NCBI RefSeq assembly: GCF_900102815.1
Contig: NZ_FNGF01000002.1
Location: forward strand, 496,001-560,000
Direction: 5' to 3'
Source: Glycomyces sambucus
Lineage (GTDB): Bacteria; Actinomycetota; Actinomycetes; Mycobacteriales; Micromonosporaceae
Length of the DNA stretch: 64,000 nucleotides
Made by a program: the position numbers and the translations under genes. The notes below the pieces were generated by a model. The model searched no databases. It was given only the letters and a program-made list of their open reading frames with translations, and was not told the DNA's origin. Positions within the stretch are counted from its first letter, which is position 1, and each line of letters begins with the position of its first letter. This document shows positions 1 through 64,000 of the stretch, one piece after another.

Positions 1-561
1 TACCTGCCCACGCTGGTCCCGCTCGTGGCGACCGCGATGGTCTTCAAGATGGTCCTCGCGCCCTCGGGGCCGCTCAACGACCTGCTCGGCTGGTTCGGCG
101 TCGACGGCCCGGCCTGGCTCCTCGACCCGACCTGGGTCAAGCCCGCGCTCATCGTGCTCTCCGCGTGGGGCGCCGGCGGGGCCACCGTGCTCCTGCTGTC
201 GGCCATGAACGGCATCCCGCGCGAGCTGTACGAGGCCGCCGAGATCGACGGCGCCGGCTCCTGGCGCCAGTTCTGGTCGGTCACGTTCCCGCAGATCACC
301 CCGGTGATCTTCTTCAACCTCATCATGGGCCTCATCGGATCGTTCCAGATCTTCTCGCAGGTCTACATCCTCACCGCCGGCGGACCTGACAACGCCAGCC
401 AGATGATCGTGCCGCTGCTGTTCCGCGAGGCGTTCTCCTTCTACCACTTCGGATACGCGTCGGCCGTCGCCTGGCTGCTGTTCCTGGTGATCCTGGCGCT
501 CACGCTCGTCGCGTTCCGCTGGTCCCGCAGCTGGGTCTTCTACGAGCAGGAGGTCCGATGA
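1..561 (+). CDS. Carbohydrate ABC transporter permease, MalF/UgpA type (5' partial)
   Basis: Inner-membrane subunit of a sugar importer. The reading frame is open from base 1, so the N-terminus lies outside the window and 186 residues remain. Several hydrophobic segments are visible, and the cytoplasmic loop carries the EAA motif (LYEAAEIDGAGSWRQFW) that contacts the ATPase, followed by the GGP motif near residue 125. Both are standard for the MalF branch of the binding-protein-dependent transport family. The stop overlaps the next permease start (ATGA), showing translational coupling. The binding protein of this system is presumably upstream of the window; the ATPase is often a shared MsiK-like protein encoded elsewhere in actinomycetes (family knowledge). 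Confidence 0.93.
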   Translation, partial: YLPTLVPLVATAMVFKMVLAPSGPLNDLLGWFGVDGPAWLLDPTWVKPALIVLSAWGAGGATVLLLSAMNGIPRELYEAAEIDGAGSWRQFWSVTFPQITPVIFFNLIMGLIGSFQIFSQVYILTAGGPDNASQMIVPLLFREAFSFYHFGYASAVAWLLFLVILALTLVAFRWSRSWVFYEQEVR

Positions 562-1457
562 CCGCAGCCGCCGCCAAGCCCCGCACCGGACCGGGCCGGA
601 CCCGCCTCCTGTCGGCGTTCAAGGCGTCCCCCGCCACCTACGCGGTACTGCTGGTCGTCTCGGCGATCTTCTTCGTGCCGTTCGTCCTCATGGTGTCCAT
701 CTCGCTCTCCAGCGACCTGACCAGCTCCCAGAACGCGTTCACGGTGATCCCGTCCGAGTTCGAGTGGCGCAACTTCACCGAGGTGTTCACCGCGACCGGC
801 CTCCCGGTCGGGCGCTTCGTCCTCAACTCGGTCCTCATCGCCACGCTCTCGGCGGTCGGCCAGGTGCTCTCGTCCTCGCTCGTCGGCTACGCGTTCGCGC
901 GGCTGCGGGCCCCGGGCAAGGGCGTCATGTTCATCATCGTGCTCGCCACCATGATGATCCCCGCGCAGATCACGATGATCCCGCAGTTCCTGCTGTTCAA
1001 GGAGCTCGGCTGGGTGAACACGTACCTGCCGCTCATCATCCCGAACTTCTTCACCAACGCGTTCAACGTGTTCCTGGTGCGGCAGTTCGTCTCCCGCATC
1101 TCCGGCGAGCTCGACGAGGCCGCGCAGATGGACGGCCTCGGCTACTTCGGGGTGTACCGGCGCATCATCCTCCCGATGATGTGGCCGATCCTCACGGCCA
1201 TCGCGATCTTCACGCTCACCCACGCGTGGGGCGACTTCATGGGCCCGCTCATCTACCTCAACTCCGAGGAGTCGATGCCGCTGGCGCTCGGCCTCCAGTA
1301 CATGACGGGGACGAGCAACGAGATGCAGCTGCCGCCGTGGAACCTGGTCATGGTCGGGTCGATCATCCTGACGCTGCCCATGATCGCGATCTACTACCTC
1401 GGCCAGAAGTACCTCTACGAGATGAACCTCCAAGGCGGAAGTGCAGGAGTGAAGTAA
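558..1457 (+). CDS. Carbohydrate ABC transporter permease, MalG type
   Basis: Second membrane subunit of the same sugar importer, 299 residues, the usual MalG size. It has an N-terminal transmembrane helix around residues 30-50, five further hydrophobic segments, and the EAA loop near residues 190-215 (DEAAQMDGLGYFGVYRRIIL). The ATG overlaps the stop of the upstream permease by four bases. The GH35 beta-galactosidase starts on the base after its stop, so permeases and enzyme form one transcript. From that linkage the cargo is inferred to be a galactose-containing oligosaccharide; the sequence itself does not show the substrate. Confidence 0.95.
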   Translation: MTAAAAKPRTGPGRTRLLSAFKASPATYAVLLVVSAIFFVPFVLMVSISLSSDLTSSQNAFTVIPSEFEWRNFTEVFTATGLPVGRFVLNSVLIATLSAVGQVLSSSLVGYAFARLRAPGKGVMFIIVLATMMIPAQITMIPQFLLFKELGWVNTYLPLIIPNFFTNAFNVFLVRQFVSRISGELDEAAQMDGLGYFGVYRRIILPMMWPILTAIAIFTLTHAWGDFMGPLIYLNSEESMPLALGLQYMTGTSNEMQLPPWNLVMVGSIILTLPMIAIYYLGQKYLYEMNLQGGSAGVK

Positions 1458-4007
1458 GTGACTGATACATCCCTGTCGGCCGTCGCGCTCCGCCCCACCG
1501 GGCTGGTGCTCGACGGCCGCGAGGAGGCCCTGTTCTGCGCGTCGCTGTTCTACTTCCGGCTCCCGCGGGAGACCTGGGAGGCGCGGCTCGCGCAGGTGCG
1601 CGCCACCGGCTACCGCGCGATCGACGTCTACCTGCCGTGGAACTTCCACGAGACCGCCCCCGGCGTGTGGGACTTCGCCGGGCGCCACGACGTCGGGGCG
1701 TTCCTCGACCTCGCGCACGAGGCCGGCCTCGCGGTGGTCGCGCGGCCCGGCCCGTACATCTGCTCCGAGTGGGACGGCGGCGCGCTCCCCGCGTGGCTGG
1801 GCCTCGACCCGGACCTGCGTGTGCGCCAGGCCGAACCGCGGTTCCTCGCACAGGTCCGCGCCTGGTTCGACCGCGCGATGCCGCTCCTCGCCGAGCGCCA
1901 GTGGGGCCGCGGCGGCGCCGTCGTCGCGGTCCAGCTGGAGAACGAGCTCGACTTCTTCGACACCGCCGACCGGCACGCCTACATCAGCGCGTTGCGGGAC
2001 ATGGCGACCGGCCACGGCGTCACCGTGCCGCTCATCGCGTGCGCCGGCCAGGGCGACCTGGTCGGCGCAGGCGGCGGGGTCGAGGGCGTCGCCCCGGCGT
2101 TCAACTTCTACCCCGACGACCGCTCGCCGTTCGTCGAGGCCGAGGTGCGCCGGTACGCCGACCTGGTGGCCGCGCGCGGCCTGCCGCTGCTGGTCACCGA
2201 GACCAACCGCAGGCACGCCACCCTGCGGCGCCTCATGGTCAGCGGCGCCGTGCTCATCGCGCCCTACCTCCAGGCGTCGGGCTACGACTTCGGGTACACG
2301 CCCTCGGTCGGCAACTGGGGCGACCCCGGCGGGTTCATGACCCACGACTACGACTTCGGCGGCTACCTCTCCCCCGTGGGCGAGGCGCGGCCCGAGACCG
2401 CCGAGGCCCGCGTCCTCACCGCGTTCACCCGCACGCTCGGGCCGCGACTCGCGAAGGCCCGGACCACCGAAGCCGAAGGCGTGCAGTCGGTCTCGGTGGC
2501 GACGAGTTCGTCGCCGTCGCAGCTCGTCCTCGACGGCGGCGGTACGGTCACCGGGGTCCCGAACCTCACCGAGGAGCCCGGGACGGCCGAGATCGGCGGC
2601 CGCACCGTCGCCCTCGCACCGCGCTCGACCGCGCTCATCGTGCGGGACCTGCCGCTCGCGGGCTTCGGCCTCACCGGCACGCTCGCGTTCGCCTCCGCCG
2701 ACCTCGTCGGCGCCGGCACCGACGGGCTGCGGTTCGCCTCCGGTGTCGCGAGCACGGTGGAGGTCGGCGGCGAGACCGCCGAGTTCCCGGCACCCGAGAT
2801 CGGGAAGCCGCTGCGGCGCACCGTGGGTGGCGTGGACATCACGGTGCTCCATCCCGAGGACGTGGCCGACCCGGACGGCGCGCGGGCCGAGATCACCGGT
2901 CCCGCACCGGAGGCCGAGGCACTGACCGCCGTGTTCCGGCGGGCCCTGCCCACCCGGTCCGGCGCCACCGAGGCGCACGAACTGCCCCCGTCCTCCGAGG
3001 CCGCAGGCGTCTTCCGCGGCCGCACCCACTACGCCGCAACGCTGGACGGCGTGGCGGAACTGCTCATCGAGGGCGCGGCCGACATCGTCGACCTCGCGCT
3101 CGACGGCGAGGCACGACCCTCGCACGTCGGCTACGGCGGCACGTTCACCGTGCCGACCGCCGGGAAGACCGCGTTCACCGCCACCGTGGAGACCTGGGGC
3201 CACGCCAACTTCGACGATTCCCGCCTGCCGGGCCTCGCGCTCGGGTCGCTCCGCGGCCTCGGGCGGGTGTGGGCCGTGACCGGGCGCGAGGACGTCCACG
3301 CACTGTGGACCGTCGACGGCGGCGAACAGTGGGCCGGCGACCCCGCGCCCGTGCGCAGCCTCGGCGGCTGGAGCAGCACCCGCATCGGGCGGCCCGCGAC
3401 CTACCGGCGTCCGCTCCCGGTCGACGGCGTCTCCCACTACGCGTTCCACCTCGGCGAACTGGCCCTCCCGGTCGAGGTCGACGTGGACGGCGAGGCCCGC
3501 ATCGTCAGCCCGATCGACCCGTGGGTACACCTGGAGCCCGGGCGGGGACGGAACGTCGCGGTCACCGCGCCGCACTGGCCCGGATCCGGCTCCGGCCCCG
3601 TGGAACTGCTCCGGCTCGAAGCCGTGCGGGACTGGCGGGTCGAGGCCCAGCCCGACACCGCGATCCTCGCGCTGGCCGGGCAGGACGCCGAAGGACTCGC
3701 CGTCGAGCTACCCCTGCGGCTCGCGCCCGGCGAGGAGACCTGGCTCGACGTGCCGGTGCCCTCCGGCGGGCGGTCGCTCCGGTTCGAGGGCGAGCAGGTC
3801 CGCGTGAGCGCCTTCGCGGGCGGGGAGCTCCTCGGCCGCGTCTGGCTCGACGACCCGCACCGGCCCCGCTTCACCGGCGGCGATCCGGGTCGACTGTGGA
3901 TCCCCGGCGCGTGGAACTCCGGTACCGTCAGGTTGCTGGTCCGCGGCACGGCGGGAGGCGCGCAGCCGCACCTCGCGCGCGTGACCGCAACCGCCGCACC
4001 GGAGTAG
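1458..4007 (+). CDS. Beta-galactosidase, glycoside hydrolase family 35
   Basis: Retaining exo-beta-galactosidase of 849 residues. The N-terminal TIM barrel carries the GH35 signature ARPGPYICSEWDGGALPAW at about residues 95-113. The expected acid/base glutamate is E163 in QLENEL, and the likely nucleophile is E248 in LVTETN. The region around residues 290-310 (MTHDYDFGGYLSP) matches the family core, and beta-rich domains follow. No signal peptide is visible, so it should be cytoplasmic and act on imported oligosaccharides. The GTG start sits directly behind the permease stop and has an AGGAG ribosome site at 1445-1449. In context it would release galactose from galactan or galacto-oligosaccharides. 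Confidence 0.93.
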   Translation: MTDTSLSAVALRPTGLVLDGREEALFCASLFYFRLPRETWEARLAQVRATGYRAIDVYLPWNFHETAPGVWDFAGRHDVGAFLDLAHEAGLAVVARPGPYICSEWDGGALPAWLGLDPDLRVRQAEPRFLAQVRAWFDRAMPLLAERQWGRGGAVVAVQLENELDFFDTADRHAYISALRDMATGHGVTVPLIACAGQGDLVGAGGGVEGVAPAFNFYPDDRSPFVEAEVRRYADLVAARGLPLLVTETNRRHATLRRLMVSGAVLIAPYLQASGYDFGYTPSVGNWGDPGGFMTHDYDFGGYLSPVGEARPETAEARVLTAFTRTLGPRLAKARTTEAEGVQSVSVATSSSPSQLVLDGGGTVTGVPNLTEEPGTAEIGGRTVALAPRSTALIVRDLPLAGFGLTGTLAFASADLVGAGTDGLRFASGVASTVEVGGETAEFPAPEIGKPLRRTVGGVDITVLHPEDVADPDGARAEITGPAPEAEALTAVFRRALPTRSGATEAHELPPSSEAAGVFRGRTHYAATLDGVAELLIEGAADIVDLALDGEARPSHVGYGGTFTVPTAGKTAFTATVETWGHANFDDSRLPGLALGSLRGLGRVWAVTGREDVHALWTVDGGEQWAGDPAPVRSLGGWSSTRIGRPATYRRPLPVDGVSHYAFHLGELALPVEVDVDGEARIVSPIDPWVHLEPGRGRNVAVTAPHWPGSGSGPVELLRLEAVRDWRVEAQPDTAILALAGQDAEGLAVELPLRLAPGEETWLDVPVPSGGRSLRFEGEQVRVSAFAGGELLGRVWLDDPHRPRFTGGDPGRLWIPGAWNSGTVRLLVRGTAGGAQPHLARVTATAAPE

Positions 4008-4031
4008 ACCGCACAGCCCCCAGGAGTTCCC

Positions 4032-5273
4032 ATGGCCCCCACCAGGCGCACCTCGCGAGACATACGCAGCGAGTCGCGGCTCGACGTGCTGCACGCGCTG
4101 CTCACCGCGGGCGAGACCACCCGCAACGAGCTCGCGCGCACCACCGGCCTGAGCACCGCCACGGTGGCCACGGTGGTCAGCGACCTGCTCTCGCGCGGGA
4201 TCGTCACCGAGGCCCGCGTCGCCAGCGGACGCGTCGGGCGGCCCACGACCCTGCTGCGGCTCAACCAGGACCGGGGCCGCATCGTCGGCGTCGACGTCGC
4301 GGAGACCTACATCAGGGCGGTCGTCTTCGACGCCGCGCTCGACGAGGTCGCCGCGGCCGAGGTGCCCGCCGACGAGCGGCACGTCGGGACCGAGGAGGTC
4401 GTCGACGGCGTGGCCCGCGCCGTCGACGCCGCCCTCGCGCGGGCCGGGACGCACCGCCACGACGTGCTCGGCGTGGGCGTCTCGCTGCCCGGCTCGATGC
4501 AGCGGTGGGGCGCGAACTCCCCCGTCATGCCCAACGCGGCCCGGCACCACGTCGACCGCCACCACGTGGACCGCCTCCGCGAGCGCCTGGACCTGCCGAT
4601 CGTGATCGACAACCCGCTCAAGGCGATCGCCACCGCCGAGCTGTGGTTCGGCCAGGGCCGCAGGCACGCGAGCACCATCACCGTCAACCTCGGCACCGGC
4701 GTGGGCGCCGGGATCATCCTCAACGGCGCGATCCTGCGCGGCGCCACGAACTTCGCGGGCGAGTGGGGCCACAGCCTCCTCGCCCTCGACGGGCGGGCCT
4801 GCCGGTGCGGGCGCCGCGGCTGCGTCGAGGCGTACGTCGGCGCGTCGGGCCTCCAGCGGACCCTCGCCGCGGTCGACCCCGCCCACCCGCTCGCGTCGGT
4901 CCCGTTGCAGCGCGACTTCATCGGGGCCCTGGCCGCGGCGCTGGAGCCGCCCGGCCCGGACCCGGCCGTCACCGAGACGATCCAGCGCACCGCCCGCTAC
5001 CTCGGGGCGGCGCTCGCCGACCTCGTCGCGATCGTCAACCCCGAGACGATCACGCTCACCGGCTGGACGGTGTGGGCGCTCGGCGACCACCTCGTGCCCG
5101 CGGTGCGCCGCAGCGTGGTCGAGGAGGCGCCCGGCGACTCGGCCGCCGACCTGGAGGTGGAGGTGTCCACGGTGCGCGGCAACTCGGTCGCCACCGGGAT
5201 CGCCACCATCGCGCTCGAACGCTTCCTCAGCGACGTCGGCCTCGTCACCACCAGGGTTCCCACGGCGCTCTGA
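4032..5273 (+). CDS. ROK family transcriptional repressor (NagC/XylR type)
   Basis: DNA-binding sugar sensor of 413 residues. An N-terminal winged helix-turn-helix (about residues 15-70, TRNELARTTGLSTATVATVV) is followed by a ROK kinase-like fold. The zinc-binding CRCGRRGC cluster lies near residues 257-264, and the glycine-rich NLGTGVGAGIILNG phosphate-loop motif near residues 218-231. ROK repressors release DNA when a sugar or sugar phosphate binds. It lies 24 bases behind the GH35 gene with its own AGGAG site, so it probably represses the upstream transporter/galactosidase operon that it ends. Its operator would be upstream of the window. Confidence 0.92.
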   Translation: MAPTRRTSRDIRSESRLDVLHALLTAGETTRNELARTTGLSTATVATVVSDLLSRGIVTEARVASGRVGRPTTLLRLNQDRGRIVGVDVAETYIRAVVFDAALDEVAAAEVPADERHVGTEEVVDGVARAVDAALARAGTHRHDVLGVGVSLPGSMQRWGANSPVMPNAARHHVDRHHVDRLRERLDLPIVIDNPLKAIATAELWFGQGRRHASTITVNLGTGVGAGIILNGAILRGATNFAGEWGHSLLALDGRACRCGRRGCVEAYVGASGLQRTLAAVDPAHPLASVPLQRDFIGALAAALEPPGPDPAVTETIQRTARYLGAALADLVAIVNPETITLTGWTVWALGDHLVPAVRRSVVEEAPGDSAADLEVEVSTVRGNSVATGIATIALERFLSDVGLVTTRVPTAL

Positions 5274-5359
5274 AGGTGTGCCGCGCCGAACCGCGGGTAA
5301 CCGTGGTGCGGAAGACGGCGCGCCGACCGGCGCGTTCCGCGACCGAAGGAGGATGTGCC

Positions 5360-5827
5360 TTGAGCACCATCACCGAATCAGTCGACGTCGGAGTCCCGGT
5401 CTCCACGGCGTACAACCAGTGGACCCAGTTCGAGACCTTCCCGCAGTTCATGGAGGGCGTCGACGAGATCCAGCAGATCGGCGAGACGCTGACGCACTGG
5501 CGCACGAGCATCGGCGGGATCTCCCGCGAGTTCGACGCCGCCATCACCGAGCAGCACCCGGACGAGCGCGTGGCCTGGACCTCGATCTCGGGCCCGACGC
5601 ACGCCGGGGTGGTCACGTTCCACCGCCTGGACGACCTCACCACCCGGGTCACGGCGCAGATGGACATCGACCCCGACGGCTTCGTCGAGACGGCGGCCGA
5701 CAAGCTCGGCGTCCTCGACCGCCGCGTCAAGGGCGACATGCAGCGGTTCAAGGACTTCATCGAGAGCCGCGGCGACGAGACCGGCGGCTGGCGGGGCGAC
5801 GTGGAGCCGCCCGGCCTCCCCGTCTGA
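5360..5827 (+). CDS. SRPBCC family protein (polyketide cyclase/dehydrase-like)
   Basis: Small START-fold protein of 155 residues. The sequence (ESVDVGVPVSTAYNQWTQFE, then FPQFMEGVDEI) is typical of the SRPBCC polyketide-cyclase/dehydrase group, whose members bind hydrophobic ligands; the natural ligand is usually unknown. The start is taken as TTG at 5360 because a near-perfect AAGGAGG lies at 5346-5352, seven bases before it. The frame is open further upstream but without a comparable ribosome site. It converges on the haloacid dehalogenase gene with one base between the stops. No function can be assigned beyond the fold. Confidence 0.86.
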   Translation: MSTITESVDVGVPVSTAYNQWTQFETFPQFMEGVDEIQQIGETLTHWRTSIGGISREFDAAITEQHPDERVAWTSISGPTHAGVVTFHRLDDLTTRVTAQMDIDPDGFVETAADKLGVLDRRVKGDMQRFKDFIESRGDETGGWRGDVEPPGLPV

Positions 5828-5828
5828 C

Positions 5829-6506
5829 CTATGCCGCTTCGAGGGCCTCGGCGAGTTCGCCGAGGCTCTCGGCGTGCAGGTCGAAGGTGTCGGTCTCCTT
5901 CGGAGGGTCGCCGACCGGGCGGCGCACGTAGGCGGTCCGCATCCCGATCGCCTGCGCCCCGCGCAGGTCCCACGCGTGCGCGGCGACCATGAGCAGCCGC
6001 TCGGGCGGGACGCCGACGGCCTCGACGGCGAGCCGGTAGACCTCGGGCGCGGGCTTGTAGGTCCGCGCGTCCGCGGCCGAGAGCGCCTGGTGCCAGCGCA
6101 GTCCGGCGCCGGCGGTGAGGTGGAGCAGCGCCGCCCGGTTGGCGTTGGAGAGCGCGAGGACGGGGTGGCGGCGGGCGATGCGCTCCAGTCCGGCCGCGGA
6201 GTCCTCCCAGGCGGGGTGGCGGCGGCCGGCGCCGGCGAGGCGGTCGAGGACGGCGGGGTCGGTGATCCCGGCGTGCGCGGCGACCGCTTCGGCGGCTTCG
6301 CGGTCGAGGGCGTCGGCGGTGGCGAAGGGGCGGTCGCCGGTGACGACGCGGTCCTGCTCGCGTTCGATGTGCCGCTGCCACAGGGCGAGCAGCGCGCCCG
6401 TGTCGGCGCCGGGCGCGGCTTCGCGCAGGGCCGCGGTGAGGCCGCGGGGTTCGTCGACCATGGTGCCGAGGACGTCGAAGACGACGGCGTCGATCTGCAG
6501 GGTCAT
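5829..6506 (-). CDS. Haloacid dehalogenase type II-like hydrolase
   Basis: HAD superfamily hydrolase of 225 residues. The nucleophile aspartate is D11 in FDVLGT. Motif II is LSNAN (about residue 118), the KPAPEVY lysine motif follows near residue 150, and the acidic-loop region reads AAHAWDLRGAQAIGMRTAYV near residues 173-192. This arrangement (HAWD rather than GDxxxD) matches the L-2-haloacid dehalogenase group, which hydrolyses carbon-halogen bonds of short 2-haloacids. Many relatives act on other substrates, so the substrate is uncertain. It lies 13 bases downstream of the Lnt-like gene on the same strand and is probably cotranscribed. Confidence 0.88.
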   Translation of the reverse strand: MTLQIDAVVFDVLGTMVDEPRGLTAALREAAPGADTGALLALWQRHIEREQDRVVTGDRPFATADALDREAAEAVAAHAGITDPAVLDRLAGAGRRHPAWEDSAAGLERIARRHPVLALSNANRAALLHLTAGAGLRWHQALSAADARTYKPAPEVYRLAVEAVGVPPERLLMVAAHAWDLRGAQAIGMRTAYVRRPVGDPPKETDTFDLHAESLGELAEALEAA

Positions 6507-6519
6507 GTCTGCTCCTGTC

Positions 6520-7992
6520 TCAGGGTGCGTCGGTCTCAGTGCGGGTCGATGGTGCCACGCGCCGCTCGGCGTCGCGGCGCGGGACGAGGGCGAGGACGAC
6601 GGCGCCGAGGAGGGCCGCGATGACGGGCATGAGGAACCAGTTCCCGAAGCGGTCGTAGATGGTGCCGACGGGGCCGGTCGGGACCTCGGCGACCACGAAG
6701 CGCTCGTCCTCGGCGAGGACGGTGCCGCTGGCGTCGCTGACGGTCATGAGGCCCATCTGGCCGGCGCGCACGAGGGAGAAGCCCTGCTCGACGCCGCGGG
6801 TGACGGCGACGCGGGAGTGCCACCAGCCGTCCACCCCGAAGTCGAGGGCCGGGGCGAGGACGAGGCCGAAGTCCTCGTCGCCGTACTCGGCCATGGTGGC
6901 GGCGTGGTCGAGGTCCTTGCAGACGGTCATGGACCAGCCGCCGCCGACGCCGGGGATGGAGGCGGGGCCGGTGTCGGAGGCGGTCATCCAGTCCTCCAGG
7001 CCGGGGACGAGGTGCTGCTTGAAGTAGGTGGCGGGCTGGTGGCCGTTGGAGGGGATCCAGACGGCGGCGTTGTAGGTGTCGCCGCCCACGTCGAGGGCGA
7101 GGCCGAGCACGAGGTCGATGCGGGCGCGCACGGCGAGGTCGGACCAGCGGTCGAGGTAGGGGCCGGTCTCCTCGGCGGTGACGTGGAAGATCTTCTCGGA
7201 GAGGACGAGCACGTCGAGGTCGTTGCGGGCGCCGATGTTCTCGATGTGCCTGGTGTAGTCGGCGAAGAGTTCTTCGCCCTCCTCGGTGTCGATGCGGAGG
7301 GAGTCGGCGTGGGCGGGCAGGGCGAGGGCCCCGGCGCGGATGGTCGGGCCCTGGTCGGCGGGGCGGGCGACGCCCCAGACGAGGGCGGCGGCGAGGCAGG
7401 CCGCGGCGACGCCGGCGATGCCGAGGCCGCGGCGCGGTTCGGACCCGGGGGCGAGGATGGTGGCGGCCGCGGTGGGGAGGGCGGTGAGCAGGTACGTGAT
7501 GCCCCAGACGCCGGTGACGGAGGCGAGCTGGAGGATCGCGGTCTGCCCGGCCTGGGTGTAGGCGAGGCTCCACCATTCGCCGCCCGCGTCGGCGTTGATC
7601 AGGGAGCCGGCGTATTCGACGGCGACCACGCCCGCGGGGAAGGCGAAGAACGCGGTCCAGTGGCGGCCGCGGCGGATGAGGAGGCGGTACAGGAGCGTGG
7701 CGGCGGTGTAGAGGCCGGTGAGGACGGCGGCGGAGGCGATGACGAACGCCGGGGGCGTCTCCAGGGAGTCGGCGAGGTAGGCCCAGATGCGGGCGGTGCC
7801 GCCGAGCCAGGCCGCCTCGGCGGTGAGGAGCGCGGCCCAGAAGCCGAGGCGCGGGACGGCGGTGAGCATGGGGATCGGGGCGAGCCACATGAGCCACCAC
7901 ACGGGGTCGAGCCAGAAGCCGAGACCGAGCAGGGCGGCGGTCCCGAAGGCGCCGAACAGGATCCAAGGGAGGGGTCGAGGCGCGGATGCCAT
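6520..7992 (-). CDS. Apolipoprotein N-acyltransferase-like membrane protein (nitrilase fold)
   Basis: Protein of 490 residues with about six N-terminal transmembrane helices (residues 10-210), an external carbon-nitrogen hydrolase domain (about 215-460) and one C-terminal helix: the layout of Lnt. The nitrilase triad is visible as E266 (VLSEK), K325 (TYFKQHLVPG) and C358 (TVCKD), at spacings close to those of E. coli Lnt. Lnt adds the third acyl chain to the N-terminal cysteine of lipoproteins. Several lipoprotein precursors are in this window (binding proteins at 9409 and 56822, the protein at 38627). Actinomycetes often have paralogues and this one is divergent, so the exact reaction is inferred. 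Confidence 0.82.
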   Translation of the reverse strand: MASAPRPLPWILFGAFGTAALLGLGFWLDPVWWLMWLAPIPMLTAVPRLGFWAALLTAEAAWLGGTARIWAYLADSLETPPAFVIASAAVLTGLYTAATLLYRLLIRRGRHWTAFFAFPAGVVAVEYAGSLINADAGGEWWSLAYTQAGQTAILQLASVTGVWGITYLLTALPTAAATILAPGSEPRRGLGIAGVAAACLAAALVWGVARPADQGPTIRAGALALPAHADSLRIDTEEGEELFADYTRHIENIGARNDLDVLVLSEKIFHVTAEETGPYLDRWSDLAVRARIDLVLGLALDVGGDTYNAAVWIPSNGHQPATYFKQHLVPGLEDWMTASDTGPASIPGVGGGWSMTVCKDLDHAATMAEYGDEDFGLVLAPALDFGVDGWWHSRVAVTRGVEQGFSLVRAGQMGLMTVSDASGTVLAEDERFVVAEVPTGPVGTIYDRFGNWFLMPVIAALLGAVVLALVPRRDAERRVAPSTRTETDAP

Positions 7993-8177
7993 TGGGGAGC
8001 CTTTCCGGGGTGTCGGGGCGGCGTTCGCCGGACCCGCCGGGGCGGGTCCGGGCGTTCAAGGGGTTCCGCGGGCGCACCTTACGCAATCGTGTTCAGGCCG
8101 TGTTCACCCGGGGCCCCGAAGGGGACCTGTCCTGCGGGGACGGGTGCCAGGGGCGGCCCGGTGCGTCCGGACCGGCG

Positions 8178-9248
8178 CTAGGGGGCGACGACGGGGCGGA
8201 CGGAGCCGCGCAGGACGAGGTGGGCGCCGAGGACGGTGTGCGGGGGCGGGCCGCCGTTGCGGGCGTGCTCCAGCGCGAGGCGCACCGAGGTGCGGCCCAG
8301 CTCCTCGTGGGGCTGGTAGACCGTGGTGAGGTCGATGTCGGCGGCGGGCGGGAGGTCGTCGAAGCCGATGAGGGAGACGTCGCCGGGGATCGAGAGGCCG
8401 CGTTCGAGGAGGGCCTGGCGGGCGCCGGCGGCGATCTGGTCGTTGGCGGCGAAGGCCGCGGTGAAGTCGGGCGGCCCGGCGGCGAGGCGGGTCTGCATCA
8501 TCCGGTAGCCCTCGAAGCGCTCGAAGGTCCCGTCGGCCTCCAGGCCGGGGTCGTGCGCGACCCCGTGGGCGGCGAGGGCGGCCCGGTAGCCGGCGATGCG
8601 GGCGTCGGGCGTGGTGTAGCCGGGGCGGCGGCCGAGGAAGAGGATCCGCTTGTGGCCGTTGGAGAGCAGGTGGCTGGTGGCGGCGAAGGCGCCGCCGGTG
8701 TTGTCGTACTCGACGACGACGGCGGGCGCGTCGGACCCCAGGGGCGGGCGCCCGCACAGGACCAGGCGGGAGCCGATGGAGGCGAGCGCGTGGGCGTAGC
8801 GGCTCATGCGGGCCCGGTACTCGTCGTCGGCGTTGACGTTGCCGACGAGGATGACGGCTTCGGGGTGCTGCTCGCGCATGAACTGGACCATGGCGAGTTC
8901 GCGTTCGGCGTCGCCGCCGGTGGTGCCGATCTGGCACAGGCGCCCGTCCTCGGCGGCCTGGGTCTGGACGCCCTGGGCCACATGGGCGTAGTGCGGAGAG
9001 ATCACCGAGTTGACGATGATGGCGATGCTCTTGCGGGTGGTGCCCTGGAGGGCGCGGGCGTGGTGGTTGGCGACGTAGTCGAGTTCCTCGACGGCCTTCA
9101 TGACCTTGGCGCGGGTGGCGGGGGCGGCGGGGTAGGTGCCCGAGAGGATGCGCGAGACCGTCGCGACCGACACCCCGGCGCGTTCGGCGACCTCGCGGAT
9201 GGTGGTGCTGCGCTTGCCGTCGCCGGTGCTGCCGCCTTTGCGCGCCAA
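8178..9248 (-). CDS. LacI family transcriptional regulator, probable control of the rhamnogalacturonan locus
   Basis: Repressor of 356 residues. The N-terminal LacI helix-turn-helix and hinge are clear (TIREVAERAGVSVATVSRIL, about residues 15-34), followed by a periplasmic-binding-protein-like sensor domain with NDQIAAG and IPGDVSLIGFDDLP near residues 265-300. The TTG at 9246-9248 is the only start codon before the DNA-binding domain in this frame. It lies downstream of the binding-protein gene and close to the lyase genes. Near-identical CG-centred palindromes at 10754-10769 and 14536-14550 are its most likely operators (inference from position). A different palindrome at 9298-9308 precedes its own gene. 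Confidence 0.92.
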   Translation of the reverse strand: MARKGGSTGDGKRSTTIREVAERAGVSVATVSRILSGTYPAAPATRAKVMKAVEELDYVANHHARALQGTTRKSIAIIVNSVISPHYAHVAQGVQTQAAEDGRLCQIGTTGGDAERELAMVQFMREQHPEAVILVGNVNADDEYRARMSRYAHALASIGSRLVLCGRPPLGSDAPAVVVEYDNTGGAFAATSHLLSNGHKRILFLGRRPGYTTPDARIAGYRAALAAHGVAHDPGLEADGTFERFEGYRMMQTRLAAGPPDFTAAFAANDQIAAGARQALLERGLSIPGDVSLIGFDDLPPAADIDLTTVYQPHEELGRTSVRLALEHARNGGPPPHTVLGAHLVLRGSVRPVVAP

Positions 9249-9297
9249 GTGGGTCCGCCCTCGCTTCAGTGTGCTGCAGAGTGTTTCAGAGTTTCCG

Positions 9298-9308
9298 GAA
9301 ACGGTTTC
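9298..9308. promoter_or_regulatory. Candidate LacI-family operator before the lacI-type gene
   Basis: The palindrome GAAACGGTTTC lies 50 bases upstream of the TTG start of the LacI-type gene and next to a second palindrome, TTTCCGGAAA (9292-9301). CG-centred palindromes are typical LacI-family sites, so autoregulation is plausible. It differs from the TTAAANCGNTTTAA sites of this locus. Confidence 0.5.
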
Positions 9309-9408
9309 TGTAACAATGATCGCTCGCGCGGCGGGCGCGTGTCAAGGCCGTGCGGAAGCACGCCCGGGCGGAGGCGACCCCTCAGACGCCCCCGCCCGGG
9401 CGCGGTCG

Positions 9409-10713
9409 TCACTGCTCGCTGGCGAACAGGGTCTCGGCCTCGGTGAAGAACAGGTCGGCGGCGTCCTCGGGGGTCATGGTCGCGTACTGGACCTGCTGGT
9501 AGATCTCGGTGAACTTCGCCTCGACGGCGCCGGCGGCGGCGGGCGGGACGACCGGGGCGCCCGCGAGGTGCCCCTCCACGGTCGCCTCGTAGTCGATGAC
9601 GGCCTGCGACGCCTCGTCGAGCTCGACGTTGTCGAGGGCGGTCCTGGTGGCGGGGATGCCGCGGTTGGTGCCGAGGATCTTCGCGGCCTCGGGGTCGCCG
9701 AGGAGGAATTCGATGAGCTTGGCGGCGGCCTCGGGCTGCTCGGTGTCGGCGCCCACGACGTACTGCATCGCGGGGCGCAGGTGGAGCGCGAGATTGGCGG
9801 GGTCGGCGCTGGGCGGGGCGATGATGCCGAGGGAGCCGCCGCCCTCGGTGACGGTGGACCAGTAGCCGTTGACGGCGGTGTCCCAGCGCATCTCGGTGGC
9901 GATGGTGCCCGCGGCGACGCCGGGGGCGTTCTCGGCGGCGGCCTCCTCCGGGGAGGGGACGGACCCGTCTGCCTGGAGCGGCGCGGCGATGGTCCACCAC
10001 TGGACGAGCTGCTCCTTGGTGAAGTTCAGGCTCGCGGCGTCGTCGGAGTAGAAGCTGTCGCCCTGCTGGCGCAGCCACAGCTCGGCGAGGAGGTAGGACC
10101 CGGTCCAGTCGCTGCCGCCCCAGCGGCCGTCGCCGAGGGCGGCGGTGAGGGTGCGGATCAGCTCGGCGTAGTCGTCCCACGAGTACCCGGCCTCGGGGAC
10201 GGCGATGCCGTGCTCCTCGAACCAGTCGGGCCGGTAGATGAGGCCGAAGACGTTGGTGCCCACGGGGACGGCGATGAGCTGCCCGTCGAGCTTGGCGGTG
10301 TCGAGCACGCCCTCGCGGAAGTCGGAGGTGTCCACGACGCCGTCGAGGGGCAGGAGCATGCCGGTGCCGCCGAACTGGCGCAGCCGCGGGTAGTCCATCT
10401 GGAAGACGTCGGGGAGGTCGCGCGAGGCCATGCGGCCGGTCAGACTCTCCCAGTAGGCGGGGTAGTCGGCGAAGTTGGCGGTGACCTTGATGCCCTCGTT
10501 CTGCTCCATGAAGAGGTCGACGGCCTGCTTGGTGATGTCGGCCCGCGCCTCGTCGCCCCACCATTCGAAGCTGATCTCGATCGGGTCGTCGGCGGTCCCG
10601 GCGGGCCCGTCGCCGTCGCCGCAGGCGGCGGTGGCGGCCAGGGCCGCGGTGGCGGTGGCGCCGGTGAGCAGGGTGCGGCGGCGGATCGGGCGGCTCACGT
10701 CGTTGTGGTGCAT
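9409..10713 (-). CDS. Sugar ABC transporter substrate-binding lipoprotein
   Basis: Extracellular solute-binding protein of 434 residues, group 1 (MalE-like). The N-terminus has an arginine-rich stretch (RPIRRRTLL) and a lipobox ending LAATAAC at about residues 25-31, so export with lipid anchoring at the cysteine is expected, possibly through Tat. The mature part begins with ISFEWWGDEARADI, followed by the usual DVFQMDYPRL and AVPVGTNVFGLIY motifs. An AGGAG site precedes the ATG. No permease lies beside it; its neighbours are the LacI gene and the lyase genes, so it must use permeases encoded elsewhere. In context it should capture unsaturated rhamnogalacturonan oligosaccharides (inference). 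Confidence 0.92.
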   Translation of the reverse strand: MHHNDVSRPIRRRTLLTGATATAALAATAACGDGDGPAGTADDPIEISFEWWGDEARADITKQAVDLFMEQNEGIKVTANFADYPAYWESLTGRMASRDLPDVFQMDYPRLRQFGGTGMLLPLDGVVDTSDFREGVLDTAKLDGQLIAVPVGTNVFGLIYRPDWFEEHGIAVPEAGYSWDDYAELIRTLTAALGDGRWGGSDWTGSYLLAELWLRQQGDSFYSDDAASLNFTKEQLVQWWTIAAPLQADGSVPSPEEAAAENAPGVAAGTIATEMRWDTAVNGYWSTVTEGGGSLGIIAPPSADPANLALHLRPAMQYVVGADTEQPEAAAKLIEFLLGDPEAAKILGTNRGIPATRTALDNVELDEASQAVIDYEATVEGHLAGAPVVPPAAAGAVEAKFTEIYQQVQYATMTPEDAADLFFTEAETLFASEQ

Positions 10714-10753
10714 GGCTGAACTCCTCTGCGAGGGGATGGGGTCGTGACGAAGG

Positions 10754-10769
10754 GTTAAATCGTTTTAAC
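10754..10769. promoter_or_regulatory. Operator palindrome upstream of the solute-binding protein gene
   Basis: GTTAAATCGTTTTAAC is a 14-of-16 palindrome centred on CG, 40 bases upstream of the binding-protein ATG. Its reverse complement is almost identical to the site at 14536-14550 between the two lyase genes. Shared sequence and CG centre suggest one LacI-family repressor controlling both. Confidence 0.68.
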
Positions 10770-10821
10770 TTGGGATGCGGTCACCTTAGATCGCGCTTTC
10801 CAACGCTGTCAAGCGGGTCGG

Positions 10822-12528
10822 TCACTCCCTTCCCGCGTAGAACCGGGCCCGGTAGACGTGGCGGCCGGGTCCGATCTCACCGGTGAGGACCGGCAGGACC
10901 GTCGCGGGCCAGTACATGTGGGTGCCGGGCATGGGCCAGACGAGTCCGGCCTCCCGGTTCCCGCCGTCGTCCAGGGCCTCGCTGCGGACCCCGCGCGAGA
11001 CGACGGCGGCGCGGTCGTTGGCGACGGCCGCCTCGTTCCCGTCGCGGGGCACGCACCAGCCGCCCTCCCCCGTGCGCAGCGGCCGGGCGGTCTCGATGAC
11101 GTGGGTGCGGGTGTGCCAGCCGTCCTCGAACGCCTGGAGCTCGGAGGTGACGGTGACGTCCTCCCAAGGGCGCCAGACGGTCGTGAGGACCCCGCTCCAG
11201 TCGATGTCGCAGGAGGCGCCCTCCTCGCGGCCGCGCCAGTGGACGCCGTCCTCGGAGAGCACGAGCGTGCCGTCCGGTGCGGCGGCCTCCAGGCCCGGCC
11301 CGTCGACGGAGTGCGAGAACCCGGCGAGCGAGGAGTACGCGAGGCGCGCGTAGGTGTCCTTGCCGCCGCGCATCTTCGCGCGCCAGGACTGGCCGTTGAG
11401 GCGGGTGACGTTGCCGCCCGCGTCCCGCACGTGGACGGCCTTCGCGGCCGGGTCGGCCGCGGTCCCGGGCGCGGCGGGAGCGGGCTCGGCGGTCCAGAAG
11501 GGGTGGTCGGCGCTGGCGAGCAGCCCGGTGAAGACCTTCGCGGCCCACCAGGGGGACCCGGCGGTCAGGTACTGCTCGGCGACGGCGTCGTTGGGGTAGC
11601 CGTAGCCGACCGTGAGGCGGTGGTCGGGGGTGAGGATCGGCTTGTCCCACCACCATCCGAGGAGGCGGCGGCTGAACCCGGCGGCCTCGGCCCACGGCAC
11701 GGCCTCCACGTCGGCGGCGGCCAGCGCGCCCCACAGGGAGCCCTGCGCGAAGCGGTAGCCCATGCTGCGCCCGTAGGGGACGGCCGCGCCGTCGGCGCCG
11801 AACCAGGACCGGAAGGTGCGGGCGAAGTCGGCGGCGGGTGCCACGAAGCGGTCGTCGCCGCACAGGCGGTAGTGCAGGAGCGCGTAGGTGTGGAAGGCGA
11901 AGGGGTTGTAGTAGTCCACGCGGCCTTGGGGCCCGTCCTTGAAGACGCCGCCGCCGAGGTGGAACTCGCCGATCCGGTCGAGGTGGGCGGCGGCGACCGA
12001 GGGGTCGCGGTGGGCGCCGACCGCGTCGAGGCCGTGGCCGACGAACACCGGGAAGTAGTGCCAGTTGTTGTCGACCACTCCGGTCTTGTACGCCTGGGAG
12101 AGCCAGGCGATGGCGTCGTCCTTCGCCTTGGGCGCGAGGCGGTCCCAGAGCTTGTCGGGGACGGTGGCGAGGGCCCAGCCGACGGCGGCGGCCTCGACGC
12201 AGCGCTGGTCGGCGTGGCCGAAGTCGCCGGCGTACCAGTCGTCGGCGGGGTCGAGGGCGCGGGCGAGGGTGGCGGCGAGGGCGTCCCAGAGGTCGTCGGG
12301 GACGGCCTCGGCGGCCGCGGCCAGGCCCCACAGCGGGCGGGTGAGCAGTTCGAACCAGTTCTCGGTGTGGGAGTGGTTCGACATGGTCACCGGCATCGCG
12401 TCCGGTCCTTGGGCGGCGAGGGCGGTCGCGGGGCGCCCGAGGGCGATCGCGGCGTCCTGCCAGCCGGTGCGGGTCTGGTCGAGCGGGCCGAAGGCCCGCA
12501 GTGGAGTGGTCACAGCGGTTCGATCCAT
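10822..12528 (-). CDS. DUF2264 domain protein of the pectin locus
   Basis: Protein of 568 residues matching DUF2264 across its length: an N-terminal helical part (NHSHTENWFELLTRPLWGLA near residues 48-67, NWHYFPVFVGHGLDAVG and GVFKDGPQGRVDYYNPFAFH near 145-190) and a C-terminal beta-rich part. No signal peptide is seen, so a cytoplasmic site is likely. DUF2264 genes often accompany polysaccharide lyase or glycosidase genes, which suggests processing of oligosaccharides carrying uronic acids; the reaction cannot be read from the sequence. It follows the PL11 gene in the same direction with a 38-base gap holding a GC hairpin. The ATG at 12528 is preferred; a GTG at 12513 is possible because neither has a strong ribosome site. 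Confidence 0.83.
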   Translation of the reverse strand: MDRTAVTTPLRAFGPLDQTRTGWQDAAIALGRPATALAAQGPDAMPVTMSNHSHTENWFELLTRPLWGLAAAAEAVPDDLWDALAATLARALDPADDWYAGDFGHADQRCVEAAAVGWALATVPDKLWDRLAPKAKDDAIAWLSQAYKTGVVDNNWHYFPVFVGHGLDAVGAHRDPSVAAAHLDRIGEFHLGGGVFKDGPQGRVDYYNPFAFHTYALLHYRLCGDDRFVAPAADFARTFRSWFGADGAAVPYGRSMGYRFAQGSLWGALAAADVEAVPWAEAAGFSRRLLGWWWDKPILTPDHRLTVGYGYPNDAVAEQYLTAGSPWWAAKVFTGLLASADHPFWTAEPAPAAPGTAADPAAKAVHVRDAGGNVTRLNGQSWRAKMRGGKDTYARLAYSSLAGFSHSVDGPGLEAAAPDGTLVLSEDGVHWRGREEGASCDIDWSGVLTTVWRPWEDVTVTSELQAFEDGWHTRTHVIETARPLRTGEGGWCVPRDGNEAAVANDRAAVVSRGVRSEALDDGGNREAGLVWPMPGTHMYWPATVLPVLTGEIGPGRHVYRARFYAGRE

Positions 12529-12538
12529 GGGGTCGGGC

Positions 12539-12558
12539 GGGGCCGCCGGGGCGGCCCC
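12539..12558. terminator. GC hairpin between the PL11 and DUF2264 genes
   Basis: GGGGCCGC and GCGGCCCC form an eight-base stem with a four-base loop, just after the PL11 stop and directly before the DUF2264 start. There is no T tract, so it may stabilise the upstream message or lower expression of the second gene rather than fully terminate. Confidence 0.4.
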
Positions 12559-12566
12559 GCGGTGCG

Positions 12567-14405
12567 TCAGTAGGTGATCGGCGGCGCGGGCGGGGTGGCC
12601 ATGCCCGAGCCGAGGAAGTAGTCGGTGTGGTGGGACTGCATGTAGCCCTTGGTGGTCATGCAGTTGCGGTAGAGCGGGTTGTGCGCGAGCGTGTAGAGGC
12701 GGGTGCTGGTGGGCTTGTCGGTGGTGAAGACGATGAGCTGGTCGTAGGCGGCGTTGGTGTAGACGGCCTCTTCGCGCCAGTCGCCGAGGAGGTCGCCGAC
12801 GAGGGTGGGTCCGCCTTGGGCGGCCTTGGCGGCGCCGTAGGCGGTGACGGTCTCGATGCGCGGGAGGCTGCTCGTGGTGCTGGGGTTGAGCGGGTCCCAT
12901 TCTTCGAGTTTGCCGTCGTTGAGCAGTTCCGTGAGGAGGTCGCCGTCCCACCACAGGCCGAGCTGGGGCCAGGGGCGCAGTGAGGTGTTCGGTTCGGTGA
13001 GGCGGTTCTGGGCGGCGTTGTAGAGGCCGTCGAAGGACCAGACCTCCATGCCGGGGTACCGGGGGTCGACGTCGCCGGCCATGCCGCGGCCGACGTCGGC
13101 GGTGCCGGAGAGGACGTGCTGCCAGATCATCTGGCCGCTGGCGGCGTCGTAGTAGTACTCGCGCAGGCCGGAGCCGTTGGACTGCTGGACGCCGTAGCCC
13201 TCCAGGCCGGGGTTGGACGGGTCGATGTCGGCGATGTGGAACCGGTCGCCGTGGACGATCCCCTGGCCGGCGAGGGAGTAGCGGAGGGTGCCGTCGCCGT
13301 TGAGGACGAACCCGATGTGGGCGACCTCGTCGGTGCCGTCGCCGTCGACGTCGGCGATGCGGATGTTGTGGCCGTCGGGGGCGTCGGTGCTCCCCCGCAG
13401 CCATTTCCACTGCTGGGTGAGGTTCTGGCCGCTCCAGGTCCAGGCGGAGATCATCATGTTGAAGTCGCCGTTGGACTTGCGGTTCTTCATGGAGGCGACG
13501 AGGTAGGGGCGGGTGCCGTCGAGGTAGCCGACGCCGAACTGCATGGCGAGGGGTCCGTCGGCGAGGTAGTCCTGGGGGACGGCGGCGTAGTTGCGCAGGG
13601 CCCCGGTGCGGCCGTCGAGGACGCCGACCCACTGCCGGTCGTCGTCGGCGTGGGTCCAGACCTGGCCGTCGCCGAAGGTGACGCCGTCGGCGAACTTGAG
13701 GGCGACCTCGGCGTAGCCGTCGGCGTTGAAGTCCTGGACGGTGACGCCGTCCCAGTGGCCCACGTCGATGGTGGCGGAGCCGGGTTCGATGTTGTCCTGG
13801 TTGGTGCTGTTGGGGCCGAGGTTCACCGACCACAGGAACCGGCCGGTGCTCGTGTACGCCTCGATGGACTGGGGCGAGGTCTGGCGGTCGACGACGTAGT
13901 CGAACTCGCCGTCGCCGTCGAGGTCGCCGGTCCAGGTGAACTTGACGGGGCCGCCGGAGCGCAGGGGGATGCGGACGGCGGGTTCGTCGGCGTGGTCGGC
14001 GGTGAGGGTGAACGCGGTGCTGGGGGCCTGCTCGGTCCCGTTGAGGACGGGGGCGACCCGGTAGGCGTTGGCCTGGGAGAGGTTGGCGCCGGTGTCGGTG
14101 TAGTTGGTGCCGCCGGTGAGGGCCGAGCCGTTGAGCTTGGTCCACGCGCCGCCGTTGGCGGAGCGGTAGACGTTGAAGGCGGTGCCGCTCGGGTCGAGGC
14201 CGAGGAGGCGCCAGCTGACGAGCACGCTGGATCCGTTGCGGACGGCGACGACGCCGCGGCCGAGGTCCTCCATGGGGCGCACGGCCTGCTGGGCCTCGAC
14301 GGGCTCCTCGGCGTGGGTGACGGGTGCGCCCATGGCGTAGGCCGCGGCGGCGGCCGAGAGGGCCACCGCCGCTCCGGTGACTGAGAGACGCTTAAACGTT
14401 TTCAT
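12567..14405 (-). CDS. Rhamnogalacturonan lyase, polysaccharide lyase family 11
   Basis: Secreted endo- or exo-acting rhamnogalacturonan-I lyase of 612 residues, close to B. subtilis YesW/YesX in size and layout. A Sec signal peptide spans about residues 1-32 (cut after THA). A fibronectin-like segment follows (residues 45-135), then the eight-bladed propeller with repeated calcium-binding acidic loops such as DLDGDGEFDYVVD, DFNADGYAEVALK and DVDGDGTDEVAHI. The family cleaves the rhamnose-galacturonate backbone by beta-elimination and needs calcium. The ATG at 14405 is chosen because the signal peptide starts there with a GGAG site nine bases upstream; the frame is open to 14507 but that extension has no secretion signal. 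Confidence 0.93.
   Translation of the reverse strand: MKTFKRLSVTGAAVALSAAAAAYAMGAPVTHAEEPVEAQQAVRPMEDLGRGVVAVRNGSSVLVSWRLLGLDPSGTAFNVYRSANGGAWTKLNGSALTGGTNYTDTGANLSQANAYRVAPVLNGTEQAPSTAFTLTADHADEPAVRIPLRSGGPVKFTWTGDLDGDGEFDYVVDRQTSPQSIEAYTSTGRFLWSVNLGPNSTNQDNIEPGSATIDVGHWDGVTVQDFNADGYAEVALKFADGVTFGDGQVWTHADDDRQWVGVLDGRTGALRNYAAVPQDYLADGPLAMQFGVGYLDGTRPYLVASMKNRKSNGDFNMMISAWTWSGQNLTQQWKWLRGSTDAPDGHNIRIADVDGDGTDEVAHIGFVLNGDGTLRYSLAGQGIVHGDRFHIADIDPSNPGLEGYGVQQSNGSGLREYYYDAASGQMIWQHVLSGTADVGRGMAGDVDPRYPGMEVWSFDGLYNAAQNRLTEPNTSLRPWPQLGLWWDGDLLTELLNDGKLEEWDPLNPSTTSSLPRIETVTAYGAAKAAQGGPTLVGDLLGDWREEAVYTNAAYDQLIVFTTDKPTSTRLYTLAHNPLYRNCMTTKGYMQSHHTDYFLGSGMATPPAPPITY
14391..14402. promoter_or_regulatory. 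AAACGTTT palindrome inside the PL11 start region
   Basis: CTTAAACGTTTT lies over codons 2-5 of the PL11 gene and contains the perfect palindrome AAACGTTT. It resembles the locus operators but is two bases shorter around the centre. It could be an auxiliary LacI-family site, or simply a consequence of the Lys-Thr-Phe-Lys codons. Confidence 0.35.
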
Positions 14406-14535
14406 GATCGCTCCAAGTATGCCGGTGGAATGGGCTCGCCGCCAGGCCCCGTCGCCGACGTGGATCTCGGCTCCATGGGGCTCACCCTCGATCGCTTGAC
14501 GATACATCGACGCGTGACTATATTGAACCCCCTGA

Positions 14536-14550
14536 GTTAAAACGATTTAC
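14536..14550. promoter_or_regulatory. Operator between the divergent rhamnogalacturonan lyase genes
   Basis: GTTAAAACGATTTAC lies 33 bases upstream of the PL26-like ATG and about 130 bases upstream of the PL11 ATG. Its first 14 bases equal the reverse complement of the 10754-10769 operator. It is placed to control both divergent lyase genes. Confidence 0.65.
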
Positions 14551-14583
14551 ATCAGTACCCCTCCCACTCCCCCTGGAGGCACC

Positions 14584-17358
14584 ATGCCGAGCCCTTCACC
14601 CGCTCCCGAACCGCAGGCCCGCACCGGGTTCAGCCGCCGGGGCGTCCTCGCCACGACCGCGGGGGTCGCCGCCGCGGCCGCGCTCTTCGAGGCCGCGCCA
14701 GCCCGCGCCCAGACCGGCCCGTCGACCGACGCCGGGCCCGACTCGGTCGAGCTCAAGTGGCTCGAAGGCGCGCCCGCGGTCTCCCCCGGCTCCACCTGGG
14801 GCGTCCCCTGGGGACCGGGCCGCTTCGGTGCGGAGCAGACCTTCAAGCTCACCGGGGCCGACGGCGCCGCCGTCCCGGTCCAGACCTGGCCCCTCGCCTA
14901 CTGGCCCGACGGCTCCCTGAAGTGGACGGCCCACGCGGTCGGCCCGGCCGCCACCCACGAGTCGTTCACCCTGGAGGCCGGCACCCCCGCGGGGCCCGCG
15001 TTCGCCCTGTCGGTCACCGAGTCCCGGAACCACATCGACGTCTCGACCGGCGTCGTCAAGGTGCGGATCGGCAAGTCCGGCACCGACCTGGTCAAGCACG
15101 TCAAGCGCGGCGACCGCACCATCGCCTCGGACGGGCGCCTGGTCAACATCACCCAGACCGAGGCCCCCGACCCCGAGACCGGCTCGGTCACCCGCGACCG
15201 CTACGAGAGCGAGATCGACGAGGTCGCCGTCGAGCAGGACGGCCCGGTGCGCGCGGTCGTGCGCATCGACGGCACCCACCGCCGGACCCGCGGGCGGGGC
15301 CGCTCCTGGCTGCCGTTCACGGTGCGCCTGTACTTCTACGCGGGCGGCGAGTCGTTCCGCATGGTGCACACCTTCGTCTACGACTCCGACGGCGACGACG
15401 CCTTCATCGCCGGGCTCGGCGTGCGCTTCAAGGTGCCGCTCACCGACGCGATGTACGACCGGCACGTGCGGTTCGTCGGCGAGGGCCACGGCCAGCTCAC
15501 CGAGGCCGTCAAGGGCGTCACCGGGATGCGCCGCGACCCCGGCGAGGCGGTTCGGAACGCCCAGATCGCCGGGACCGCGCTCCCCGACCCGTCCACCTGG
15601 GACCAGCGCGTGACCTCGCGGCTCCAGTGGATCCCCGACTGGGGCGACTACTCGCTCACCCAGCTCACCTCCGAGGGGTACGCGGTCAAGAAGCGCACCA
15701 AGGAGGGCCACGGCTGGGTGCCCGTCGACCAGGGGCGCCGCGCCTCCGGCCTCGGGTACGTCGGCGGCGTCTCGGGCGGGTTCGCGTTCGGCATGAAGGA
15801 CTTCTGGCAGCGCCACCCCTCGGGGCTCGACATCAGGGGCGCGCACACCGACGAGGCGACGGTGACCGTCTGGATGTGGTCGCCCGAGGCGCAGCCGATG
15901 GACAACCGGTTCTACCACGACGGCCTCGGCCAGGACACGTACGCGAAGCAGCTCGACGCCCTGGAGATCACCTACGAGGACTGGGAGGCCGGCTTCGACA
16001 CGCCCTACGGGGTCGCCCGCACCTCCGAGCTCCTGTTCTGGGCCGTCGAGGCCACGCCCACGGCCGAGCGGCTGGGCGCCATGGCCGACGCGGTGCGCGC
16101 CAACCCGCAGGTGGTGGCCCCGCCCGAGCACCTGAGCGCCGCCGGGGCCTTCGGCGGGCTCGTCGGCCCGGTCGACCGCGGGCATCCGTTCCGCGAGGCC
16201 ACCGAGGACCTGCTCGACGCGAACTTCGCGTACTACCGCAACGCGCAGGACCAGCGGCACTGGTACGGGTTCTGGGACTACGGCGACGTCATGCACTCCC
16301 AGGACGGCGACCGCAGGGTGTGGCGCTACGACGTGGGCGGCTACGCGTGGGACAACTCCGAGTTCTCCACCGACCAGTGGCTGTGGCAGTACTACCTGCA
16401 CACCGGCTCGGCCGAGTCGTTCCGCTTCGCGGAGGCCATGACCCGCAAGACGACCGAGGTGAACACGTACCACATCGGGGACTGGGCGGGCCTGGGCACG
16501 CGGCACGGCGTCATGCACTGGGGCGACTCGTCCAAGCAGGTGCGGATCGCGAACGCGAACTACTGGCGGTACTTCTACTACCTGACCGCCGACGAGCGGG
16601 TGGGCGGCATCCTGCGGTTCCTCCACGACTCGGAGAAGACCGCGCTGGTCCTCGACACCGGCCGCAAGATCCGCGACCCCGAGGCCGACCCGTGGGACCC
16701 CGACCCGAACGCGGTCGACATCGGCTTCGGCACGAGCTGGGCGGCCCTGGCCGCGGCGTGGCTGACCGAGTGGGAGCGGCGCGGGCCGGACTGGGAGTTC
16801 TGCCGCGACAAGGTCCTCGGCACGATGGAGACGATCGCGGCGCAGCCCAACGGGTTCGCGCAGGGCAGCGCGCTGTACGACACGGCGACGGGCCGGTACG
16901 CGATCGCCGAGACGCCGGTGGTCGAGCGGTCGAACCTCTCCAGCGGCTTCGGGCGCTTCGAGATCGTGGCCGAGCTGCTCCAGCAGGTCGACATGCCGGC
17001 GTTCGAGGCCGACTGGCTCCGCTACAGCCGCTTCTACACCGCGACCCGGGCCGAGCAGGAGGCCGAGTACGGGGCCCGCTTCGGCGACCTGTTCCTGTGG
17101 GCGTTCTGCCGGGGCAACGCCCAGGTGTACGCCCGCACCGGGGACGAGGCCCAGGCCCGCCACGCCTGGAAGGTCTTCCGCACCCAGGCCGAGTACTGGA
17201 AGGGCGACTCCGAGACCTGGCCCGCGTTCGAGCGGGTCGAGACGACCCTGAACCCGACCGACTGGTGGCCCCGCATGGCGACCAACGACGCCGCCCAGTG
17301 GGGCATGGCCGCCATCCAGAACCTCCACCTGATCGGCGACTTCGTACCCGACGAGTAG
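14584..17358 (+). CDS. Exo-rhamnogalacturonan lyase-like protein (PcRGLX/YetA, PL26-like)
   Basis: Secreted protein of 924 residues. The N-terminus is a Tat signal (FSRRGVLATTAGVAAAAALF, about residues 16-35) cut near PARAQT. An N-terminal beta domain follows (VELKWLEGAPAVSPGSTWGV then PLAYWPDGSLKWTAHAVG), then a large helical domain with aromatic-rich segments (HWYGFWDYGDVMHSQDGDRR, residues 559-578). This matches the PcRGLX/YetA exo-rhamnogalacturonan lyase group, which releases unsaturated disaccharide from chain ends of RG-I. A GGAGG site precedes the ATG. With the divergent PL11 gene it gives complementary internal and terminal attack on the same polymer. Confidence 0.85.
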   Translation: MPSPSPAPEPQARTGFSRRGVLATTAGVAAAAALFEAAPARAQTGPSTDAGPDSVELKWLEGAPAVSPGSTWGVPWGPGRFGAEQTFKLTGADGAAVPVQTWPLAYWPDGSLKWTAHAVGPAATHESFTLEAGTPAGPAFALSVTESRNHIDVSTGVVKVRIGKSGTDLVKHVKRGDRTIASDGRLVNITQTEAPDPETGSVTRDRYESEIDEVAVEQDGPVRAVVRIDGTHRRTRGRGRSWLPFTVRLYFYAGGESFRMVHTFVYDSDGDDAFIAGLGVRFKVPLTDAMYDRHVRFVGEGHGQLTEAVKGVTGMRRDPGEAVRNAQIAGTALPDPSTWDQRVTSRLQWIPDWGDYSLTQLTSEGYAVKKRTKEGHGWVPVDQGRRASGLGYVGGVSGGFAFGMKDFWQRHPSGLDIRGAHTDEATVTVWMWSPEAQPMDNRFYHDGLGQDTYAKQLDALEITYEDWEAGFDTPYGVARTSELLFWAVEATPTAERLGAMADAVRANPQVVAPPEHLSAAGAFGGLVGPVDRGHPFREATEDLLDANFAYYRNAQDQRHWYGFWDYGDVMHSQDGDRRVWRYDVGGYAWDNSEFSTDQWLWQYYLHTGSAESFRFAEAMTRKTTEVNTYHIGDWAGLGTRHGVMHWGDSSKQVRIANANYWRYFYYLTADERVGGILRFLHDSEKTALVLDTGRKIRDPEADPWDPDPNAVDIGFGTSWAALAAAWLTEWERRGPDWEFCRDKVLGTMETIAAQPNGFAQGSALYDTATGRYAIAETPVVERSNLSSGFGRFEIVAELLQQVDMPAFEADWLRYSRFYTATRAEQEAEYGARFGDLFLWAFCRGNAQVYARTGDEAQARHAWKVFRTQAEYWKGDSETWPAFERVETTLNPTDWWPRMATNDAAQWGMAAIQNLHLIGDFVPDE

Positions 17359-17375
17359 CAAGCAGGAATCACGAC

Positions 17376-17404
17376 AAACCGCCTGTAACAGGGCGGTTTT
17401 TTCG
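17376..17404 (+). terminator. Intrinsic terminator after the PL26-like gene
   Basis: AAACCGC pairs with GCGGTTT and CTG with CAG across a single bulge and a TAA loop, followed by a run of Ts. It sits 18 bases after the stop and is the clearest rho-independent terminator in the window; it insulates the next operon. Confidence 0.85.
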
Positions 17405-17430
17405 TGCCCTTGAACTCGAAATCAAGAAAA

Positions 17431-17466
17431 TTAAGAATCTGAAGTTGACTTCTTAAGATTCTGAAG
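17431..17466 (+). repeat. 14-base direct repeats flanking the -35 element of the DUF2089 operon
   Basis: TTAAGAATCTGAAG (17431-17444) and TTAAGATTCTGAAG (17453-17466) differ at one base and are 22 bases apart, two helix turns. One lies just upstream of the -35 hexamer and the other fills the promoter spacer. This arrangement suits a repressor or activator binding the same DNA face; the DUF2089 protein encoded next is a candidate. Confidence 0.7.
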
Positions 17467-17473
17467 CTACAAA
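17445..17473 (+). promoter_or_regulatory. Sigma-70 promoter of the DUF2089-ABC operon
   Basis: TTGACT (17445-17450), a 17-base spacer and TACAAA (17468-17473) form a near-consensus housekeeping promoter in an unusually AT-rich patch. Transcription would start about 27 bases upstream of the DUF2089 ATG at 17508. Confidence 0.75.
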
Positions 17474-17507
17474 TGAAGGACGAACATCGTCGAGGGAGAG
17501 GGCCGGG

Positions 17508-17870
17508 ATGGACTGGCAGGAGCTGACGGATCTGACGCGCGGGCAGTCCTTCAAGGTCGAGCGGGTCCGGCTCACCGAGAGCGGGATCGCGGTCGAAGGG
17601 GAGTTCGAGCCGCCGCAGCTCGCGCAGCTCAGCGCCGACGACCAGGTGTTCGTCGCCGCGTTCGTCCGGTCCCACGGCTCGATCAAGGAGATGGAGCGGA
17701 TCTTCGGGGTCAGCTACCCGACGGTCAAGGCCCGCCTCAACCGCATCGCCGGACATCTCGACTTCGTCGACACCGACCCCGCCCCGACCGGTGCCGACGT
17801 CATCGAACGGCTGCGCCAAGGGGACATCAGCGTCGAAGAGGCGCTCGCAGAACTCGAGAGGTCCCGATGA
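17508..17870 (+). CDS. DUF2089 domain protein, putative DNA-binding regulator
   Basis: Protein of 120 residues matching DUF2089: an N-terminal beta segment (LTRGQSFKVERVRLTESGIAV) and a central helix-turn-helix-like part (DDQVFVAAFVRSHGSIKEME, then IFGVSYPTVKARLNRI, residues 45-82). The C-terminus (IERLRQGDISVEEALAEL) resembles a SHOCT-type helix pair. It opens a five-gene operon in which the third protein carries a related SHOCT-like N-terminus. From the helix-turn-helix and the direct repeats in the promoter, it is inferred to regulate its own operon. The last codons overlap the next gene by four bases. Confidence 0.82.
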   Translation: MDWQELTDLTRGQSFKVERVRLTESGIAVEGEFEPPQLAQLSADDQVFVAAFVRSHGSIKEMERIFGVSYPTVKARLNRIAGHLDFVDTDPAPTGADVIERLRQGDISVEEALAELERSR

Positions 17871-18127
17871 TCCCCCAGCTGGTGACGGCGCGCTGGCGCC
17901 GCAAGGACGGCCGCACCGGGCGGCTGTTCCTCCCCGTGGTCCCGATCGTGATCGTCCTGTCGCCGCTCCTGGTGCTCGCCGTGATCGGCGGGATCATCGC
18001 CTGCCTCATGTTCGACATGCCGCCCTTCAGGACACTCGCCGGCGTCGGGCGCCTCTTCTGGGCGCTGCCGGGCGCCCGCTTCGACATCGAGCAGGGCCGC
18101 ACCGCCGTGTCCGTCTCGATCAGATGA
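17867..18127 (+). CDS. Small membrane protein of the DUF2089 operon
   Basis: Protein of 86 residues with a basic N-terminus (TARWRRKDGRTGR), one or two hydrophobic stretches (residues 21-49, LFLPVVPIVIVLSPLLVLAV then IGGIIACLMF) and a short C-terminal tail. Family not recognised. It overlaps the genes on both sides (ATGA upstream), so it is made in step with them. Its position between a regulator and a SHOCT-like protein suggests a membrane anchor or sensor for an envelope-stress type circuit, which is inference only. Confidence 0.7.
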   Translation: MIPQLVTARWRRKDGRTGRLFLPVVPIVIVLSPLLVLAVIGGIIACLMFDMPPFRTLAGVGRLFWALPGARFDIEQGRTAVSVSIR

Positions 18128-18144
18128 AAAGGAAACCAGGAACC

Positions 18145-18567
18145 GTGAACGAACAGCGACGCCAGATCCTCCAGATGCTGGCAGACGGCAAGATCACCGC
18201 CGACGAGGCCGAGCGCCTGCTCACCGCCGTCGAGACCGTCGAGGAGCCCGACCCGGCCGCGCCGACCCGCGGCAAGGGCCGCCCGAAGTACCTGCGGCTC
18301 ATCGTCGACGCGAACGACGAGCACAGCGGCGAGACCAAGGTGAACATCCGCGTCCCGCTCAAGCTCCTGCGCGCCGGGATGCGCCTGGCGGTCTTCGTGC
18401 CGCCGCAGGCGCTGGAGCGCGCCAACCAGGAGCTCGTCAAGCAGGGCGTCCCGATCGACCTGACCGAGATCAAGCCCAACCAGCTCGAAGACCTCGTCGA
18501 CGCGCTGGACGACCTCACCCTGGACGTGGACCAGACCGACACCAAGGTCCGCATCTTCTGCGAGTAG
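18145..18567 (+). CDS. SHOCT-like domain protein
   Basis: Protein of 140 residues. The N-terminal helix pair (RRQILQMLADGKITADEAERLL, of which ADGKITADEAERLL is diagnostic) is the SHOCT-like/YvlB N-terminal domain found in envelope stress proteins. The rest is a compact alpha/beta part rich in Leu and Val (KYLRLIVDAN, KVNIRVPLKLLRAGMRLAVF). The GTG at 18145 is preferred because AGGAA sits just before it; an ATG at 18124 overlaps the upstream stop and is an alternative. Genes of this type often lie beside small membrane proteins and ABC exporters responding to cell-wall stress (family knowledge); the role here is not proven. Confidence 0.78.
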   Translation: MNEQRRQILQMLADGKITADEAERLLTAVETVEEPDPAAPTRGKGRPKYLRLIVDANDEHSGETKVNIRVPLKLLRAGMRLAVFVPPQALERANQELVKQGVPIDLTEIKPNQLEDLVDALDDLTLDVDQTDTKVRIFCE

Positions 18568-18624
18568 GCCGTGCTCGACCTGGGCCTGCTGCTCACCCTC
18601 TACCCGCCACCGAAGCGAGGTGCC

Positions 18625-19440
18625 ATGAACACCACTGTGCCGCCGGCCATCCGGATCAAGGGCATCGAGAAGTCCTACAAGGACCTGCACGTCCTCAAGG
18701 GGGTCGACTTCGACGTCGCCCGCGGCAGCGTCTTCGCGCTGCTCGGGTCCAACGGCGCCGGGAAGACCACCCTCGTACGCATCCTGTCCACCCTGCTCAA
18801 GCCCGACGCGGGCACCGCCGAGGTCGACGGCTTCGACATCGGCGCCGACCCGGGGCGGGTCCGCGAGTCCATCAGCCTGACCGGGCAGTTCGCCGCGGTG
18901 GACGAGATCCTCACCGGCCGCGAGAACCTGGTCATGATCGCCAGGCTCCGGCAGGTGAAGGAGCCCAAGGCGGTCGCGAACGGGCTGCTGGCGCGGTTCG
19001 GCCTCGCCGACGCCGGCGGGCGCCGCGTCGCGACCTACTCCGGCGGCATGCGCCGCCGCCTCGACATCGCGATGAGCCTCATCGGCGAGCCGTCGGTGAT
19101 CTTCCTCGACGAGCCCACCACGGGCCTCGACCCGGAGGCGCGCATCGAGGTGTGGAACATCGTCAAGGGCCTCGCCGACGCGGGGACCACGGTCCTGCTC
19201 ACCACCCAGTACCTCGACGAGGCCGAGAAGCTCGCCGACCGCATCGCGATCCTCCACCAGGGCCGCATCATCGTCGACGGCACGCTCGCGGAGCTGCGGA
19301 CCCTGCTGCCCGCGGCCACCGTGGAGTACGTCGAGCGCCAGCCGACCCTCGAAGAGGTCTTCCTCTCCCTGGTCGGCGACCGGTCACCCGCCGCGGACCA
19401 GGCCGCGGAGAAGGACGCGGACAAGGAGGGGACGCGATGA
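18625..19440 (+). CDS. ABC-2 exporter ATP-binding protein, DrrA-like
   Basis: ATPase of 271 residues. Walker A is GSNGAGKTT (residues 41-49), the signature motif is YSGGM (about 138-142), and Walker B is VIFLDEP (about 158-164), followed by the switch region. The C-terminal tail after residue 230 (QPTLEEVFLSLVGD) is typical of the DrrA daunorubicin-resistance group. The ATG at 18625 has GAGG at 18616-18619; a GTG at 18571 is in frame but has no ribosome site. It overlaps the permease gene by four bases, so the two form an exporter. The substrate is unknown; DrrAB-type pumps expel antibiotics or lipids. Confidence 0.93.
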   Translation: MNTTVPPAIRIKGIEKSYKDLHVLKGVDFDVARGSVFALLGSNGAGKTTLVRILSTLLKPDAGTAEVDGFDIGADPGRVRESISLTGQFAAVDEILTGRENLVMIARLRQVKEPKAVANGLLARFGLADAGGRRVATYSGGMRRRLDIAMSLIGEPSVIFLDEPTTGLDPEARIEVWNIVKGLADAGTTVLLTTQYLDEAEKLADRIAILHQGRIIVDGTLAELRTLLPAATVEYVERQPTLEEVFLSLVGDRSPAADQAAEKDADKEGTR

Positions 19441-20198
19441 GCTCCCATGTCCTCAGCGACGCGAACGTCATGCTCGGGCGCTCGATGCGCCACGTCACCC
19501 GCAGCATGGACACGATCATCACCGTCACGATCACGCCGATCGCGATGATGCTGCTGTTCGTGTACGTGCTCGGCGGCGCCATCAACGCGGGCACCGACGA
19601 CTACGTGGACTACCTGACGCCGGGCATCCTGCTCATCTCGATCGCCAGCGGCATCGCGTACACGGCGTACCGGCTCTACGGCGACCTCCAGAGCGGCATC
19701 TTCGAGCGCTTCCACTCGATGCCGATCGCCCGCTCATCGGTGCTGTGGGGGCACGTGCTGACCTCGCTGGTGTCGAACATGATCTCGGTGGCCATCATCG
19801 TGCTGGTCGCCCTGCTCATGGGCTTCCGGACCTCGGCGGGCGTGGGCGCGTGGCTGGCGGTGGCCGGCATCCTCCTGCTGTTCACGCTGGCGTTGTCGTG
19901 GCTCGCGGTGATCGCGGGGCTGGCGGCCTCCTCCCCCGACGGGGCCTCCGCGTTCTCCTACCCGCTCATCTTCCTGCCGTTCATCAGCTCGGCGTTCGTG
20001 CCGACCGAGACGATGCCCGCGCCGGTGGAGTGGTTCGCCCAGAACCAGCCGGTGACGTCGATCGTGAACTCGATCCGCTCGCTCTTCGCCGAGCAGCCGG
20101 TCGGGGACGACATCTGGGTCGCCCTGGCGTGGCTCGTGGGCATCCTGATCGTCGCGTACGTCTTCGCGATGGTCGTCTACCGCAAGAAGATCGCTTGA
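19437..20198 (+). CDS. ABC-2 type exporter permease, DrrB-like
   Basis: Membrane subunit of 253 residues with six hydrophobic segments (about 24-45, 57-80, 105-130, 140-160, 172-190, 225-247). The conserved ABC-2 stretch FERFHSMPIARSSVLWGHVL lies near residues 90-109. It matches the ABC-2/DrrB permease group. A strong AAGGAGGG site lies inside the end of the ATPase gene, and the ATG overlaps that gene's stop. It pairs with the DrrA-like ATPase and ends the operon; a 12-base perfect hairpin follows. Confidence 0.92.
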   Translation: MSSHVLSDANVMLGRSMRHVTRSMDTIITVTITPIAMMLLFVYVLGGAINAGTDDYVDYLTPGILLISIASGIAYTAYRLYGDLQSGIFERFHSMPIARSSVLWGHVLTSLVSNMISVAIIVLVALLMGFRTSAGVGAWLAVAGILLLFTLALSWLAVIAGLAASSPDGASAFSYPLIFLPFISSAFVPTETMPAPVEWFAQNQPVTSIVNSIRSLFAEQPVGDDIWVALAWLVGILIVAYVFAMVVYRKKIA

Positions 20199-20217
20199 TT
20201 CCGCAAGGGAAACCAGC

Positions 20218-20245
20218 GCGGGCCGGCCCATGAGGGCCGGCCCGC
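20218..20245. terminator. Strong hairpin between convergent genes
   Basis: GCGGGCCGGCCC and GGGCCGGCCCGC form a 12-base perfect stem around the loop ATGA, between the exporter permease (+) and the reductase-like gene (-), three bases from the latter's stop. There is no T tract; it probably works as a two-way terminator. Confidence 0.7.
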
Positions 20246-20248
20246 CTC

Positions 20249-20806
20249 CTAGCGCTTGGGTTCGAACCGCACCGACACCGCGCCGGAGGCGAACTCCTTG
20301 CGGCCCACCGGCACGAGGTCGAGGTAGTGCGAGAGCCCGGCGAACGGCGTCGGGCCGTGGCCGGCGATCCGGGGGTGGACGACGAACTCGTACTCGTCGA
20401 TGAGCCTCAGCTCCGCCAGCGCGAGCGGCAGGGTCACGCCGCCGGTGTACACGCCCTTCTCCGACTTCTCCTTGATGGCGCGGACGGCGTCGCCGAGGTC
20501 GCCGCGCACGAGTTCGGCGTTCCAGTCGACGCTGTCGAGGGTGCTGGAGACGACGTACTTGGGCGCGGCGTCGATGGCCTTCGCGAACGGGACCGTCCAC
20601 CCCTCCATGCCCTCGCGGGGCTCGCCGCCGGGCGGGAGCCGCCACGCGCCTTCCATCATCTGGTAGACGACCCGCCCGAACAGGAGGGTGTCGGCGCGTC
20701 CGATGATGTCGGCGGAGTACTGGTGGAGTTCGGGGTCGGTCATGCCCGCGTTGTGGTCGACGCAGCCGTCGAGGGTGATGTTGATGGAGTACCTGAGAGG
20801 TGCCAT
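20249..20806 (-). CDS. Dihydrofolate reductase family protein (RibD C-terminal-like)
   Basis: Protein of 185 residues with the RibD C-terminal/DHFR-like fold: ITLDGCVDHN near residues 9-18, RADTLLFGRVVYQMM near 36-50, YVVSSTL near 83-89, VYTGGVTLPLALAEL near 117-131. These small NADPH-binding proteins are common in actinomycetes and most have no known substrate. ATG at 20806 is preferred over the GTG one codon upstream. A second, distinct member of the same family is encoded at 23867-24478. Confidence 0.85.
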   Translation of the reverse strand: MAPLRYSINITLDGCVDHNAGMTDPELHQYSADIIGRADTLLFGRVVYQMMEGAWRLPPGGEPREGMEGWTVPFAKAIDAAPKYVVSSTLDSVDWNAELVRGDLGDAVRAIKEKSEKGVYTGGVTLPLALAELRLIDEYEFVVHPRIAGHGPTPFAGLSHYLDLVPVGRKEFASGAVSVRFEPKR

Positions 20807-20894
20807 CACCGGAGCGTACCGCCGGGGTCCGACATCGGCCGGGACTCCGCCGATGAACCCGGCGATGAACCCGGCGGTGCTTCCGGCGCGCGGC

Positions 20895-21836
20895 TCAGGC
20901 GGCGAACACGGTCTCGGTGAGGCGTTCGGAGACCTCCCAGACGCGCGCGGCCTCGTCGGCGCTGCGCAGCGGCGCGTACATGGCCTGCTCGGCGGGCGGG
21001 CCGCCGAGGTTGCCGGGTCCCTTGGGGCCGTAGAGCACCCCGGGCTCGGCGGCCGGGTCGGTGGCGGCCATGAGGGCCGGGAGCTTCGCGGAGTCGACGG
21101 TGCCCAGGAGGATGCCGCGCGAGGACAGCGCCCGGATCACGCGCACGCCCGCGGTGTCGGTGCTGCGGCCGAGTTCGGGCCGGGCCGCGAGGAGGCTCGT
21201 GGGCGCCACGCCGGGATGCGAGAGGTTGCTGGTGATCCCCCACCCGGCGGCGCTGCTGCGGCGCTGGAGTTCGAGGCCGAAGAGGCCGAACGCGATCTTC
21301 GACTGCGAGTAGGCGCGCCCGCCGTCGTAGTGCCGCTCCCAGTTCAGGTCGTCCCAGTTGATGCGCCCGCGGCGGGCGGCGACGCTGACCTGTGAGGTCA
21401 CGCGGGCGCGCCCCGCGCGCAGCAGCGGCAGGAGGCGGCCGGCGAGGGCGAAGTGCCCGAGGTGGTTGGTGCCGAACTGGAGCTCGAAGCCGTCGGCGGT
21501 CGTCTGCCGCTCCGGCGGTGTCATCACGCCCGCGTTGTTGACGAGCAGGTGGATCGGGCGGCCCTCGGCGAGGAGGGTGTCGCCGAGCGCGGCGACCGAG
21601 GCGAGGGAGGAGAGGTCGAGGCCGCGCAGCGAGACGTTCGCGCCGGGCACGCGCTCGCGGATCGCGGCGACGGCGGCCTCGCCCTTGGCGGGGTTGCGCA
21701 CGGGCATCACGACCTCGGCGCCGGCCGCGGCCAGGCGCTCGGCGATGCCGAGTCCCATGCCGTCGCTGGCGCCGGTGACGACGGCGAGCCTCCCGGTGAG
21801 GTCGGGGACGGTGATGTCGATCGGGCGGCGTGCCAT
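20895..21836 (-). CDS. Short-chain dehydrogenase/reductase
   Basis: NAD(P)-dependent oxidoreductase of 313 residues. The Rossmann glycine motif is [10 protein letters not shown] (about residues 21-30), followed by NNAGVM (about 99-104) and the catalytic YSQSK (about 175-179). It resembles the extended retinol-dehydrogenase-like SDRs that act on small alcohols or carbonyls. It is divergent from an MmyB-type XRE regulator whose start lies 185 bases away. This SDR-regulator pairing recurs in actinomycetes, and the regulator probably controls it. The substrate is not shown by the sequence. Confidence 0.92.
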
Positions 21837-22021
21837 GGCGGTGCTCCTCGGGTTCGGGTACGCCTTGAAGGTATGGCCTGCGCGGGCCCGTATCCAGGAC
21901 TCGCCGATCCCCGGCTCGCGGCCCCGCCCCGTGCACGCGTGAGGGTGGGATCGGCGATCCGTGGCTGCGGCCGGGCGGGCGCGGTAGAAACGGAGGCAGC
22001 ACCGAGAGAAGAGGGCGTACC

Positions 22022-22873
22022 GTGATCGACCGCTCCGGCCTGGCCGGGTTCCTGCGACGGCGCCGCGAGGCGCTGCAACCGGAGGACGTCGGCCTCCCGC
22101 GCGGCCCCCGCCGCCGCACCAGCGGCCTGCGCCGCGAGGAGGTCGCGGCCCTGTGCCACATGTCGACCGACTACTACTCCCGCCTCGAACGCGAGCGCGG
22201 CCCGCAGCCGTCGGGCCAGATGCTCGCCTCGATCGCGCAGGGCCTGCACCTGTCCCTGGACGAGCGCGACCACCTGTTCCGCCTCGCCGGCCACAACCCG
22301 CCCGCGCGCGGCGGCGCGGGCGAGCACATCAGCCCCGGCCTGCTCCGCGTCCTCGACCGGCTGGGCGACACGCCCGCCGAGATCGTCACCGAGGTCGGCG
22401 AGACGCTGCGCCAGAACGCGCTCGGCGTCGCCCTGAACGGCGACACGACGAAGTACACCGGGCCCTCCCGCAGCCTCGGCTACCGCTGGTTCACCGACCC
22501 CGCGACCCGCGCCCGCTACGCGCCGAGCGAGCACGCCTTCATGACCCGCATGTACGCCTCGGGCCTGCGCGAGCTGGTGACCCTGCGCGGCCCGCGGTCC
22601 CGGCCCGCGCAGCTGTGCGACCTGCTCCTGGCCGAGAGCGAGGAGTTCAGGCGCGCCTGGGACGAGCACGAGATCGGGATCAGGCCGCGCGACACCAAGC
22701 ACTTCGTCCACCCCGAGGTCGGCGCCCTGGAGCTGGAGTGCCAGCGCCTGGTCGACCCCGGCCAGTCCCACGCGCTCATGGTCTACACCGCGACCCCCGG
22801 CAGCGAGAGCCACGAGAAGCTGTACCTGCTCTCGGTCATCGGCGCCCAGCAGCTCGGCACGCCGCCGCGGTAG
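22022..22873 (+). CDS. XRE-family regulator with MmyB-like ligand-binding domain
   Basis: Regulator of 283 residues. The N-terminal helix-turn-helix covers about residues 8-85 (the [24 protein letters not shown] stretch is diagnostic when read as [15 protein letters not shown] and [10 protein letters not shown]). The C-terminal PAS-like MmyB domain (about 105-275) carries GYRWFTDP and [14 protein letters not shown]. Structures of the family bind a fatty-acid-like ligand. The GTG at 22022 is the only sensible start. It is divergent from the SDR gene, which is its probable target. Confidence 0.9.
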
Positions 22874-22880
22874 CGCGGCG

Positions 22881-22901
22881 GCCCGGCCGGTGGGGCCGGG
22901 C
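22881..22901. terminator. GC hairpin between convergent genes
   Basis: GCCCGGCC pairs with GGCCGGGC over a five-base loop, eight bases after the regulator stop and just before the phosphotransferase stop on the other strand. A two-way terminator is likely. Confidence 0.6.
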
Positions 22902-22907
22902 TGGAGG

Positions 22908-23789
22908 TCAGCCGCCGAGGGCCAGCCGCGCGTGTTCGAGTCCCTGCTCGTTCCCGTCGCGGTCGGCGATGCCGGTGAGGTCGTCGGCCGCGATGCGCCG
23001 CGCGAAGTAGTCGGCCTGCACGGCCCACCGGAAGCGCAGCAGCGTCGGCAGGCCGCGCTCGGCCTCGCCGCGGGTGAGCACGCCTTCGGCGAGGTAGGCG
23101 TCGATGAGCGGGCCGGCGTTGGCGGGGCCGCCGAAGTACATGGCCGCCGAGGCGAGGTCGTACAGGTAGGGGCCGCGCATGGAGGTGGACCAGTCGATGA
23201 GCCCGCAGACACCGGTGCCGGGGTCGAGCCGGAACGCTTCGGGCGCGGGGTCGGTGTGGAGGGGTCCCCAGGTCAGCGTGGCGGGGTCGAGGCTATCGAG
23301 GGTGCCGAGCGCGGCGGTGACGGCGGGGCGGATCCAGTCGCGCACGTCGAGGTGCGGCGCCGCCGGGTCGACCCAGTGGAAGGTGTCGGCGGAGGGGAGG
23401 TCGGCGGCGCCGAGGACCGCGTGGGCGCGGGCGAGGGTGGTGCCGATGACGCGCTGCTCGGCGGGGCCGCCGGTGGTGATCCCCTCGCCCGGGACCCAGG
23501 CGAGGAGTGCGAGCAGGAGGCCGTCCACTTCGACGGCGAGGCGGCCGTCGCGGCTGGGTTCGGGGGCGCCGGTCGGCAGGTCGGGCCGGTCGAGGAATGC
23601 CGCGGTGGCGAGGCCGCCGGTGAAGTCGAGGATCGCGTCCGGGTCGACGGCCTTGGCGACCCGCCGGCGCGAGTCGGCGGTGACGAACCAGGTCCCGGAG
23701 TTCATGCCGCCGTGGTGCGGCTCGATCCGGGCATGACCGATCCCCCAGTGCTCGCCGAGGCTGGTGCGCAGTCGGTCCTCATCGATCAT
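22908..23789 (-). CDS. Aminoglycoside phosphotransferase-family kinase
   Basis: Kinase-like protein of 293 residues. The catalytic loop reads GPLHTDPAPEAF (about residues 174-185) in place of the usual HGDLHPGN, keeping the H-x-D core. The metal-binding DFG-equivalent is GLIDWS (about 196-201). A short N-lobe lysine motif (RRVAKAV) is near residue 43. The family phosphorylates antibiotics, sugars or small amines. The altered catalytic loop (D-P-x-P-E, no asparagine at the usual place) makes classic aminoglycoside resistance unlikely, and the substrate is unknown. Confidence 0.82.
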   Translation of the reverse strand: MIDEDRLRTSLGEHWGIGHARIEPHHGGMNSGTWFVTADSRRRVAKAVDPDAILDFTGGLATAAFLDRPDLPTGAPEPSRDGRLAVEVDGLLLALLAWVPGEGITTGGPAEQRVIGTTLARAHAVLGAADLPSADTFHWVDPAAPHLDVRDWIRPAVTAALGTLDSLDPATLTWGPLHTDPAPEAFRLDPGTGVCGLIDWSTSMRGPYLYDLASAAMYFGGPANAGPLIDAYLAEGVLTRGEAERGLPTLLRFRWAVQADYFARRIAADDLTGIADRDGNEQGLEHARLALGG

Positions 23790-23866
23790 GCGCCGCAGTC
23801 AACCACCGGACCGGCGGCCCCGCAACGGCTTATCGCGCCGCTCGGGCCGCCGGTCCCGCGGCTGCG

Positions 23867-24478
23867 CTAGGGGCGCATCCGGAACCGCAGGTGGAGCACG
23901 CCTTCGCCTTGGACGACGACGTGGGGTTCGCCGAGGCGGTGCATGCCGCCGATGCTGCCGAAGTAGCGCTTGCCCGAGCCGAAGACCACCGGGACTACGT
24001 CGATCGCGACCTCGTCCACGAGTCCGGCGGCGAGGATCTGCGCGCCGACCTCCCCGGCGGCCACGCTCACGATCCGGTCCCCCGCGAGTTCCCGGGCCTT
24101 GGCGACCGCCGCGATGGGGTCGTCCACGAAGTGGTAGGACGCCTCCGGGTGCCAGCCTTCGGGTTTGGGCCGGTGGGAGACGACCACGACGTGGTCCCCG
24201 GTGGGCGGGTGCCCGTCCCAGCCGTTCATGAGGTCGAAGAAGTGGCGGCCCATGACGATCACGCCGATCGAGTTCCACAGCGGCCGCACGTACTCGGCGG
24301 AGGTCTTGGAGAGCCGGAACCCGCCGGCGCCCTCGGAGTGGTCGTAGTCGGGGTCGTCGGTCTCGGTGAGGGGCGTGTCCCCGTTGAAGTACCAGTCGTG
24401 GAGCGGCCCGACGCCGTCCTCGTCGTCGGCGATGAAGCCGTCCACCGACATCACGTTGTGCATGATCACTGCGCCCAC
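23867..24478 (-). CDS. Dihydrofolate reductase family protein (RibD C-terminal-like), second copy
   Basis: Protein of 203 residues with the same fold as the gene at 20249 but low identity: MHNVMSVDGFIADDEDGVGP at residues 6-25, VIVMGRHFFDLMNGW near 73-87, HVVVVSHR near 95-102, AAGEVGAQILAAGLVDE near 140-156. Such proteins are usually annotated as deaminase-reductase domain proteins with no defined reaction. It lies between the phosphotransferase and an AraC regulator, all on the minus strand, but the gaps (72-78 bases) do not force an operon. Confidence 0.87.
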   Translation of the reverse strand: MGAVIMHNVMSVDGFIADDEDGVGPLHDWYFNGDTPLTETDDPDYDHSEGAGGFRLSKTSAEYVRPLWNSIGVIVMGRHFFDLMNGWDGHPPTGDHVVVVSHRPKPEGWHPEASYHFVDDPIAAVAKARELAGDRIVSVAAGEVGAQILAAGLVDEVAIDVVPVVFGSGKRYFGSIGGMHRLGEPHVVVQGEGVLHLRFRMRP

Positions 24479-24550
24479 GGTTCGCTCCTCGCTGCTCGTA
24501 TCCGTGCGGACCGAAGGTAGCGGGCGCGGGACGGCGGGTCTTGTAGGAAA

Positions 24551-25390
24551 TTAACCGGCGGGCATCGGCCCGGCGTCGGGCGGGAAGTCCGGCTCGGCGG
24601 GCAGCCGGCGGCGCAGGTCCAGGAACTCGGAGGGGGTGCGGCCGGTGAACGCCTTGAACTCCTTGCCGAAGTGGGCCTGGTCGAAGTACCCGGCGCGGTG
24701 CGCGAGCGCCGACCAGTCGACGGGGCGCCGCGCGTCGACCGAGAGGATCAGCCGCGAGAACCGGTAGATCCGGGCCACGCGCTTGGGGGTGACGCCGACA
24801 TGGAACCGGAACTGGTCGATCAGGTGCTTCCCGCTCACGCCCGTGGCCTCGGCGAGGGCGGCGATCGGGACCGCGCCGTGGACGGCCTCCAGGTGGCGTG
24901 CGGCGTATCTGACCAGGCCGAGACTGCGTGTGGGTGCGGCGAGGCGCGCGAGCAGTTCCTCCTCAAGAGCTTGCAGTGCCGTTGCGGCACAGTCGGTCTC
25001 GCCTACCCGGTTGCGGATGGTGTCGACGGACCGTTGCCAGAGGTCGTCGACCGGCGCCCAGCGGTCGCGCAGTTCGCTCGCGGGCGCGCCGATGAACGGC
25101 GAGAGGCCCCAGGGCTTGAAGTGGACGCCGACCACCCGCACCGCGGACGGGTACTCGACGGTGAAACGCCTGGTCCACACGCCCATGAACCAGCCGTCGG
25201 CCATCGCCTCGGGCGCCGTCGCGGGGTCGGAGTCGCGCAGCACGACGGGATCGCCGAGGTTGAGGAACAGGTGGCCCGAGGGCATCGGCGGCACGTCCAT
25301 GCGCCGGTGGCGCGGGGTGCCGGTCAGGCAGTACAGGTCGTCGATGTACCGGTCGAGCGGCGGCCCCGGCACTCTGGCGACGTATTCCAT
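24551..25390 (-). CDS. AraC family transcriptional regulator
   Basis: Regulator of 279 residues. An N-terminal cupin-like part (MPSGHLFLNLGDPVVL, VVGVHFKPWGLSPFIG) of the DUF6597 type often seen in AraC proteins precedes the C-terminal double helix-turn-helix (about residues 165-265). The second helix pair, HRAGYFDQAHFGKEFKAFTG then RTPSEF, is the AraC signature. It is divergent from the sirtuin gene with 79 bases between starts. The effector cannot be read from the sequence; the target is likely itself or an adjacent gene. Confidence 0.9.
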   Translation of the reverse strand: MEYVARVPGPPLDRYIDDLYCLTGTPRHRRMDVPPMPSGHLFLNLGDPVVLRDSDPATAPEAMADGWFMGVWTRRFTVEYPSAVRVVGVHFKPWGLSPFIGAPASELRDRWAPVDDLWQRSVDTIRNRVGETDCAATALQALEEELLARLAAPTRSLGLVRYAARHLEAVHGAVPIAALAEATGVSGKHLIDQFRFHVGVTPKRVARIYRFSRLILSVDARRPVDWSALAHRAGYFDQAHFGKEFKAFTGRTPSEFLDLRRRLPAEPDFPPDAGPMPAG

Positions 25391-25469
25391 CGCCCCAGTC
25401 TCGCCCCAGGGCCCGGCTGCCGCCGCCCAGGTCCGGCGTCCGGGTCGGACTTGGGGTACGTTCCGTCAG

Positions 25470-26237
25470 GTGAGCGAGTCTTCTGTATCCGAGGTGGCCC
25501 GGTGGTTCGCCGAGGCCGAGGCCGTCGTGGTCCTCACCGGCGCCGGGATCTCCACCGAGTCCGGCATCCCGGACTTCCGCGGGCCGCAGGGGGTGTGGAC
25601 GAAGAACCCGGCGGCCCAGTTCATGTTCACGTACCAGAACTACCTCGCCGACCCCGAGGTGCGGAAGCAGGCGTGGCAGGCGCGACTCGCGAGCCCGGTG
25701 TGGACCGCGGAGCCGAACGCGGGGCACCGCGCGCTTGCAGACTACGAGCGCACCGGACGCCTGCGCGCGGTCCTCACCCAGAACATCGACGGCCTGCACC
25801 AGGCCGCTGGCTCGTCGCCCGAACTGGTCGTGGAGCTGCACGGAACCGCGCGGGAGGTCGTGTGCCTCGACTGCGGCGACCAGAACCCGATGCCGGGGAC
25901 ACTGCCGAGGATCGAAGCGGGCGAGGAGGATCCGGCTTGCCTCGAGTGCGGCGGCATCCTGAAGTCGGCGACCATCTCCTTCGGACAGGAGCTCCTGCCG
26001 GAGGTCATCGAGGCGGCGGTCGCGGCGACACGCGGCGCGGACCTGTTCGTGGCCATCGGCACCTCCCTCGGCGTCTACCCGGCGGCGGGCCTGTGCGACT
26101 ACGCGATAGCGCACGGCACCCGATTGGTCGTCCTCAACGCCGAGCCGACCCCGTACGACGAGGACGCCAGCGCCGTTCTGCGCCAACCGATCGGCGAGGT
26201 CCTGCCGCGACTGGTCCAGGCGGCGTCACCGGTTTGA
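25470..26237 (+). CDS. NAD-dependent protein deacylase, sirtuin family
   Basis: Sir2-type enzyme of 255 residues, normal for bacterial class III sirtuins. The NAD-binding [18 protein letters not shown] lies at about residues 24-41, TQNIDGLH at 103-110, and the catalytic histidine is H124 in ELHGT. The zinc cysteines are C132, C135, C157 and C160. The late motif [12 protein letters not shown] is near residue 197. It removes acyl groups from lysine using NAD, giving nicotinamide and O-acyl-ADP-ribose. The GTG at 25470 is taken as start because the Rossmann core begins soon after; no good ribosome site is visible. Confidence 0.92.
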
Positions 26238-26256
26238 GTCGTGCTCCCGCATCGCC

Positions 26257-26814
26257 TCAGTCCCCGAAGGTCCTGAGCACCATGTCGATCATGAGCTCGA
26301 CGTCCTCGTCCTCCATCGGCCGGCCGGTCATGCCCATGCGGTGCAGCAGGGTGCCGGTGATGACGTCGATGAAGAGCAGGATGCGCTGCTCGGACTCGCC
26401 GAGGTAGTCCCGCAGCAGCTCCAGGTAGGGCGCCTGGAACCTGGTGCTCAGCAGCTCGCGGAGCGCCGGGTCGTTGACCGCGTCGCTGAAGACTCCTGCG
26501 AAGGCAGCGCCCACACCCGGCTCGCCGATCTTGCCCGCGAGCCAGCGGATCGCGCCCGCGAGCGAGGCCGGGCGGTCCTCGGTGAGTTCCGGCATCGGAC
26601 TGAAGGCGTCGAGCAGGCAGTCGATGATGAGCGCGCCCTTGGAGGGCCAGCGCCGGTAGAGCGTGGTCTTGGCGGTCCCGGCCGCGGCCGCGATGCGGTC
26701 CATGGTGGCGCCCGCGTAGCCGAGTTCGTCGACCGTCCTGCGCGTGGCCGCGAAGACGACCGCGTTGAGGTCCGAGCGCGGACGCCCTGCCGAAGAGGAG
26801 TTTGTTCCCTGCAC
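26257..26814 (-). CDS. TetR/AcrR family regulator
   Basis: Repressor of 185 residues with an N-terminal TetR helix-turn-helix (about residues 17-62, ATMDRIAAAAGTAKTTLYRRW) and a helical ligand domain. Start is GTG at 26814. It is divergent from the alpha/beta hydrolase gene, and the gap between them holds a 21-base operator with perfect nine-base arms. It therefore most likely represses both genes and responds to a small ester or related compound (inference from pairing). Confidence 0.9.
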   Translation of the reverse strand: MQGTNSSSAGRPRSDLNAVVFAATRRTVDELGYAGATMDRIAAAAGTAKTTLYRRWPSKGALIIDCLLDAFSPMPELTEDRPASLAGAIRWLAGKIGEPGVGAAFAGVFSDAVNDPALRELLSTRFQAPYLELLRDYLGESEQRILLFIDVITGTLLHRMGMTGRPMEDEDVELMIDMVLRTFGD

Positions 26815-26835
26815 CCGGACAGGCTATCCTGAGAT

Positions 26836-26856
26836 TACGCTACTTTGAGTAGCGTA
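26836..26856. promoter_or_regulatory. TetR operator between the divergent regulator and esterase genes
   Basis: TACGCTACT and AGTAGCGTA are perfect inverted arms around TTG. The site is 21 bases upstream of both starts, the usual size and place for a TetR operator. Confidence 0.78.
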
Positions 26857-26876
26857 TTAGGGAACTGGAGGAAGCC

Positions 26877-27845
26877 ATGTCCGAGAAACCCCACCTCGGC
26901 GTCCGCCTGCTGGTCAAGGACGCGACCGACTGGGACTCGATCGACACCGCCGGGATCGTCGCGATGCGCGCGAAGGCCGAGAAACTCCTGGCCTCGCCCC
27001 TGCTGCGGTTCGTCACCAAGCGGCCCGACCCCGGCGCCCGGGCCGAGGAGCGCCGCCTCGACCTGCCGGGCAGGCGCCTGCGCCTGCGCGCGTTCCTGCC
27101 CGAGCGGGCGGAGGGCCCGCGGCCGCTGGTCATGTCGTTCCACGGCGGCGGCTTCATCGGCGGCTCGCCGGAGCAGAACGACTGGGTGAACAGCGGCATG
27201 TCGGCCGCACTCGGCGCGGTCGTGGTCGGCGTCGACTACCGGCTCGCCCCTGAGCACCCGCTGCCCGCGCCGGTCGAGGACGGCGTCGACGCGCTCGAAG
27301 CGCTCGCGCAGGACCCGTTCGGCTGGGGCATCGACCCCGAGCGGATCGCGGTCTTCGGCGAGAGCGCGGGCGGCACGATCGCGGCGCTGCTGGCGCTGCG
27401 CTCGCGCGAGGAGGGCCCGCGCGTGCGAGCGCAGGTGCTGGTCTACCCGGGCACCGACTGGACGGGATCGGCCACGGAGTACCCCTCGATGGCACGGAAC
27501 GGCGGCAACCCGGGCCTGTCGGTGGCGCGCTTCCGCAAGTGCGCGGAACTGGCGGTCCCGGCCGGGGTCGACGCCCTCGCCTACTCCCCCGTGAAGTTCG
27601 CGAGCCTCGCCGACGCGCCGCCCGCGCTGGTCGTGGTCGGCGGGCTCGACGCGGCGCTCGACCACGGGCGCCGGTACGTGGAGCGCCTGATGGAGGACGG
27701 GTCCGAAGCGCGGATCACGGTGTACCCCAGAGCGACCCACGGGTTCGTGAGCACCCCGGGGCTGGTGCCGGCGGCGCGCCCGGCACGCGACGCCATCGTC
27801 GCGTTCTTCGCCGAGCGCCTGGCGGCGGCGACCGCTCACCGCTGA
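26877..27845 (+). CDS. Alpha/beta hydrolase, hormone-sensitive-lipase-type esterase
   Basis: Esterase of 322 residues of the HSL (family IV) type. The oxyanion-hole motif HGGGF is near residues 90-94, YRLAPEHPLPAP near 121-132, and the nucleophile elbow GESAGG near 160-165. The C-terminal acid and histidine are in GGLDAALD and ATHGFVS. No signal peptide is seen, so it acts in the cytoplasm on short-chain esters. GGAGG precedes the ATG. It is probably controlled by the divergent TetR protein. Confidence 0.93.
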   Translation: MSEKPHLGVRLLVKDATDWDSIDTAGIVAMRAKAEKLLASPLLRFVTKRPDPGARAEERRLDLPGRRLRLRAFLPERAEGPRPLVMSFHGGGFIGGSPEQNDWVNSGMSAALGAVVVGVDYRLAPEHPLPAPVEDGVDALEALAQDPFGWGIDPERIAVFGESAGGTIAALLALRSREEGPRVRAQVLVYPGTDWTGSATEYPSMARNGGNPGLSVARFRKCAELAVPAGVDALAYSPVKFASLADAPPALVVVGGLDAALDHGRRYVERLMEDGSEARITVYPRATHGFVSTPGLVPAARPARDAIVAFFAERLAAATAHR

Positions 27846-27890
27846 GTCGCGCACGTCGCCATCGGCCGGCAGACCTTCGCGGTCTGGGAC

Positions 27891-27931
27891 TCGGCGGGCC
27901 GGGGCGCCTCGATCGCGCCCCGGCCCGCCGA
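27891..27931. terminator. 17-base perfect hairpin between convergent genes
   Basis: The arms 27891-27907 and 27915-27931 (core GCGGGCCGGGGCGC) pair perfectly over a seven-base loop. It lies between the esterase (+) and the small secreted protein gene (-), whose stop is seven bases away. It should terminate both. Confidence 0.8.
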
Positions 27932-27937
27932 CCTGGC

Positions 27938-28429
27938 TCAGTACTGTTTGGAGACCAGGCGGTCCTGGGTGAACACCGTGAAGTTGTTGCCGTTGACGAA
28001 GGTGTTGCCCGCGACCTTGAAGTAGACGTTCGACAGGCCCGAGTAGGTCTGCGTGCCCGTGAAGTTCTGGCTTCCCTGGTAGCAGGGGGCGGCGATGTTG
28101 GGGCCGGGCGAGGACATGTAGTGGGTGGCGACGACCGTGCCGTTCGGGTTCGAGCCGGTCGAGTTCACGGCGACCGTGAGGGTGGGCAGCGTGTAGCTCG
28201 ACTGGCGGCACACCGTGATCGAGTACTGGAAGGTGGTGCCGCCGGTGTCGAACTGGACCCAGCCGGTGGCGTAGCCGAGCTGCTGCCCGTTGCCGGTGAC
28301 CATGATGCTGACCGGGATTTGGGCCCCCCAGGCGGCCTGCGCCGGGGAGGCCGCCATCACCGACCCGAAGCTCAGGGCGAGTGCGGCGATGAAGGCGACG
28401 AGAGCGCGCCGGAGAAGATTCGTTCGCAT
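27938..28429 (-). CDS. Small secreted protein of unknown function
   Basis: Protein of 163 residues with a clear Sec signal peptide (RRALVAFIAALALSFGSVMA, cut after AQA near residue 32). The mature part is rich in Ser, Thr, Gly and Asn, with two cysteines (VCRQSSY, APCYQGS) that could form a disulphide. It looks like a compact beta-sandwich. AGAGGAG lies upstream of the ATG at 28429. The family is not recognised. Next to the secreted arabinofuranosidase it may bind polysaccharide or act at the cell surface, but nothing in the sequence proves this. Confidence 0.72.
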   Translation of the reverse strand: MRTNLLRRALVAFIAALALSFGSVMAASPAQAAWGAQIPVSIMVTGNGQQLGYATGWVQFDTGGTTFQYSITVCRQSSYTLPTLTVAVNSTGSNPNGTVVATHYMSSPGPNIAAPCYQGSQNFTGTQTYSGLSNVYFKVAGNTFVNGNNFTVFTQDRLVSKQY

Positions 28430-28593
28430 AGTGCTCCTCTGCAAGAAACTATCGAACATCATCGATGCAATGTTCTCGAGCAGTCTGTTGCAGACCGGCC
28501 ACGCACGGCAATCCTCCGAACGTATGACCTTGCAACTCAACGGTAATGACCGAAAGTCCACACCGGATTCGAGTCGGTCCATCGAGGATGCGG

Positions 28594-28633
28594 CCCGCGG
28601 ACCGGAATGGCTCTCGCCGCCCCGGTCCGCGGG
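28594..28633 (-). terminator. Terminator hairpin after the GH127 gene
   Basis: CCCGCGGACCGG and CCGGTCCGCGGG pair perfectly (12 bases) over a 16-base loop, eight bases after the GH127 stop. Confidence 0.68.
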
Positions 28634-28640
28634 TCCGGCT

Positions 28641-31370
28641 CTAGATGAACCTCCACAGGTGGTCGGTGGTGCCGTTGTCGTCCCACAGGACGATCTGGGC
28701 GCCTTGGGCGGTGGAGGCGCCGGAGACGCCGAGGACCCGGCCGCCGTTGCCGCACTGGATGCGGAAGGCGTTGCCGCTCCCCCAGCGCAGGCGCCAGCGG
28801 TGGTCGCTCGTGCCGTTGTCGTCCCACTGCATCGCACGGGCGCCGTTGGCGTTCGCGCCGTTCTCGACGCCGAGGACCTTGGCGCTGTTGGCGTTGCGCA
28901 GCTTGAAGTAGCCGCCGGTGTCGAGGACGGCGGTCCACAGGTGGTCGGCGGTCCCGGTGTCGCCCCACTGGAGGGCGAGGCCGCCGTTCGCGGTGGACAT
29001 GTTCTGGATGCCGATGACCATGCCGCTGTTGACGTTCTGGATGCGGCGGGCGCCGGCGGGGACGAAGCGCCAGCGGTTGTCGGCGGTGCCGTCGTCGGGC
29101 GCCTGGACCGCCTGGGCCCCGGCGGTGGTCGCTCCCCCGGAGATGCCGAGGAGCTTGGCGCTGTTGGAGTTGCGGAGCTTGTGGGTGCCGTCCCCCTGGT
29201 CGACCGGGGTCCACAGGTGGTCGGCGGTGCCGTTGTCGGCCCACTGGAGGGCCGGGGCGTTGTCGGCGGTGGACATGTTCTGCACCCCGAGAACCTTGCC
29301 GCTGTTGCGGTTGCGGAGTTTGAGCGCGCTGCCGGAGACCAGGAGCTCCCAGTAGTGGTCGGCGGTGCCGGTGTCGTTCCACTGGAGGGCGAGGCCGCCG
29401 TCGGCGGTGGACATGTCCTGGACGCCGAGGACGAGGTTCGAGTTGGCGTTGTAGAGCTTGTAGGCCGGCGTGTCGGTGCTGCCGCCGCCGGTGTTCCAGT
29501 AGACGGTGTAGTTGTGGCCGTGGGCGTCGTAGAACGGGCCGAGGTTCACGTTGGCGCCGTTGGCGGTCGCGGTGAACGCGAGCGAGGAGGTGCTGGTGCG
29601 CTGGATCGACTCGGTCTCCAGGATCGGGAGGGCGCTCAGGGTCGTGGAGCCGTAGTTCCCGGACAGGACCGTGGGGCCGAAGACGGCGGCGCCGACCCCG
29701 TCGTTATCGTTGGCGGGCTCCACGACCAGGCGCATCGGGAGCCGGAGGGTGACGGTGTCGCCGGAGGCCCAGTTGCGGGTCAGGGTGGCGTAGGTGCCGG
29801 GAGTGGTGTCGATGCTCTGGGCGGTGCCGTTGACGCTCACGGTGGCCCCCTGGGTCCACGCGGGGATGCGCAGCCGCATCGTCCACGAACCGGAGGCGCT
29901 GCCGGTGACGGTGAGGGTGGTCGTGTCGCCGACCGGGTAGGTCGTGGACTGGGCGACCGTGATGCCGCGCTCGGACCAGGTGAGGGTCGAGGGCGTGTAC
30001 AGGTTCACGAACAGCGTGGTGCCGGAGTAGAAGTACACCGAGTCCATGAGCTTGGTGAACGTCTCGATGCCGGTGCCCTGGCAGCACCAGAAAGAGCTGT
30101 AGTCGGTGGACCAGGTGCCGCCGCCCCAGGCAGGGCCGACGCCGCGGCGCCCGCCCGGGTTCAGGGGCGTGAAGTAGGTGATGTGCCCGTGGGCGCTGCC
30201 GGGGTCCTGCCAGCCGATGAGGTGGTTGAGGAGGGCGCGCTCGTAGAAGTCGAAGTAGGCGGCGTCCTCGGGGTCGAGCTGCCACAGCTCGCGGGTGAGC
30301 TTGAGCATGTTGTAGGAGTTGCAGCCCTCGCACGTGTCGGTGTCCAGGTAGGACGCGATGGCGTTCGCGGGCCGGAAGTGCTCGGCCTCGGAGTTGCCGC
30401 CGATCACGTAGGTGTGGGCGCCGGTGACGATGCTCCAGAAGTTGTCGGCGATGTTCCGGTACCGGGCGGTGCCGGTGGCCTTGTACTCGCGGGCGGCGCC
30501 GATCGCCTTGGGCACCTGCGTGTTCGCGTGCAGGCCGTTGAGGGCGTCGGTGCCGTTCGCGAGCGGGTCGAAGACGGCGGCGTGGTCGAAGCGCTGGGCG
30601 GCGGCGAGCCAGCGCGCGGTGCCGGTCTGCTGGTAGAGGTCGGCGAGGACGGCGTTCATGCCGCCGAACTCGGTGCGGAGCACGTTCTGCATCTGGGTCG
30701 AGGAGAGGCGGGCGGTGCGGGTGTCGACCCAGCCGGCGAGGGCGAGGAGCACGTCGCGCGCCTGGGCGTTCTCGTTCAGGCGCCAGGTGTCGAGAAGTCC
30801 GGCGAGGGTCTTGTGGAGGGCGTAGTAGGGGACGTTGCCGTTGGAGAGGGTGCCGTTCTCCAGGGCGGTGAAGTCGGACTCGGGGAAGCCGCAGAGGTAG
30901 CCCGCGGCGAAGCCGGCGGTGCCGTTGTTGTTCTGGCACTTGGCGAGTTCGGCGACCATGGTGTTGGCCTTGTCGCGGCACGTGGTGTCGCCGAGGACGG
31001 CCCACGCCTGGGACCAGGCGGTGAGGAAGTGGCCCTGGGAGTGGGTGCGGAAGGGGAAGTCCGGGGCCTCCCAGCCGCCGAGCGCGGCGGCGCCGCCGGT
31101 CGAGAGGCGGTGGTTGGCGCGGAAGTTGTAGAGGAGCCGGTTGACGTCGACGTCGCGCAGGTATGAGAGGGTGCGGTTCTGGTTGTCGAGCCAGCGGCCG
31201 CTGCTGAGCCTGACGCGGCCGAGCGCGAAGGGCTGTGCGAGGTTGCCGATGTCGGTGCGGACGGGCGCGACGGCGCCGTGGGCGGTACCGGGTGCGGCCA
31301 CGGCGGTCGCGACGGCGGCGGCGCCGGCGACCTGGAAGAGCCTGCGTCGGCTCAGCGGCGAGGACGGCAT
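28641..31370 (-). CDS. Secreted beta-L-arabinofuranosidase, GH127, with two ricin-type lectin domains
   Basis: Protein of 909 residues. A Tat signal (SRRRLFQVAGAAAVATAVA, residues 7-25) precedes the GH127 (DUF1680) catalytic part, about 40-625. The family zinc site is intact: E348 and C350 in CEGCN, and C429-C430 in SFWCCQG. By analogy with HypBA1 (E338, C340, C417, C418) the first cysteine of the pair, C429, is the nucleophile. The tail (about 635-909) is six repeats of roughly 45 residues, each containing a GVQNMSTA-like and a GTADHLW-like motif, making two beta-trefoils (CBM13). It removes beta-linked L-arabinofuranose; the lectin domains should hold it on plant polysaccharide. Confidence 0.92.
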   Translation of the reverse strand: MPSSPLSRRRLFQVAGAAAVATAVAAPGTAHGAVAPVRTDIGNLAQPFALGRVRLSSGRWLDNQNRTLSYLRDVDVNRLLYNFRANHRLSTGGAAALGGWEAPDFPFRTHSQGHFLTAWSQAWAVLGDTTCRDKANTMVAELAKCQNNNGTAGFAAGYLCGFPESDFTALENGTLSNGNVPYYALHKTLAGLLDTWRLNENAQARDVLLALAGWVDTRTARLSSTQMQNVLRTEFGGMNAVLADLYQQTGTARWLAAAQRFDHAAVFDPLANGTDALNGLHANTQVPKAIGAAREYKATGTARYRNIADNFWSIVTGAHTYVIGGNSEAEHFRPANAIASYLDTDTCEGCNSYNMLKLTRELWQLDPEDAAYFDFYERALLNHLIGWQDPGSAHGHITYFTPLNPGGRRGVGPAWGGGTWSTDYSSFWCCQGTGIETFTKLMDSVYFYSGTTLFVNLYTPSTLTWSERGITVAQSTTYPVGDTTTLTVTGSASGSWTMRLRIPAWTQGATVSVNGTAQSIDTTPGTYATLTRNWASGDTVTLRLPMRLVVEPANDNDGVGAAVFGPTVLSGNYGSTTLSALPILETESIQRTSTSSLAFTATANGANVNLGPFYDAHGHNYTVYWNTGGGSTDTPAYKLYNANSNLVLGVQDMSTADGGLALQWNDTGTADHYWELLVSGSALKLRNRNSGKVLGVQNMSTADNAPALQWADNGTADHLWTPVDQGDGTHKLRNSNSAKLLGISGGATTAGAQAVQAPDDGTADNRWRFVPAGARRIQNVNSGMVIGIQNMSTANGGLALQWGDTGTADHLWTAVLDTGGYFKLRNANSAKVLGVENGANANGARAMQWDDNGTSDHRWRLRWGSGNAFRIQCGNGGRVLGVSGASTAQGAQIVLWDDNGTTDHLWRFI

Positions 31371-31420
31371 AGGATGCTCCTAACTGGAGTATGTGCACGG
31401 TCACATTGATACTAATATAT

Positions 31421-31430
31421 TTATCGATAA
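31421..31430. promoter_or_regulatory. TTATCGATAA palindrome upstream of GH127
   Basis: A perfect ten-base CG-centred palindrome in an AT-rich patch, 50 bases upstream of the GH127 ATG. It looks like a LacI-family operator and differs from the other operators here, so its repressor is probably encoded outside the window. Confidence 0.5.
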
Positions 31431-31564
31431 CATCCCTGTCAACCGGCGCCGACCGGGATTTGTTGTCGTCATTGACAAATGGGTGCCGCAGTGGTTAACC
31501 TGCGGTTGTACCCCCGCGGCGAAGGGTTCGAGGCAATGAAGCGGCAGTTCTCGGAGGGGAACGG

Positions 31565-31882
31565 ATGATCGAGACGACAGCCATCCGCGACGACCAGGGG
31601 GCCCTGCTGGTCTCCACGGCCGAGGTCGCGACCCCCAGATCGGCGAACTACGCCGACCTGCTGGCGGAGCTCCTGGGCCGCAAGGTCCCCGTCGAGCCGC
31701 TGCCCGGCGGCTACCGGCTCGACTTCGGGATCGGGGAGGGCCTGCTCAACTTCGGCCCCGAATCCCTGTCCCTCATGGTGATCGCGTACGACGGCGCGGC
31801 CCTGTGCAACCTGCGCGACGCCCTCGCCGTGCACCTCGAACGACTCGGCCACCGCGACGGCCTCCGCGTCGTCTGGCGCTGA
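31565..31882 (+). CDS. DUF2218-like small protein
   Basis: Protein of 105 residues. The pattern TAEVATPRSANYADLLAELL at residues 18-37, a central beta part (YRLDFGIGEGLLNF) and the end ALAVHLERLGHRDGLRVVW match the DUF2218 layout (start of helix, then HLER and a final V-x-W). DUF2218 proteins have no known function. The family's early HW pair is replaced here, so this is a divergent member. GGAGGGG precedes the ATG. The next gene lies 78 bases downstream with its own ribosome site. Confidence 0.68.
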   Translation: MIETTAIRDDQGALLVSTAEVATPRSANYADLLAELLGRKVPVEPLPGGYRLDFGIGEGLLNFGPESLSLMVIAYDGAALCNLRDALAVHLERLGHRDGLRVVWR

Positions 31883-31960
31883 GGGCCGCGCGCTAACCTC
31901 GGTCGCCCGGCCGCCGCGCCCCGCACGGGAGGCGCGCGAGCCGGCCGCCGAGGAGGATTC

Positions 31961-32668
31961 ATGATCGACGCGCTCGAACTCCAGCGCCTGTACGCGGGTC
32001 TCACCACGGCCCACGCCGCCGACGCGCTCGTGCGGCTCGGACTGCCGCCGCGGGCCGCGCCCGCGGCGCTCCGGCCCCTGTGGAGCGGCGCCCGCATCGC
32101 CGGGCGCGTCCTGCCGGCCCGGCACTACGGCTCGGTCGACGTGTTCCTGGAGGCCCTGACCCGCGCCGAGCCCGGCGACGTGCTCGTGGTCGACAACGGC
32201 GGGCGCGAGGACGAGGCGTGCGTGGGCGACCTGGTCGTCCTGGAGGCGCGCCAGGCCGGGATCGCCGGTGTCGCGGTGTGGGGCCTGCACCGCGACACCG
32301 CGGACCTGCGCGAGATCGGCCTGCCGGTCTTCAGCACGGGCGCGACCCCGCTGGGGCCGGTGCGGCTCGACCCGCAGGAGCCCGAGGCGCTGGCGGCGGC
32401 CCGGGTCGGGCTCCACGAGGTCACGGGCGAGGACTTCGTGCTCGGCGACGACGACGGGGTCCTGTTCGCCCCGCTCGCGCACGCCGCCGAGATCGCCGCG
32501 GCCGCCGCCGCGATCCGCGACACCGAACGGCGCCAGGCGGCCCGGATGCGCCTGGGCACGAGCCTGCGCGACCAGGTCCGGTTCGGGGAGTACCTGGAGG
32601 CCCGCGAGCGCGAGGGGACCACGTTCCGGCAGCACCTGCGCGCCGTGGGCGGCGCGATCGAGGAGTGA
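31961..32668 (+). CDS. RraA-like protein (class II aldolase/decarboxylase-like)
   Basis: Protein of 235 residues with the RraA/dimethylmenaquinone methyltransferase-like fold. The N-terminal TTAHAADALVRLGLP and the central GGREDEACVGDLV and GVAVWGLHRDTADLREIGLP (residues 101-120) contain the conserved G-x-x-RD motif that in HMG/CHA aldolases binds pyruvate and divalent metal. RraA relatives either inhibit RNase E or act as 4-hydroxy-4-methyl-2-oxoglutarate aldolases. The kept arginine-aspartate pair favours an aldolase-type enzyme. The C-terminal extension after residue 190 is helical and longer than in RraA. Confidence 0.83.
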   Translation: MIDALELQRLYAGLTTAHAADALVRLGLPPRAAPAALRPLWSGARIAGRVLPARHYGSVDVFLEALTRAEPGDVLVVDNGGREDEACVGDLVVLEARQAGIAGVAVWGLHRDTADLREIGLPVFSTGATPLGPVRLDPQEPEALAAARVGLHEVTGEDFVLGDDDGVLFAPLAHAAEIAAAAAAIRDTERRQAARMRLGTSLRDQVRFGEYLEAREREGTTFRQHLRAVGGAIEE

Positions 32669-32842
32669 GCGACGGAGGCGCCGCGTCCTGAGGCTCGCAG
32701 CGACCACGGCCGAGGCTCCTCGGTCGGCGCGGCGGTCGCGGTGCCGACCGCGTGAACGGCCCGAACGCCGCCTCGGCGGCCTCGCCGAAGCGGTAGGCTG
32801 TGGCGCGGCCGCGGGACGGCGGGCGCGGCGAGAGGGGCCACC

Positions 32843-33685
32843 GTGGGGGCGAGGCGGAAACGGGCGATCGGCGCGCACGTGCCGGTCGGCGGCGGGCTGG
32901 TCAAGACCGGTGTCGCCGAAGCCGAGGCGATCGGTGCCGAAGTGCTCCAGATCTTCCTGGGCTCCCCGCGCGGGTGGGCCCTCCCCAAGGTCGATGACGA
33001 AGCGGCCGAGCGATTCCGCGAGGAGTGCGCGGCCCGCAAGTGGCCCGTCTACGTCCACGCGAGCTACCTCATCAACCTCGCCTCGCCCGATCCCGACGCC
33101 GTCAAGCGCTCCGTCGAGCACCTGCGCGCGGCACTCGCCGCCTCCGCGAAGGTGGGGGCCGCGGGCGTGGTGGTCCACGCCGGCTCCTCCATCGACGGCG
33201 ACCGCGAGGCGGCCCTCGGCCGCCTCGCCGGGACCTTCGGCGCCGTGCTGGAGGACGCTCCCGACTCGCTGCGGCTGCTGGTCGAACCGACCGCGGGCGC
33301 GGCGAACGCGATGGCGTGGACCTTCGAGAGCACCGCCGAGTACATCGACGCGGTCGGCATCCCCGAGGTCGGGCTGTGCCTCGACACGTGCCACCTCCAC
33401 GCCGCGGGCGAGGCGCTCGCCGACCGCCGGAAGCTCAACGCGTCGCTCAAGGCGCTCGACGCCGCCATCGGCGCCGGACGGGTCGGCCTCGTCCACTACA
33501 ACGACAGCAAGGACCCCATGGGCTCGCGGCGCGACCGCCACGAGACCCTCGGCGAAGGCATCCTCGGCGACGAAGGGCTCGCGGCCGTCGCCGCCGCGCC
33601 GCTCCTCAAGGGCGTCCCGCTCGTCTCCGAGACCCCCACGCGCGAGCACGACGTGGCGCACGCCAAGGAGCTCGACCGCACGTAG
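32843..33685 (+). CDS. nfo: Deoxyribonuclease IV (AP endonuclease)
   Basis: TIM-barrel AP endonuclease of 280 residues, the normal Nfo size. The metal-binding residues are all present: H in VHASYLIN, H in VVHAGSS, E in LVEPTAGA, D and H in CLDTCHLHAAG, H and D in LVHYNDSKD, the DRHETLG triad of AP endonuclease family 2, and E in SETPT. It cuts the DNA backbone 5' to abasic sites in base-excision repair. GTG at 32843 is the start. It converges with the TSUP transporter gene. Confidence 0.93.
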   Translation: MGARRKRAIGAHVPVGGGLVKTGVAEAEAIGAEVLQIFLGSPRGWALPKVDDEAAERFREECAARKWPVYVHASYLINLASPDPDAVKRSVEHLRAALAASAKVGAAGVVVHAGSSIDGDREAALGRLAGTFGAVLEDAPDSLRLLVEPTAGAANAMAWTFESTAEYIDAVGIPEVGLCLDTCHLHAAGEALADRRKLNASLKALDAAIGAGRVGLVHYNDSKDPMGSRRDRHETLGEGILGDEGLAAVAAAPLLKGVPLVSETPTREHDVAHAKELDRT

Positions 33686-33744
33686 GCCCGGGTGCACGGC
33701 AGCGCGCGCCGCCGCGCCGGACCCGTTCCGCCGGGACGCTCGCG

Positions 33745-34509
33745 TCAGGCCGCGATGAGCAGGGCCGCGCCGACCGCCGTCATCGCGAGCGTCGCGATCT
33801 CGAACTGGCGCTGCTCGACCCGCTTCACCACGGCCTTCCCCGCCAGCGCGCCGACCGCCACCGCGGGCAGCAGGCACAGCGCCAGCAGCACCGTCGACCA
33901 GTCGATGATGCCCAGGCCCACGCTGAACGGGACCTTGAACAGGTTGACCGCCAGGAAGAACCAGGCCATCGTCCCCAGGAACTGGAGCTTCGAGAAGCCC
34001 GACAGGAACAGGTACAGGACCATGATCGGCCCGGCCGCGTTCGCGAGCATCGTGGCCGCGCCCGCGGCGGTGCCGGTCGCGGCCGAGGCGCCGTGGCGCA
34101 GCAGCGGCGGCAGGTCCGGGGCCTCGTCCCGGCCGCGGCGCGCGTACTTCATGACCAGTTGCAGGATCAGGAGCGCCAGGAGGATCACGCCGATGAGCGG
34201 GCGCACCACGCCGTCGTCCACGGCGTCGAGGACCAGGGCGCCGGCGAGGACGCCGAGGACCGTCCAGGGGGCGAGGCGCGCGAGGATGCGCCACTCGACG
34301 TGCCGCGAGTAGTACCGGATCGCGAACAGGTCGCCGAGGATGAGGCACAGGAGCATCGCCCCGGTCGACTCCTTCGCGGGCATAACGGCGGCGAACAGGA
34401 CGATCGCGATCGACGAGGTGCCGCTGATCCCGGCCTTGGCGAAGCCGACGAGCAGCGCCCCGAGCGCCAGCGCGGACCAGGCCAGGAGGTCGGTGGGGAG
34501 GGCGGTCAT
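33745..34509 (-). CDS. TSUP family membrane transporter (TauE/SafE-like)
   Basis: Membrane protein of 254 residues with about eight hydrophobic segments and the TSUP repeats: GFAKAGISGTSSIAIVLFA near residues 18-36 and GAATMLANAAGPIMVLYLFL near 137-156. The family exports sulfite, sulfonates or related anions, and the substrate is not predictable here. ATG at 34509 is chosen; the frame runs on to 34569 but that would overlap the divergent GNAT gene. Confidence 0.88.
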   Translation of the reverse strand: MTALPTDLLAWSALALGALLVGFAKAGISGTSSIAIVLFAAVMPAKESTGAMLLCLILGDLFAIRYYSRHVEWRILARLAPWTVLGVLAGALVLDAVDDGVVRPLIGVILLALLILQLVMKYARRGRDEAPDLPPLLRHGASAATGTAAGAATMLANAAGPIMVLYLFLSGFSKLQFLGTMAWFFLAVNLFKVPFSVGLGIIDWSTVLLALCLLPAVAVGALAGKAVVKRVEQRQFEIATLAMTAVGAALLIAA

Positions 34510-34562
34510 GGTTCCGAATCCTCGCATGTGAGACCATCCGGCCACCGCGAGAAAGGAAACGC

Positions 34563-35075
34563 ATGACATTGACCACCTGGTACTTCGAAATGCGCGACCG
34601 CGGCGAGCTGGCCGCGGCGGGCGCCCCGGCCGAGCCGGTCGACCTGGTGCGGGCGGAGATCCCCAGTCCCGCGTTCAGCAAGTTCCTCTACACGGCCGTC
34701 GGGAGCGAGTGGAACTGGACCGACCGGAATCCCTGGACCGACGAGCAGTGGCGCGAGTACCTGGAGCGGCCCGGGGTCGAGACCTGGGTGGGGTACGTGC
34801 GCGGGACGCCCGCGGGCTTCGCCGAACTCGACGGGACGAATCCCGGGGAGGTCGAGCTCGCGTACTTCGGGCTGCTGCCGGGGTTCATCGGGCGCGGCAT
34901 CGGCGGGCACCTGCTGTCGGAGGGCATCGCGCGGGCGTGGACGCTCGCCGAGCGCTGGCCGGAACTGCAAGCGCCGCAGCGGATGTGGGGGCACACGTGC
35001 ACCGACGACTCCCCCGTGGCGCTCGGGAACTACAAGAAGCGCGGCTTCAAGGTCTACAGGACCGAGGTGACCTGA
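34563..35075 (+). CDS. GNAT family N-acetyltransferase
   Basis: Acetyltransferase of 170 residues. The GNAT core is visible: AYFGLLPGFIGRGIGGHLLS (about residues 100-119) contains the acetyl-CoA-binding R/Q-x-x-G-x-G/A motif (GRGIGG), and NYKKRGFKVYRTE ends the fold. The N-terminus (TWYFEMRDRGEL) fits the group of uncharacterised actinobacterial GNATs. The substrate is unknown. It is divergent from the TSUP gene and followed by a 49-base inverted repeat before the TetR gene. Confidence 0.88.
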   Translation: MTLTTWYFEMRDRGELAAAGAPAEPVDLVRAEIPSPAFSKFLYTAVGSEWNWTDRNPWTDEQWREYLERPGVETWVGYVRGTPAGFAELDGTNPGEVELAYFGLLPGFIGRGIGGHLLSEGIARAWTLAERWPELQAPQRMWGHTCTDDSPVALGNYKKRGFKVYRTEVT

Positions 35076-35085
35076 GGCCGGTCCG

Positions 35086-35134
35086 CCTCCTCGACTCGTG
35101 ACCGGAAATGTATTCTGGTCACGAGTCGAGGAGG
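35086..35134. promoter_or_regulatory. 49-base perfect inverted repeat before the TetR gene, overlapping its ribosome site
   Basis: The arms 35086-35103 and 35117-35134 (18 bases each, core CTCGACTCGTGACC) pair perfectly around the 13-base spacer. The right arm includes the GAGGAGG ribosome site of the TetR gene. A TATTCT hexamer in the spacer (35111-35116) could be its -10. It can act as a TetR operator in DNA and, in transcripts from the GNAT gene, as a hairpin that hides the ribosome site or terminates. Confidence 0.75.
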
Positions 35135-35139
35135 TGGTC

Positions 35140-35886
35140 ATGGCGATGTCCCAGCGGGCGGACCTGGAGCGGCGCGCGGACGCGCTGCTCGACGCCGCGT
35201 CGGCCCTGCTCCTGGAGGCGCGGTCGCGCCGGATCAGGATCGAGGAGGTCGCCGCGCGGGCCGGGGTCGGCAAGGGCACGGTGTACCTGCACTGGGCGAG
35301 CCGCGACCACCTGCTGCTGGCCGTGGGCGCGCGGGAGGCGGCGGCGATGTACCAGGGGGTCGCCGCGGCCGTGACCGCCGATCCGGTGGAGGCCGCGCCG
35401 CACCGGTACCTGCGGCGGCACTTCCTCGAAGCGGTGCGGCGGCCGGTGCTCGGGCTCGTCTTCGGCGCGGAGGCGGGCGACCTCGACGCGCTGGCGCGGC
35501 ATCCGGCCCGGGAGGCGGTGGCAGCGGCAAAGGCGGCCGCGACCCGGGAGTACTTGGCGGCCTTGGAGTCCCACCGGCTGCTGCGGGCGGGACAGGACCC
35601 GGCCGATGTGGAGTACGGGCTGGAGGCGGTGGCGTTCGGGTTCTTCGCCTCGGCGCCGTTCCGGCAGGGCATGGACCCCGAGTACCGCGCGGACCGGCTG
35701 GCGGCGGTGGTCCGGCGCGCGTTCGAGCCGGTCCGCGAGCCCGCGTTCGACCGCTACCGCGAGGCCGCGCCGCGGGTCGCCGCGGCCTTCACCGGGCTCG
35801 CGGCGGCGTTCCGGCGCACCGCGTACGGCCCTGCGGCCGACGCGGCCGCGAACGGCCCCACCATGAACGAGAGGCGCACGACATGA
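35140..35886 (+). CDS. TetR family regulator of the glyoxalase-like gene
   Basis: Repressor of 248 residues with an N-terminal TetR helix-turn-helix (RIEEVAARAGVGKGTVYLHW, about residues 36-55) and a long helical ligand domain. ATG at 35140 is chosen because GAGGAGG lies six bases upstream; an in-frame ATG six bases later is equally possible. The stop overlaps the start of the glyoxalase-like gene (ATGA), so they are cotranscribed. The promoter lies inside a perfect inverted repeat that is its probable operator. Confidence 0.88.
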   Translation: MAMSQRADLERRADALLDAASALLLEARSRRIRIEEVAARAGVGKGTVYLHWASRDHLLLAVGAREAAAMYQGVAAAVTADPVEAAPHRYLRRHFLEAVRRPVLGLVFGAEAGDLDALARHPAREAVAAAKAAATREYLAALESHRLLRAGQDPADVEYGLEAVAFGFFASAPFRQGMDPEYRADRLAAVVRRAFEPVREPAFDRYREAAPRVAAAFTGLAAAFRRTAYGPAADAAANGPTMNERRTT

Positions 35887-36860
35887 CGGCGGACATCACC
35901 GGCATCCACCACATCGGCCTCGTGGTCCGCGACATGGAGGTGGCCCTGGAGACCTTCCGGCATCTGGGGTTCCGGCTCCACGCGCCCGCGTACCCGGCCC
36001 TGCCGCCCAAGCCCGGGGAGGCGCCCGAGCCGGTCGGGGCGGGGAACTCGCACGCGGACTTCCCGCGCAGCTTCATCGAAGTGCTCGCGTTCGCGCCCAA
36101 GGACCCCGCGCGGCTGCCGGAGTCGGCGACGCTGGTGCCGCTGTCGGTGCCCGACGAGCGGCTGGCCGCGACCAGGGCGGTCCTCAAGCAGACGCTCGGG
36201 GGCCTGGCGCGGCGGCTCGGGAACGGCGAGGGCGCGCACATCCTGGTCTTCACCACGCGCGACGCGGCCGAGACGGCCGAGCGGATGGCGTCGGTCGGGG
36301 TGCGGACCAGCGGGGCGCTCGGCGCGCAGCGGCCGATCACGACCGCCGACGGGGTGCGGCTCGCCGGCGTCAGGTTCCTGGAGGTCCACGACGCGGCCTC
36401 GGCCGCGTTCGGCATGGTCGCCGAGGGCCGCGTGGGCGCGGCCGAGGACGCGCCGGCCGCACTGCTGGACGCCCAGACCGGCCTCGACCACCCCAACGGC
36501 GCGGTCGGCGTGGCCGAAGTCCTCATGTGCGTGGACGACGACCGGCGCCGCTCCACGATCGAGCGGTACTCGCGGTACCTCGACCGCACGCCCGAGTCCG
36601 AGGGGTCGGCCTCGGTGTTCGACCTCGGCGCGTCGCGGCTGGTGCTCACCACCGCGCGCGACGCGGCCGAGCGCCTGCCAGGGTCCGCACCGCGCCACGT
36701 GCCGGGCCTGGCGGCGTACGGGATCGCGGTGCGGGACCTGGAGACCACAGTGGACCATCTGCGATCACGTGGCGTGCATCTGCGCCGCACCGCGGACGGC
36801 AGGCCGTTCGTCCCGGCCGCGGCCGCCCACGGCGCGGCGGTGGTGTTCCAGCAGGCGTGA
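35883..36860 (+). CDS. VOC superfamily (glyoxalase-like) protein
   Basis: Protein of 325 residues with the glyoxalase-like fold: the opening IHHIGLVVRDMEVALETFRH (residues 7-26) is the typical VOC start, where the histidine is a likely metal ligand. FIEVLAFAP near 62-70 and the last third (YGIAVRDLETTVDHLRSRGV) repeat it. VOC members include dioxygenases, glyoxalases and bleomycin-resistance proteins. Coupling to a TetR gene suggests an inducible detoxification or ring-cleavage role, but the reaction is unknown. Confidence 0.85.
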   Translation: MTADITGIHHIGLVVRDMEVALETFRHLGFRLHAPAYPALPPKPGEAPEPVGAGNSHADFPRSFIEVLAFAPKDPARLPESATLVPLSVPDERLAATRAVLKQTLGGLARRLGNGEGAHILVFTTRDAAETAERMASVGVRTSGALGAQRPITTADGVRLAGVRFLEVHDAASAAFGMVAEGRVGAAEDAPAALLDAQTGLDHPNGAVGVAEVLMCVDDDRRRSTIERYSRYLDRTPESEGSASVFDLGASRLVLTTARDAAERLPGSAPRHVPGLAAYGIAVRDLETTVDHLRSRGVHLRRTADGRPFVPAAAAHGAAVVFQQA

Positions 36861-36861
36861 C

Positions 36862-38013
36862 TCAGGCGGGCTTGACCGGCTGGCGCAGGACGGTCTTGAG
36901 CTTCGCCGGATCGGTGCGGCGGGGGTCGCCCAGGTAGATCTCGTGGTGGTCGCCGTTGAAGGTCAGGCCGTTGGCGGGCAGGTACTCGTCGTGCAGGCGC
37001 GCGAGGACCGGACCCTCGTCGTCGTATGGTCCGATGTGGAGGATCTGGACACTGGGGCCCTCGGTGAGGGCGAGGACGCGGAGGTGCGCCAGCGCGGGGT
37101 TGTCCTTCTTCGCGGCGGCCTTGGCGACGGCGGCCCGGACCTGGGCGTCGGTGATCCACTCGGGGAGGCTGATGAGCATCGTCCAGTCCCACTCCCCCTT
37201 GCGGCGCTCCACGAACGACGCGGGGTCCGCGGCGCGCCAGAGCCCTTCGAGCGGGCCCACGGTGAAGTCGCGGCCCTCGGCCTTGCTCGCGAACTTGAGG
37301 GCGTAGGCGGTGCCGTAGAGGGCTTCGACGGCCTCGGTGTAGGCGGTGCTCGCGTTCGGGTCGCCGTGGCCGTCGACGGCGAGGTAGCGCAGTTCGGGCA
37401 CGTCGACGCGGCTGAAGTCCTTCGCCTTGGGGGCGTAGAGGTCCTTGCGGGCCTGCTTGACGTCGTACTTCTCCATGGCGGTCTCCTTCTGGTAGGTGGC
37501 GAGTGCGTCGGCGGCCCAGGCGATCTCGGCGGCGAGCATGGCTTCGCTGTAGTCGAAGACGGCGCGGGCGGGGGTCGGCAGGGGTTCCTGGGAGGCGCGG
37601 GTCCCGCGGAGTTCGGCGAGGCGCTGTGCCAGGGCCGCATGGCGTTCGGCGAGTCCGGCGGCGATCTCGGAGTCGGGGAGGACGGGGCTGTTGGCCATGG
37701 CGACGAGGACGCGGGCGCGCACGGGCGCGGGCTCGGCGAGGGCGGCGCGGGTGGCGGCGGCGAGGAGGTCGCGGCCCGCGGCGGTGGCGCCGTAGGTGAC
37801 GCGGGACTTGGCGCCGCCGCGGGGGCCCTCGGGCGCGACGAGGCCGCGCTTGGCGAGCTTGTCGATGACGTAGTAGATCGAGGAGAACCCGAGGGCGGTC
37901 CAGTTGCGCACGCCGCGCTCCTCGATGACCCGCTCGAGCTCGTAGCCGTGGCGCGGGGCCTCGGCGATGAGGCCGAGGACCGTCAGCTCGGCGTCGGTGA
38001 GGGCTGCTTCCAT
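36862..38013 (-). CDS. PadR regulator fused to a GyrI-like small-molecule-binding domain
   Basis: Protein of 383 residues. Residues 1-175 are a PadR winged helix (LTVLGLIAEAPRHGYELERV, FSSIYYVIDKLAKRGLV) with its C-terminal helices. Residues 180-383 are a GyrI-like/SRPBCC domain whose start, MEKYDVKQARKDLYAPKAKD then DGHGDPN, is the usual N-terminus of stand-alone relatives. These are normally two adjacent genes; here they are one frame. The internal ATG at 37474-37476 keeps a perfect AAGGAG site (37483-37488), so the C-terminal domain may also be made alone. The gene has a TAGAAT -10 six bases before the ATG, indicating a leaderless message. Confidence 0.9.
   Translation of the reverse strand: MEAALTDAELTVLGLIAEAPRHGYELERVIEERGVRNWTALGFSSIYYVIDKLAKRGLVAPEGPRGGAKSRVTYGATAAGRDLLAAATRAALAEPAPVRARVLVAMANSPVLPDSEIAAGLAERHAALAQRLAELRGTRASQEPLPTPARAVFDYSEAMLAAEIAWAADALATYQKETAMEKYDVKQARKDLYAPKAKDFSRVDVPELRYLAVDGHGDPNASTAYTEAVEALYGTAYALKFASKAEGRDFTVGPLEGLWRAADPASFVERRKGEWDWTMLISLPEWITDAQVRAAVAKAAAKKDNPALAHLRVLALTEGPSVQILHIGPYDDEGPVLARLHDEYLPANGLTFNGDHHEIYLGDPRRTDPAKLKTVLRQPVKPA
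37483..37488 (-). promoter_or_regulatory. Internal ribosome binding site within the PadR-GyrI gene
   Basis: AAGGAG on the minus strand, six bases before the internal ATG at 37474-37476 that begins the GyrI-like domain. It would give a separate 204-residue product. Confidence 0.65.
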
Positions 38014-38018
38014 GCCAG

Positions 38019-38036
38019 TATTCTACTACTAGAATA
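38019..38036. promoter_or_regulatory. PadR operator overlapping a leaderless promoter
   Basis: TATTCTA and TAGAATA are perfect arms around CTAC, five bases upstream of the PadR ATG. On the minus strand TAGAAT (38020-38025) is a -10 box six bases from the ATG, so the start site would be the A of ATG. The overlap suggests autorepression. Confidence 0.7.
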
Positions 38037-38112
38037 AAGTCGCGGACGGGCGGTTGCGCCGGGCGTATATGGTCGCCTCTTCGACCCCGCCCATCCGCTA
38101 CAAGGAGCATCC

Positions 38113-38598
38113 GTGTCCGGCAGGACCAAGTTCTACGGCATCATCGCGCTCATCATGGCCCCGTTCATGTTCTACGGCGGCATCACGATGACCACCTCGG
38201 ACGAGGTGGACTGCGGCGGCCAGACGATGACCGACGGCGACATCTGCACCACCTACGACGACGGCGCGTCGACCGACCGCACCGTTGAGGAGCAGCGCAG
38301 CAGCAACCGCACCACCGGTTTCATCCTCTTCGCCGTCGCGATCGGCATGGCGGGCTTCGGCGTGTACACGATCGTGCAGATCAGCCGCGGCCGCCAGGCG
38401 GCCCCCGCGATGCACCACCCGCAGCCCGGCTACCCCCAGCAGCCGTACCCGCAGCAGCCCGGCCAGTACCCGCCGCCCGGCGCGTACCCCCAGCAGGCGC
38501 CGTACCCGCAGCAGGGCAACCCCCAGCCCGGTCCCTACCCGCAGCAGCAGCCCCCGCCCGGGCAGTGGCAGCAGCCGGGCCAGTACCCGCCGCGCTGA
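38113..38598 (+). CDS. Membrane protein with Pro/Gln-rich C-terminal tail
   Basis: Protein of 161 residues with two transmembrane segments (about residues 7-28 and 69-90), an extracytoplasmic loop with two cysteines (VDCGGQ, DICTTYDD), and a cytoplasmic or wall-facing tail of tyrosine-proline-glutamine repeats (PGYPQQPYPQQP type) over residues 103-161. GTG at 38113 has AAGGAG five bases upstream. Such repeat tails are common in actinobacterial envelope proteins and may bind partners; family not recognised. Confidence 0.72.
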   Translation: MSGRTKFYGIIALIMAPFMFYGGITMTTSDEVDCGGQTMTDGDICTTYDDGASTDRTVEEQRSSNRTTGFILFAVAIGMAGFGVYTIVQISRGRQAAPAMHHPQPGYPQQPYPQQPGQYPPPGAYPQQAPYPQQGNPQPGPYPQQQPPPGQWQQPGQYPPR

Positions 38599-38626
38599 GC
38601 GGGTCCTCGGGTGGTCGGCCGGGACG

Positions 38627-39034
38627 TCAGTCGGTGACGGTGACCGCGAGTGCGACCGGGTCGGCGGGCGGGTTGCCGTCGGCGTCGCCCACGCAGTCGT
38701 CGAGGCCGGTGCGGAAGCAGTACTGGAACTGAAGCGTGGTCGCTCCGGCGGCGGTGGCCTCGAAGTCCCAGTAGAGGATCCCGCCGCAGCCGTCGCCTTC
38801 GCAGCTCGTGTCGCCCTCGGTCTCGGAGCCGGCGTCGGCGAGCACGCCGGTGTCGGCGCCGTCGACGAGGAACCAGTTGTCCCCCACCGAGTCGTTGACC
38901 TCGCCGAGGTCGACCCGCAGGGTCTCGCCGACCGTGACCGTCACGGTCTCGGCGTCGAGCGTGACGGTGGTGTCAGGGCCGGTGCATCCGGCGAGTGCCA
39001 GGAGCAGGACGAGGAGGGGTACCGCGATGCGCAT
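38627..39034 (-). CDS. Putative lipoprotein with chagasin (I42)-like domain
   Basis: Protein of 135 residues. Signal peptide and lipobox LALAGC at about residues 12-17 predict lipid anchoring outside the membrane. The mature domain has the outline of I42/chagasin cysteine-protease inhibitors: VTVTVGETLRVDLG, then NDSVGDNWFLVDG at the place of the NPTTGYxW loop, and TLQFQYCFR near the RPW strand. The inhibitor loops are poorly kept and four cysteines are present, so inhibitory activity is doubtful. ATG at 39034 is preferred because the signal peptide begins there. Confidence 0.62.
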   Translation of the reverse strand: MRIAVPLLVLLLALAGCTGPDTTVTLDAETVTVTVGETLRVDLGEVNDSVGDNWFLVDGADTGVLADAGSETEGDTSCEGDGCGGILYWDFEATAAGATTLQFQYCFRTGLDDCVGDADGNPPADPVALAVTVTD

Positions 39035-39088
39035 GCCTACGAAGGTATCCGGCCCGAACCAGCCGCAAACGTCCACAATCCGCGGAAC

Positions 39089-39125
39089 GGGGCCCGCGGA
39101 CACCGCGGTGGTGTCGGCGGGCCCC
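39089..39125 (-). terminator. Terminator hairpin after DAHP synthase
   Basis: GGGGCCCGC pairs with GCGGGCCCC (nine bases), then after one mismatch GACACC with GGTGTC, over a five-base loop, 15 bases after the DAHP synthase stop. Confidence 0.7.
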
Positions 39126-39139
39126 GAGCGCCGGCGGTC

Positions 39140-40267
39140 TCAGGCCCGGCGGGCGCGGCCGGTGCGGACGGCGGCGGCGAGCTCGCCCAGCAGGCGCTCG
39201 GTCTCGTCCCAGCCGACGCAGGCGTCGGTGACGCTCTGGCCGTAGACGAGCGTGTCGAGCGGGGCGGGCTCCTGGCGGCCCGGCTCGATGAAGCTCTCGA
39301 TCATGAGGCCCGCGATGCCGCGCTCGCCCATGGCGATGCGGTCGCCCAGCTCGCGCACGACCTCGGCCTGGCGGACGTGGTCCTTGCCGGAGTTGGCGTG
39401 GCTGGCGTCCACGACGAGGCGTTCGGGCATGTCGTGCTTGGCCAGGAGCGCCAGCGCGTCGCGCACGTCGGCGGGGCCGTAGTTCGGGCCGCCGCGGCCG
39501 CCGCGCAGGATGATGTGGCAGTCGGGGTTGCCGCTGGTGGAGACGATGGAGGCGCGGCCGTCCTCGTCGACGCCGAAGAAGGTGTGCTCCCCGGCGGCCG
39601 AGCGGCAGCCGTCGATGGCGCCGCCGAGGTCGCCGTCGGTGGAGTTCTTGAAGCCGATCGGCATCGACAGGCCCGAGGCGAGCTGGCGGTGGACCTGGCT
39701 CTCGGTGGTGCGGGCGCCGATGGCTCCCCACGAGACGGCGTCGGCGATGTGCTGGGGGCTGAGCGGTTCGAGGAACTCGCAGCCGACGGGCAGGCCGGTG
39801 TCGAGGACGTCGAGGAGGACCCGGCGGGCCAGGCGCAGGCCGAGTTCGATGTCGTGGGTGCCGTTCAGGTGCGGGTCGTTGATGAGGCCCTTCCAGCCGA
39901 CGGTGGTGCGGGGCTTCTCGAAGTAGACGCGCATGACCACGAGGAGGTCGTCGGCGAGCGGGGCGGCCGCGGCGGCGAGGCGCCGCGCGTAGTCGTTGGC
40001 GGCGGCGGGGTCGTGGACCGAGCAGGGGCCGACGACGAGGAGGAGCCGGTCGTCGTCGCCCGCGAGGACGTCGTTGACGGCGGCGCGGCTCCGGGCGACG
40101 AGGGCGGCGCGGTCGGGGCCGAGCGGCAGTTCGGCGCGCAGGACGGCCGGGGCGACCAGCGGCTGGAAGCCGCGGACGCGGAGGTCGCTGGTCTGCGGGG
40201 CGTCGCCGGGCAGGGCCCGGTCGCTGGCGGCCCGGTGGTCGGCGGCGCGGGCGGAAGGCGTGCTCAT
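39140..40267 (-). CDS. 3-deoxy-7-phosphoheptulonate synthase (DAHP synthase), class I
   Basis: First enzyme of the shikimate pathway: joins phosphoenolpyruvate and erythrose 4-phosphate. The 375 residues fit the AroF/AroG/AroH type: LLVVGPCSVHDPAAANDYAR near residues 72-91, KPRTTVGWKGLINDPHLNGT near 116-135, KNSTDGD near 204-210, and DASHANSGKDH near 281-291. The ATG at 40267 has GAGGAG 12 bases upstream; the frame stays open to 40378, but that part lies in the leader region. Upstream, a 22-codon ORF with Trp, Tyr and Phe and a set of alternative RNA stems suggests control by aromatic amino acid supply. Confidence 0.94.
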   Translation of the reverse strand: MSTPSARAADHRAASDRALPGDAPQTSDLRVRGFQPLVAPAVLRAELPLGPDRAALVARSRAAVNDVLAGDDDRLLLVVGPCSVHDPAAANDYARRLAAAAAPLADDLLVVMRVYFEKPRTTVGWKGLINDPHLNGTHDIELGLRLARRVLLDVLDTGLPVGCEFLEPLSPQHIADAVSWGAIGARTTESQVHRQLASGLSMPIGFKNSTDGDLGGAIDGCRSAAGEHTFFGVDEDGRASIVSTSGNPDCHIILRGGRGGPNYGPADVRDALALLAKHDMPERLVVDASHANSGKDHVRQAEVVRELGDRIAMGERGIAGLMIESFIEPGRQEPAPLDTLVYGQSVTDACVGWDETERLLGELAAAVRTGRARRA

Positions 40268-40351
40268 CGAGCGGGAGTCTCCTCTGGATTGCAGAGGCGG
40301 GTGGGAATCCACTCGGTGTTCAGCCCGGTGCCGGCCCGCCTCAACGACGAA

Positions 40352-40375
40352 CGGCAGAGACGGATGTCTCTGCCG
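40352..40375 (-). terminator. Candidate attenuator stem before DAHP synthase
   Basis: CGGCAGAGAC pairs with GTCTCTGCCG (ten bases) over a four-base loop, between the leader ORF and the DAHP synthase start. On the minus strand it is followed by TTCGTCGTTG, only moderately T-rich, so terminator strength is uncertain. Confidence 0.6.
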
Positions 40376-40378
40376 CAT

Positions 40379-40432
40379 GGCTCCGGGTGTCCGTCAGGTC
40401 AGCGCAGGTGACCGCGGGCTCCACCCGGAGCC
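40379..40432 (-). promoter_or_regulatory. Alternative-pairing segments of the aromatic leader
   Basis: GGCTCCGGGTG at 40379-40389 and CACCCGGAGCC at 40422-40432 are perfectly complementary (11 bases). The second segment can instead fold locally (GGCTCC/GGAGCC, 40417-40432), and the first can pair with 40324-40332 with one mismatch. Segment 40422-40432 begins five bases after the leader Phe codon, so a stalled ribosome would cover it. Confidence 0.55.
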
Positions 40433-40467
40433 TGCGTAAAGCGCTGATACCAGCGGACGGCGGACAT
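40399..40467 (-). CDS. Aromatic amino acid leader peptide (22 residues)
   Basis: Short ORF upstream of DAHP synthase. Residues 6-10 read WYQRF at the codons TGG (40450-40452), TAT (40447-40449), CAG, CGC and TTT (40438-40440), so all three end products of the pathway occur within five codons. TAT and TTT are rare in this high-G+C genome, which would make the ribosome sensitive to Tyr and Phe supply. The -10-like TACGGT (40474-40479) ends six bases before the ATG, pointing to a leaderless message. This is the pattern of an attenuation leader peptide; no homology search was possible, so the peptide itself is a prediction. Confidence 0.66.
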   Translation of the reverse strand: MSAVRWYQRFTQAPGGARGHLR

Positions 40468-40473
40468 GCCCGA

Positions 40474-40479
40474 ACCGTA
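40474..40479 (-). promoter_or_regulatory. -10 element for the leader/DAHP synthase transcript
   Basis: TACGGT on the minus strand, six bases before the leader-peptide ATG, with TGTGC before it as an extended -10. The -35 is not clear. Confidence 0.5.
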
Positions 40480-40656
40480 GCACACGGCCCCGGCGAGCGG
40501 CGAATGCGACCGGTACGTGGGGGCGTGTCCGAAGCCGGCCCGCGGGCCCGCGGTGTCGAAGGGCACGCCGGGAGGGCGCGTGAGCACCACCGGGACGGCA
40601 GTGACGCAGCGTCATGCGATGGAACAAAGGGACATCGCCTGAGACCCCCGGCAAAT
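40480..40656. other. Gene-free stretch between divergent DAHP leader and S33 peptidase gene
   Basis: Together with 40268-40398 and 40657-40743 this is the only non-coding stretch over 300 bases, broken by the leader ORF. 40480-40656 is high in G+C; no additional gene, repeat or hairpin of note is seen beyond the promoters described for each side. Confidence 0.5.
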
Positions 40657-40674
40657 AGGAACGTTCCTTACAAT
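40657..40674 (+). promoter_or_regulatory. Palindrome and -10 box of the S33 peptidase gene
   Basis: AGGAACGTTCCT (40657-40668) is a perfect 12-base palindrome directly before TACAAT (40669-40674), a near-consensus -10, 70 bases upstream of the TTG start. The palindrome fills the promoter spacer, a place for a repressor; the -35 is weak. Confidence 0.62.
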
Positions 40675-40743
40675 CCTGAGAGGAACCGCGCACATCGGCG
40701 CGGATCGGAAATCGCACCCCTCTGGACTGGAAGGAATTCCGGC

Positions 40744-42270
40744 TTGAGACCACTCACCCGCACCCTCGCGGCGGCCGCATCGGCCGCCGCGCTCACGCTC
40801 ACCGCGCTCGCCGTGACTCCGCTCGCCGCCGCGGCGCACCCCCGCGGCATCGACTGGGGCCCCTGCCCCGAGGTCGACCCGGCCGAGCCCGTCGAGTGCG
40901 CGACGATCGACGTCCCGCTCGACTACTCGCGGCCCTGGCGCGGCACCATCGAGATCGGCCTCGCCAAGCGCGAGGCGACGAACCCCGACGAGCGCATCGG
41001 CACCATCCTCATGGACCCGGGCGGCCCCGGCGGCTCGGGCGTCGGCTCGATCATCAACGGCAGCCCGCTCACCGGCGAGACCGCCGAGCGCTTCGACATC
41101 GTCGGCTTCGACCCGCGCGGCGTCAACACCTCCACCCAGGTGCTGTGCAGCGAGGAGGCCCTGGAGGCCGCCGCGCTCCCCGTCCCGACCGACCAGGCGG
41201 GCTTCGCGGCGCTCGAAGCCGCGAACGCGGCCCTGACCGAGGACTGCCGCGAGCACACCGGGCGCCTGTTCGACAACGTCTCCAACCTCGACACCGTCGA
41301 GGACATGGAGCGCATCCGCCGCGCGCTCGGCGAGGGCAAGCTCAACTACCTCGGGTACTCGTACGGCACCATCATGGGGCAGCAGTACGCCGAGGAGTAC
41401 CCGCGCAACTTCCGCACGATGGTCCTGGACGGCAACATGGACCACAGCCTGGAGTCCACATGGGACTTCCTGCGGTCCGAGACCGCGCCCGTGGAGGAGA
41501 ACTTCCTCGCGTTCGCGGCCTGGTGCGAGACGGCGCCCGAGTGCGCGCTGCACGGCTCCGATGTGGAGGCCGTGTACGCGGACCTCAAGGCGGCCGCGCG
41601 GGCGGGCGAACTGGTCGACCCGTACGACGGCACGCCGCTGGACTTCTACGCACTGTCGGCCGGGTACACGTTCCTGGCCAACCTCCCGCAGGCGTGGCCC
41701 GACTTCGCCCTCGCGCTCGACGCGATGCGCGACGGCGAGCAGTTGGCGGGAGTGCAGTCGTACCAGGAGGAGCCGGTCCTCTGGGAGCACCTGTACTACC
41801 CGGCCTGGTGCCAGGACTGGGGCTTCGACATCGCCGACTACGACGAGTTCGAAAGCCTGCTCGGCAGGTTGAGCGAGGACTTCCCCAACGTCGAGTGGTC
41901 GATGTACAACCAGCACGCGCTCACCTGCCTCGGTTCGGGGATCGACCACACCAACGAGCGCGACGAGCTCGACATCCCGCGCAGCGCAGCGGAGATGGTG
42001 TTCATCGGCAACGAGCACGACTACGCGACGGTCTACGAGTGGACCGAGACGGCCGCCGACCAGGCCGACGGCAGCCTCATCACCTACGAGGGCTACTGGC
42101 ACACGGTCTACGGCGGCTTCTCGTCCTGCGTGGACGACGCGGTCAACGACTACTTCGTGCACCGGACCAAGCCGGAGAAGGGCCTGAGCTGCCCGAACCT
42201 GGACTTCCCGGGGATCACCGGCCTCTCGGGCGGCGACCGCACCCCCGCGGCCGGACCGTTCGGCCCCTAG
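40744..42270 (+). CDS. Secreted alpha/beta hydrolase, tripeptidyl aminopeptidase-like (family S33)
   Basis: Secreted peptidase of 508 residues. A Sec signal (TLAAAASAAALTLTALAVTP) ends near AAA at residue 33. DPGGPGGSGVGSI (about residues 88-100) is the S33 oxyanion region, and the nucleophile elbow is GYSYG (about 203-207) in YLGYSYGTIMGQQYAEEYP. The acid lies in IGNEHDYATVY and the histidine in GYWHTVYGG near the C-terminus. Relatives such as Streptomyces SlpD/E and tripeptidyl aminopeptidase remove short peptides from protein N-termini outside the cell. The TTG start has AAGGAA eight bases upstream. Confidence 0.88.
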   Translation: MRPLTRTLAAAASAAALTLTALAVTPLAAAAHPRGIDWGPCPEVDPAEPVECATIDVPLDYSRPWRGTIEIGLAKREATNPDERIGTILMDPGGPGGSGVGSIINGSPLTGETAERFDIVGFDPRGVNTSTQVLCSEEALEAAALPVPTDQAGFAALEAANAALTEDCREHTGRLFDNVSNLDTVEDMERIRRALGEGKLNYLGYSYGTIMGQQYAEEYPRNFRTMVLDGNMDHSLESTWDFLRSETAPVEENFLAFAAWCETAPECALHGSDVEAVYADLKAAARAGELVDPYDGTPLDFYALSAGYTFLANLPQAWPDFALALDAMRDGEQLAGVQSYQEEPVLWEHLYYPAWCQDWGFDIADYDEFESLLGRLSEDFPNVEWSMYNQHALTCLGSGIDHTNERDELDIPRSAAEMVFIGNEHDYATVYEWTETAADQADGSLITYEGYWHTVYGGFSSCVDDAVNDYFVHRTKPEKGLSCPNLDFPGITGLSGGDRTPAAGPFGP

Positions 42271-42350
42271 GGCACCGGGTGCGGCCGGACGCTGGTCCGG
42301 CCGCACCTCCGCGTACTACGATGTGGGATCTGCCGAGCCCGGGGAGCGTC

Positions 42351-43964
42351 ATGACCGAGACCCACGTCGTCGCCAACCAGCCGCCGCCCCTGGCGGACCT
42401 GAACCTCTGGGACGCCAACGCACCCTTGCGGGAGGCCGCCTCGTGGGCGGGCGCCGACTGGATCGAGGCGGACGCCCGGCGGCTCGGCGGCGTCCTCGGT
42501 ACGGCAGAGGCCGCGCGGTGGGCCGAGGAGGCGCACAGGTACCCGCCGGTGCTGCGCACTCACGACCGGTACGGCAACCGCGCCGACGAGGTCGACTTCC
42601 ACCCGTCCTGGCACCGCTTCATGGGCCTGGCAGTCGAGTACGGCGCCCACGCGATGCCATGGGCCGCGGCGAAACCCGGCGCACACGCCGCGCGGGCCGT
42701 CCTCATGTCGCTGCTCGCGCAGGTCGAACCCGGGCACTGCTGCCCGGTCTCGATGACCTACGCGGCCGTCCCGGCCCTGCGCGCCGAACCCGCGCTCGCG
42801 GCCGAGTGGGAACCCCGGATTACCTCGCTTACGTACGACTTCGGGCTGCGCCCGGCCGCCGACAAGGCCGGCGTCCTCATCGGCATGGCGATGACCGAGA
42901 AGCAGGGCGGCTCCGACGTCCGCGCCAACACCACCACCGCGACGCCCGCCGCCGACGGCCTGTACACGCTGCGCGGGCACAAGTGGTTCTGCTCGGCGCC
43001 GATGAACGACGCCTTCCTCGTGCTCGCGCAGGCGCCCGGCGGACTCTCGTGCTTCCTCCTGCCCCGCGTCCTGCCCGACGGGACCCTGAACGCGATCCGC
43101 TTGCAGCGCTTGAAGGACAAGCTCGGCAACCGCTCGAACGCCTCCGCCGAGATCGAACTCCACGACGCCGTCGCGCACCTCGTCGGCGAGGAGGGGCGCG
43201 GCGTCGCCGTCATCATCGAGATGGTCAACCACACCCGCCTCGACTGCGTCATCGCCACCGCCGCCGGGATGCGCCAGTCGGTGGCCGAGGCGACCTGGCA
43301 TGCGGCGCACCGCAGCGCGTTCGGTCGGCGCCTGATCGACCAGCCCCTCATGACCCAGGTCCTCGCCGACCTCGCCATCGAGTCCGAGGCGGCCACCGCG
43401 GTCATGATGCGCCTCGCCTCCGCGTACGACGCCCCCGGCGAGGGCCCCTTCCGCCGCCTCGCCACCGCCGTGGCGAAGTACTGGGTCTGCAAGCGCGGCC
43501 CGGGCCACGCGGCCGAAGCCCTCGAATGCCTGGGCGGCAACGGCTACATCGAGGAGGCGCCCCTCGCCAGGCGCTACCGGGAGCAGCCGCTCCTGTCCAT
43601 CTGGGAGGGCTCGGGCAACGTCATCGCGCTCGACGTGCTGCGCGCGTTGAAGACCGCACCGGAGACGGCCGAGGCGTTCCTCGCCGAGGTGGCACCGGCC
43701 GCCGAGGCAGACCCGCGCCTGGCAGCGCACCTGGCGAACGTCGAGCGCACCCTCACTGCCGGAGTGGATCAGCCGGAGGCCAGACGGCTCACCGAGGACC
43801 TCGGCCTCGCGCTCCAAGCCGCGCTCCTGGTCCGCCACTCCCCCAACGAGATCGCCGACGCCTTCTGCGCGACCCGCCTCGGCCCCGACCGTGGCCTGAA
43901 CTACGGCGCGGTCCCGACTAAGCACGCGGAGGCGATCGTCGCGCGCCACCTCCCGTCCACCTAG
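42351..43964 (+). CDS. AidB-like acyl-CoA dehydrogenase family protein
   Basis: Flavoprotein of 537 residues, like E. coli AidB (541). The AidB-type N-terminus is present (VVANQPPPLADLNLWDANAP, residues 6-25). FAD-binding segments are MTEKQGGSDVRANTT near 183-197 and LGGNGYIEEAPLARRYRE near 393-410; HKWFCSAPMNDAFLVLA and RLKDKLGNRSNASAEIEL lie between. AidB is induced by alkylating agents, binds DNA and has weak isovaleryl-CoA dehydrogenase activity. ATG at 42351 has GGGGAG five bases upstream; an ATG at 42321 is possible. It follows the S33 gene by 80 bases. Confidence 0.88.
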   Translation: MTETHVVANQPPPLADLNLWDANAPLREAASWAGADWIEADARRLGGVLGTAEAARWAEEAHRYPPVLRTHDRYGNRADEVDFHPSWHRFMGLAVEYGAHAMPWAAAKPGAHAARAVLMSLLAQVEPGHCCPVSMTYAAVPALRAEPALAAEWEPRITSLTYDFGLRPAADKAGVLIGMAMTEKQGGSDVRANTTTATPAADGLYTLRGHKWFCSAPMNDAFLVLAQAPGGLSCFLLPRVLPDGTLNAIRLQRLKDKLGNRSNASAEIELHDAVAHLVGEEGRGVAVIIEMVNHTRLDCVIATAAGMRQSVAEATWHAAHRSAFGRRLIDQPLMTQVLADLAIESEAATAVMMRLASAYDAPGEGPFRRLATAVAKYWVCKRGPGHAAEALECLGGNGYIEEAPLARRYREQPLLSIWEGSGNVIALDVLRALKTAPETAEAFLAEVAPAAEADPRLAAHLANVERTLTAGVDQPEARRLTEDLGLALQAALLVRHSPNEIADAFCATRLGPDRGLNYGAVPTKHAEAIVARHLPST

Positions 43965-44164
43965 CCGCGCCGGGCAAACTCGTCTATATCCCGAATTCGT
44001 GCCAAACAATCCACCTCACTGGCACCACTAGACCCGTTGTGTCGCAGTGATTCCACCGCGCCCCATTTCCGTACCCCGCAGTAGGTGAACAACGCCTATA
44101 TTCCGTGAGGTAGCCACCGCCGGACTGACGGTATTCGTTGGCCTTCAAACGGAACGGAGCGACA

Positions 44165-44575
44165 GTGGACAACAGCAACCCCTTCGCGAACATCGCCGGC
44201 CCCGAGGACGCCCGAGCGGCCCTCGCGAGCTGGAAGGAACGCGCCGAACAGCGCGCCGCCGACGCCATCGCGGCCTCAGAGGCCGTCCAGGAGCTCACCG
44301 CGGTCGGCATGGACGCCAACGGCGTCGTCGCCGTCAAGCTCAACTCCTCCGGCGCGGTCATCGGCGTCCAGTTCGCCCCCGACCTCCAGCGCATGCAGCT
44401 GCGCCACGCCGAGCGCCAGTTCATGGAGGCGTACCAGAACGCCGGCCAGGCTCTCCTCGAGAACGCCAGAGCCGCAGTCGAGGCCCGCCTCGACCCGGGA
44501 TCCCCCACCGCCAAGGCCCTGGTCGACAGCATCAAGATGCGCTTCCCCGAGCCCCCTGAGGAGGAGCTGCAGTGA
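44165..44575 (+). CDS. YbaB/EbfC-like protein of a type VII secretion cassette
   Basis: Protein of 136 residues. The central strand-turn-strand and helix (ELTAVGMDANGVVAVKLNSS, VIGVQFAPDLQRM) match the YbaB/EbfC nucleoid-associated fold; the N- and C-terminal helices are charged. In actinomycetes such proteins commonly precede WXG100/EspC-type genes. GTG at 44165 has GGAG five bases upstream. Its stop overlaps the next gene start, so it is coupled to the EspC-like protein. A chaperone or regulatory role for the secreted partners is inferred from context. Confidence 0.8.
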   Translation: MDNSNPFANIAGPEDARAALASWKERAEQRAADAIAASEAVQELTAVGMDANGVVAVKLNSSGAVIGVQFAPDLQRMQLRHAERQFMEAYQNAGQALLENARAAVEARLDPGSPTAKALVDSIKMRFPEPPEEELQ

Positions 44576-44886
44576 GCGACCAGTTCGAGGTCGTGACGGA
44601 CGACCTGCGTTCGCACGCCTCCAACATCGACTCGGTGCGCGAGCGTTTCGACGCGGTCCTCTCCGCGATCGACACCATCGCGCAGGACGACGAGGCGTAC
44701 GGCATCATCTGCCAGTTCCTGCCCCCGATCCTGGCCAACCGGCAGGAGGAGCAGAAGGAGCTCACCACGATGGCGCAGGAGAACCTCCAGCTCCTGGCCG
44801 ACGCCGTCCGCACCACCGCCGACGACTACGACAGCCTCGACGAGGCCGTCGCCTCCAGCTACCGCTCCATCGAAGAGGGGATCTGA
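44572..44886 (+). CDS. Type VII secretion target, EspC-like (DUF2580)
   Basis: Helical protein of 104 residues: FEVVTDDLRSHASNIDSVRE (residues 5-24) then a linker with AYGIICQFLPPIL and a second helix pair. This is the EspC/DUF2580 pattern, a relative of WXG100 proteins secreted by ESX systems. No cysteine pair or signal peptide is expected. GTG start at 44572 overlaps the YbaB-like stop. It probably forms a complex with the WXG-like partner encoded next for recognition by an ESX ATPase located elsewhere. Confidence 0.82.
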   Translation: MSDQFEVVTDDLRSHASNIDSVRERFDAVLSAIDTIAQDDEAYGIICQFLPPILANRQEEQKELTTMAQENLQLLADAVRTTADDYDSLDEAVASSYRSIEEGI

Positions 44887-44893
44887 ACGCCCC

Positions 44894-45601
44894 ATGAGCG
44901 ATCTCGTAGCGACGGAGAGCTCCGTCCCGCAACCCGGCGCCGCGTTCGCGGGCGCCGGCATCGTCGAGTCCTACGCGGGACTCGCCATGGCCATCGACTC
45001 CGGTTCCTGGATCGACGCCTCCGTCGCCGGGCTCGGCGTCGCGCTGGAGACCGTCGGCGCCGTCCTCGACCCGATCGGCACCCTCGCCTCGGCAGGCGTC
45101 GGTTGGCTCATCGAGCACGTCGAGCCCCTGAAGGAAGCCCTCGACATGCTCGCCGGGAATCCCACACTCGTCGAAGCGCACGCGATGACGTGGGACAACG
45201 TCGCCAACGAGTGCTTCGCGATGGCCGCGCAGCTCGAAACGACCCTCACCGATGTCGCCACCTGGACGGGCACCGCAGCCGACGCTTACCGGGGCAAAGG
45301 CGGTGCGAACGTCGACGTGCTCGACTGCATCGGCGGCACTGCGCTCTCGCTGGGAACCGCGACCCGCGGCGCAGGGCAGCTTGTCAGTATGGTCCGCGAG
45401 TTCGTGCGCGAGTTCGTGGCCGAGTGCATCGGGTCGCTGATCGCCTGGGCCGCCGAGGTGGCGTTCACCGTGGGCATCGGCGCCGCCTGGGTCATCCCCA
45501 AGGCGGTCATCAAGATCACCGAATGGGTCGGCAAGATCTTCGGCTGGATCACCGGCCTCATCGACTCTATCACCGCCCTCCGCGACCTCCTGTTCGGATG
45601 A
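44894..45601 (+). CDS. WXG100-like T7SS effector N-terminal module, stand-alone
   Basis: Protein of 235 residues. The first 165 residues match the WXG-type trafficking part of actinobacterial polymorphic toxins: LDPIGTLASAGVGWLIEHVE (residues 57-76), then TWDNVANECFAMAAQLETTL and ATWTGTAADAYRGKGG with the W-x-G turn near residue 124. The C-terminal third is hydrophobic with two or three membrane-spanning stretches (SLIAWAAEVAFTVGIGAAWV). No toxin domain is attached; the likely toxin is the separate next gene 10 bases downstream, so this looks like a split effector. Confidence 0.78.
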   Translation: MSDLVATESSVPQPGAAFAGAGIVESYAGLAMAIDSGSWIDASVAGLGVALETVGAVLDPIGTLASAGVGWLIEHVEPLKEALDMLAGNPTLVEAHAMTWDNVANECFAMAAQLETTLTDVATWTGTAADAYRGKGGANVDVLDCIGGTALSLGTATRGAGQLVSMVREFVREFVAECIGSLIAWAAEVAFTVGIGAAWVIPKAVIKITEWVGKIFGWITGLIDSITALRDLLFG

Positions 45602-45611
45602 GGTACCCCTG

Positions 45612-46358
45612 ATGAAGAACTTCCTCCTCCGCGCCGCCCTCATCCCGGTCCTCTTCGGCCTCCTCGGGCTCCACGCGCGCCGCAACTCACCCGACGTCGA
45701 CACCCCCAGGACCGACACGGACACCGACACCACCCACCGCCGCAGCAGCGGCCTCCCAGGTCGGAGCCACAGCGCCGACGCGGCCGAGACCAGGACCCGC
45801 ATCGCCGACGCCCGCGTCCAGGGCCCGCCCCGCAGGGAGGACATCCCCGCGGGCGACCGCAGTCACGGACCCCGCGAGAAGCGCGAGCGCCGGGCGGAAG
45901 AGGATCCCCGCCCGAACGAGGGCCCGGTCTGGTTCAACCCGCCGAAGAAGATGGACAAGGTCTCGCCCGAGCAGCTCCGGCAGGCCGAGGAGTACGTGAA
46001 CGCCGCGAACGACGCGTACTACAACAACGAGCTCTCGCCCACCGGGCGCGTCGCCACCACGAAGGATCCCGATCTCGAATACCGCAAGGAGCAGGCGGCC
46101 GAGGCCGAGCGCAACAACCCCGAAGACGGTCAAGGGCCCTACGGGGACAAGGTCGCGGCCCACCTTCCGGACACGACCTGGACCGGGAACCCCGACCCGG
46201 CCGGCGGGTGGGGCCGTCACGACAGCTCCATCAACGGCACCTTCGGATCCCAGTCCGGCCTCTATCCGGAGGGCTGGAAGCCCAAGCCCGGCCCGGTCGG
46301 CGTGCAGCCGTTCAACCTGCACCCTGATTGGTACTCTCGTCTCGACCCGACGCTGTGA
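45612..46358 (+). CDS. Putative polymorphic toxin (HxxD, Ntox15-like C-terminus)
   Basis: Protein of 248 residues. A short hydrophobic N-terminus (LLRAALIPVLFGLLGL) is followed by a long, charged, disordered Arg/Asp/Pro-rich linker (25-110) and a compact C-terminal domain. The domain contains HLPD near residue 184 (an HxxD motif), WGRHDSSINGTFGSQSGLYP near 203-222 and a tryptophan-rich end. HxxD followed by an SIN-x-x-x-GSQ stretch recalls the Ntox15 DNase toxins, but similarity is partial and not tested. It sits between the WXG-like module and a SMI1/KNR4 immunity protein, the usual toxin position. Nuclease activity is inferred. Confidence 0.62.
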   Translation: MKNFLLRAALIPVLFGLLGLHARRNSPDVDTPRTDTDTDTTHRRSSGLPGRSHSADAAETRTRIADARVQGPPRREDIPAGDRSHGPREKRERRAEEDPRPNEGPVWFNPPKKMDKVSPEQLRQAEEYVNAANDAYYNNELSPTGRVATTKDPDLEYRKEQAAEAERNNPEDGQGPYGDKVAAHLPDTTWTGNPDPAGGWGRHDSSINGTFGSQSGLYPEGWKPKPGPVGVQPFNLHPDWYSRLDPTL

Positions 46359-46369
46359 GGAGACCTGCG

Positions 46370-46909
46370 ATGAGCACGAACGAATCCTGGCCCGCACTGC
46401 TCGGAGTGGCGATCGGCACCAACGCCCGCCTGCTCGAACTCGAACCGGAGATCCACTGGTCGACGCTGCCCCGGGTCAAGAACTCCGAAGAGAGCCTGCG
46501 CGCGTACGAATCCGAGTTCCTCGAAACGCTCCCGCCGGGCTACCGCGAGTTCCTGCTGTTCGCCGACGGCTGGGAAGCGTTCTACTTCGGGATGGGCATA
46601 TTCGGCATCCCCGAGCTCCGCGGCGGCGGCAACTGGAACCCCGCGCAGGAGCTCCTGCGCACGTACGACGATGAAGAGGTCCTCGAGAGCATCGGGATCG
46701 ACATCGGCGATGTCATGCCGATCGCGGCGGGCCAGCGGCTCAACCTCGTCGTCGTCTACCGCACCGGCACGAAGGACGCCGGAACCGTCGTCTGGATCAA
46801 TTCCGGCGAGGAGTTCGGCCGGTTCAGCGACTTCAAAGCCTGCTTCGAGTTCATGGTGACCCTGAAGCAGCGGCACCTGGCCCAGGTGGACCCCGACCTT
46901 CAGAACTGA
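46370..46909 (+). CDS. SMI1/KNR4 (SUKH) family immunity protein
   Basis: Protein of 179 residues. The SUKH core is clear: LPPGYREFLLFADGWEAFYF (about residues 55-74) with the invariant LP-x-x-Y-x-E/R-F-L and GW. MGIFGIPELRGGGNWNPAQE and a C-terminal GEEFGRFSDFKACFEFMV follow. SUKH proteins neutralise nuclease-type polymorphic toxins by direct binding. ATG at 46370 has GAGGAG upstream and starts 11 bases after the toxin stop, as expected for a toxin-immunity pair. Confidence 0.88.
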   Translation: MSTNESWPALLGVAIGTNARLLELEPEIHWSTLPRVKNSEESLRAYESEFLETLPPGYREFLLFADGWEAFYFGMGIFGIPELRGGGNWNPAQELLRTYDDEEVLESIGIDIGDVMPIAAGQRLNLVVVYRTGTKDAGTVVWINSGEEFGRFSDFKACFEFMVTLKQRHLAQVDPDLQN

Positions 46910-46914
46910 CCCGA

Positions 46915-46944
46915 AGGCCGCCGTCGGCTAGAGGGCGGCGGCCT
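46915..46944. terminator. Hairpin between convergent immunity and DUF4395 genes
   Basis: AGGCCGCC pairs with GGCGGCCT over a 14-base loop that includes the stop codon of the DUF4395 gene, five bases after the immunity gene stop. A plausible two-way terminator. Confidence 0.5.
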
Positions 46945-47446
46945 GCTTCTTCTCGAGGTTGGCTTCGGTGCGGGCCCTGATGTCGCCGCAGGCTTCGCAG
47001 ACGGCGTCGGGGATGAGTCCTGCCTTCATCAGGAGGGCGAAGATCTTGCAGCCGAGGCAGTAGGCGAAGACCGATTCGAGGGTGGCGGCCAGCGCGAGGG
47101 CTCCCAGCACGATCCAGCCTGCCAGGTCGGCGTCGAAGACCAGGAGGAGCAGGGCCGAGGTCGCCGAGAAGGCCACGCCGATGCCTTGGGCGAAGCGCTT
47201 GGGCGGGCCCGGGACGGGTTTGGCGGCCGCGGGGAGCAGGGGTGTGACCACGCGGGTGACGAACTGGCCGAGGACGCTCAGGGTCGGGCCGGTGAGGACG
47301 CGGGCGATGAAGCCGAGAGCGATCACCACGACCAGCCATTCGGCCTGGAAGACCAGGGCGGCGAGGCTCATGAGGACGACGCCGGCGGCGACGAGGCGGG
47401 CGGAGACCTCGTTGACCGGGTTGGGGAAGCTGAAGAGCTGGCGCAT
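46928..47446 (-). CDS. DUF4395 family membrane protein
   Basis: Membrane protein of 172 residues with four hydrophobic segments. The DUF4395 pattern is present: FPNPVNEVSARLVAAGVVL near residues 7-25, FIARVLTGPTLSVLGQFVTR near 46-65, a KRFAQGIGVAFSATSALLLL segment and the cysteine motif YCLGCKIFALLMKAG near 130-144, with a second pair CEACG near 151-155. The function is unknown; the four cysteines suggest metal binding or redox activity. ATG at 47446 is chosen; a GTG at 47458 is possible. Confidence 0.83.
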   Translation of the reverse strand: MRQLFSFPNPVNEVSARLVAAGVVLMSLAALVFQAEWLVVVIALGFIARVLTGPTLSVLGQFVTRVVTPLLPAAAKPVPGPPKRFAQGIGVAFSATSALLLLVFDADLAGWIVLGALALAATLESVFAYCLGCKIFALLMKAGLIPDAVCEACGDIRARTEANLEKKQAAAL

Positions 47447-47542
47447 CGGGCGGATCACTCCATGGTGCTGGTGCGGGTGGGCAACCAGCAAAGTCTACTT
47501 CTCCGCTAGGACTGGGCCAAGTGATGTCCGCGATCCGGGACG

Positions 47543-48463
47543 TCAGTCCCTCAGGCGGGCGCCGACCGGGGCCGGGACCAGGTCGGGGAGGCGTTTCGGG
47601 CGCTTGATGAGGCTGCCGAGGAGCACGCCGCCGACGACCAGGACGCCGCCGAGCATCTCGGGGACCGTGACGGTCTCGCCGAGGAGGAGCCAGGCCGCGG
47701 TCATGCCCGTCACGGGCACGAGCATCGAGAACGGCGCCACGACCCCCGCGGGGTGCTTCGACATGAGCCAGGTCCACAGCCCCGAACCGAGGATCGTGCC
47801 GATGACGACCGTGTAGAGCAGGCCGAGGACCGCGCCGAGGGCGCCGGGGTCGGTGAAGTCGGTCATCGAGGTCGCGATGTCGGCGGGCCCTTCGACGACG
47901 AAGGCCAGCGCGAGCATGGGCAGCGGCGGGACCACGGACATCCACAGCGTCAGGTGCAGCGGGTTCGCGGCGCGGGCCTGGCGGTTGCAGATGTTGCCGA
48001 TCGCCCAGCCGAGGGCGCCGGCGAGGGTGAGGAGGAACGGGACGACACTGGCGTGCTCGGCGCGCTGCCAGCCGACCACCGCGAGCCCGCCGACGGCGAC
48101 GAGGACGCCGAGGAGCTGGGGGCCGGTGACGCGTTCACGCAGGAACGTGGCGCCGAGGAGCATCGTGAAGGGCCCGGACGCCTGGAGCACGAGCGAGGCG
48201 AGGCCGGCGGGCATCCCGGAGGCCATGCCCCAGTAGAGGAACAGGAACTGGAGGGTGCCGAAGCCGAGGCCGTAGCCGATGAGCCAGCGCCACGGGACGT
48301 CGGGGCGCTTGACGAGGAGCATCGTGGGGACCGCGATGAGCGCGAAGCGCAGGGCGACGAGGAACATCGGCGGGAAGTGCTGGAGCGAGGCGTCGATGGC
48401 GATGAAGTTGAGGCCCCACATAACGGCGACGGCCATGGCGAGGAGTACGTGGCGAGCGGGCAT
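47543..48463 (-). CDS. EamA/DMT family transporter
   Basis: Drug/metabolite transporter of 306 residues with ten hydrophobic segments in two EamA repeats; the first starts AMAVAVMWGLNFIAID (residues 9-24), the second GWAIGNICNRQARAANPLHL. The family exports or imports small metabolites such as amino acids. It is divergent from a LysR regulator whose start lies 72 bases away, the common LysR/transporter pairing, so LysR is its likely regulator. Confidence 0.9.
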   Translation of the reverse strand: MPARHVLLAMAVAVMWGLNFIAIDASLQHFPPMFLVALRFALIAVPTMLLVKRPDVPWRWLIGYGLGFGTLQFLFLYWGMASGMPAGLASLVLQASGPFTMLLGATFLRERVTGPQLLGVLVAVGGLAVVGWQRAEHASVVPFLLTLAGALGWAIGNICNRQARAANPLHLTLWMSVVPPLPMLALAFVVEGPADIATSMTDFTDPGALGAVLGLLYTVVIGTILGSGLWTWLMSKHPAGVVAPFSMLVPVTGMTAAWLLLGETVTVPEMLGGVLVVGGVLLGSLIKRPKRLPDLVPAPVGARLRD

Positions 48464-48522
48464 GGCCCAATGATCGCCGCCGGAACTGTAAAGCACAAAT
48501 GAAAACTGCTTAAGGCACTGTG

Positions 48523-48528
48523 TAGCAT
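48523..48528 (+). promoter_or_regulatory. -10 of the leaderless LysR transcript
   Basis: TAGCAT with TGTG before it ends six bases before the LysR ATG at 48535, so transcription would begin at the start codon. No ribosome site lies in front of the ATG, which fits a leaderless message. Confidence 0.6.
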
Positions 48529-48534
48529 CGCTTC

Positions 48535-49455
48535 ATGGATGTGCGCCACCTGGAGTTGCTTCGCGAGCTGGCCCTGCGCGGCAGTGTCACCGATGTGGCG
48601 CGGGCCTCGCACCGGACGCCGTCGGCGGTCTCGCAGCAGTTGAAGGCCGCGCAGCGCGAGTTCGGCATGGTCCTGGTGGAGCCGTCGGGCCGGGGGCTGC
48701 GGCTGACGGAGGCCGGCCGGGTGCTGGCCGAGGGCGGGGCGGAGGTGGCGGCCGCGACGGCGCGGGTGCAGGCGCGCTGGGACTCGTTCCGCGGAGAGCC
48801 CTCGGGCACGGTGCGGGTCGCGGTCCTGCCGAGCGCGGGCACGTTCCTGCTCCCTGCCGTGATGCGGGAGCTGGAGGGCAGTGCGATCGAAGTGCGGTGC
48901 AGCGATTTCGACCTCGCGGAGGTGGAGTTCGCGGCGCTGGCGGCCGACGACGACATCGTGGTGGCGCACAGCTTCACGGGCGTGCGGCCGGCCGGGACGG
49001 CCGGGCTCGTGGCGGTGCCGCTGGCGACGGAGCCGCTGGACGTGGCGATGGCGGCGGACCACCCGCTCGCGGCGAGGAAGGCGGTGCGAGCGGCGGACCT
49101 GGTCGAGTGCGAGTGGATCGGGGTGCCGAAGGGCTACCCGTTCGACCACGTCCTGGGCTCGATCGAGCGGGCGACCGGGGTGCCGCTGCGGGTCTCGCAG
49201 CGGATCAGGGACAACCGGCTGGTGGAGTCGCTGGTGGCGGCGAGCCGCCGCGTGGCGGTCCTGCCGCGGTTCACGACCCCGACCGGCGCGGGCCTGGTGC
49301 TGCGGGAGGTGGCGGACGTGCCGACGCGGCGCCACATCACGGCGATCATGCGATCCGACCGGGCCGAGCGCCTGGCGGTGGCGAGGGTCCTGGAGGCGTT
49401 CCGGCGGGCGGGCGCGGCGGCGGAGGAGCGGCACCGGAGGCCGGGCGGGGCCTGA
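48535..49455 (+). CDS. LysR family transcriptional regulator
   Basis: Regulator of 306 residues with an N-terminal winged helix (LRELALRGSVTDVARASHRT then PSAVSQQLKAAQREFGMVLV, residues 9-48) and a LysR substrate-binding domain from residue 90 (GTVRVAVLPSAGTFLLPAVM). It probably controls the divergent EamA transporter. Its own transcript seems leaderless. Confidence 0.92.
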   Translation: MDVRHLELLRELALRGSVTDVARASHRTPSAVSQQLKAAQREFGMVLVEPSGRGLRLTEAGRVLAEGGAEVAAATARVQARWDSFRGEPSGTVRVAVLPSAGTFLLPAVMRELEGSAIEVRCSDFDLAEVEFAALAADDDIVVAHSFTGVRPAGTAGLVAVPLATEPLDVAMAADHPLAARKAVRAADLVECEWIGVPKGYPFDHVLGSIERATGVPLRVSQRIRDNRLVESLVAASRRVAVLPRFTTPTGAGLVLREVADVPTRRHITAIMRSDRAERLAVARVLEAFRRAGAAAEERHRRPGGA

Positions 49456-49549
49456 GGGGGTCGCGAGCGGGTCGGCCGCCGCGACGGCGTTCGGGACGAG
49501 TCACGCCACAGGCGCGGACCTGTGGACGTGCCAGCGCGAACGACTGCCC

Positions 49550-50104
49550 TCAGGGCGTCATCGTCTCCACCAGGGTGTCCTGGAGCATGTTCAGCCACGA
49601 GTAGACGATGACGACGGGCACGCGCTCGTCGTCGGGCGGCAGCTCGTACAGCTCGTCGGCGTCGTCCTCGGTCGCGATGCCCAGGCGTGTCGCCAGCGCG
49701 AGGCGGAGGTCGTTGAGGGCGCCGAGCCAGTGGCGGCTGTCCTCGGCGTCGAGGCTGAGGACGCCGCCGCCGGGGCCGAGGGCGTCGACGTCGGCCATGA
49801 GGGCCCGCGCGTCGTCGCGCTTGCGGGTGCGCAGGTCGTTCTCGGTGAAGCGGCGGAACTCGGCGGACTGCTCGCGGGCGTCGTCTCCGGCGTCGTAGGC
49901 GTCGGGGAAGAGCCGGGCGAGGACGGGGTCCTCGGGCGGCTCGCTCGGGGCGGTCGCGAAGATCGCGGCGATGGGGTCCTCGACGTGCTCGCCGCGGGAG
50001 GAGAGGAGGTCGAGGAGCTGGTCGGCGAGGCCGCGGAGGATGCCCGCCTCCGACTCGCCGAGGCGGATCGCGGCGCCGCCGGGGAACGGTTCGAAGCCCT
50101 CCAT
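49550..50104 (-). CDS. DUF2017 protein
   Basis: Protein of 184 residues of the actinobacterial DUF2017 family: GGAAIRLGESEAGILRGLAD at residues 9-28, DPVLARLFPDAYDAGDDARE near 58-77, FRRFTENDLR near 82-91 and the end VIVYSWLNMLQDTLVE. Its ATG overlaps the clpS stop, an arrangement kept across actinomycetes, which suggests linkage to ClpS-ClpC proteolysis. The molecular role is unknown. Confidence 0.9.
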   Translation of the reverse strand: MEGFEPFPGGAAIRLGESEAGILRGLADQLLDLLSSRGEHVEDPIAAIFATAPSEPPEDPVLARLFPDAYDAGDDAREQSAEFRRFTENDLRTRKRDDARALMADVDALGPGGGVLSLDAEDSRHWLGALNDLRLALATRLGIATEDDADELYELPPDDERVPVVIVYSWLNMLQDTLVETMTP

Positions 50105-50415
50105 CAGTCCTGCCTCATCGTGGCCCACAGGCCGTAGCCGTGCATGGCGTGGACGTCGCGCTCCATCTCCTCGCGGCTGCCGCTGGAGACGACCGCGCGG
50201 CCCTTGTGGTGGACGTCGAGCATGAGCTTCTCGGCCATGGACTCGGTGTAACCGAAGTAGCTGCGGAAGACGTACGACACGTAGCTCATGAGGTTGACCG
50301 GGTCGTTGTGCACGATCGTCGCCCACGGCAGGTCGGGCGCGGCGGCCTCGCCGGTCGCGGCGTCGGTCGCCTCGGCCGGGGCGCCGGCGCCCCCGAGTCG
50401 CGGCAGGATGATCAC
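50104..50415 (-). CDS. clpS: ATP-dependent Clp protease adaptor ClpS
   Basis: Adaptor of 103 residues that delivers N-end-rule substrates to ClpC/ClpA-ClpP. The ClpS core is complete: [20 protein letters not shown] (residues 35-54) contains the substrate-pocket NDxxN-like motif and [20 protein letters not shown] follows. The GTG at 50415 is chosen since the family has a short disordered N-terminus; the frame is open further upstream. The gene is coupled to DUF2017 by an ATGA overlap. Confidence 0.92.
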
Positions 50416-50525
50416 TCCCCAATGCTGCCATCGCGAGCGGCACCGCGTCCGGCGGGTCGGGGCGGGGTGACCGGGACCGGGCGGTCTCCTAGGATTCGAT
50501 CCGGTCGACGGAACTGGAGGTCGCG

Positions 50526-51362
50526 GTGCTCGCACTCGTCCTGGCGCTGGGCAGCTCCCTGGCGTACGGCGCGGCCGACTTCCTCGGCGGCCTGGGCGCG
50601 CGGCGCGCGCACGTGCTGCGCACGGTCATGATCGCGGCCCCGGCGAGCCTGGTGGTGGAACTGCTCCTGTGGCCGGTGCTGGGCGCCTCGTTCGCGCCCG
50701 CGACGCTGGCCTGGGGCGCGGCCTCGGGCGCGGCGTCGGCGGCGGCGTTCCTGCTGCTGTACCGGACGCTCGCGATCGGGCCGATGAACGTCCTCTCCCC
50801 CGTGACGGCCCTCGTGTCGGCGATGCTGCCGGTCGCGGTGGGGCTGCTCCAGGGCGAGCGGCTGGGCGCGGCGGGCCTGGCCGGGCTGCCTTTGGCGCTC
50901 GCGGCGGTCGTGCTCGTGAGCGCCGGGCCGGGCGTGCGGTCCTCGCGGCCCTCGGGGACGGCGCTGGCGCTGGCGTGCGGCGCGGGCGCGGCGATCGCCC
51001 TGCAGCTCGTGTTCCTGCACCAGGCGCCGGACGACAGCGGCGTGGGCCCGCTGCTCGTCGGCAGGGCGGTGGCGTCGGCGCTGACGCTGGGCGCCGCCGC
51101 GGTGCTGCACTCGCGGCTGGGGCCCGAGCGGCCCGCGTACGCGATGCCGGTGGCCGCGGGCGCGCTCGACTCGGTCGCGAACCTCCTGTTCCTCTTGGCG
51201 GCCCGCGGCGGGGACCTCGCGGTGGTCGCGGTCATCGTCGCGCTGTACCCGGCCGGCACGGTGCTCCTGGCGCGGCGGTTCCTCGGGGAGCGGTTGCAGC
51301 GCAGCCAACTCCTGGGTCTGGGCGCCGCCGCGGTCGCGGTCGCGCTGCTCGCGGTGGCCTGA
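50526..51362 (+). CDS. EamA/DMT family transporter, second
   Basis: Transporter of 278 residues with ten hydrophobic segments and two EamA repeats ([20 protein letters not shown] at residues 7-26, and [20 protein letters not shown] in the second half). GTG start at 50526. Its neighbour downstream (51 bases) is a glycosyltransferase; a shared job, such as export of a sugar-linked lipid, is possible but unsupported by anything else. Divergent from clpS. Confidence 0.87.
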
Positions 51363-51412
51363 ACCGGGCCCGCCCGCGGTTGAGCCGCGGCGGCAGCGGG
51401 TACCGCGTACAC

Positions 51413-52384
51413 ATGCGAGGTTCGAATGCGCTCCGGATACTGTGCTGGCACGTCGACGGCTCGTGGATGGAGTCCTTCATCCAAGGGCGCCATGTGTACC
51501 TGCTGCCGAAGGAGCCCGAGGGCGGCCCGTTCGGGCTGGGCCGGGCCGGCCACCCGTGGCCGCGGCACGTCGTGGACGTGCCGGCTGAAGCGTTGCGGGA
51601 CACCGAGGTCGACGTCGTGATCCTCCAGCGGCCCGAGGAGCTCGCCCTCGCCGAGCGGTGGCTCGGGCGCAGGCCGGGCCGTGACGTGCCCGCCGTCTAC
51701 GTCGAGCACGGCACCCCGCAGGGCCGCGCCGCCACCAGCCGCCACCCGCTCGCCGACCGCGACGACATCCCGGTCGTGCACGCCTCCGACTTCAACCGGC
51801 TCATGTGGGACTGCGGCCGCGCACCGGCCACAGTGGTCGATCTCGGCGTCGCCGACCCGGGGCACCGGTTCACCGGGGAGCTGCCGCAGGCCGTCGCCGT
51901 CGTGGACGAGCCCTTCGGCCGCGACGCCGGCACCGACCTCCTCGAAGCGCTCCGCGCCGCCGCGCCCATCGACCTGTTCGGCTCCGGCGCCGAGGCGATC
52001 CGCTCCTGGCCCGACGGCCGCGGCCACGCGCTCACCGGCAACCCGCCGATCCCCTTGGAGGAGCTGCACACCGCGATGGCCCGCCGCCGCGCGTTCGTCC
52101 ACCCCTCCCGCTGGACCTCCCCCGGGGCGCCGCTCATCGAGGCGATGCTCCTGGGCCTGCCCGTGGTCGCCGTCGCGACCACCGCCGCCGCGACCCTGCC
52201 GCCCGCGGTCGGCGCCGTCTCCTGCGACCTCGGCGTTCTCGCCGGGCGCCTGGCCGCCCTGACCGCCGACCGCGACCTCGCCGCCGAGGCCGGCGCCGCC
52301 GCCCGCGCCCACGCGCTCGCCCACCACGGGCTCGACGACTTCCTGAACCGCTGGGACGTGCTCCTGGAGCGCGCCGTGACCTGA
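51413..52384 (+). CDS. GT-B fold glycosyltransferase (GT4-like)
   Basis: Protein of 323 residues. The N-terminal half has a Rossmann-like pattern (RILCWHVDGSWMESFIQGRH, VVILQRPEEL, VYVEHGTPQG). The C-terminal half carries the GT4-type donor-binding region: LHTAMARRRAFVHPSRWTSP then GAPLIEAMLLGLPVVAVATTA (about 225-265), with the E-x-x-E-like glutamate in LIEAM. It should transfer a nucleotide-activated sugar; acceptor and sugar unknown. It is cotranscribed with the GT9 gene, which starts 11 bases later. Confidence 0.83.
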   Translation: MRGSNALRILCWHVDGSWMESFIQGRHVYLLPKEPEGGPFGLGRAGHPWPRHVVDVPAEALRDTEVDVVILQRPEELALAERWLGRRPGRDVPAVYVEHGTPQGRAATSRHPLADRDDIPVVHASDFNRLMWDCGRAPATVVDLGVADPGHRFTGELPQAVAVVDEPFGRDAGTDLLEALRAAAPIDLFGSGAEAIRSWPDGRGHALTGNPPIPLEELHTAMARRRAFVHPSRWTSPGAPLIEAMLLGLPVVAVATTAAATLPPAVGAVSCDLGVLAGRLAALTADRDLAAEAGAAARAHALAHHGLDDFLNRWDVLLERAVT

Positions 52385-52394
52385 GGAGGACCAC

Positions 52395-53417
52395 ATGACC
52401 GACGATGCGAACGAGACCGACGAGGCGCCTTTCGAGGACACGTCCTTCGGTGATGCGCACTTCGACGGGACCGACGGGACCGTCCTCGCCCTCCGCGCGC
52501 TCGGCATAGGCGACCTGCTCACCGCCGTCCCGGCACTGCGCGCGCTGCGGAAGTCGTTCCCGCACAAGCGGATCGTCCTCGCCGCACCCGAGCACCTGCG
52601 GCCCCTCGCCGACCTGGTCGAGGCCGTGGACCTGCTCCACCCCACCGCGGGCGTCGGCGGCCTCGACTGGCACGGCGAGGCCCCCGACCTCGCCGTCAAC
52701 CTCCACGGCGAAGGCCCCGGCAGCGCGTTCGACCTCCTCGGCACCGGCCCCGACGAGCTCATCACCCACCGCCACCCCACGCTCCCCGGCGTCGCCGGGC
52801 CCCGCTGGAGGCCCGAACTCCACGAGATCGACCGCTGGTGCCGGCTCCTGGAGGACCGCGGCCTCAGCGCCGACCCCACCGACCTGCTCCTGGCCCCGCC
52901 GCCGCGGCCCACGCCGCACGCGGGCACCGTCGTGATCCACCCCGGCGCGCGCGAGGGCGCGAACCGCTGGCCCGCCGACCGGTTCGCGCACGTCGCAAGG
53001 GAACTCCAGGAGGACGGCCAGGAGATCACCATCACCGGCGACCACGGCGAGATCGCGCTGGCGCGCTCGGTGGCGACCGCCGCCGGGATCGCGCCGTGGC
53101 GGGTCATGGCCGGGCGCACCGACCTCGAAGAACTCGCCGCGATCGTCGCCTCCGCAAGGCTCGTCGTGTGCGGCGACACCGGCGTGGCCCACCTCGCGAC
53201 CGCGTTCGGCACGCCCTCGGTGGTCCTGTTCGGGCCCATGCCGCCGACCCTGTGGGGACCGCCGCCGTGGCGGCGCCGCCACCGGGCCCTGTGGGCCGGG
53301 CGGCGCGGCGACCCGCACGGGGAGAAGCCCGACCCGGGCCTGCTGGAGCTGGAGTGGGAGGACGTCCTCGAACGGGCGAGGGACACCCTTGCCATCGCCG
53401 AACGGCGACTGCGGTAG
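52395..53417 (+). CDS. Glycosyltransferase family 9 (heptosyltransferase-like)
   Basis: GT-B enzyme of 340 residues of family GT9: the start LALRALGIGDLLTAVPALRA (residues 31-50) is the family N-terminus, and VVIHPGAREGANRWPADRFA near 178-197 and LVVCGDTGVAHLATAFGTPS then VVLFGPMPP near 258-286 are the donor-site motifs. In gram-positive actinomycetes such enzymes modify cell-wall or secondary glycans rather than LPS. The C-terminus (ERRLR) is followed by out-of-gene copies of the same 21-base unit. Confidence 0.87.
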   Translation: MTDDANETDEAPFEDTSFGDAHFDGTDGTVLALRALGIGDLLTAVPALRALRKSFPHKRIVLAAPEHLRPLADLVEAVDLLHPTAGVGGLDWHGEAPDLAVNLHGEGPGSAFDLLGTGPDELITHRHPTLPGVAGPRWRPELHEIDRWCRLLEDRGLSADPTDLLLAPPPRPTPHAGTVVIHPGAREGANRWPADRFAHVARELQEDGQEITITGDHGEIALARSVATAAGIAPWRVMAGRTDLEELAAIVASARLVVCGDTGVAHLATAFGTPSVVLFGPMPPTLWGPPPWRRRHRALWAGRRGDPHGEKPDPGLLELEWEDVLERARDTLAIAERRLR

Positions 53418-53495
53418 ACCGAGAGGCGACTGCGGTTGGCCGACGGGTGGCTGCGGTGAGCCGAGGGGCGACTGCGGTAGGCCGGGGCGACTGCG
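53404..53495. repeat. 21-base tandem repeat at the end of the GT9 gene
   Basis: GGCGACTGCGGT units start at 53404, 53425, 53446 (changed to GGTGGCTGCGGT), 53467 and 53486, spaced 21, 21, 21 and 19 bases. The first unit encodes the GT9 C-terminus ERRLR; the others follow the stop codon. In the same frame they read variants of that ending, so the gene end has been duplicated in tandem. Confidence 0.8.
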
Positions 53496-53527
53496 CTGGA
53501 GCGCGGCGCCCGCGGCGGACAGGACGG

Positions 53528-53553
53528 ATCCCGGCGGCCCCGGCCGCCGGGAT
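53528..53553. terminator. First GC hairpin after the GT9 gene
   Basis: ATCCCGGCGGC and GCCGCCGGGAT pair perfectly (11 bases) over a four-base loop, about 110 bases after the GT9 stop. Confidence 0.55.
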
Positions 53554-53573
53554 TCCCCCGTACGCACATAAGA

Positions 53574-53616
53574 AGGCCGCCGGTCCGGATCCCCCCTGGC
53601 GCCGGACCGGCGGCCT
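53574..53616. terminator. 15-base perfect hairpin between convergent GT9 and GH1 genes
   Basis: AGGCCGCCGGTCCGG pairs with CCGGACCGGCGGCCT over a 13-base loop. It lies between the GT9 (+) and GH1 (-) genes and is the stronger of two tandem hairpins; probably a two-way terminator. Confidence 0.72.
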
Positions 53617-53668
53617 CTGTCCCCTCGTGCAAGTCCTCGTGAAGTACGGCTACCCGTGCCCCCGAGGA

Positions 53669-54958
53669 TCATGCACCGAGATTCGGATTTTTCTGGAGTC
53701 GTTGCGCCGCAGCCTGATCGGCGTGGAAGCGGAACCGGTCGGCGATCGGCGTGCGCACGCGGGCGAGCCCGTCCTCGCGCTCCTGGAGCTCCCACAGGCC
53801 CATGGTCAGCCGGTGGGCCTCGCGCGGCGCCGCGGAGTGCCGGTAGGTCCATTCGTACATGTCGAACAGCGGCCACCACGTGTACCCGACGACGTCGGTC
53901 CCGGCCGCCCGCAGCTCGTGCAGGGCCGCGACGGAGGCGTCGAGCCAGTCGAGGCGGGCCGCCACGGTGCCCGTCACGCACGTCTCGGTGAGCATCACCG
54001 GGGCGCCGTACCGCGCGGCCGCACCGCGCAGCAGCTCGGCGAGCCCCGCCACGCCGTCGTCCTGCACCGGCCGGGGGTCGGGGAACCCGCCGGTGTGGAA
54101 CACGCCCGCCTCGAAGACCTCCGTGGAGTGCAGCGGGTAGTAGTTGACGCCCACCACGTCGGGGCGGACCGGGGCCTCCGCGAACCACGCGAAGTCGGCG
54201 TCGGTCCAGCCGTTGGCGCGCAGGAACGGCGCCAGCGCGTGCGCGTCGCCGACCCGCCCGGTCACCAGGTCCTCCACGAGGAACACCTGCTCCTTGAGGC
54301 GGGCGGCGTGCTCGCGGTGCTCGGGGGCGTCGGTGTCGCCGGTGAAGCGCATCCCCGCGTCCACGTGGACGAACACCGCGCCGGGCAGGACGTCGGCGAC
54401 GGCGCGCTGCGCGAGCACGAAGCCGCGCCCGAGCTGGCCGACCATGGCGCTCAGGCCCTCCGGGCCCGACAGGTACGGCGGCCAGTAGGCGTACTCCCCC
54501 GTGAAGAGCGCGTGGATCATCGGCTCGTTCACGGGCGTGTAGTCGGCGACCCCGAGGTGCGCGTAGCGCTCGGCGACGGCCGCCGAGTACTCCGCGACGT
54601 GCTTGGGGTAGTCCGGGTGCGCGAACTGCCCCTCCATCCACAGCGGCGTCCCGTAGTGCATGAGGTCCACGACCGGGCGCAGCCGCAGCTGCGCGAAGCG
54701 GTCGAAGACCCGGTCGAGCCAGCCCCAGTCCCACCGGCCCCGCTCCGGCTCGATCCGGTGCCAGGGGACGCCCCAGCGCACCAGTTCGGCGCCCGCTCCC
54801 GCGGCCAGCGCGAGGTCGCCGTGCCAGCGGTCGTAGTGCTCGGTGAGCGCGTACTCGTCGATCGCGCGCTCGCCGGGCCGCGACTGCGGCACGAAGGTGT
54901 CCTCGACGCCGACCGCGAAGTGGAGCCTGCCGTCGCGATGCCATGGGTGGGAGGTCAT
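53669..54958 (-). CDS. Glycoside hydrolase family 1 beta-glycosidase
   Basis: TIM-barrel enzyme of 429 residues. The GH1 acid/base glutamate is E145 in TPVNEPM and the nucleophile is E325 in MLTETC; VVGVNYYPLH near 268-277 and GYTWWPLFDMYEW near 355 are further barrel motifs. No signal peptide, so it is cytoplasmic. It overlaps the MalG-like permease stop by four bases and ends the LacI-binding protein-permease-enzyme operon, so it should split the beta-linked disaccharide or glucoside that the importer brings in. The family range (glucosidase, galactosidase, fucosidase) is broad. Confidence 0.87.
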   Translation of the reverse strand: MTSHPWHRDGRLHFAVGVEDTFVPQSRPGERAIDEYALTEHYDRWHGDLALAAGAGAELVRWGVPWHRIEPERGRWDWGWLDRVFDRFAQLRLRPVVDLMHYGTPLWMEGQFAHPDYPKHVAEYSAAVAERYAHLGVADYTPVNEPMIHALFTGEYAYWPPYLSGPEGLSAMVGQLGRGFVLAQRAVADVLPGAVFVHVDAGMRFTGDTDAPEHREHAARLKEQVFLVEDLVTGRVGDAHALAPFLRANGWTDADFAWFAEAPVRPDVVGVNYYPLHSTEVFEAGVFHTGGFPDPRPVQDDGVAGLAELLRGAAARYGAPVMLTETCVTGTVAARLDWLDASVAALHELRAAGTDVVGYTWWPLFDMYEWTYRHSAAPREAHRLTMGLWELQEREDGLARVRTPIADRFRFHADQAAAQRLQKNPNLGA

Positions 54959-55803
54959 TTGAGTCCTGTCGTTGCGATGTTCTCGATGAAGCGGCGCTGG
55001 ATGAGGAGGAAGGCGATGACGAGCGGCAGGATCGCGATGAGCGAGCCGGCCATCATGACGCCGTGGGGGACGATGCCGCTGGGTCCGGTCAGGAGTGTCA
55101 GGCCGGAGGTGATGGTGCCCATCTCGGAGTCGGTGGTGAACACCAGCGGCCAGAGCAGGTCGTTCCAGTTGTTGACGAAGGTGAAGAGCCCCAGAGTGAG
55201 CAGGGCCGGGACGGCGTTGGGGAGGACGACCGACCGGAAGACGCGGAACTCGGAGGCGCCGTCGATGCGGGCGGCGGCGTCGACGTCGCGCGGGAGCGAG
55301 AGGAAGAACTGGCGCAGGAAGAAGATCCCGAAGGCGTCGGCGGCGCGGGGCGCGATGAGGCCGGCGTAGGTGTTGACCCAGCCGAGGTCGGCCACGAGCT
55401 GGTAGAGCGGGATGAGCGTGGCCTGGAACGGGATCATGAGGGTGGCGATGATCGCGACGAGGAGGACCTTGCGCCCGGCGAAGTCGATGCGGGCGAGGGC
55501 GTAGGCCGCGAGGGAGTCGAAGACGAGCGCGAACGCGGTGACGCCGCCGGCGAACAGGAAGCTGTTGCCGACCAGGCGCGCGAACGGCAGCTCGGAGGTC
55601 ACCTCCCTGACGTTGTCGAGGGTCCAGGTGCCGGGCAGGAGGCTCGGCGGGTAGGCGTTGACCTCGGCGACGGGTTTGAACGCGGTGAAGACGATGATCG
55701 CGATGGGCAGCAGGACGACGGCGCTGACGGCGACGAGCGCGGCCACCGCGAGGACGGTGCCGGGCCGGACGTCGCGCAGCCGGGTCCGGTAGGCGGCGCT
55801 CAT
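54955..55803 (-). CDS. Carbohydrate ABC transporter permease, MalG type (second system)
   Basis: Inner-membrane subunit of 282 residues with six hydrophobic segments and the EAA loop near 190-210 (DVDAAARIDGASEFRVFRSV), the site of ATPase contact. ATG at 55803 overlaps the upstream permease stop, and its stop overlaps the GH1 start, so all are translated together. Confidence 0.94.
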   Translation of the reverse strand: MSAAYRTRLRDVRPGTVLAVAALVAVSAVVLLPIAIIVFTAFKPVAEVNAYPPSLLPGTWTLDNVREVTSELPFARLVGNSFLFAGGVTAFALVFDSLAAYALARIDFAGRKVLLVAIIATLMIPFQATLIPLYQLVADLGWVNTYAGLIAPRAADAFGIFFLRQFFLSLPRDVDAAARIDGASEFRVFRSVVLPNAVPALLTLGLFTFVNNWNDLLWPLVFTTDSEMGTITSGLTLLTGPSGIVPHGVMMAGSLIAILPLVIAFLLIQRRFIENIATTGLK

Positions 55804-56750
55804 GAGGACAGGTCCTTTTCCTTGCGGCCGAAGAACAGGAATTGCACGAGGCTGAGCAGCAGGGTCGCGATGAGCAGCACGTACGACAGCGCCGAGGCGA
55901 ACCCGATGTCGAGCTTGCGGAAGCCGGACTCGTAGATCTCCATGACGAGGGTCTGGGTGTGGCCGTAGGGGCCGCCGCCGGTCATGACGTAGATCTGGTC
56001 GAACGCCTGGAGGGCGGCGATCATCGCGAAGACGAGCACGAACGCCATGGTGTTGGAGAGCATGGGGAGCGTGACGCTGCGCAAGCGCGCCCAGGGTCCG
56101 GCGCCGTCCATGCGGGCGGCCTCGTAGAGCGAGGCCGGGATGTCCTGGAGTCCGGCCAGGAAGATCACGAAGTAGAAGCCGAAGAGCTTCCAGACGGCGA
56201 CGAGGACGACGGCGGGCATCGCGAGGTCGGGGTCCTCCAGGACGTTGCCGAGCTGGATGCCCATGCCGCGCAGCCAGTGGTTGAGGAGGCCGACCTGGGG
56301 GTCGATGAGGTAGCTCCAGGCGAAGGCGGCCACGGCGAAGGAGACCACGAACGGCACGAACAGCGCGGTGCGGAAGAAGGACCGGAAGGGCATGCGCGGG
56401 CTGTTGAGCAGGAGCGCCAGCGCGAGGGCCGCGATGACGGCGGTGGGCGTGAACAGGACGGTGTACCAGAGGGTGTTCAGGACGGCGTCGCGCACGTCGG
56501 GGTCGGTGAACACGGTGAGGTAGTTCTCGAGGCCGATGAACTCCTCGCGGCCGAACCCGCTGGCGTCCATGAAGGACAGGCGGAGGGCCGAGACCATGGG
56601 CCAGACGACGAACAGGCCGATGATGATGAGCGCGGGGGCGAGGAACGCCCAAGCCCTGGCATTGCGTCCGGCGGGGCTGCCGGTGGCGCGGCGGCGGCCG
56701 CCGAGCGGCGCGGGCGGCCGGTACCGGCGGGCGGTCGGTGGTGCGTGCAT
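55800..56750 (-). CDS. Carbohydrate ABC transporter permease, MalF type (second system)
   Basis: Inner-membrane subunit of 316 residues. Six transmembrane helices, the EAA loop SLYEAARMDGAGPWARLRSV near 210-229 and the GGP motif (MTGGGPYGHT) near 263-272. The basic, Pro-rich N-terminus is cytoplasmic. It follows the binding-protein gene by 71 bases; GAGAGGA precedes the ATG. Confidence 0.94.
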   Translation of the reverse strand: MHAPPTARRYRPPAPLGGRRRATGSPAGRNARAWAFLAPALIIIGLFVVWPMVSALRLSFMDASGFGREEFIGLENYLTVFTDPDVRDAVLNTLWYTVLFTPTAVIAALALALLLNSPRMPFRSFFRTALFVPFVVSFAVAAFAWSYLIDPQVGLLNHWLRGMGIQLGNVLEDPDLAMPAVVLVAVWKLFGFYFVIFLAGLQDIPASLYEAARMDGAGPWARLRSVTLPMLSNTMAFVLVFAMIAALQAFDQIYVMTGGGPYGHTQTLVMEIYESGFRKLDIGFASALSYVLLIATLLLSLVQFLFFGRKEKDLSS

Positions 56751-56821
56751 GGCTTCCTCTCCGAAGCGGGCGGGCGGCAGGGAGGGCGTGGAGGCGCCGC
56801 GGGCGGCGCCTCCACCGCGGG

Positions 56822-58075
56822 TCACTCGTCCAGTGCCGCTTGGATCTCGGTCTGGGCGGCGGCGAGCAGGGCGTCGATGTCGCCGCCGGCGACGGCCTGC
56901 TGGGTGAGCTCGTCGACCGCGCTGAGGACGTCGGTGCTGTTGACAACCCCGGGCAGGAGCGGCCGGCCGGTCCCGGCGATCTCGGTGAGCGAGGCGACCA
57001 CCGGGTTCTCGGCCACGGCGTCGGCGGGGATGTCGGTGCGCAGGGGCGGCCAGCCGGAGCCGAGCGACCAGGCGACGGAGTTCTCCTCGTTGAGGAAGAA
57101 GGAGAAGAACTCCTCGGCCGCTTCCTGCTCCTCGCGGGAGGTGTCGACGGTGACGGCCATGGAGACGCCGATGGCGGAGGCGGCCTGGGCCGCGGGTCCG
57201 GCCGGGAGGGCGGCGATCCCGTAGTCGATGCCGTTCTCGGTGGCGATGGAGGCCATCCAGGGGCCGCCGACGGTCATCGCGGCTTTGCCGCCGCTGAAGA
57301 GCTCGTCGGCGCCGATGCCGTCGACGCCGGTGGGCGAGATCCGGTCCCCGGCGATGGCCCGGCTCCAGTACTCGAGGGTGGCGGCGTTCTCGGGCGAGTC
57401 GATGACGGCGGTGTCCCCGTCGACGACGGCGCCGCCGTTGGCGTAGAACAGGGACGGCCACAGGCCGTTGGCGACGGTGGCGTGGTCGGGCAGGACCGCG
57501 CCGTACTGCTCGGGCGTGCCGTCGCCGTCCTCGTCCACGGTGAGCCGCTTGGCGGTGGCGGTCCACTCGTCCCACGTCTGCGGGAACGCGGTGACGCCGG
57601 CGGCGTCGAAGAGCGCCTGGTTGTAGTAGACGGCCAGCGGCACGAAGCCGGTGGGCACGCCGTACTTGGCGCCCTCGACCTCGACCATCGCGACGGCGCC
57701 GGGGTTGAGGTCCGCGGTGTTGCTCTCGGCGCCGGCGTAGAAGTCGTCGAGTTCGGCGAACGCGCCGCGCGAGGCGTAGACGGGGAGGCGCTCGGCGGGC
57801 ATCGCGACGATGCCGGGGCCCTCGCCGGCCGACAGGGCCGTCAGGAGGGTGTCGTCGATGCTGTCCCAGGTCTTGAGTTCGGTTTTGATCTCGACGTCGT
57901 CGTGGGCGGCGTTGAAGTCGTCGACGATGCCCTGGAGGACGTCGCCGTCGGCCTCGGTGTAGCCGTGCCAGAAGGTGAGCTCGACGGGGCCCCCGTCGTC
58001 GCCGGCGGAGCAGCCGGTGGCGGCGACGGCGAGCGCCGCGCCGACGGCCCCCGCGAGGATTCGCTTGCGTGTCAT
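56822..58075 (-). CDS. Sugar ABC transporter substrate-binding lipoprotein (second system)
   Basis: Extracellular solute-binding protein of 417 residues. Signal peptide and lipobox AVAATGC (residues 16-22) predict a lipid anchor. The mature start is VELTFWHGYTEADGDVLQGI. Motifs such as YGVPTGFVPLAVYYN, FPQTWDEWTATAKRL and FSGGKAAMTVGGPWM are typical of group 1 sugar-binding proteins. First gene of the operon after the regulator; its 262-base upstream region holds two identical operators. No ATPase is present, so a shared MsiK-type ATPase is likely. Confidence 0.94.
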   Translation of the reverse strand: MTRKRILAGAVGAALAVAATGCSAGDDGGPVELTFWHGYTEADGDVLQGIVDDFNAAHDDVEIKTELKTWDSIDDTLLTALSAGEGPGIVAMPAERLPVYASRGAFAELDDFYAGAESNTADLNPGAVAMVEVEGAKYGVPTGFVPLAVYYNQALFDAAGVTAFPQTWDEWTATAKRLTVDEDGDGTPEQYGAVLPDHATVANGLWPSLFYANGGAVVDGDTAVIDSPENAATLEYWSRAIAGDRISPTGVDGIGADELFSGGKAAMTVGGPWMASIATENGIDYGIAALPAGPAAQAASAIGVSMAVTVDTSREEQEAAEEFFSFFLNEENSVAWSLGSGWPPLRTDIPADAVAENPVVASLTEIAGTGRPLLPGVVNSTDVLSAVDELTQQAVAGGDIDALLAAAQTEIQAALDE

Positions 58076-58147
58076 GTCGGAGTTCCCTCTCAAAGCGAGA
58101 CTGCGCTGTCTGCGCGTCGTCCAACGCCGCGTCCGAAACCTTCGTTC

Positions 58148-58159
58148 TACAACGTTGTA
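58148..58159. promoter_or_regulatory. LacI operator O1 before the binding-protein gene
   Basis: TACAACGTTGTA, a perfect 12-base palindrome centred on CG, 73 bases upstream of the binding-protein ATG. With GTTC before and A after it, it shares 17 identical bases with the copy at 58293. Confidence 0.78.
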
Positions 58160-58292
58160 ACTTCTGGATCGTAGGAACATCCCCGCCCCGGTGTCAACGT
58201 CCCGCGCCCCGTCGGCGCAGAACTTTCCCGTTTCGTGATCCAGCCGGAGACCAGCGGATACGCCAGAACGGCCGAAACCGGCCCGGATGTTC

Positions 58293-58304
58293 TACAACGT
58301 TGTA
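58293..58304. promoter_or_regulatory. LacI operator O2, 145 bases from O1
   Basis: A second perfect TACAACGTTGTA just after the lacI-type gene stop. The centres of O1 and O2 are 145 bases apart, about 14 helix turns, so one repressor tetramer could loop the DNA between them. Confidence 0.75.
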
Positions 58305-58337
58305 AACAGGAGGCGGCGTCGAGCCGGGCCGCGGGCG

Positions 58338-59369
58338 TCAGGCGGGCGGGGCGGACTCGCGCTCGACGATCGCGAACGCGGCGGCGCGGGTGCGCGGCTC
58401 GGTCTCGGCGGACAGGGCGCCGCCGCCGATGCGCGCGAGCAGGGTCTCGACGGCGGTGCGGGCGATCCACTCCCGGCCCGGGTCGACCGTGGTCAGGGAC
58501 GGGATGGCGTACGCGGCCTCGTCGAGGTCGTCGAAGCCGAGCACCGCCACGTCCTGCGGCACGCGCAGACCCGCCTCCTGGAGGACCCGCATCGCGCCGA
58601 GGGCCAGGGTGTCGTTGAAGCCGAAGACCGCGTCGAACCCGGCGTCGGGACCCGAGGCGCGGTCGAGCAGGTCGTGCATGGCGCGGGCGCCGTCGGCCCG
58701 GTGCCACAGGGTGGCGCGCGCGACCAGGCGCTCGTCGTACTCGATGCCGGCCGCGGCCAGGGCCTCCCGGTAGCCGCGCAGGCGCAGGCGGGCCGAGCCC
58801 ATGACCTCGGCCTCGTTCTCGCCGATGACGGCGATCCGCCGGCGCCCGGAGGCGATGAGGTACTCGGTGGCCGCGCGGGCGGCCTCAACGTTCCGCATGG
58901 TCACGTGGTCGCACGGCCAGTCGAAGGTGCGCTCGCCGAGCATGACCACCGGGAGCGGGCCGGTGAGGGCCGCGGCGTCCTCCTGGCCCAGGCCGAGGGG
59001 GCTGATGATGAGGCCGTCGGTGCGGTTGAGCCGGGGGCTCCGGAGCAGCGCGAGCTCGCGGTCGCGGTCGCCCCCGGTCTGCTCCACGAGCGTCACCAGC
59101 CCGGCCTCCTCGGCCGCGGCGATGACGAAGCTCGCGAGCTCGGCGAAGTAGCTCAGGTTGAGCTCGGGGACGGCCAGCGCGATGGTGTCGGTGCGGCCCG
59201 AGCGCAGGCTGCGGGCGCTGAGGTTGGGCCGGTAGCCGAGCTCGGCGATGGCGCGCTCGACCTTCTCGCGGGTGGCGGGGCGGATGTGGGGGTAGCCGTT
59301 GATGACGTTCGAGACGGTCTTGAACGACACGCCCGCCAGTTCCGCGACGTCGCGCAGGGTCACCGCCAT
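58338..59369 (-). CDS. LacI family regulator of the GH1/ABC operon
   Basis: Repressor of 343 residues. The LacI helix-turn-helix is at the very start (VTLRDVAELAGVSFKTVSNV, residues 3-22) with the hinge GYRPNLSARSLRSGRT, then a sugar-binding sensor domain (FNDTLALGAMRVLQEAGLRV, VAVLGFDDLDEAAYAIPSLT). ATG at 59369 is chosen because GGAGG lies five bases upstream; an ATG four codons earlier is possible. Exact palindromes TACAACGTTGTA in front of the binding-protein gene, and a 10-of-12 copy before its own gene, mark its probable operators. Confidence 0.93.
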   Translation of the reverse strand: MAVTLRDVAELAGVSFKTVSNVINGYPHIRPATREKVERAIAELGYRPNLSARSLRSGRTDTIALAVPELNLSYFAELASFVIAAAEEAGLVTLVEQTGGDRDRELALLRSPRLNRTDGLIISPLGLGQEDAAALTGPLPVVMLGERTFDWPCDHVTMRNVEAARAATEYLIASGRRRIAVIGENEAEVMGSARLRLRGYREALAAAGIEYDERLVARATLWHRADGARAMHDLLDRASGPDAGFDAVFGFNDTLALGAMRVLQEAGLRVPQDVAVLGFDDLDEAAYAIPSLTTVDPGREWIARTAVETLLARIGGGALSAETEPRTRAAAFAIVERESAPPA

Positions 59370-59411
59370 CGGCACCTCCATCTCGGTCGGCCTGCCCGTT
59401 CGGACACGACT

Positions 59412-60236
59412 CTACAACGATGCAAATCCAGGGAACCGCAGATGGACGGCGGTGGCGTCGTCATGGCGCTTCGTCCCGGGCCGCGGATCGGCGTCGCCGA
59501 GGGCCCGGACGAGGTCCAGGGCCGCGCCGACGCCGGAGCCGAAGGCGAGGTCGAGGACCTCGGGCCAGGCGCGGCCGTAGCGGTCGGTGAGGCGGGTCAG
59601 GCCGTCGGTGCACAGCAGCAGGTCGGCGACCTCCCCGATCGGGACGGTGCCGGTGCGAGCCATGGCCGCCGCGCCGGGGTCGGCCGCGGCGACCCAGAAG
59701 CCGCCCTCGCGGTTGCGCACGCTCGCGACGTAGTCGACGGGCCAGCGTTTGACGCCCGCCAGGTCCTCCGCAGGGGCGCCGGGGAGCGCGGCGAGGCGGT
59801 CGTCGGACTCGACCCGGTGCTCCCCCGCCCGGTCGCGCCAGGCGACGGCGCAGTCGCCGAGGACGAGCCATTCGAGGACGTCGCGCCAGCGGACGGCGGC
59901 GACAGTGGCGCCCGGCGTGACCGGGTTGGCGAGGTCGCAGTCCGGGTGGCGGGCGTTGACGGCGGCGATGGCCTCGGCGAGGAGGCCGGCGAGCGGGAGC
60001 GGGCCCTCGATGCGGTCCGCAATGGACTCGCCGAGTGCGGCGGCGTACCAGGGGACGTCGTGGGCGCAGCCGTCGTCTGGGTAGCGCGTGATCCCGTCGA
60101 GGACCAGGGCCCAGGTGCCGCCGAGAAGGAACAGGTCCTCGTTCGGCGCCGACGAGCCCGGACGCGACTGCGCTCCGCGGAGGACCGCCGCTCCGTCGGG
60201 AGCGCCCGCCTCCCGTTCGCCGCTCGCCTCGATCAT
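59412..60236 (-). CDS. PP2C-like serine/threonine phosphatase domain protein
   Basis: Protein of 274 residues with PP2C-like traces: NEDLFLLGGTWALVLDGITR near residues 32-51 has the first metal-site aspartates (DG), followed by LGDCAVAWRD near 125-134, LLLCTDGLTRLTDRYG near 205-220 and the final metal aspartate in KRHDDATAVHL. The order fits PP2C/SpoIIE phosphatases, but some motifs are shortened, so activity is uncertain. Its 3' end holds the operator of the lacI-type gene. Not clearly linked to other genes. Confidence 0.72.
   Translation of the reverse strand: MIEASGEREAGAPDGAAVLRGAQSRPGSSAPNEDLFLLGGTWALVLDGITRYPDDGCAHDVPWYAAALGESIADRIEGPLPLAGLLAEAIAAVNARHPDCDLANPVTPGATVAAVRWRDVLEWLVLGDCAVAWRDRAGEHRVESDDRLAALPGAPAEDLAGVKRWPVDYVASVRNREGGFWVAAADPGAAAMARTGTVPIGEVADLLLCTDGLTRLTDRYGRAWPEVLDLAFGSGVGAALDLVRALGDADPRPGTKRHDDATAVHLRFPGFASL
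59413..59424. promoter_or_regulatory. LacI operator O3 before the regulator gene
   Basis: TACAACGATGCA matches the operator consensus at 10 of 12 bases, 44 bases upstream of the regulator ATG. It overlaps the last codons and stop of the PP2C-like gene. Autoregulation is likely. Confidence 0.62.
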
Positions 60237-60273
60237 GGCGACAGCCTACGGGAGGCCCGCTCCCCCGGCCGCG

Positions 60274-60726
60274 TCAGCGGCGGCGCCAGACCGCGACGAC
60301 GGCGGCGAGGCCGGCCAGGAGCGGCAGCAGCGCGAGCAGGCCGTGCGCGAGCGGCACGACGAGGTCGTAGCCCTCGCCGCCCATGCTCAGCAGCGTCAGG
60401 GACGTCATGAGCCCGATGGCGAACAGGGCGGTGACGGTGATCCGCGATGCGTTGGGCCGCTTGGCGAGTGCGACGGCGACGAGCCAGCCGACGCAGCCGA
60501 GGACGCCGATCCCGGTGAGGGACCAGGTGATCGCGTCGCGGTCGAGCGCGACGTCCTCGGCGCTCCAGTCCGGGTAGGCGGCGCGCACGTGCTCGGTGAT
60601 CGAGTCGAAGGTGGCGAGGTCGATCAGGGGGACCGCGGCGACGGCGAGCTGGAGCGCGAAGCCGAGCCACAGGGTCCGGCGGACCTGGCGGGTGCGGTGG
60701 TCGGTGGTGTCGAGGACGGTGGTCAT
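60274..60726 (-). CDS. Small integral membrane protein
   Basis: Protein of 150 residues with four hydrophobic segments (about 20-40, 68-88, 95-113, 122-146) and a short basic C-terminus. Family not recognised. It is divergent from a TetR gene and both promoters share two palindromes, so it is the likely target of that regulator. Start ATG at 60726. Confidence 0.75.
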   Translation of the reverse strand: MTTVLDTTDHRTRQVRRTLWLGFALQLAVAAVPLIDLATFDSITEHVRAAYPDWSAEDVALDRDAITWSLTGIGVLGCVGWLVAVALAKRPNASRITVTALFAIGLMTSLTLLSMGGEGYDLVVPLAHGLLALLPLLAGLAAVVAVWRRR

Positions 60727-60746
60727 GTCTCCTCCAGGGATCGAAT

Positions 60747-60759
60747 CTTACGTTGTAAG
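60747..60759. promoter_or_regulatory. TetR operator, left copy
   Basis: CTTACGTTGTAAG, palindromic arms CTTAC/GTAAG around GTT, 20 bases upstream of the membrane-protein ATG. Confidence 0.7.
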
Positions 60760-60776
60760 TTTCGGCCAATGTTAGA

Positions 60777-60789
60777 CTTACGACGTAAG
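60777..60789. promoter_or_regulatory. TetR operator, right copy
   Basis: CTTACGACGTAAG, arms CTTACG/CGTAAG around A, 24 bases upstream of the TetR ATG. It is the inverted near-copy of the left site, 30 bases centre to centre. Confidence 0.72.
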
Positions 60790-60813
60790 AATCGTCAACG
60801 CGACAGGGGCCAC

Positions 60814-61440
60814 ATGAACGCGAAGCGGACCAGGGGGCAGCGCGCGGGGCTGAGCCGCGAGCGGGTGCTGGAGGCGGCGCTGGCCCTGGTCGGGCGGGAG
60901 GGCATGGGCGCGTTGACGATGCGGCGCCTCGCCGCCGAGCTCGACATCGAGGCGATGACGATCTACCACTACGTGCCGAACAAGGACGCCCTGCTCGACG
61001 GGCTCGTGGAGCGGGTGGTCGCGCTGGCCGCGGCCGCGCGCCCGGAGGGCGCCGACTGGCGCGGCACGCTGCTGGAGTACGCCCGGTCGCTGCGGCGGAC
61101 CCTGCTCGCGCACCCCGCGGTGGTGCCGCTGCTGGCGACGCGCCCGGCGCTCACCGCCGGGACCATGGCCGCGGTCGAGGCCGTGCTCGCCACGCTCCAC
61201 GAGGGGGGTTTCGCTCCCGCGCAGGGGCTGCGGATGGTCTACGCGACCATCGGACTGGTGGTCGGGCAGTCGGCGGTGGTTCCGGCGGCCTCCGGTTCCG
61301 AAGCGCCCCAAGGGATCGACGCGGCAGCGCACCCCTTGTTCGCCGAGGCGCTCGCCGCCGGGGGGAACGGCCCGGAGGAGCGGTTCGAGTTCGCGCTGAC
61401 CGCGCTCGTCGCCGGGTTCGCGCCCGCCGGGACGGGGTGA
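60814..61440 (+). CDS. TetR family regulator with TetR-type C-terminal domain
   Basis: Repressor of 208 residues: N-terminal helix-turn-helix (LSRERVLEAALALVGREGMG then RRLAAELDIEAMTIYHYVPN, residues 13-52) and the tetracycline-repressor-like C-terminal domain (WRGTLLEYARSLRRTLLAHP, residues 83-102). ATG at 60814 has AGGGG upstream. Two operators lie between it and the divergent membrane-protein gene. Confidence 0.9.
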   Translation: MNAKRTRGQRAGLSRERVLEAALALVGREGMGALTMRRLAAELDIEAMTIYHYVPNKDALLDGLVERVVALAAAARPEGADWRGTLLEYARSLRRTLLAHPAVVPLLATRPALTAGTMAAVEAVLATLHEGGFAPAQGLRMVYATIGLVVGQSAVVPAASGSEAPQGIDAAAHPLFAEALAAGGNGPEERFEFALTALVAGFAPAGTG

Positions 61441-61622
61441 ACGGACAGCGCTCTCTCGTTAAATCTCGATAACGATCGTGTTGCCGGATGGTTGAGAGTT
61501 CAAGCATATTTTACCGGCCGCGGCAACGGAGGCAACCGCGAGTCCACAAGCGAGTTCGTACGCGCGTCCGAAACCGCTGGTCCCGGGGTTTTCGCTGCGG
61601 AGGACGCGTTTGACCGCCCTCG

Positions 61623-61651
61623 TTGACTTCAGGGGCCGGGGGTCCCATACT
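61623..61651 (+). promoter_or_regulatory. Sigma-70 promoter of the second type VII cassette
   Basis: TTGACT (61623-61628), a 17-base spacer and CATACT (61646-61651). It lies 65 bases before the TTG start at 61716 and argues against any upstream start. TTGGCTTGCCAA (61672-61683) is a palindrome downstream of it that could be an operator. Confidence 0.68.
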
Positions 61652-61715
61652 TCCGAAAAGACTGCATAATATTGGCTTGCCAAGCATCCCCGTTACCGCC
61701 TTGCCAGGAGCACCG

Positions 61716-62534
61716 TTGACCGACGCCCCCTTCAGAGAACGCTCTCTGACCAGCGCCTGCGGCAACGTGACGGTGACCGTCGCCGCCGGTGCGGCGCCCC
61801 GTGTCGAACTCGCCGCCGCGACCGAGCGCATGTTCACCCGCGACCTCGCCGAACTCGTCACCGCCACCGCGCGGGAGGCCGCGCACGCGGCCATGGAGGA
61901 CGCCCTCGCCGAAGGCTCCGGCCCCGACATCGGGGAGGCCATCGACGCGCTCACCGAGTTCACCGCGGGCATCCGCGAACGCGGCTTCGCCGCCGTCATC
62001 GCCGAGCGCGCCGCCGCGCTGGAAGACGAAGCGGCGGAGGAGGAGCAGCGGCCCTCCGTCCCCGAGCGGCCGTTCCAGGGCGCCGGGCTCTCCCTCGATC
62101 CGGCGGGCCTGGCCGCACTCGATGCCGCACTGGACATGTGGAAGCGCTTCCAGGCGACGCCGCCCGGCACCGGCAAGGGCGAGGAGCCCGGCCCCGTCGG
62201 GCGCGCCAAGAGCGAGTCCAAACTGGTCACCGTCGAGGCGACCCTGGAGTTCCCGCTCGCCGAGGTGATCCTCTCCAAGCGCGCCTTGGAGATCGGCGCC
62301 AAGGCGCTGTCGGCCGAGATCACCGAGACCGCCGCCGCGGCGGTCGCCGACCTCGACGCCAAGCAGTCCGCGTACCTCACCGGACTCGGCCTCCCCGTCG
62401 GCCCCGACGAGGCCAAGGCCGCCGTCGGCGAGGCGGAGACCGTGAGCCGGGACGGCGTCGGCCTCGTCACCGACCTCCGCGCCCAGCAGGACCGCATCGG
62501 CGGCATGTTCAGAGAAGGAGGGCACTTTGCCTGA
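61716..62534 (+). CDS. YbaB/EbfC-like protein with two repeats, type VII cassette
   Basis: Protein of 272 residues. Two YbaB/EbfC-like segments are visible, near residues 10-55 (ACGNVTVTVAAGAAPRVELA then helix) and near 165-220 (KLVTVEATLEFPLAEVILSK then helix), joined by an acidic helical linker. The gene precedes two type VII-like genes, as its shorter relative at 44165 does. TTG at 61716 has AGGAG five bases upstream. It overlaps the next gene by eight bases. A structural or chaperone role for the secreted partners is inferred. Confidence 0.7.
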   Translation: MTDAPFRERSLTSACGNVTVTVAAGAAPRVELAAATERMFTRDLAELVTATAREAAHAAMEDALAEGSGPDIGEAIDALTEFTAGIRERGFAAVIAERAAALEDEAAEEEQRPSVPERPFQGAGLSLDPAGLAALDAALDMWKRFQATPPGTGKGEEPGPVGRAKSESKLVTVEATLEFPLAEVILSKRALEIGAKALSAEITETAAAAVADLDAKQSAYLTGLGLPVGPDEAKAAVGEAETVSRDGVGLVTDLRAQQDRIGGMFREGGHFA

Positions 62535-62820
62535 GATCGAGCCCCAGGTCCTGCGCGACCTCGTCGACGGGATCGTCGCCGACGTCGCCCCCAAGATGGA
62601 GGAGGCGATGCCGATCATCCCCGAGATCCGCGAACTCGACCAGATGCTCATGGTGTCGGTCCACCCCACCCTCGCCTCGGCGCACATCCTCGCCAGCGGC
62701 TACATGATCGAGATGATCCAGGGCGCCGCCGAGTGCTTCAACGCCCTCAACACCGCCCTCACCGAGACCGCCCAGTCCTGGGAGGACTCCGACGGCGCCG
62801 CGGCGCAGAGCTTCAAGTGA
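62527..62820 (+). CDS. Type VII secretion target, WXG100/EspC-like
   Basis: Helical hairpin protein of 97 residues: VDGIVADVAPKMEEAMPIIP, a middle turn and ETAQSWEDSDGAAAQSFK at the end, with a W-x-x-S-D turn in place of W-x-G. Size and helical layout match WXG100 proteins secreted by ESX systems. TTG start at 62527 has AAGGAGGG upstream inside the previous gene. Confidence 0.76.
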   Translation: MPEIEPQVLRDLVDGIVADVAPKMEEAMPIIPEIRELDQMLMVSVHPTLASAHILASGYMIEMIQGAAECFNALNTALTETAQSWEDSDGAAAQSFK

Positions 62821-62869
62821 CCCGCCGACCCGTGCCCCTCGGCGCGGCGCACTGAAAGGGAAGTCCCCC

Positions 62870-63919
62870 ATGGCATACCAGGCACCCGACCCCGAGCAGT
62901 TCGCCGGGGCCGCGGAGGCGTACGGCTACATGGCGCCGCTCGCCGCCGTCAACATCACCCTGCCCGCCTACGTCTTCGGCGGCCCGTGCGTCCAGCTCTC
63001 GCGCATCATCTACCTCAACCAGTGCAACCCCGGCGACATCCTCACCGGCGCCGCGCAGTGGCTCCAGATGGCCCAGAAGTTCGACGAGGCGAAGGAGGCG
63101 TTCCAGGCCCGGCTCGACGGCCTCGCGCCCGAGGCGTGGGCCGGCGAGGACCGCGACGCCTTCGACGCCAAGGCCGAGAAGATCGTCAACCAGCTCCAGG
63201 CCATCCACGCGTTCGCAATGCACCTGGGCATCTCGATGTTCGCCATCGGGCTCATGCTGTGCGTGATGATCCCGATCATGCTCGTCATGGCCACGGTCCT
63301 CATGGCGCTGGCGATCACCACCCTCATCGTGCAGCAGTTCGTCCCGGCCGGGCCGATCATGGCGCTGTCGTGGCGGGCCACCGCGATGACGTTCGGGACC
63401 ACGGCGCTGACGGCGCTCAAGGCGATGGACGAGGCATGCAGCATGGCCGCGAAGGTCCTCGCGGGCTTCATCGCGGCGAACATGACGCTGACGTGGATCA
63501 ACATGGCCGCCAACGGGAACATCATCAGCCCGGCCGCCACCATCGGGTCCACCGGCTACAGCTTCCTCCAGGGCCTCGCGCAGCTCGCGGTGGTCAAGCT
63601 CATGGCCCCGGGCCGCGGCGCCACGGGCGGGATGCTCAGCAAGATCTCCACCGGTGCCAACGGCGCGCTCATGAAGGCCGGGCCCGGCCTCATCGGCGGC
63701 GTGGGCGCGCAGGGCATCTACAACATCGGCAACAGCGCCGCGGGGGACGACGCCCCGAACAAGATGACCGACGCCGGCGTCGACGTCGGCGCGTACGACT
63801 TCATCCCCGACACGTTCGGGGACAAGGCCAGGGCCGGGGACGACGCCCCGAGCTGGCGCCCGGACGGCTCCAAGCCCGAGCCCGAGGAGGAAGGGGCGGA
63901 GGGCGAAGCGGCCGCCTGA
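62870..63919 (+). CDS. Membrane protein with N-terminal WXG-like domain, type VII cassette
   Basis: Protein of 349 residues. The N-terminal 110 residues end in WAGEDRDAFDAKAEKIVNQL, a W-x-G turn with a helix as in WXG100. A hydrophobic core (about 122-160) has two or three membrane segments (MLCVMIPIMLVMATVLMALA), with another hydrophobic part near 175-215. The C-terminus is Gly-rich, then acidic (about 290-349). The fold suggests a T7SS effector or membrane partner. GAAAGGGAAG precedes the ATG. No toxin motif is seen and no immunity gene follows in the window. Confidence 0.74.
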   Translation: MAYQAPDPEQFAGAAEAYGYMAPLAAVNITLPAYVFGGPCVQLSRIIYLNQCNPGDILTGAAQWLQMAQKFDEAKEAFQARLDGLAPEAWAGEDRDAFDAKAEKIVNQLQAIHAFAMHLGISMFAIGLMLCVMIPIMLVMATVLMALAITTLIVQQFVPAGPIMALSWRATAMTFGTTALTALKAMDEACSMAAKVLAGFIAANMTLTWINMAANGNIISPAATIGSTGYSFLQGLAQLAVVKLMAPGRGATGGMLSKISTGANGALMKAGPGLIGGVGAQGIYNIGNSAAGDDAPNKMTDAGVDVGAYDFIPDTFGDKARAGDDAPSWRPDGSKPEPEEEGAEGEAAA

Positions 63920-64000
63920 CCCGGCGGCCCCCGCGTGGCCACCGCTCAGTATGGTGGACGCGCTTGATTGAATACGCGGTATTTATACCCTTTTGGACGA

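Follow-up and report, generated by a model that had tools for sequence, protein, structure and literature searches.

A conserved aromatic leader ORF with predicted mutually exclusive RNA pairings ahead of the type I DAHP synthase gene of Glycomyces sambucus and other actinobacteria

The type I DAHP synthase gene of Glycomyces sambucus is preceded by an aromatic leader ORF and by RNA segments whose sequences are predicted to form mutually exclusive pairings, an arrangement that the present analysis supports. We consider the element to be a ribosome-mediated attenuator of the kind described for aroR-aroF of C. glutamicum, with a probability of about 0.82; the name aroR denotes here a kind of mechanism, not a proven orthologue.

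In the window (the whole 64,000-nucleotide stretch of G. sambucus DNA that was analysed), the enzyme gene matched Pfam PF00793 (E 4e-86) and the TIGR00034 aroFGH equivalog model (482.5 bits, cut-off 173.2); a genome search found it to be the only type I DAHP synthase gene, with one type II enzyme encoded elsewhere. The first-pass annotation had drawn attention to a 22-codon ORF ahead of this gene with Trp, Tyr and Phe at codons 6, 7 and 10, and both its coordinates and codons and the identity of the gene were verified (Table 1). An aromatic leader ORF directly ahead of a type I DAHP synthase gene is as expected of the aroR-aroF type. The rarity ascribed to the Tyr and Phe codons also held, TAT making up 5 of 358 Tyr codons and TTT 5 of 498 Phe codons (about 1%) in a reference of 47 window ORFs of at least 200 codons and GC3 above 0.88, which is a set of ORFs and not of curated genes or the whole genome.

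Table 1. Features of the leader region and enzyme gene, in window coordinates
Feature	Position	Strand	Basis
Leader ORF, peptide MSAVRWYQRFTQAPGGARGHLR, 22 codons, ATG to TGA	40399..40467	-	Sequence; kept in L001-L021 and beyond
Leader start ATG	40467-40465	-	Sequence
Leader stop TGA	40401-40399	-	Sequence
Trp codon 6 (TGG)	40450..40452	-	Sequence
Tyr codon 7 (TAT)	40447..40449	-	Invariant in 21 aligned loci
Phe codon 10 (TTT), last aromatic codon ahead of segment A	40438..40440	-	Invariant in 21 aligned loci
Predicted -10 box TACGGT, 6 nt ahead of leader ATG	40474..40479	-	Sequence
Segment A (GGCTCCGGGTG), starts 5 nt past Phe codon	40422..40432	-	Complementarity, comparative scores
Segment B (GGAGCC), local partner of first half of A	40417..40422	-	Minimum-energy fold
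Segment C (CACCCGGAGCC), partner of A (11/11) or D	40379..40389	-	Complementarity, comparative scores
Hairpin T, terminator-like, 10 bp and 4-nt loop	40352..40375	-	Motif rule across loci; covariation
5' arm GGCGGG of D-holding hairpin	40335..40340	-	Consensus fold, 21 aligned loci
Segment D (GGCACCGGG), A-like, 8/9 pairing with C	40324..40332	-	C:D supported across clades
3' arm CCCGCC of D-holding hairpin, upstream of ribosome site	40296..40301	-	Consensus fold, 21 aligned loci
Likely ribosome-binding site AGAGGAGA of DAHP synthase gene	40278..40285	-	Sequence reading
DAHP synthase, type I (aroFGH), 375 aa	39140..40267	-	PF00793, TIGR00034

Immediately 3' of the DAHP synthase gene lies a gene for a Chagasin-family (I42) peptidase inhibitor (38627-39103, minus strand), and a divergent gene for a TAP-like alpha/beta hydrolase (40744-42270, plus strand, its start taken as the TTG at 40744) begins about 280 nt from the leader start. 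Three small genes follow at 44138-45601 (plus strand); the middle one belongs to the EspC-type type VII secretion family (PF10824), and the outer two gave no Pfam match.

The element was found in 173 of 259 regions upstream of DAHP synthase genes: 145 of the 179 taken from genomes searched within the window's class, made up of 30 loci, 29 loci and 120 hand-picked for spread among the matches listed, and 28 of 80 from named genomes, which were the best 80 of at least 590 matches and included the nearest named relative, Glycomyces salinus (L031, 83% identity). The counted set joins 146 loci to 27 later ones; the 173 comprise 168 distinct 150-nt sequences and 153 distinct peptides, with the proviso that the loci are related, some named and unnamed ones coming from the same species, and that the counts are not independent. 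Six regions with aromatic ORFs of other make (L083, L086, L092, L099, L104 and L107) were left out of the 146-locus set. Among the 86 uncounted regions, 52 belong to the named set, many of these being non-actinobacterial, and 34 come from searched genomes and include Nocardiopsis-like and f51 regions, second DAHP synthase copies and the N-masked L131. Comparison between loci shows conservation of the ORF, its codons, the predicted -10 box, the A:C and C:D complementarities and T. Named carriers include Glycomyces, Isoptericola, Dietzia, Mycobacterium, Williamsia, Rhodococcus, Amycolatopsis, Pseudonocardia, Arthrobacter, Microbacterium, Micromonospora, Paractinoplanes and Kribbella. Loss of the ORF in close relatives, which the first-pass annotation had named as grounds for abandoning its proposal, was not seen; among 22 same-genus genomes searched, all 19 with a type I DAHP synthase keep the aromatic leader ORF, with 188-206 nt between leader start and gene start. 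The type I enzyme itself was found in 169 of 200 genomes of the family, 63 of 296 of the class and 164 of 248 of the order, the three sets overlapping.

Some upstream regions departed from this pattern. In a Streptosporangiaceae MAG (L039), the leader, A, B and C lie about 70-110 nt ahead of the DAHP synthase match, and the usual stop reads TTA. Type I DAHP synthases of the Nocardiopsis kind (L041, L110, L134, L138, L140, L141, L145-L147, L149 and L154) are without an aromatic leader and share an ORF, about 150-250 nt upstream, that ends in a WEED-containing peptide. Other aromatic-rich leader ORFs, e.g. FYFWYY and FYFYFF, stand about 100-133 nt ahead of the gene in Xanthomonas (L107), a Burkholderiales MAG (L104), a proteobacterial MAG (L092) and Pseudogemmobacter (L086); in L104 and L107 a GC stem with a T run comes next, giving the look of independent classical attenuators.

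A 24-nt core pattern spanning the Phe codon, A and B, with at most one mismatch, gave a single match in each of 44 genomes out of the 200 of the family; every one of these lies 97-166 nt ahead of the DAHP synthase match and shares its strand. The reversed pattern, used as a control, matched once in the 200 genomes. No second copy was detected in the window's genome with up to three mismatches, the only exact match being the locus itself; the scan gave 18 matches in total (17 with two or three mismatches) versus 19 for the reversed control. A type II DAHP synthase is present in all 22 same-genus genomes, and the candidate that the same leader also precedes this enzyme was rejected, as it was absent from the 450 nt upstream in 22 of 22 regions (gene start being taken as match start). 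Two same-genus genomes hold extra type II copies (G009:C1:95729-97012, G009:C20:29884-31020 and G016:C1:159810-160931), one full length and two divergent. Rfam covariance models returned for the window a single sRNA match, of 15.2 bits against a gathering score of 40, and for 11 loci no match at E up to 0.1.

By its sequence the short leader carries end-product codons in the manner of a classical attenuator. Over the 173 loci the aromatic cluster uses TAT 187 times and TAC 10 times, TTT 179 times and TTC 33 times; Trp, Tyr and Phe are all present in 148 clusters and Phe and Tyr only in 23, and Phe is the last aromatic residue in 164 loci (example clusters being WYQRF, YWRF, YRWF, FYWF, YFWF and WYAYF). 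The 21 aligned Glycomyces-type loci (19 same-genus, 2 family) keep Tyr TAT and Phe TTT unchanged; Trp directly precedes Tyr in 12, directly follows it in 4, stands solely further upstream in 1 and is missing from 4. In 173 of 173 loci a leader start codon has a TANNNT box ending 6-8 nt ahead of it, versus 12 of 3460 random upstream positions; as the start codon was picked with regard to the box, this contrast is inflated. Given this phasing, the leader transcript is probably leaderless. Leaderless amino acid leaders have been described in Streptomyces lividans, where the table of eight leaders, in the available part of that paper, lists none ahead of DAHP synthase (PMC8079986).

The 11-base complementarity that had been proposed between A and C was verified at every position, and A:C is supported across clades; the local stem said to compete with it is also present, as A:B (40432-40427 with 40422-40417, minus strand), in the minimum-energy fold. 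The further proposal that C can pair with D stood only in part: eight of nine bases pair and comparison supports the helix, but it is weak in the window itself (z 1.6). Across clades, C:D had z above 1 in 76 of 82 loci, and its own score exceeded the other-clade mean in 62 of 82. In most loci A starts 0-7 nt past the last aromatic codon and C lies 3' of the stop; T stands close behind C, and D about 40 nt past C in T-bearing loci. Own-clade A:C and C:D scores lay above foreign ones in the Micromonosporaceae and Arthrobacter types, Arthrobacter-type C scoring 33.6 with its own A and 15.0-15.7 with others; in the Mycobacterium and f19 types (2 of 5 clades), sequence similarity meant that Glycomyces-type A and D gave C a score equal to or above that of its own partners.

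For the 21 Glycomyces-type loci, the RNAalifold consensus contained A:C, T and the hairpin holding D but lacked C:D. The alignment of 31 Micromonosporaceae-type loci yielded C:D unprompted, together with A paired to a segment ahead of the ribosome site (E); in this type A resembles D and C resembles E, which is the classical 1-2-3-4 attenuator layout. As their cores are almost constant in the Micromonosporaceae-type alignment, A:C and C:D show modest covariation there. In L221, A, C and T can be read in the sequence and no clear D is apparent.

Two explanations that would do away with codon-dependent control can be weighed at this point. Were the ORF and stems products of chance, the high G+C content, which makes stems common, would account for them, and single-locus A:C p values under mononucleotide shuffling are indeed often not small. 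By chance, however, a 300-nt strand would hold 0.009 ORFs of 12-45 aa with Trp, Tyr and Phe within five residues, folding of the 211-nt region lies 4.3 sd below that of dinucleotide shuffles, and the promoter phasing, rare codons and gene specificity all speak for selection of a functional unit; because the element is conserved across genomes, chance is untenable. Alternatively, the peptide itself might act, by nascent-chain arrest or in trans, in place of codon occupancy. Within clades, peptide ends are conserved (APGGA is an example), but the C-terminal peptide varies between clades with the pairing maintained, and in the 21 aligned loci the stem-forming stretch is nearly invariant at the nucleotide level; we regard action of the peptide as very improbable.

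To model occupancy, the ribosome footprint was blocked in folding, and means were taken over the 96 of 146 loci with usable starts. With the ribosome at the stop, A:C had a mean probability of 0.62 and C:D of 0.11; at the last Phe codon, A:C fell to 0.20 and C:D rose to 0.42; at the first aromatic codon, the values were 0.78 and 0.09. In these modelled folds, and in the comparison of loci, ribosome position thus appears to set mutually exclusive helices, A:C giving way to C:D when the Phe codon is occupied.

Toeprinting puts the reach of a stalled ribosome at 12 nt past the first base of its A-site codon. With this reach, and in the locus set of the looser hairpin count, at least 3 nt of A would be covered from 135 of 151 Phe codons, 28 of 137 Trp codons and 22 of 159 Tyr codons, in line, for part of A, with the earlier idea that a ribosome at the Phe codon would cover this segment. 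The same figures tell against the accompanying idea that one leader senses Trp, Tyr and Phe alike, such that a shortage of any one would switch the gene on: equal sensing is doubtful because Trp and Tyr stalls mostly fall short of A. That three residues occur in most clusters, which a Phe-only sensor would not need, argues for it, as does reported control by phenylalanine and tyrosine (PMC7356990, in the part available). But stalling at the first aromatic codon leaves A:C formed, Trp is missing from some aligned loci and from the clusters with Phe and Tyr only, and Tyr limitation is described as without effect in C. glutamicum, where AroR, with its Phe-Tyr-Phe motif ahead of aroF, responds to Phe limitation (available passages of PMC11802643). 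The Phe-favouring reach agrees with that response.

C. glutamicum aroR-aroF is, in the accessible passages of PMC4046766, PMC11802643, PMC7356990 and PMC6892785, the tested attenuator case, and papers differ on whether its control is transcriptional or translational. The element described here may act by termination at T, through translation of the enzyme, or by both.

The ten-base terminator-like stem with a weak T tract noted at first pass was confirmed as hairpin T (arms 40375-40366 with 40361-40352, minus strand), the tract after it in the window being poor (TTCGTCGTTG); a terminator-like hairpin between leader and gene is again as in the aroR-aroF type. A strict motif rule, which overlooks L015 and L167 as well as hairpins with long loops (L220 and L221, for example), found a separate T in 131 of 173 loci; a looser count of 137 of 146 also admitted the C:D hairpins of loci lacking T. 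Across the 21-locus alignment, 13 cells of the stem are changed on both sides versus 2.3 in shuffles, and the 10 nt past the hairpin hold a mean of 4.0 T (131 loci). This frequency and covariation, and the papers that call the C. glutamicum case transcriptional (seen in excerpt), favour transcription attenuation of the classical kind at T, in which kinetics, RNA polymerase pausing or Rho might hide the antiterminator from the present folding. However, the mean probability of T was 0.93, 0.93, 0.94 and 0.93 in the four ribosome states (131 loci; 0.91-0.92 in the looser 137-locus set), and the T tracts are modest. Competition of T with another segment was considered and rejected, neither folds nor reading having revealed an antiterminator. 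The claim that competing pairings govern the terminator was accordingly not upheld; because T folds alike wherever the ribosome sits, the textbook choice of terminator is not supported, and we place attenuation at T by a hidden antiterminator not far below even odds.

If output were instead purely translational, A:C, C:D and D:E would form a 1-2-3-4 chain whose last helix, lying near the ribosome-binding site, would impede initiation if no stalled ribosome released it, and T would be a pause or structural hairpin. The Rhodococcus/Amycolatopsis/Pseudonocardia type is suggestive here, in that T is missing and C:D is a tight hairpin; D has a partner E with z above 1 in 26 of 35 loci, often ending a few bases before an AAAGGA-like site, and the D:E flanks covary, with Watson-Crick pairs in 70 of 116 cells in 29 of the 35 loci (shuffled mean 48.8, maximum of 2000 shuffles 64). 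That no ribosome position displaces T, and that the available text of PMC7356990 calls C. glutamicum aroR control translational, point the same way. By contrast, T is conserved with covariation and followed by T residues, other papers call the C. glutamicum case transcriptional (again in part), and D:E in the 31 Micromonosporaceae-type loci showed no double changes and did not exceed shuffles.

Opening costs around the gene start were calculated for four windows in five groups, and the p values given here are without correction for multiple testing. The -35 to +15 window was cheaper to open after a Phe stall by 1.3-2.8 kcal/mol (p 0.006-0.03) in four of the five groups, namely the Glycomyces, Micromonosporaceae, Arthrobacter and Mycobacterium types and not the Rhodococcus type, which favours translational output. 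For -20 to +15, opening was cheaper by 1.4 kcal/mol in the Micromonosporaceae type and 3.4 kcal/mol in the Arthrobacter type; the 0.7 kcal/mol of the Glycomyces type was not significant (p 0.14), and the Mycobacterium type was reversed. The Shine-Dalgarno bases are on average uncovered, with mean exposure flat over ribosome states (0.43-0.45), and the cost of opening their window fell after a Phe stall in none of the five groups, shifting slightly the wrong way in the Micromonosporaceae (p 0.04) and Mycobacterium (p 0.07) types. Sequestration of the Shine-Dalgarno site, considered as a general output, was not observed on average. A purely translational output is possible, and we hold it tentatively, with the odds against it.

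Compared with known systems, the element is closest to aroR-aroF of C. glutamicum, which likewise has an aromatic leader peptide ahead of the DAHP synthase gene aroF. The regulatory residues reported there are Phe-Tyr-Phe, whereas the window has W-Y-Q-R-F, and the C:D and D:E helices seen in other lineages are not apparent on reading L221; two same-order relatives (L220 and L221) have WRFYF leaders that contain F-Y-F, and in their sequences A, C and a T-like stem can be read. Yanofsky-type trp, phe and ilv attenuators share end-product leader codons, alternative helices and a terminator-like hairpin (PMC11802643, in part), but here most leaders contain three amino acids, the leader is predicted to be leaderless and no competition between the terminator-like hairpin and the switch helices was seen. 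The LEU element of actinobacterial leuA also joins a leader peptide to structure reaching the ribosome site; in it, however, a run of Leu codons pairs with the Shine-Dalgarno box, with a pseudoknot proposed, and in the present element A starts past the codons. The same 2005 survey of actinobacteria reports, in the portion available, no conserved RNA structure ahead of Phe or Tyr operons (PMC1262725). The uORFC-13-1 of Acholeplasma aroF is a Phe leader ORF ahead of DAHP synthase with an adjoining terminator stem, but it is confined to Acholeplasma (24 representatives), has its own ribosome site and is Phe-only as described (PMC8632094, in excerpt). In the open-licence literature searched we recognised no report of leaders of the present kind ahead of DAHP synthase in other actinobacteria.

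Under the favoured reading of the element as an aroR-aroF-type attenuator, transcription would probably start at the leader ATG, and ribosomes would read the short W-Y-Q-R-F peptide. With aromatic tRNAs charged, the ribosome would reach the stop and A would pair with C; D would then be left in its own hairpin near the ribosome site, and expression would be low. When Phe is short (in other lineages, possibly also the adjoining residue), the ribosome would wait at the rare TTT and cover the 5' part of A, so that C would be freed to pair with D and expression would be high. Both the translation of the leader and this direction of response are what we infer.

A more elaborate possibility is that one leader polls three aromatic amino acids and weights them by codon position, Phe, nearest the switch, counting most and Trp and Tyr acting more weakly or via upstream stems, and also has two serial outputs, the terminator-like hairpin and the helix at the ribosome site, with lineages keeping or losing each separately; taken as a whole, this scheme appears unlikely. 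The possible reading of several amino acids and the mode of output are the interesting parts beyond the known aroR case. Three end products in one leader raise the question of how a single attenuator weighs several signals, and clean predictions follow from the retained rare codons and from the putative leaderless start. The element is relevant, too, to strains that produce aromatic compounds. Many actinobacteria with a type I DAHP synthase apparently keep this first enzyme of the shikimate pathway under ribosome control.
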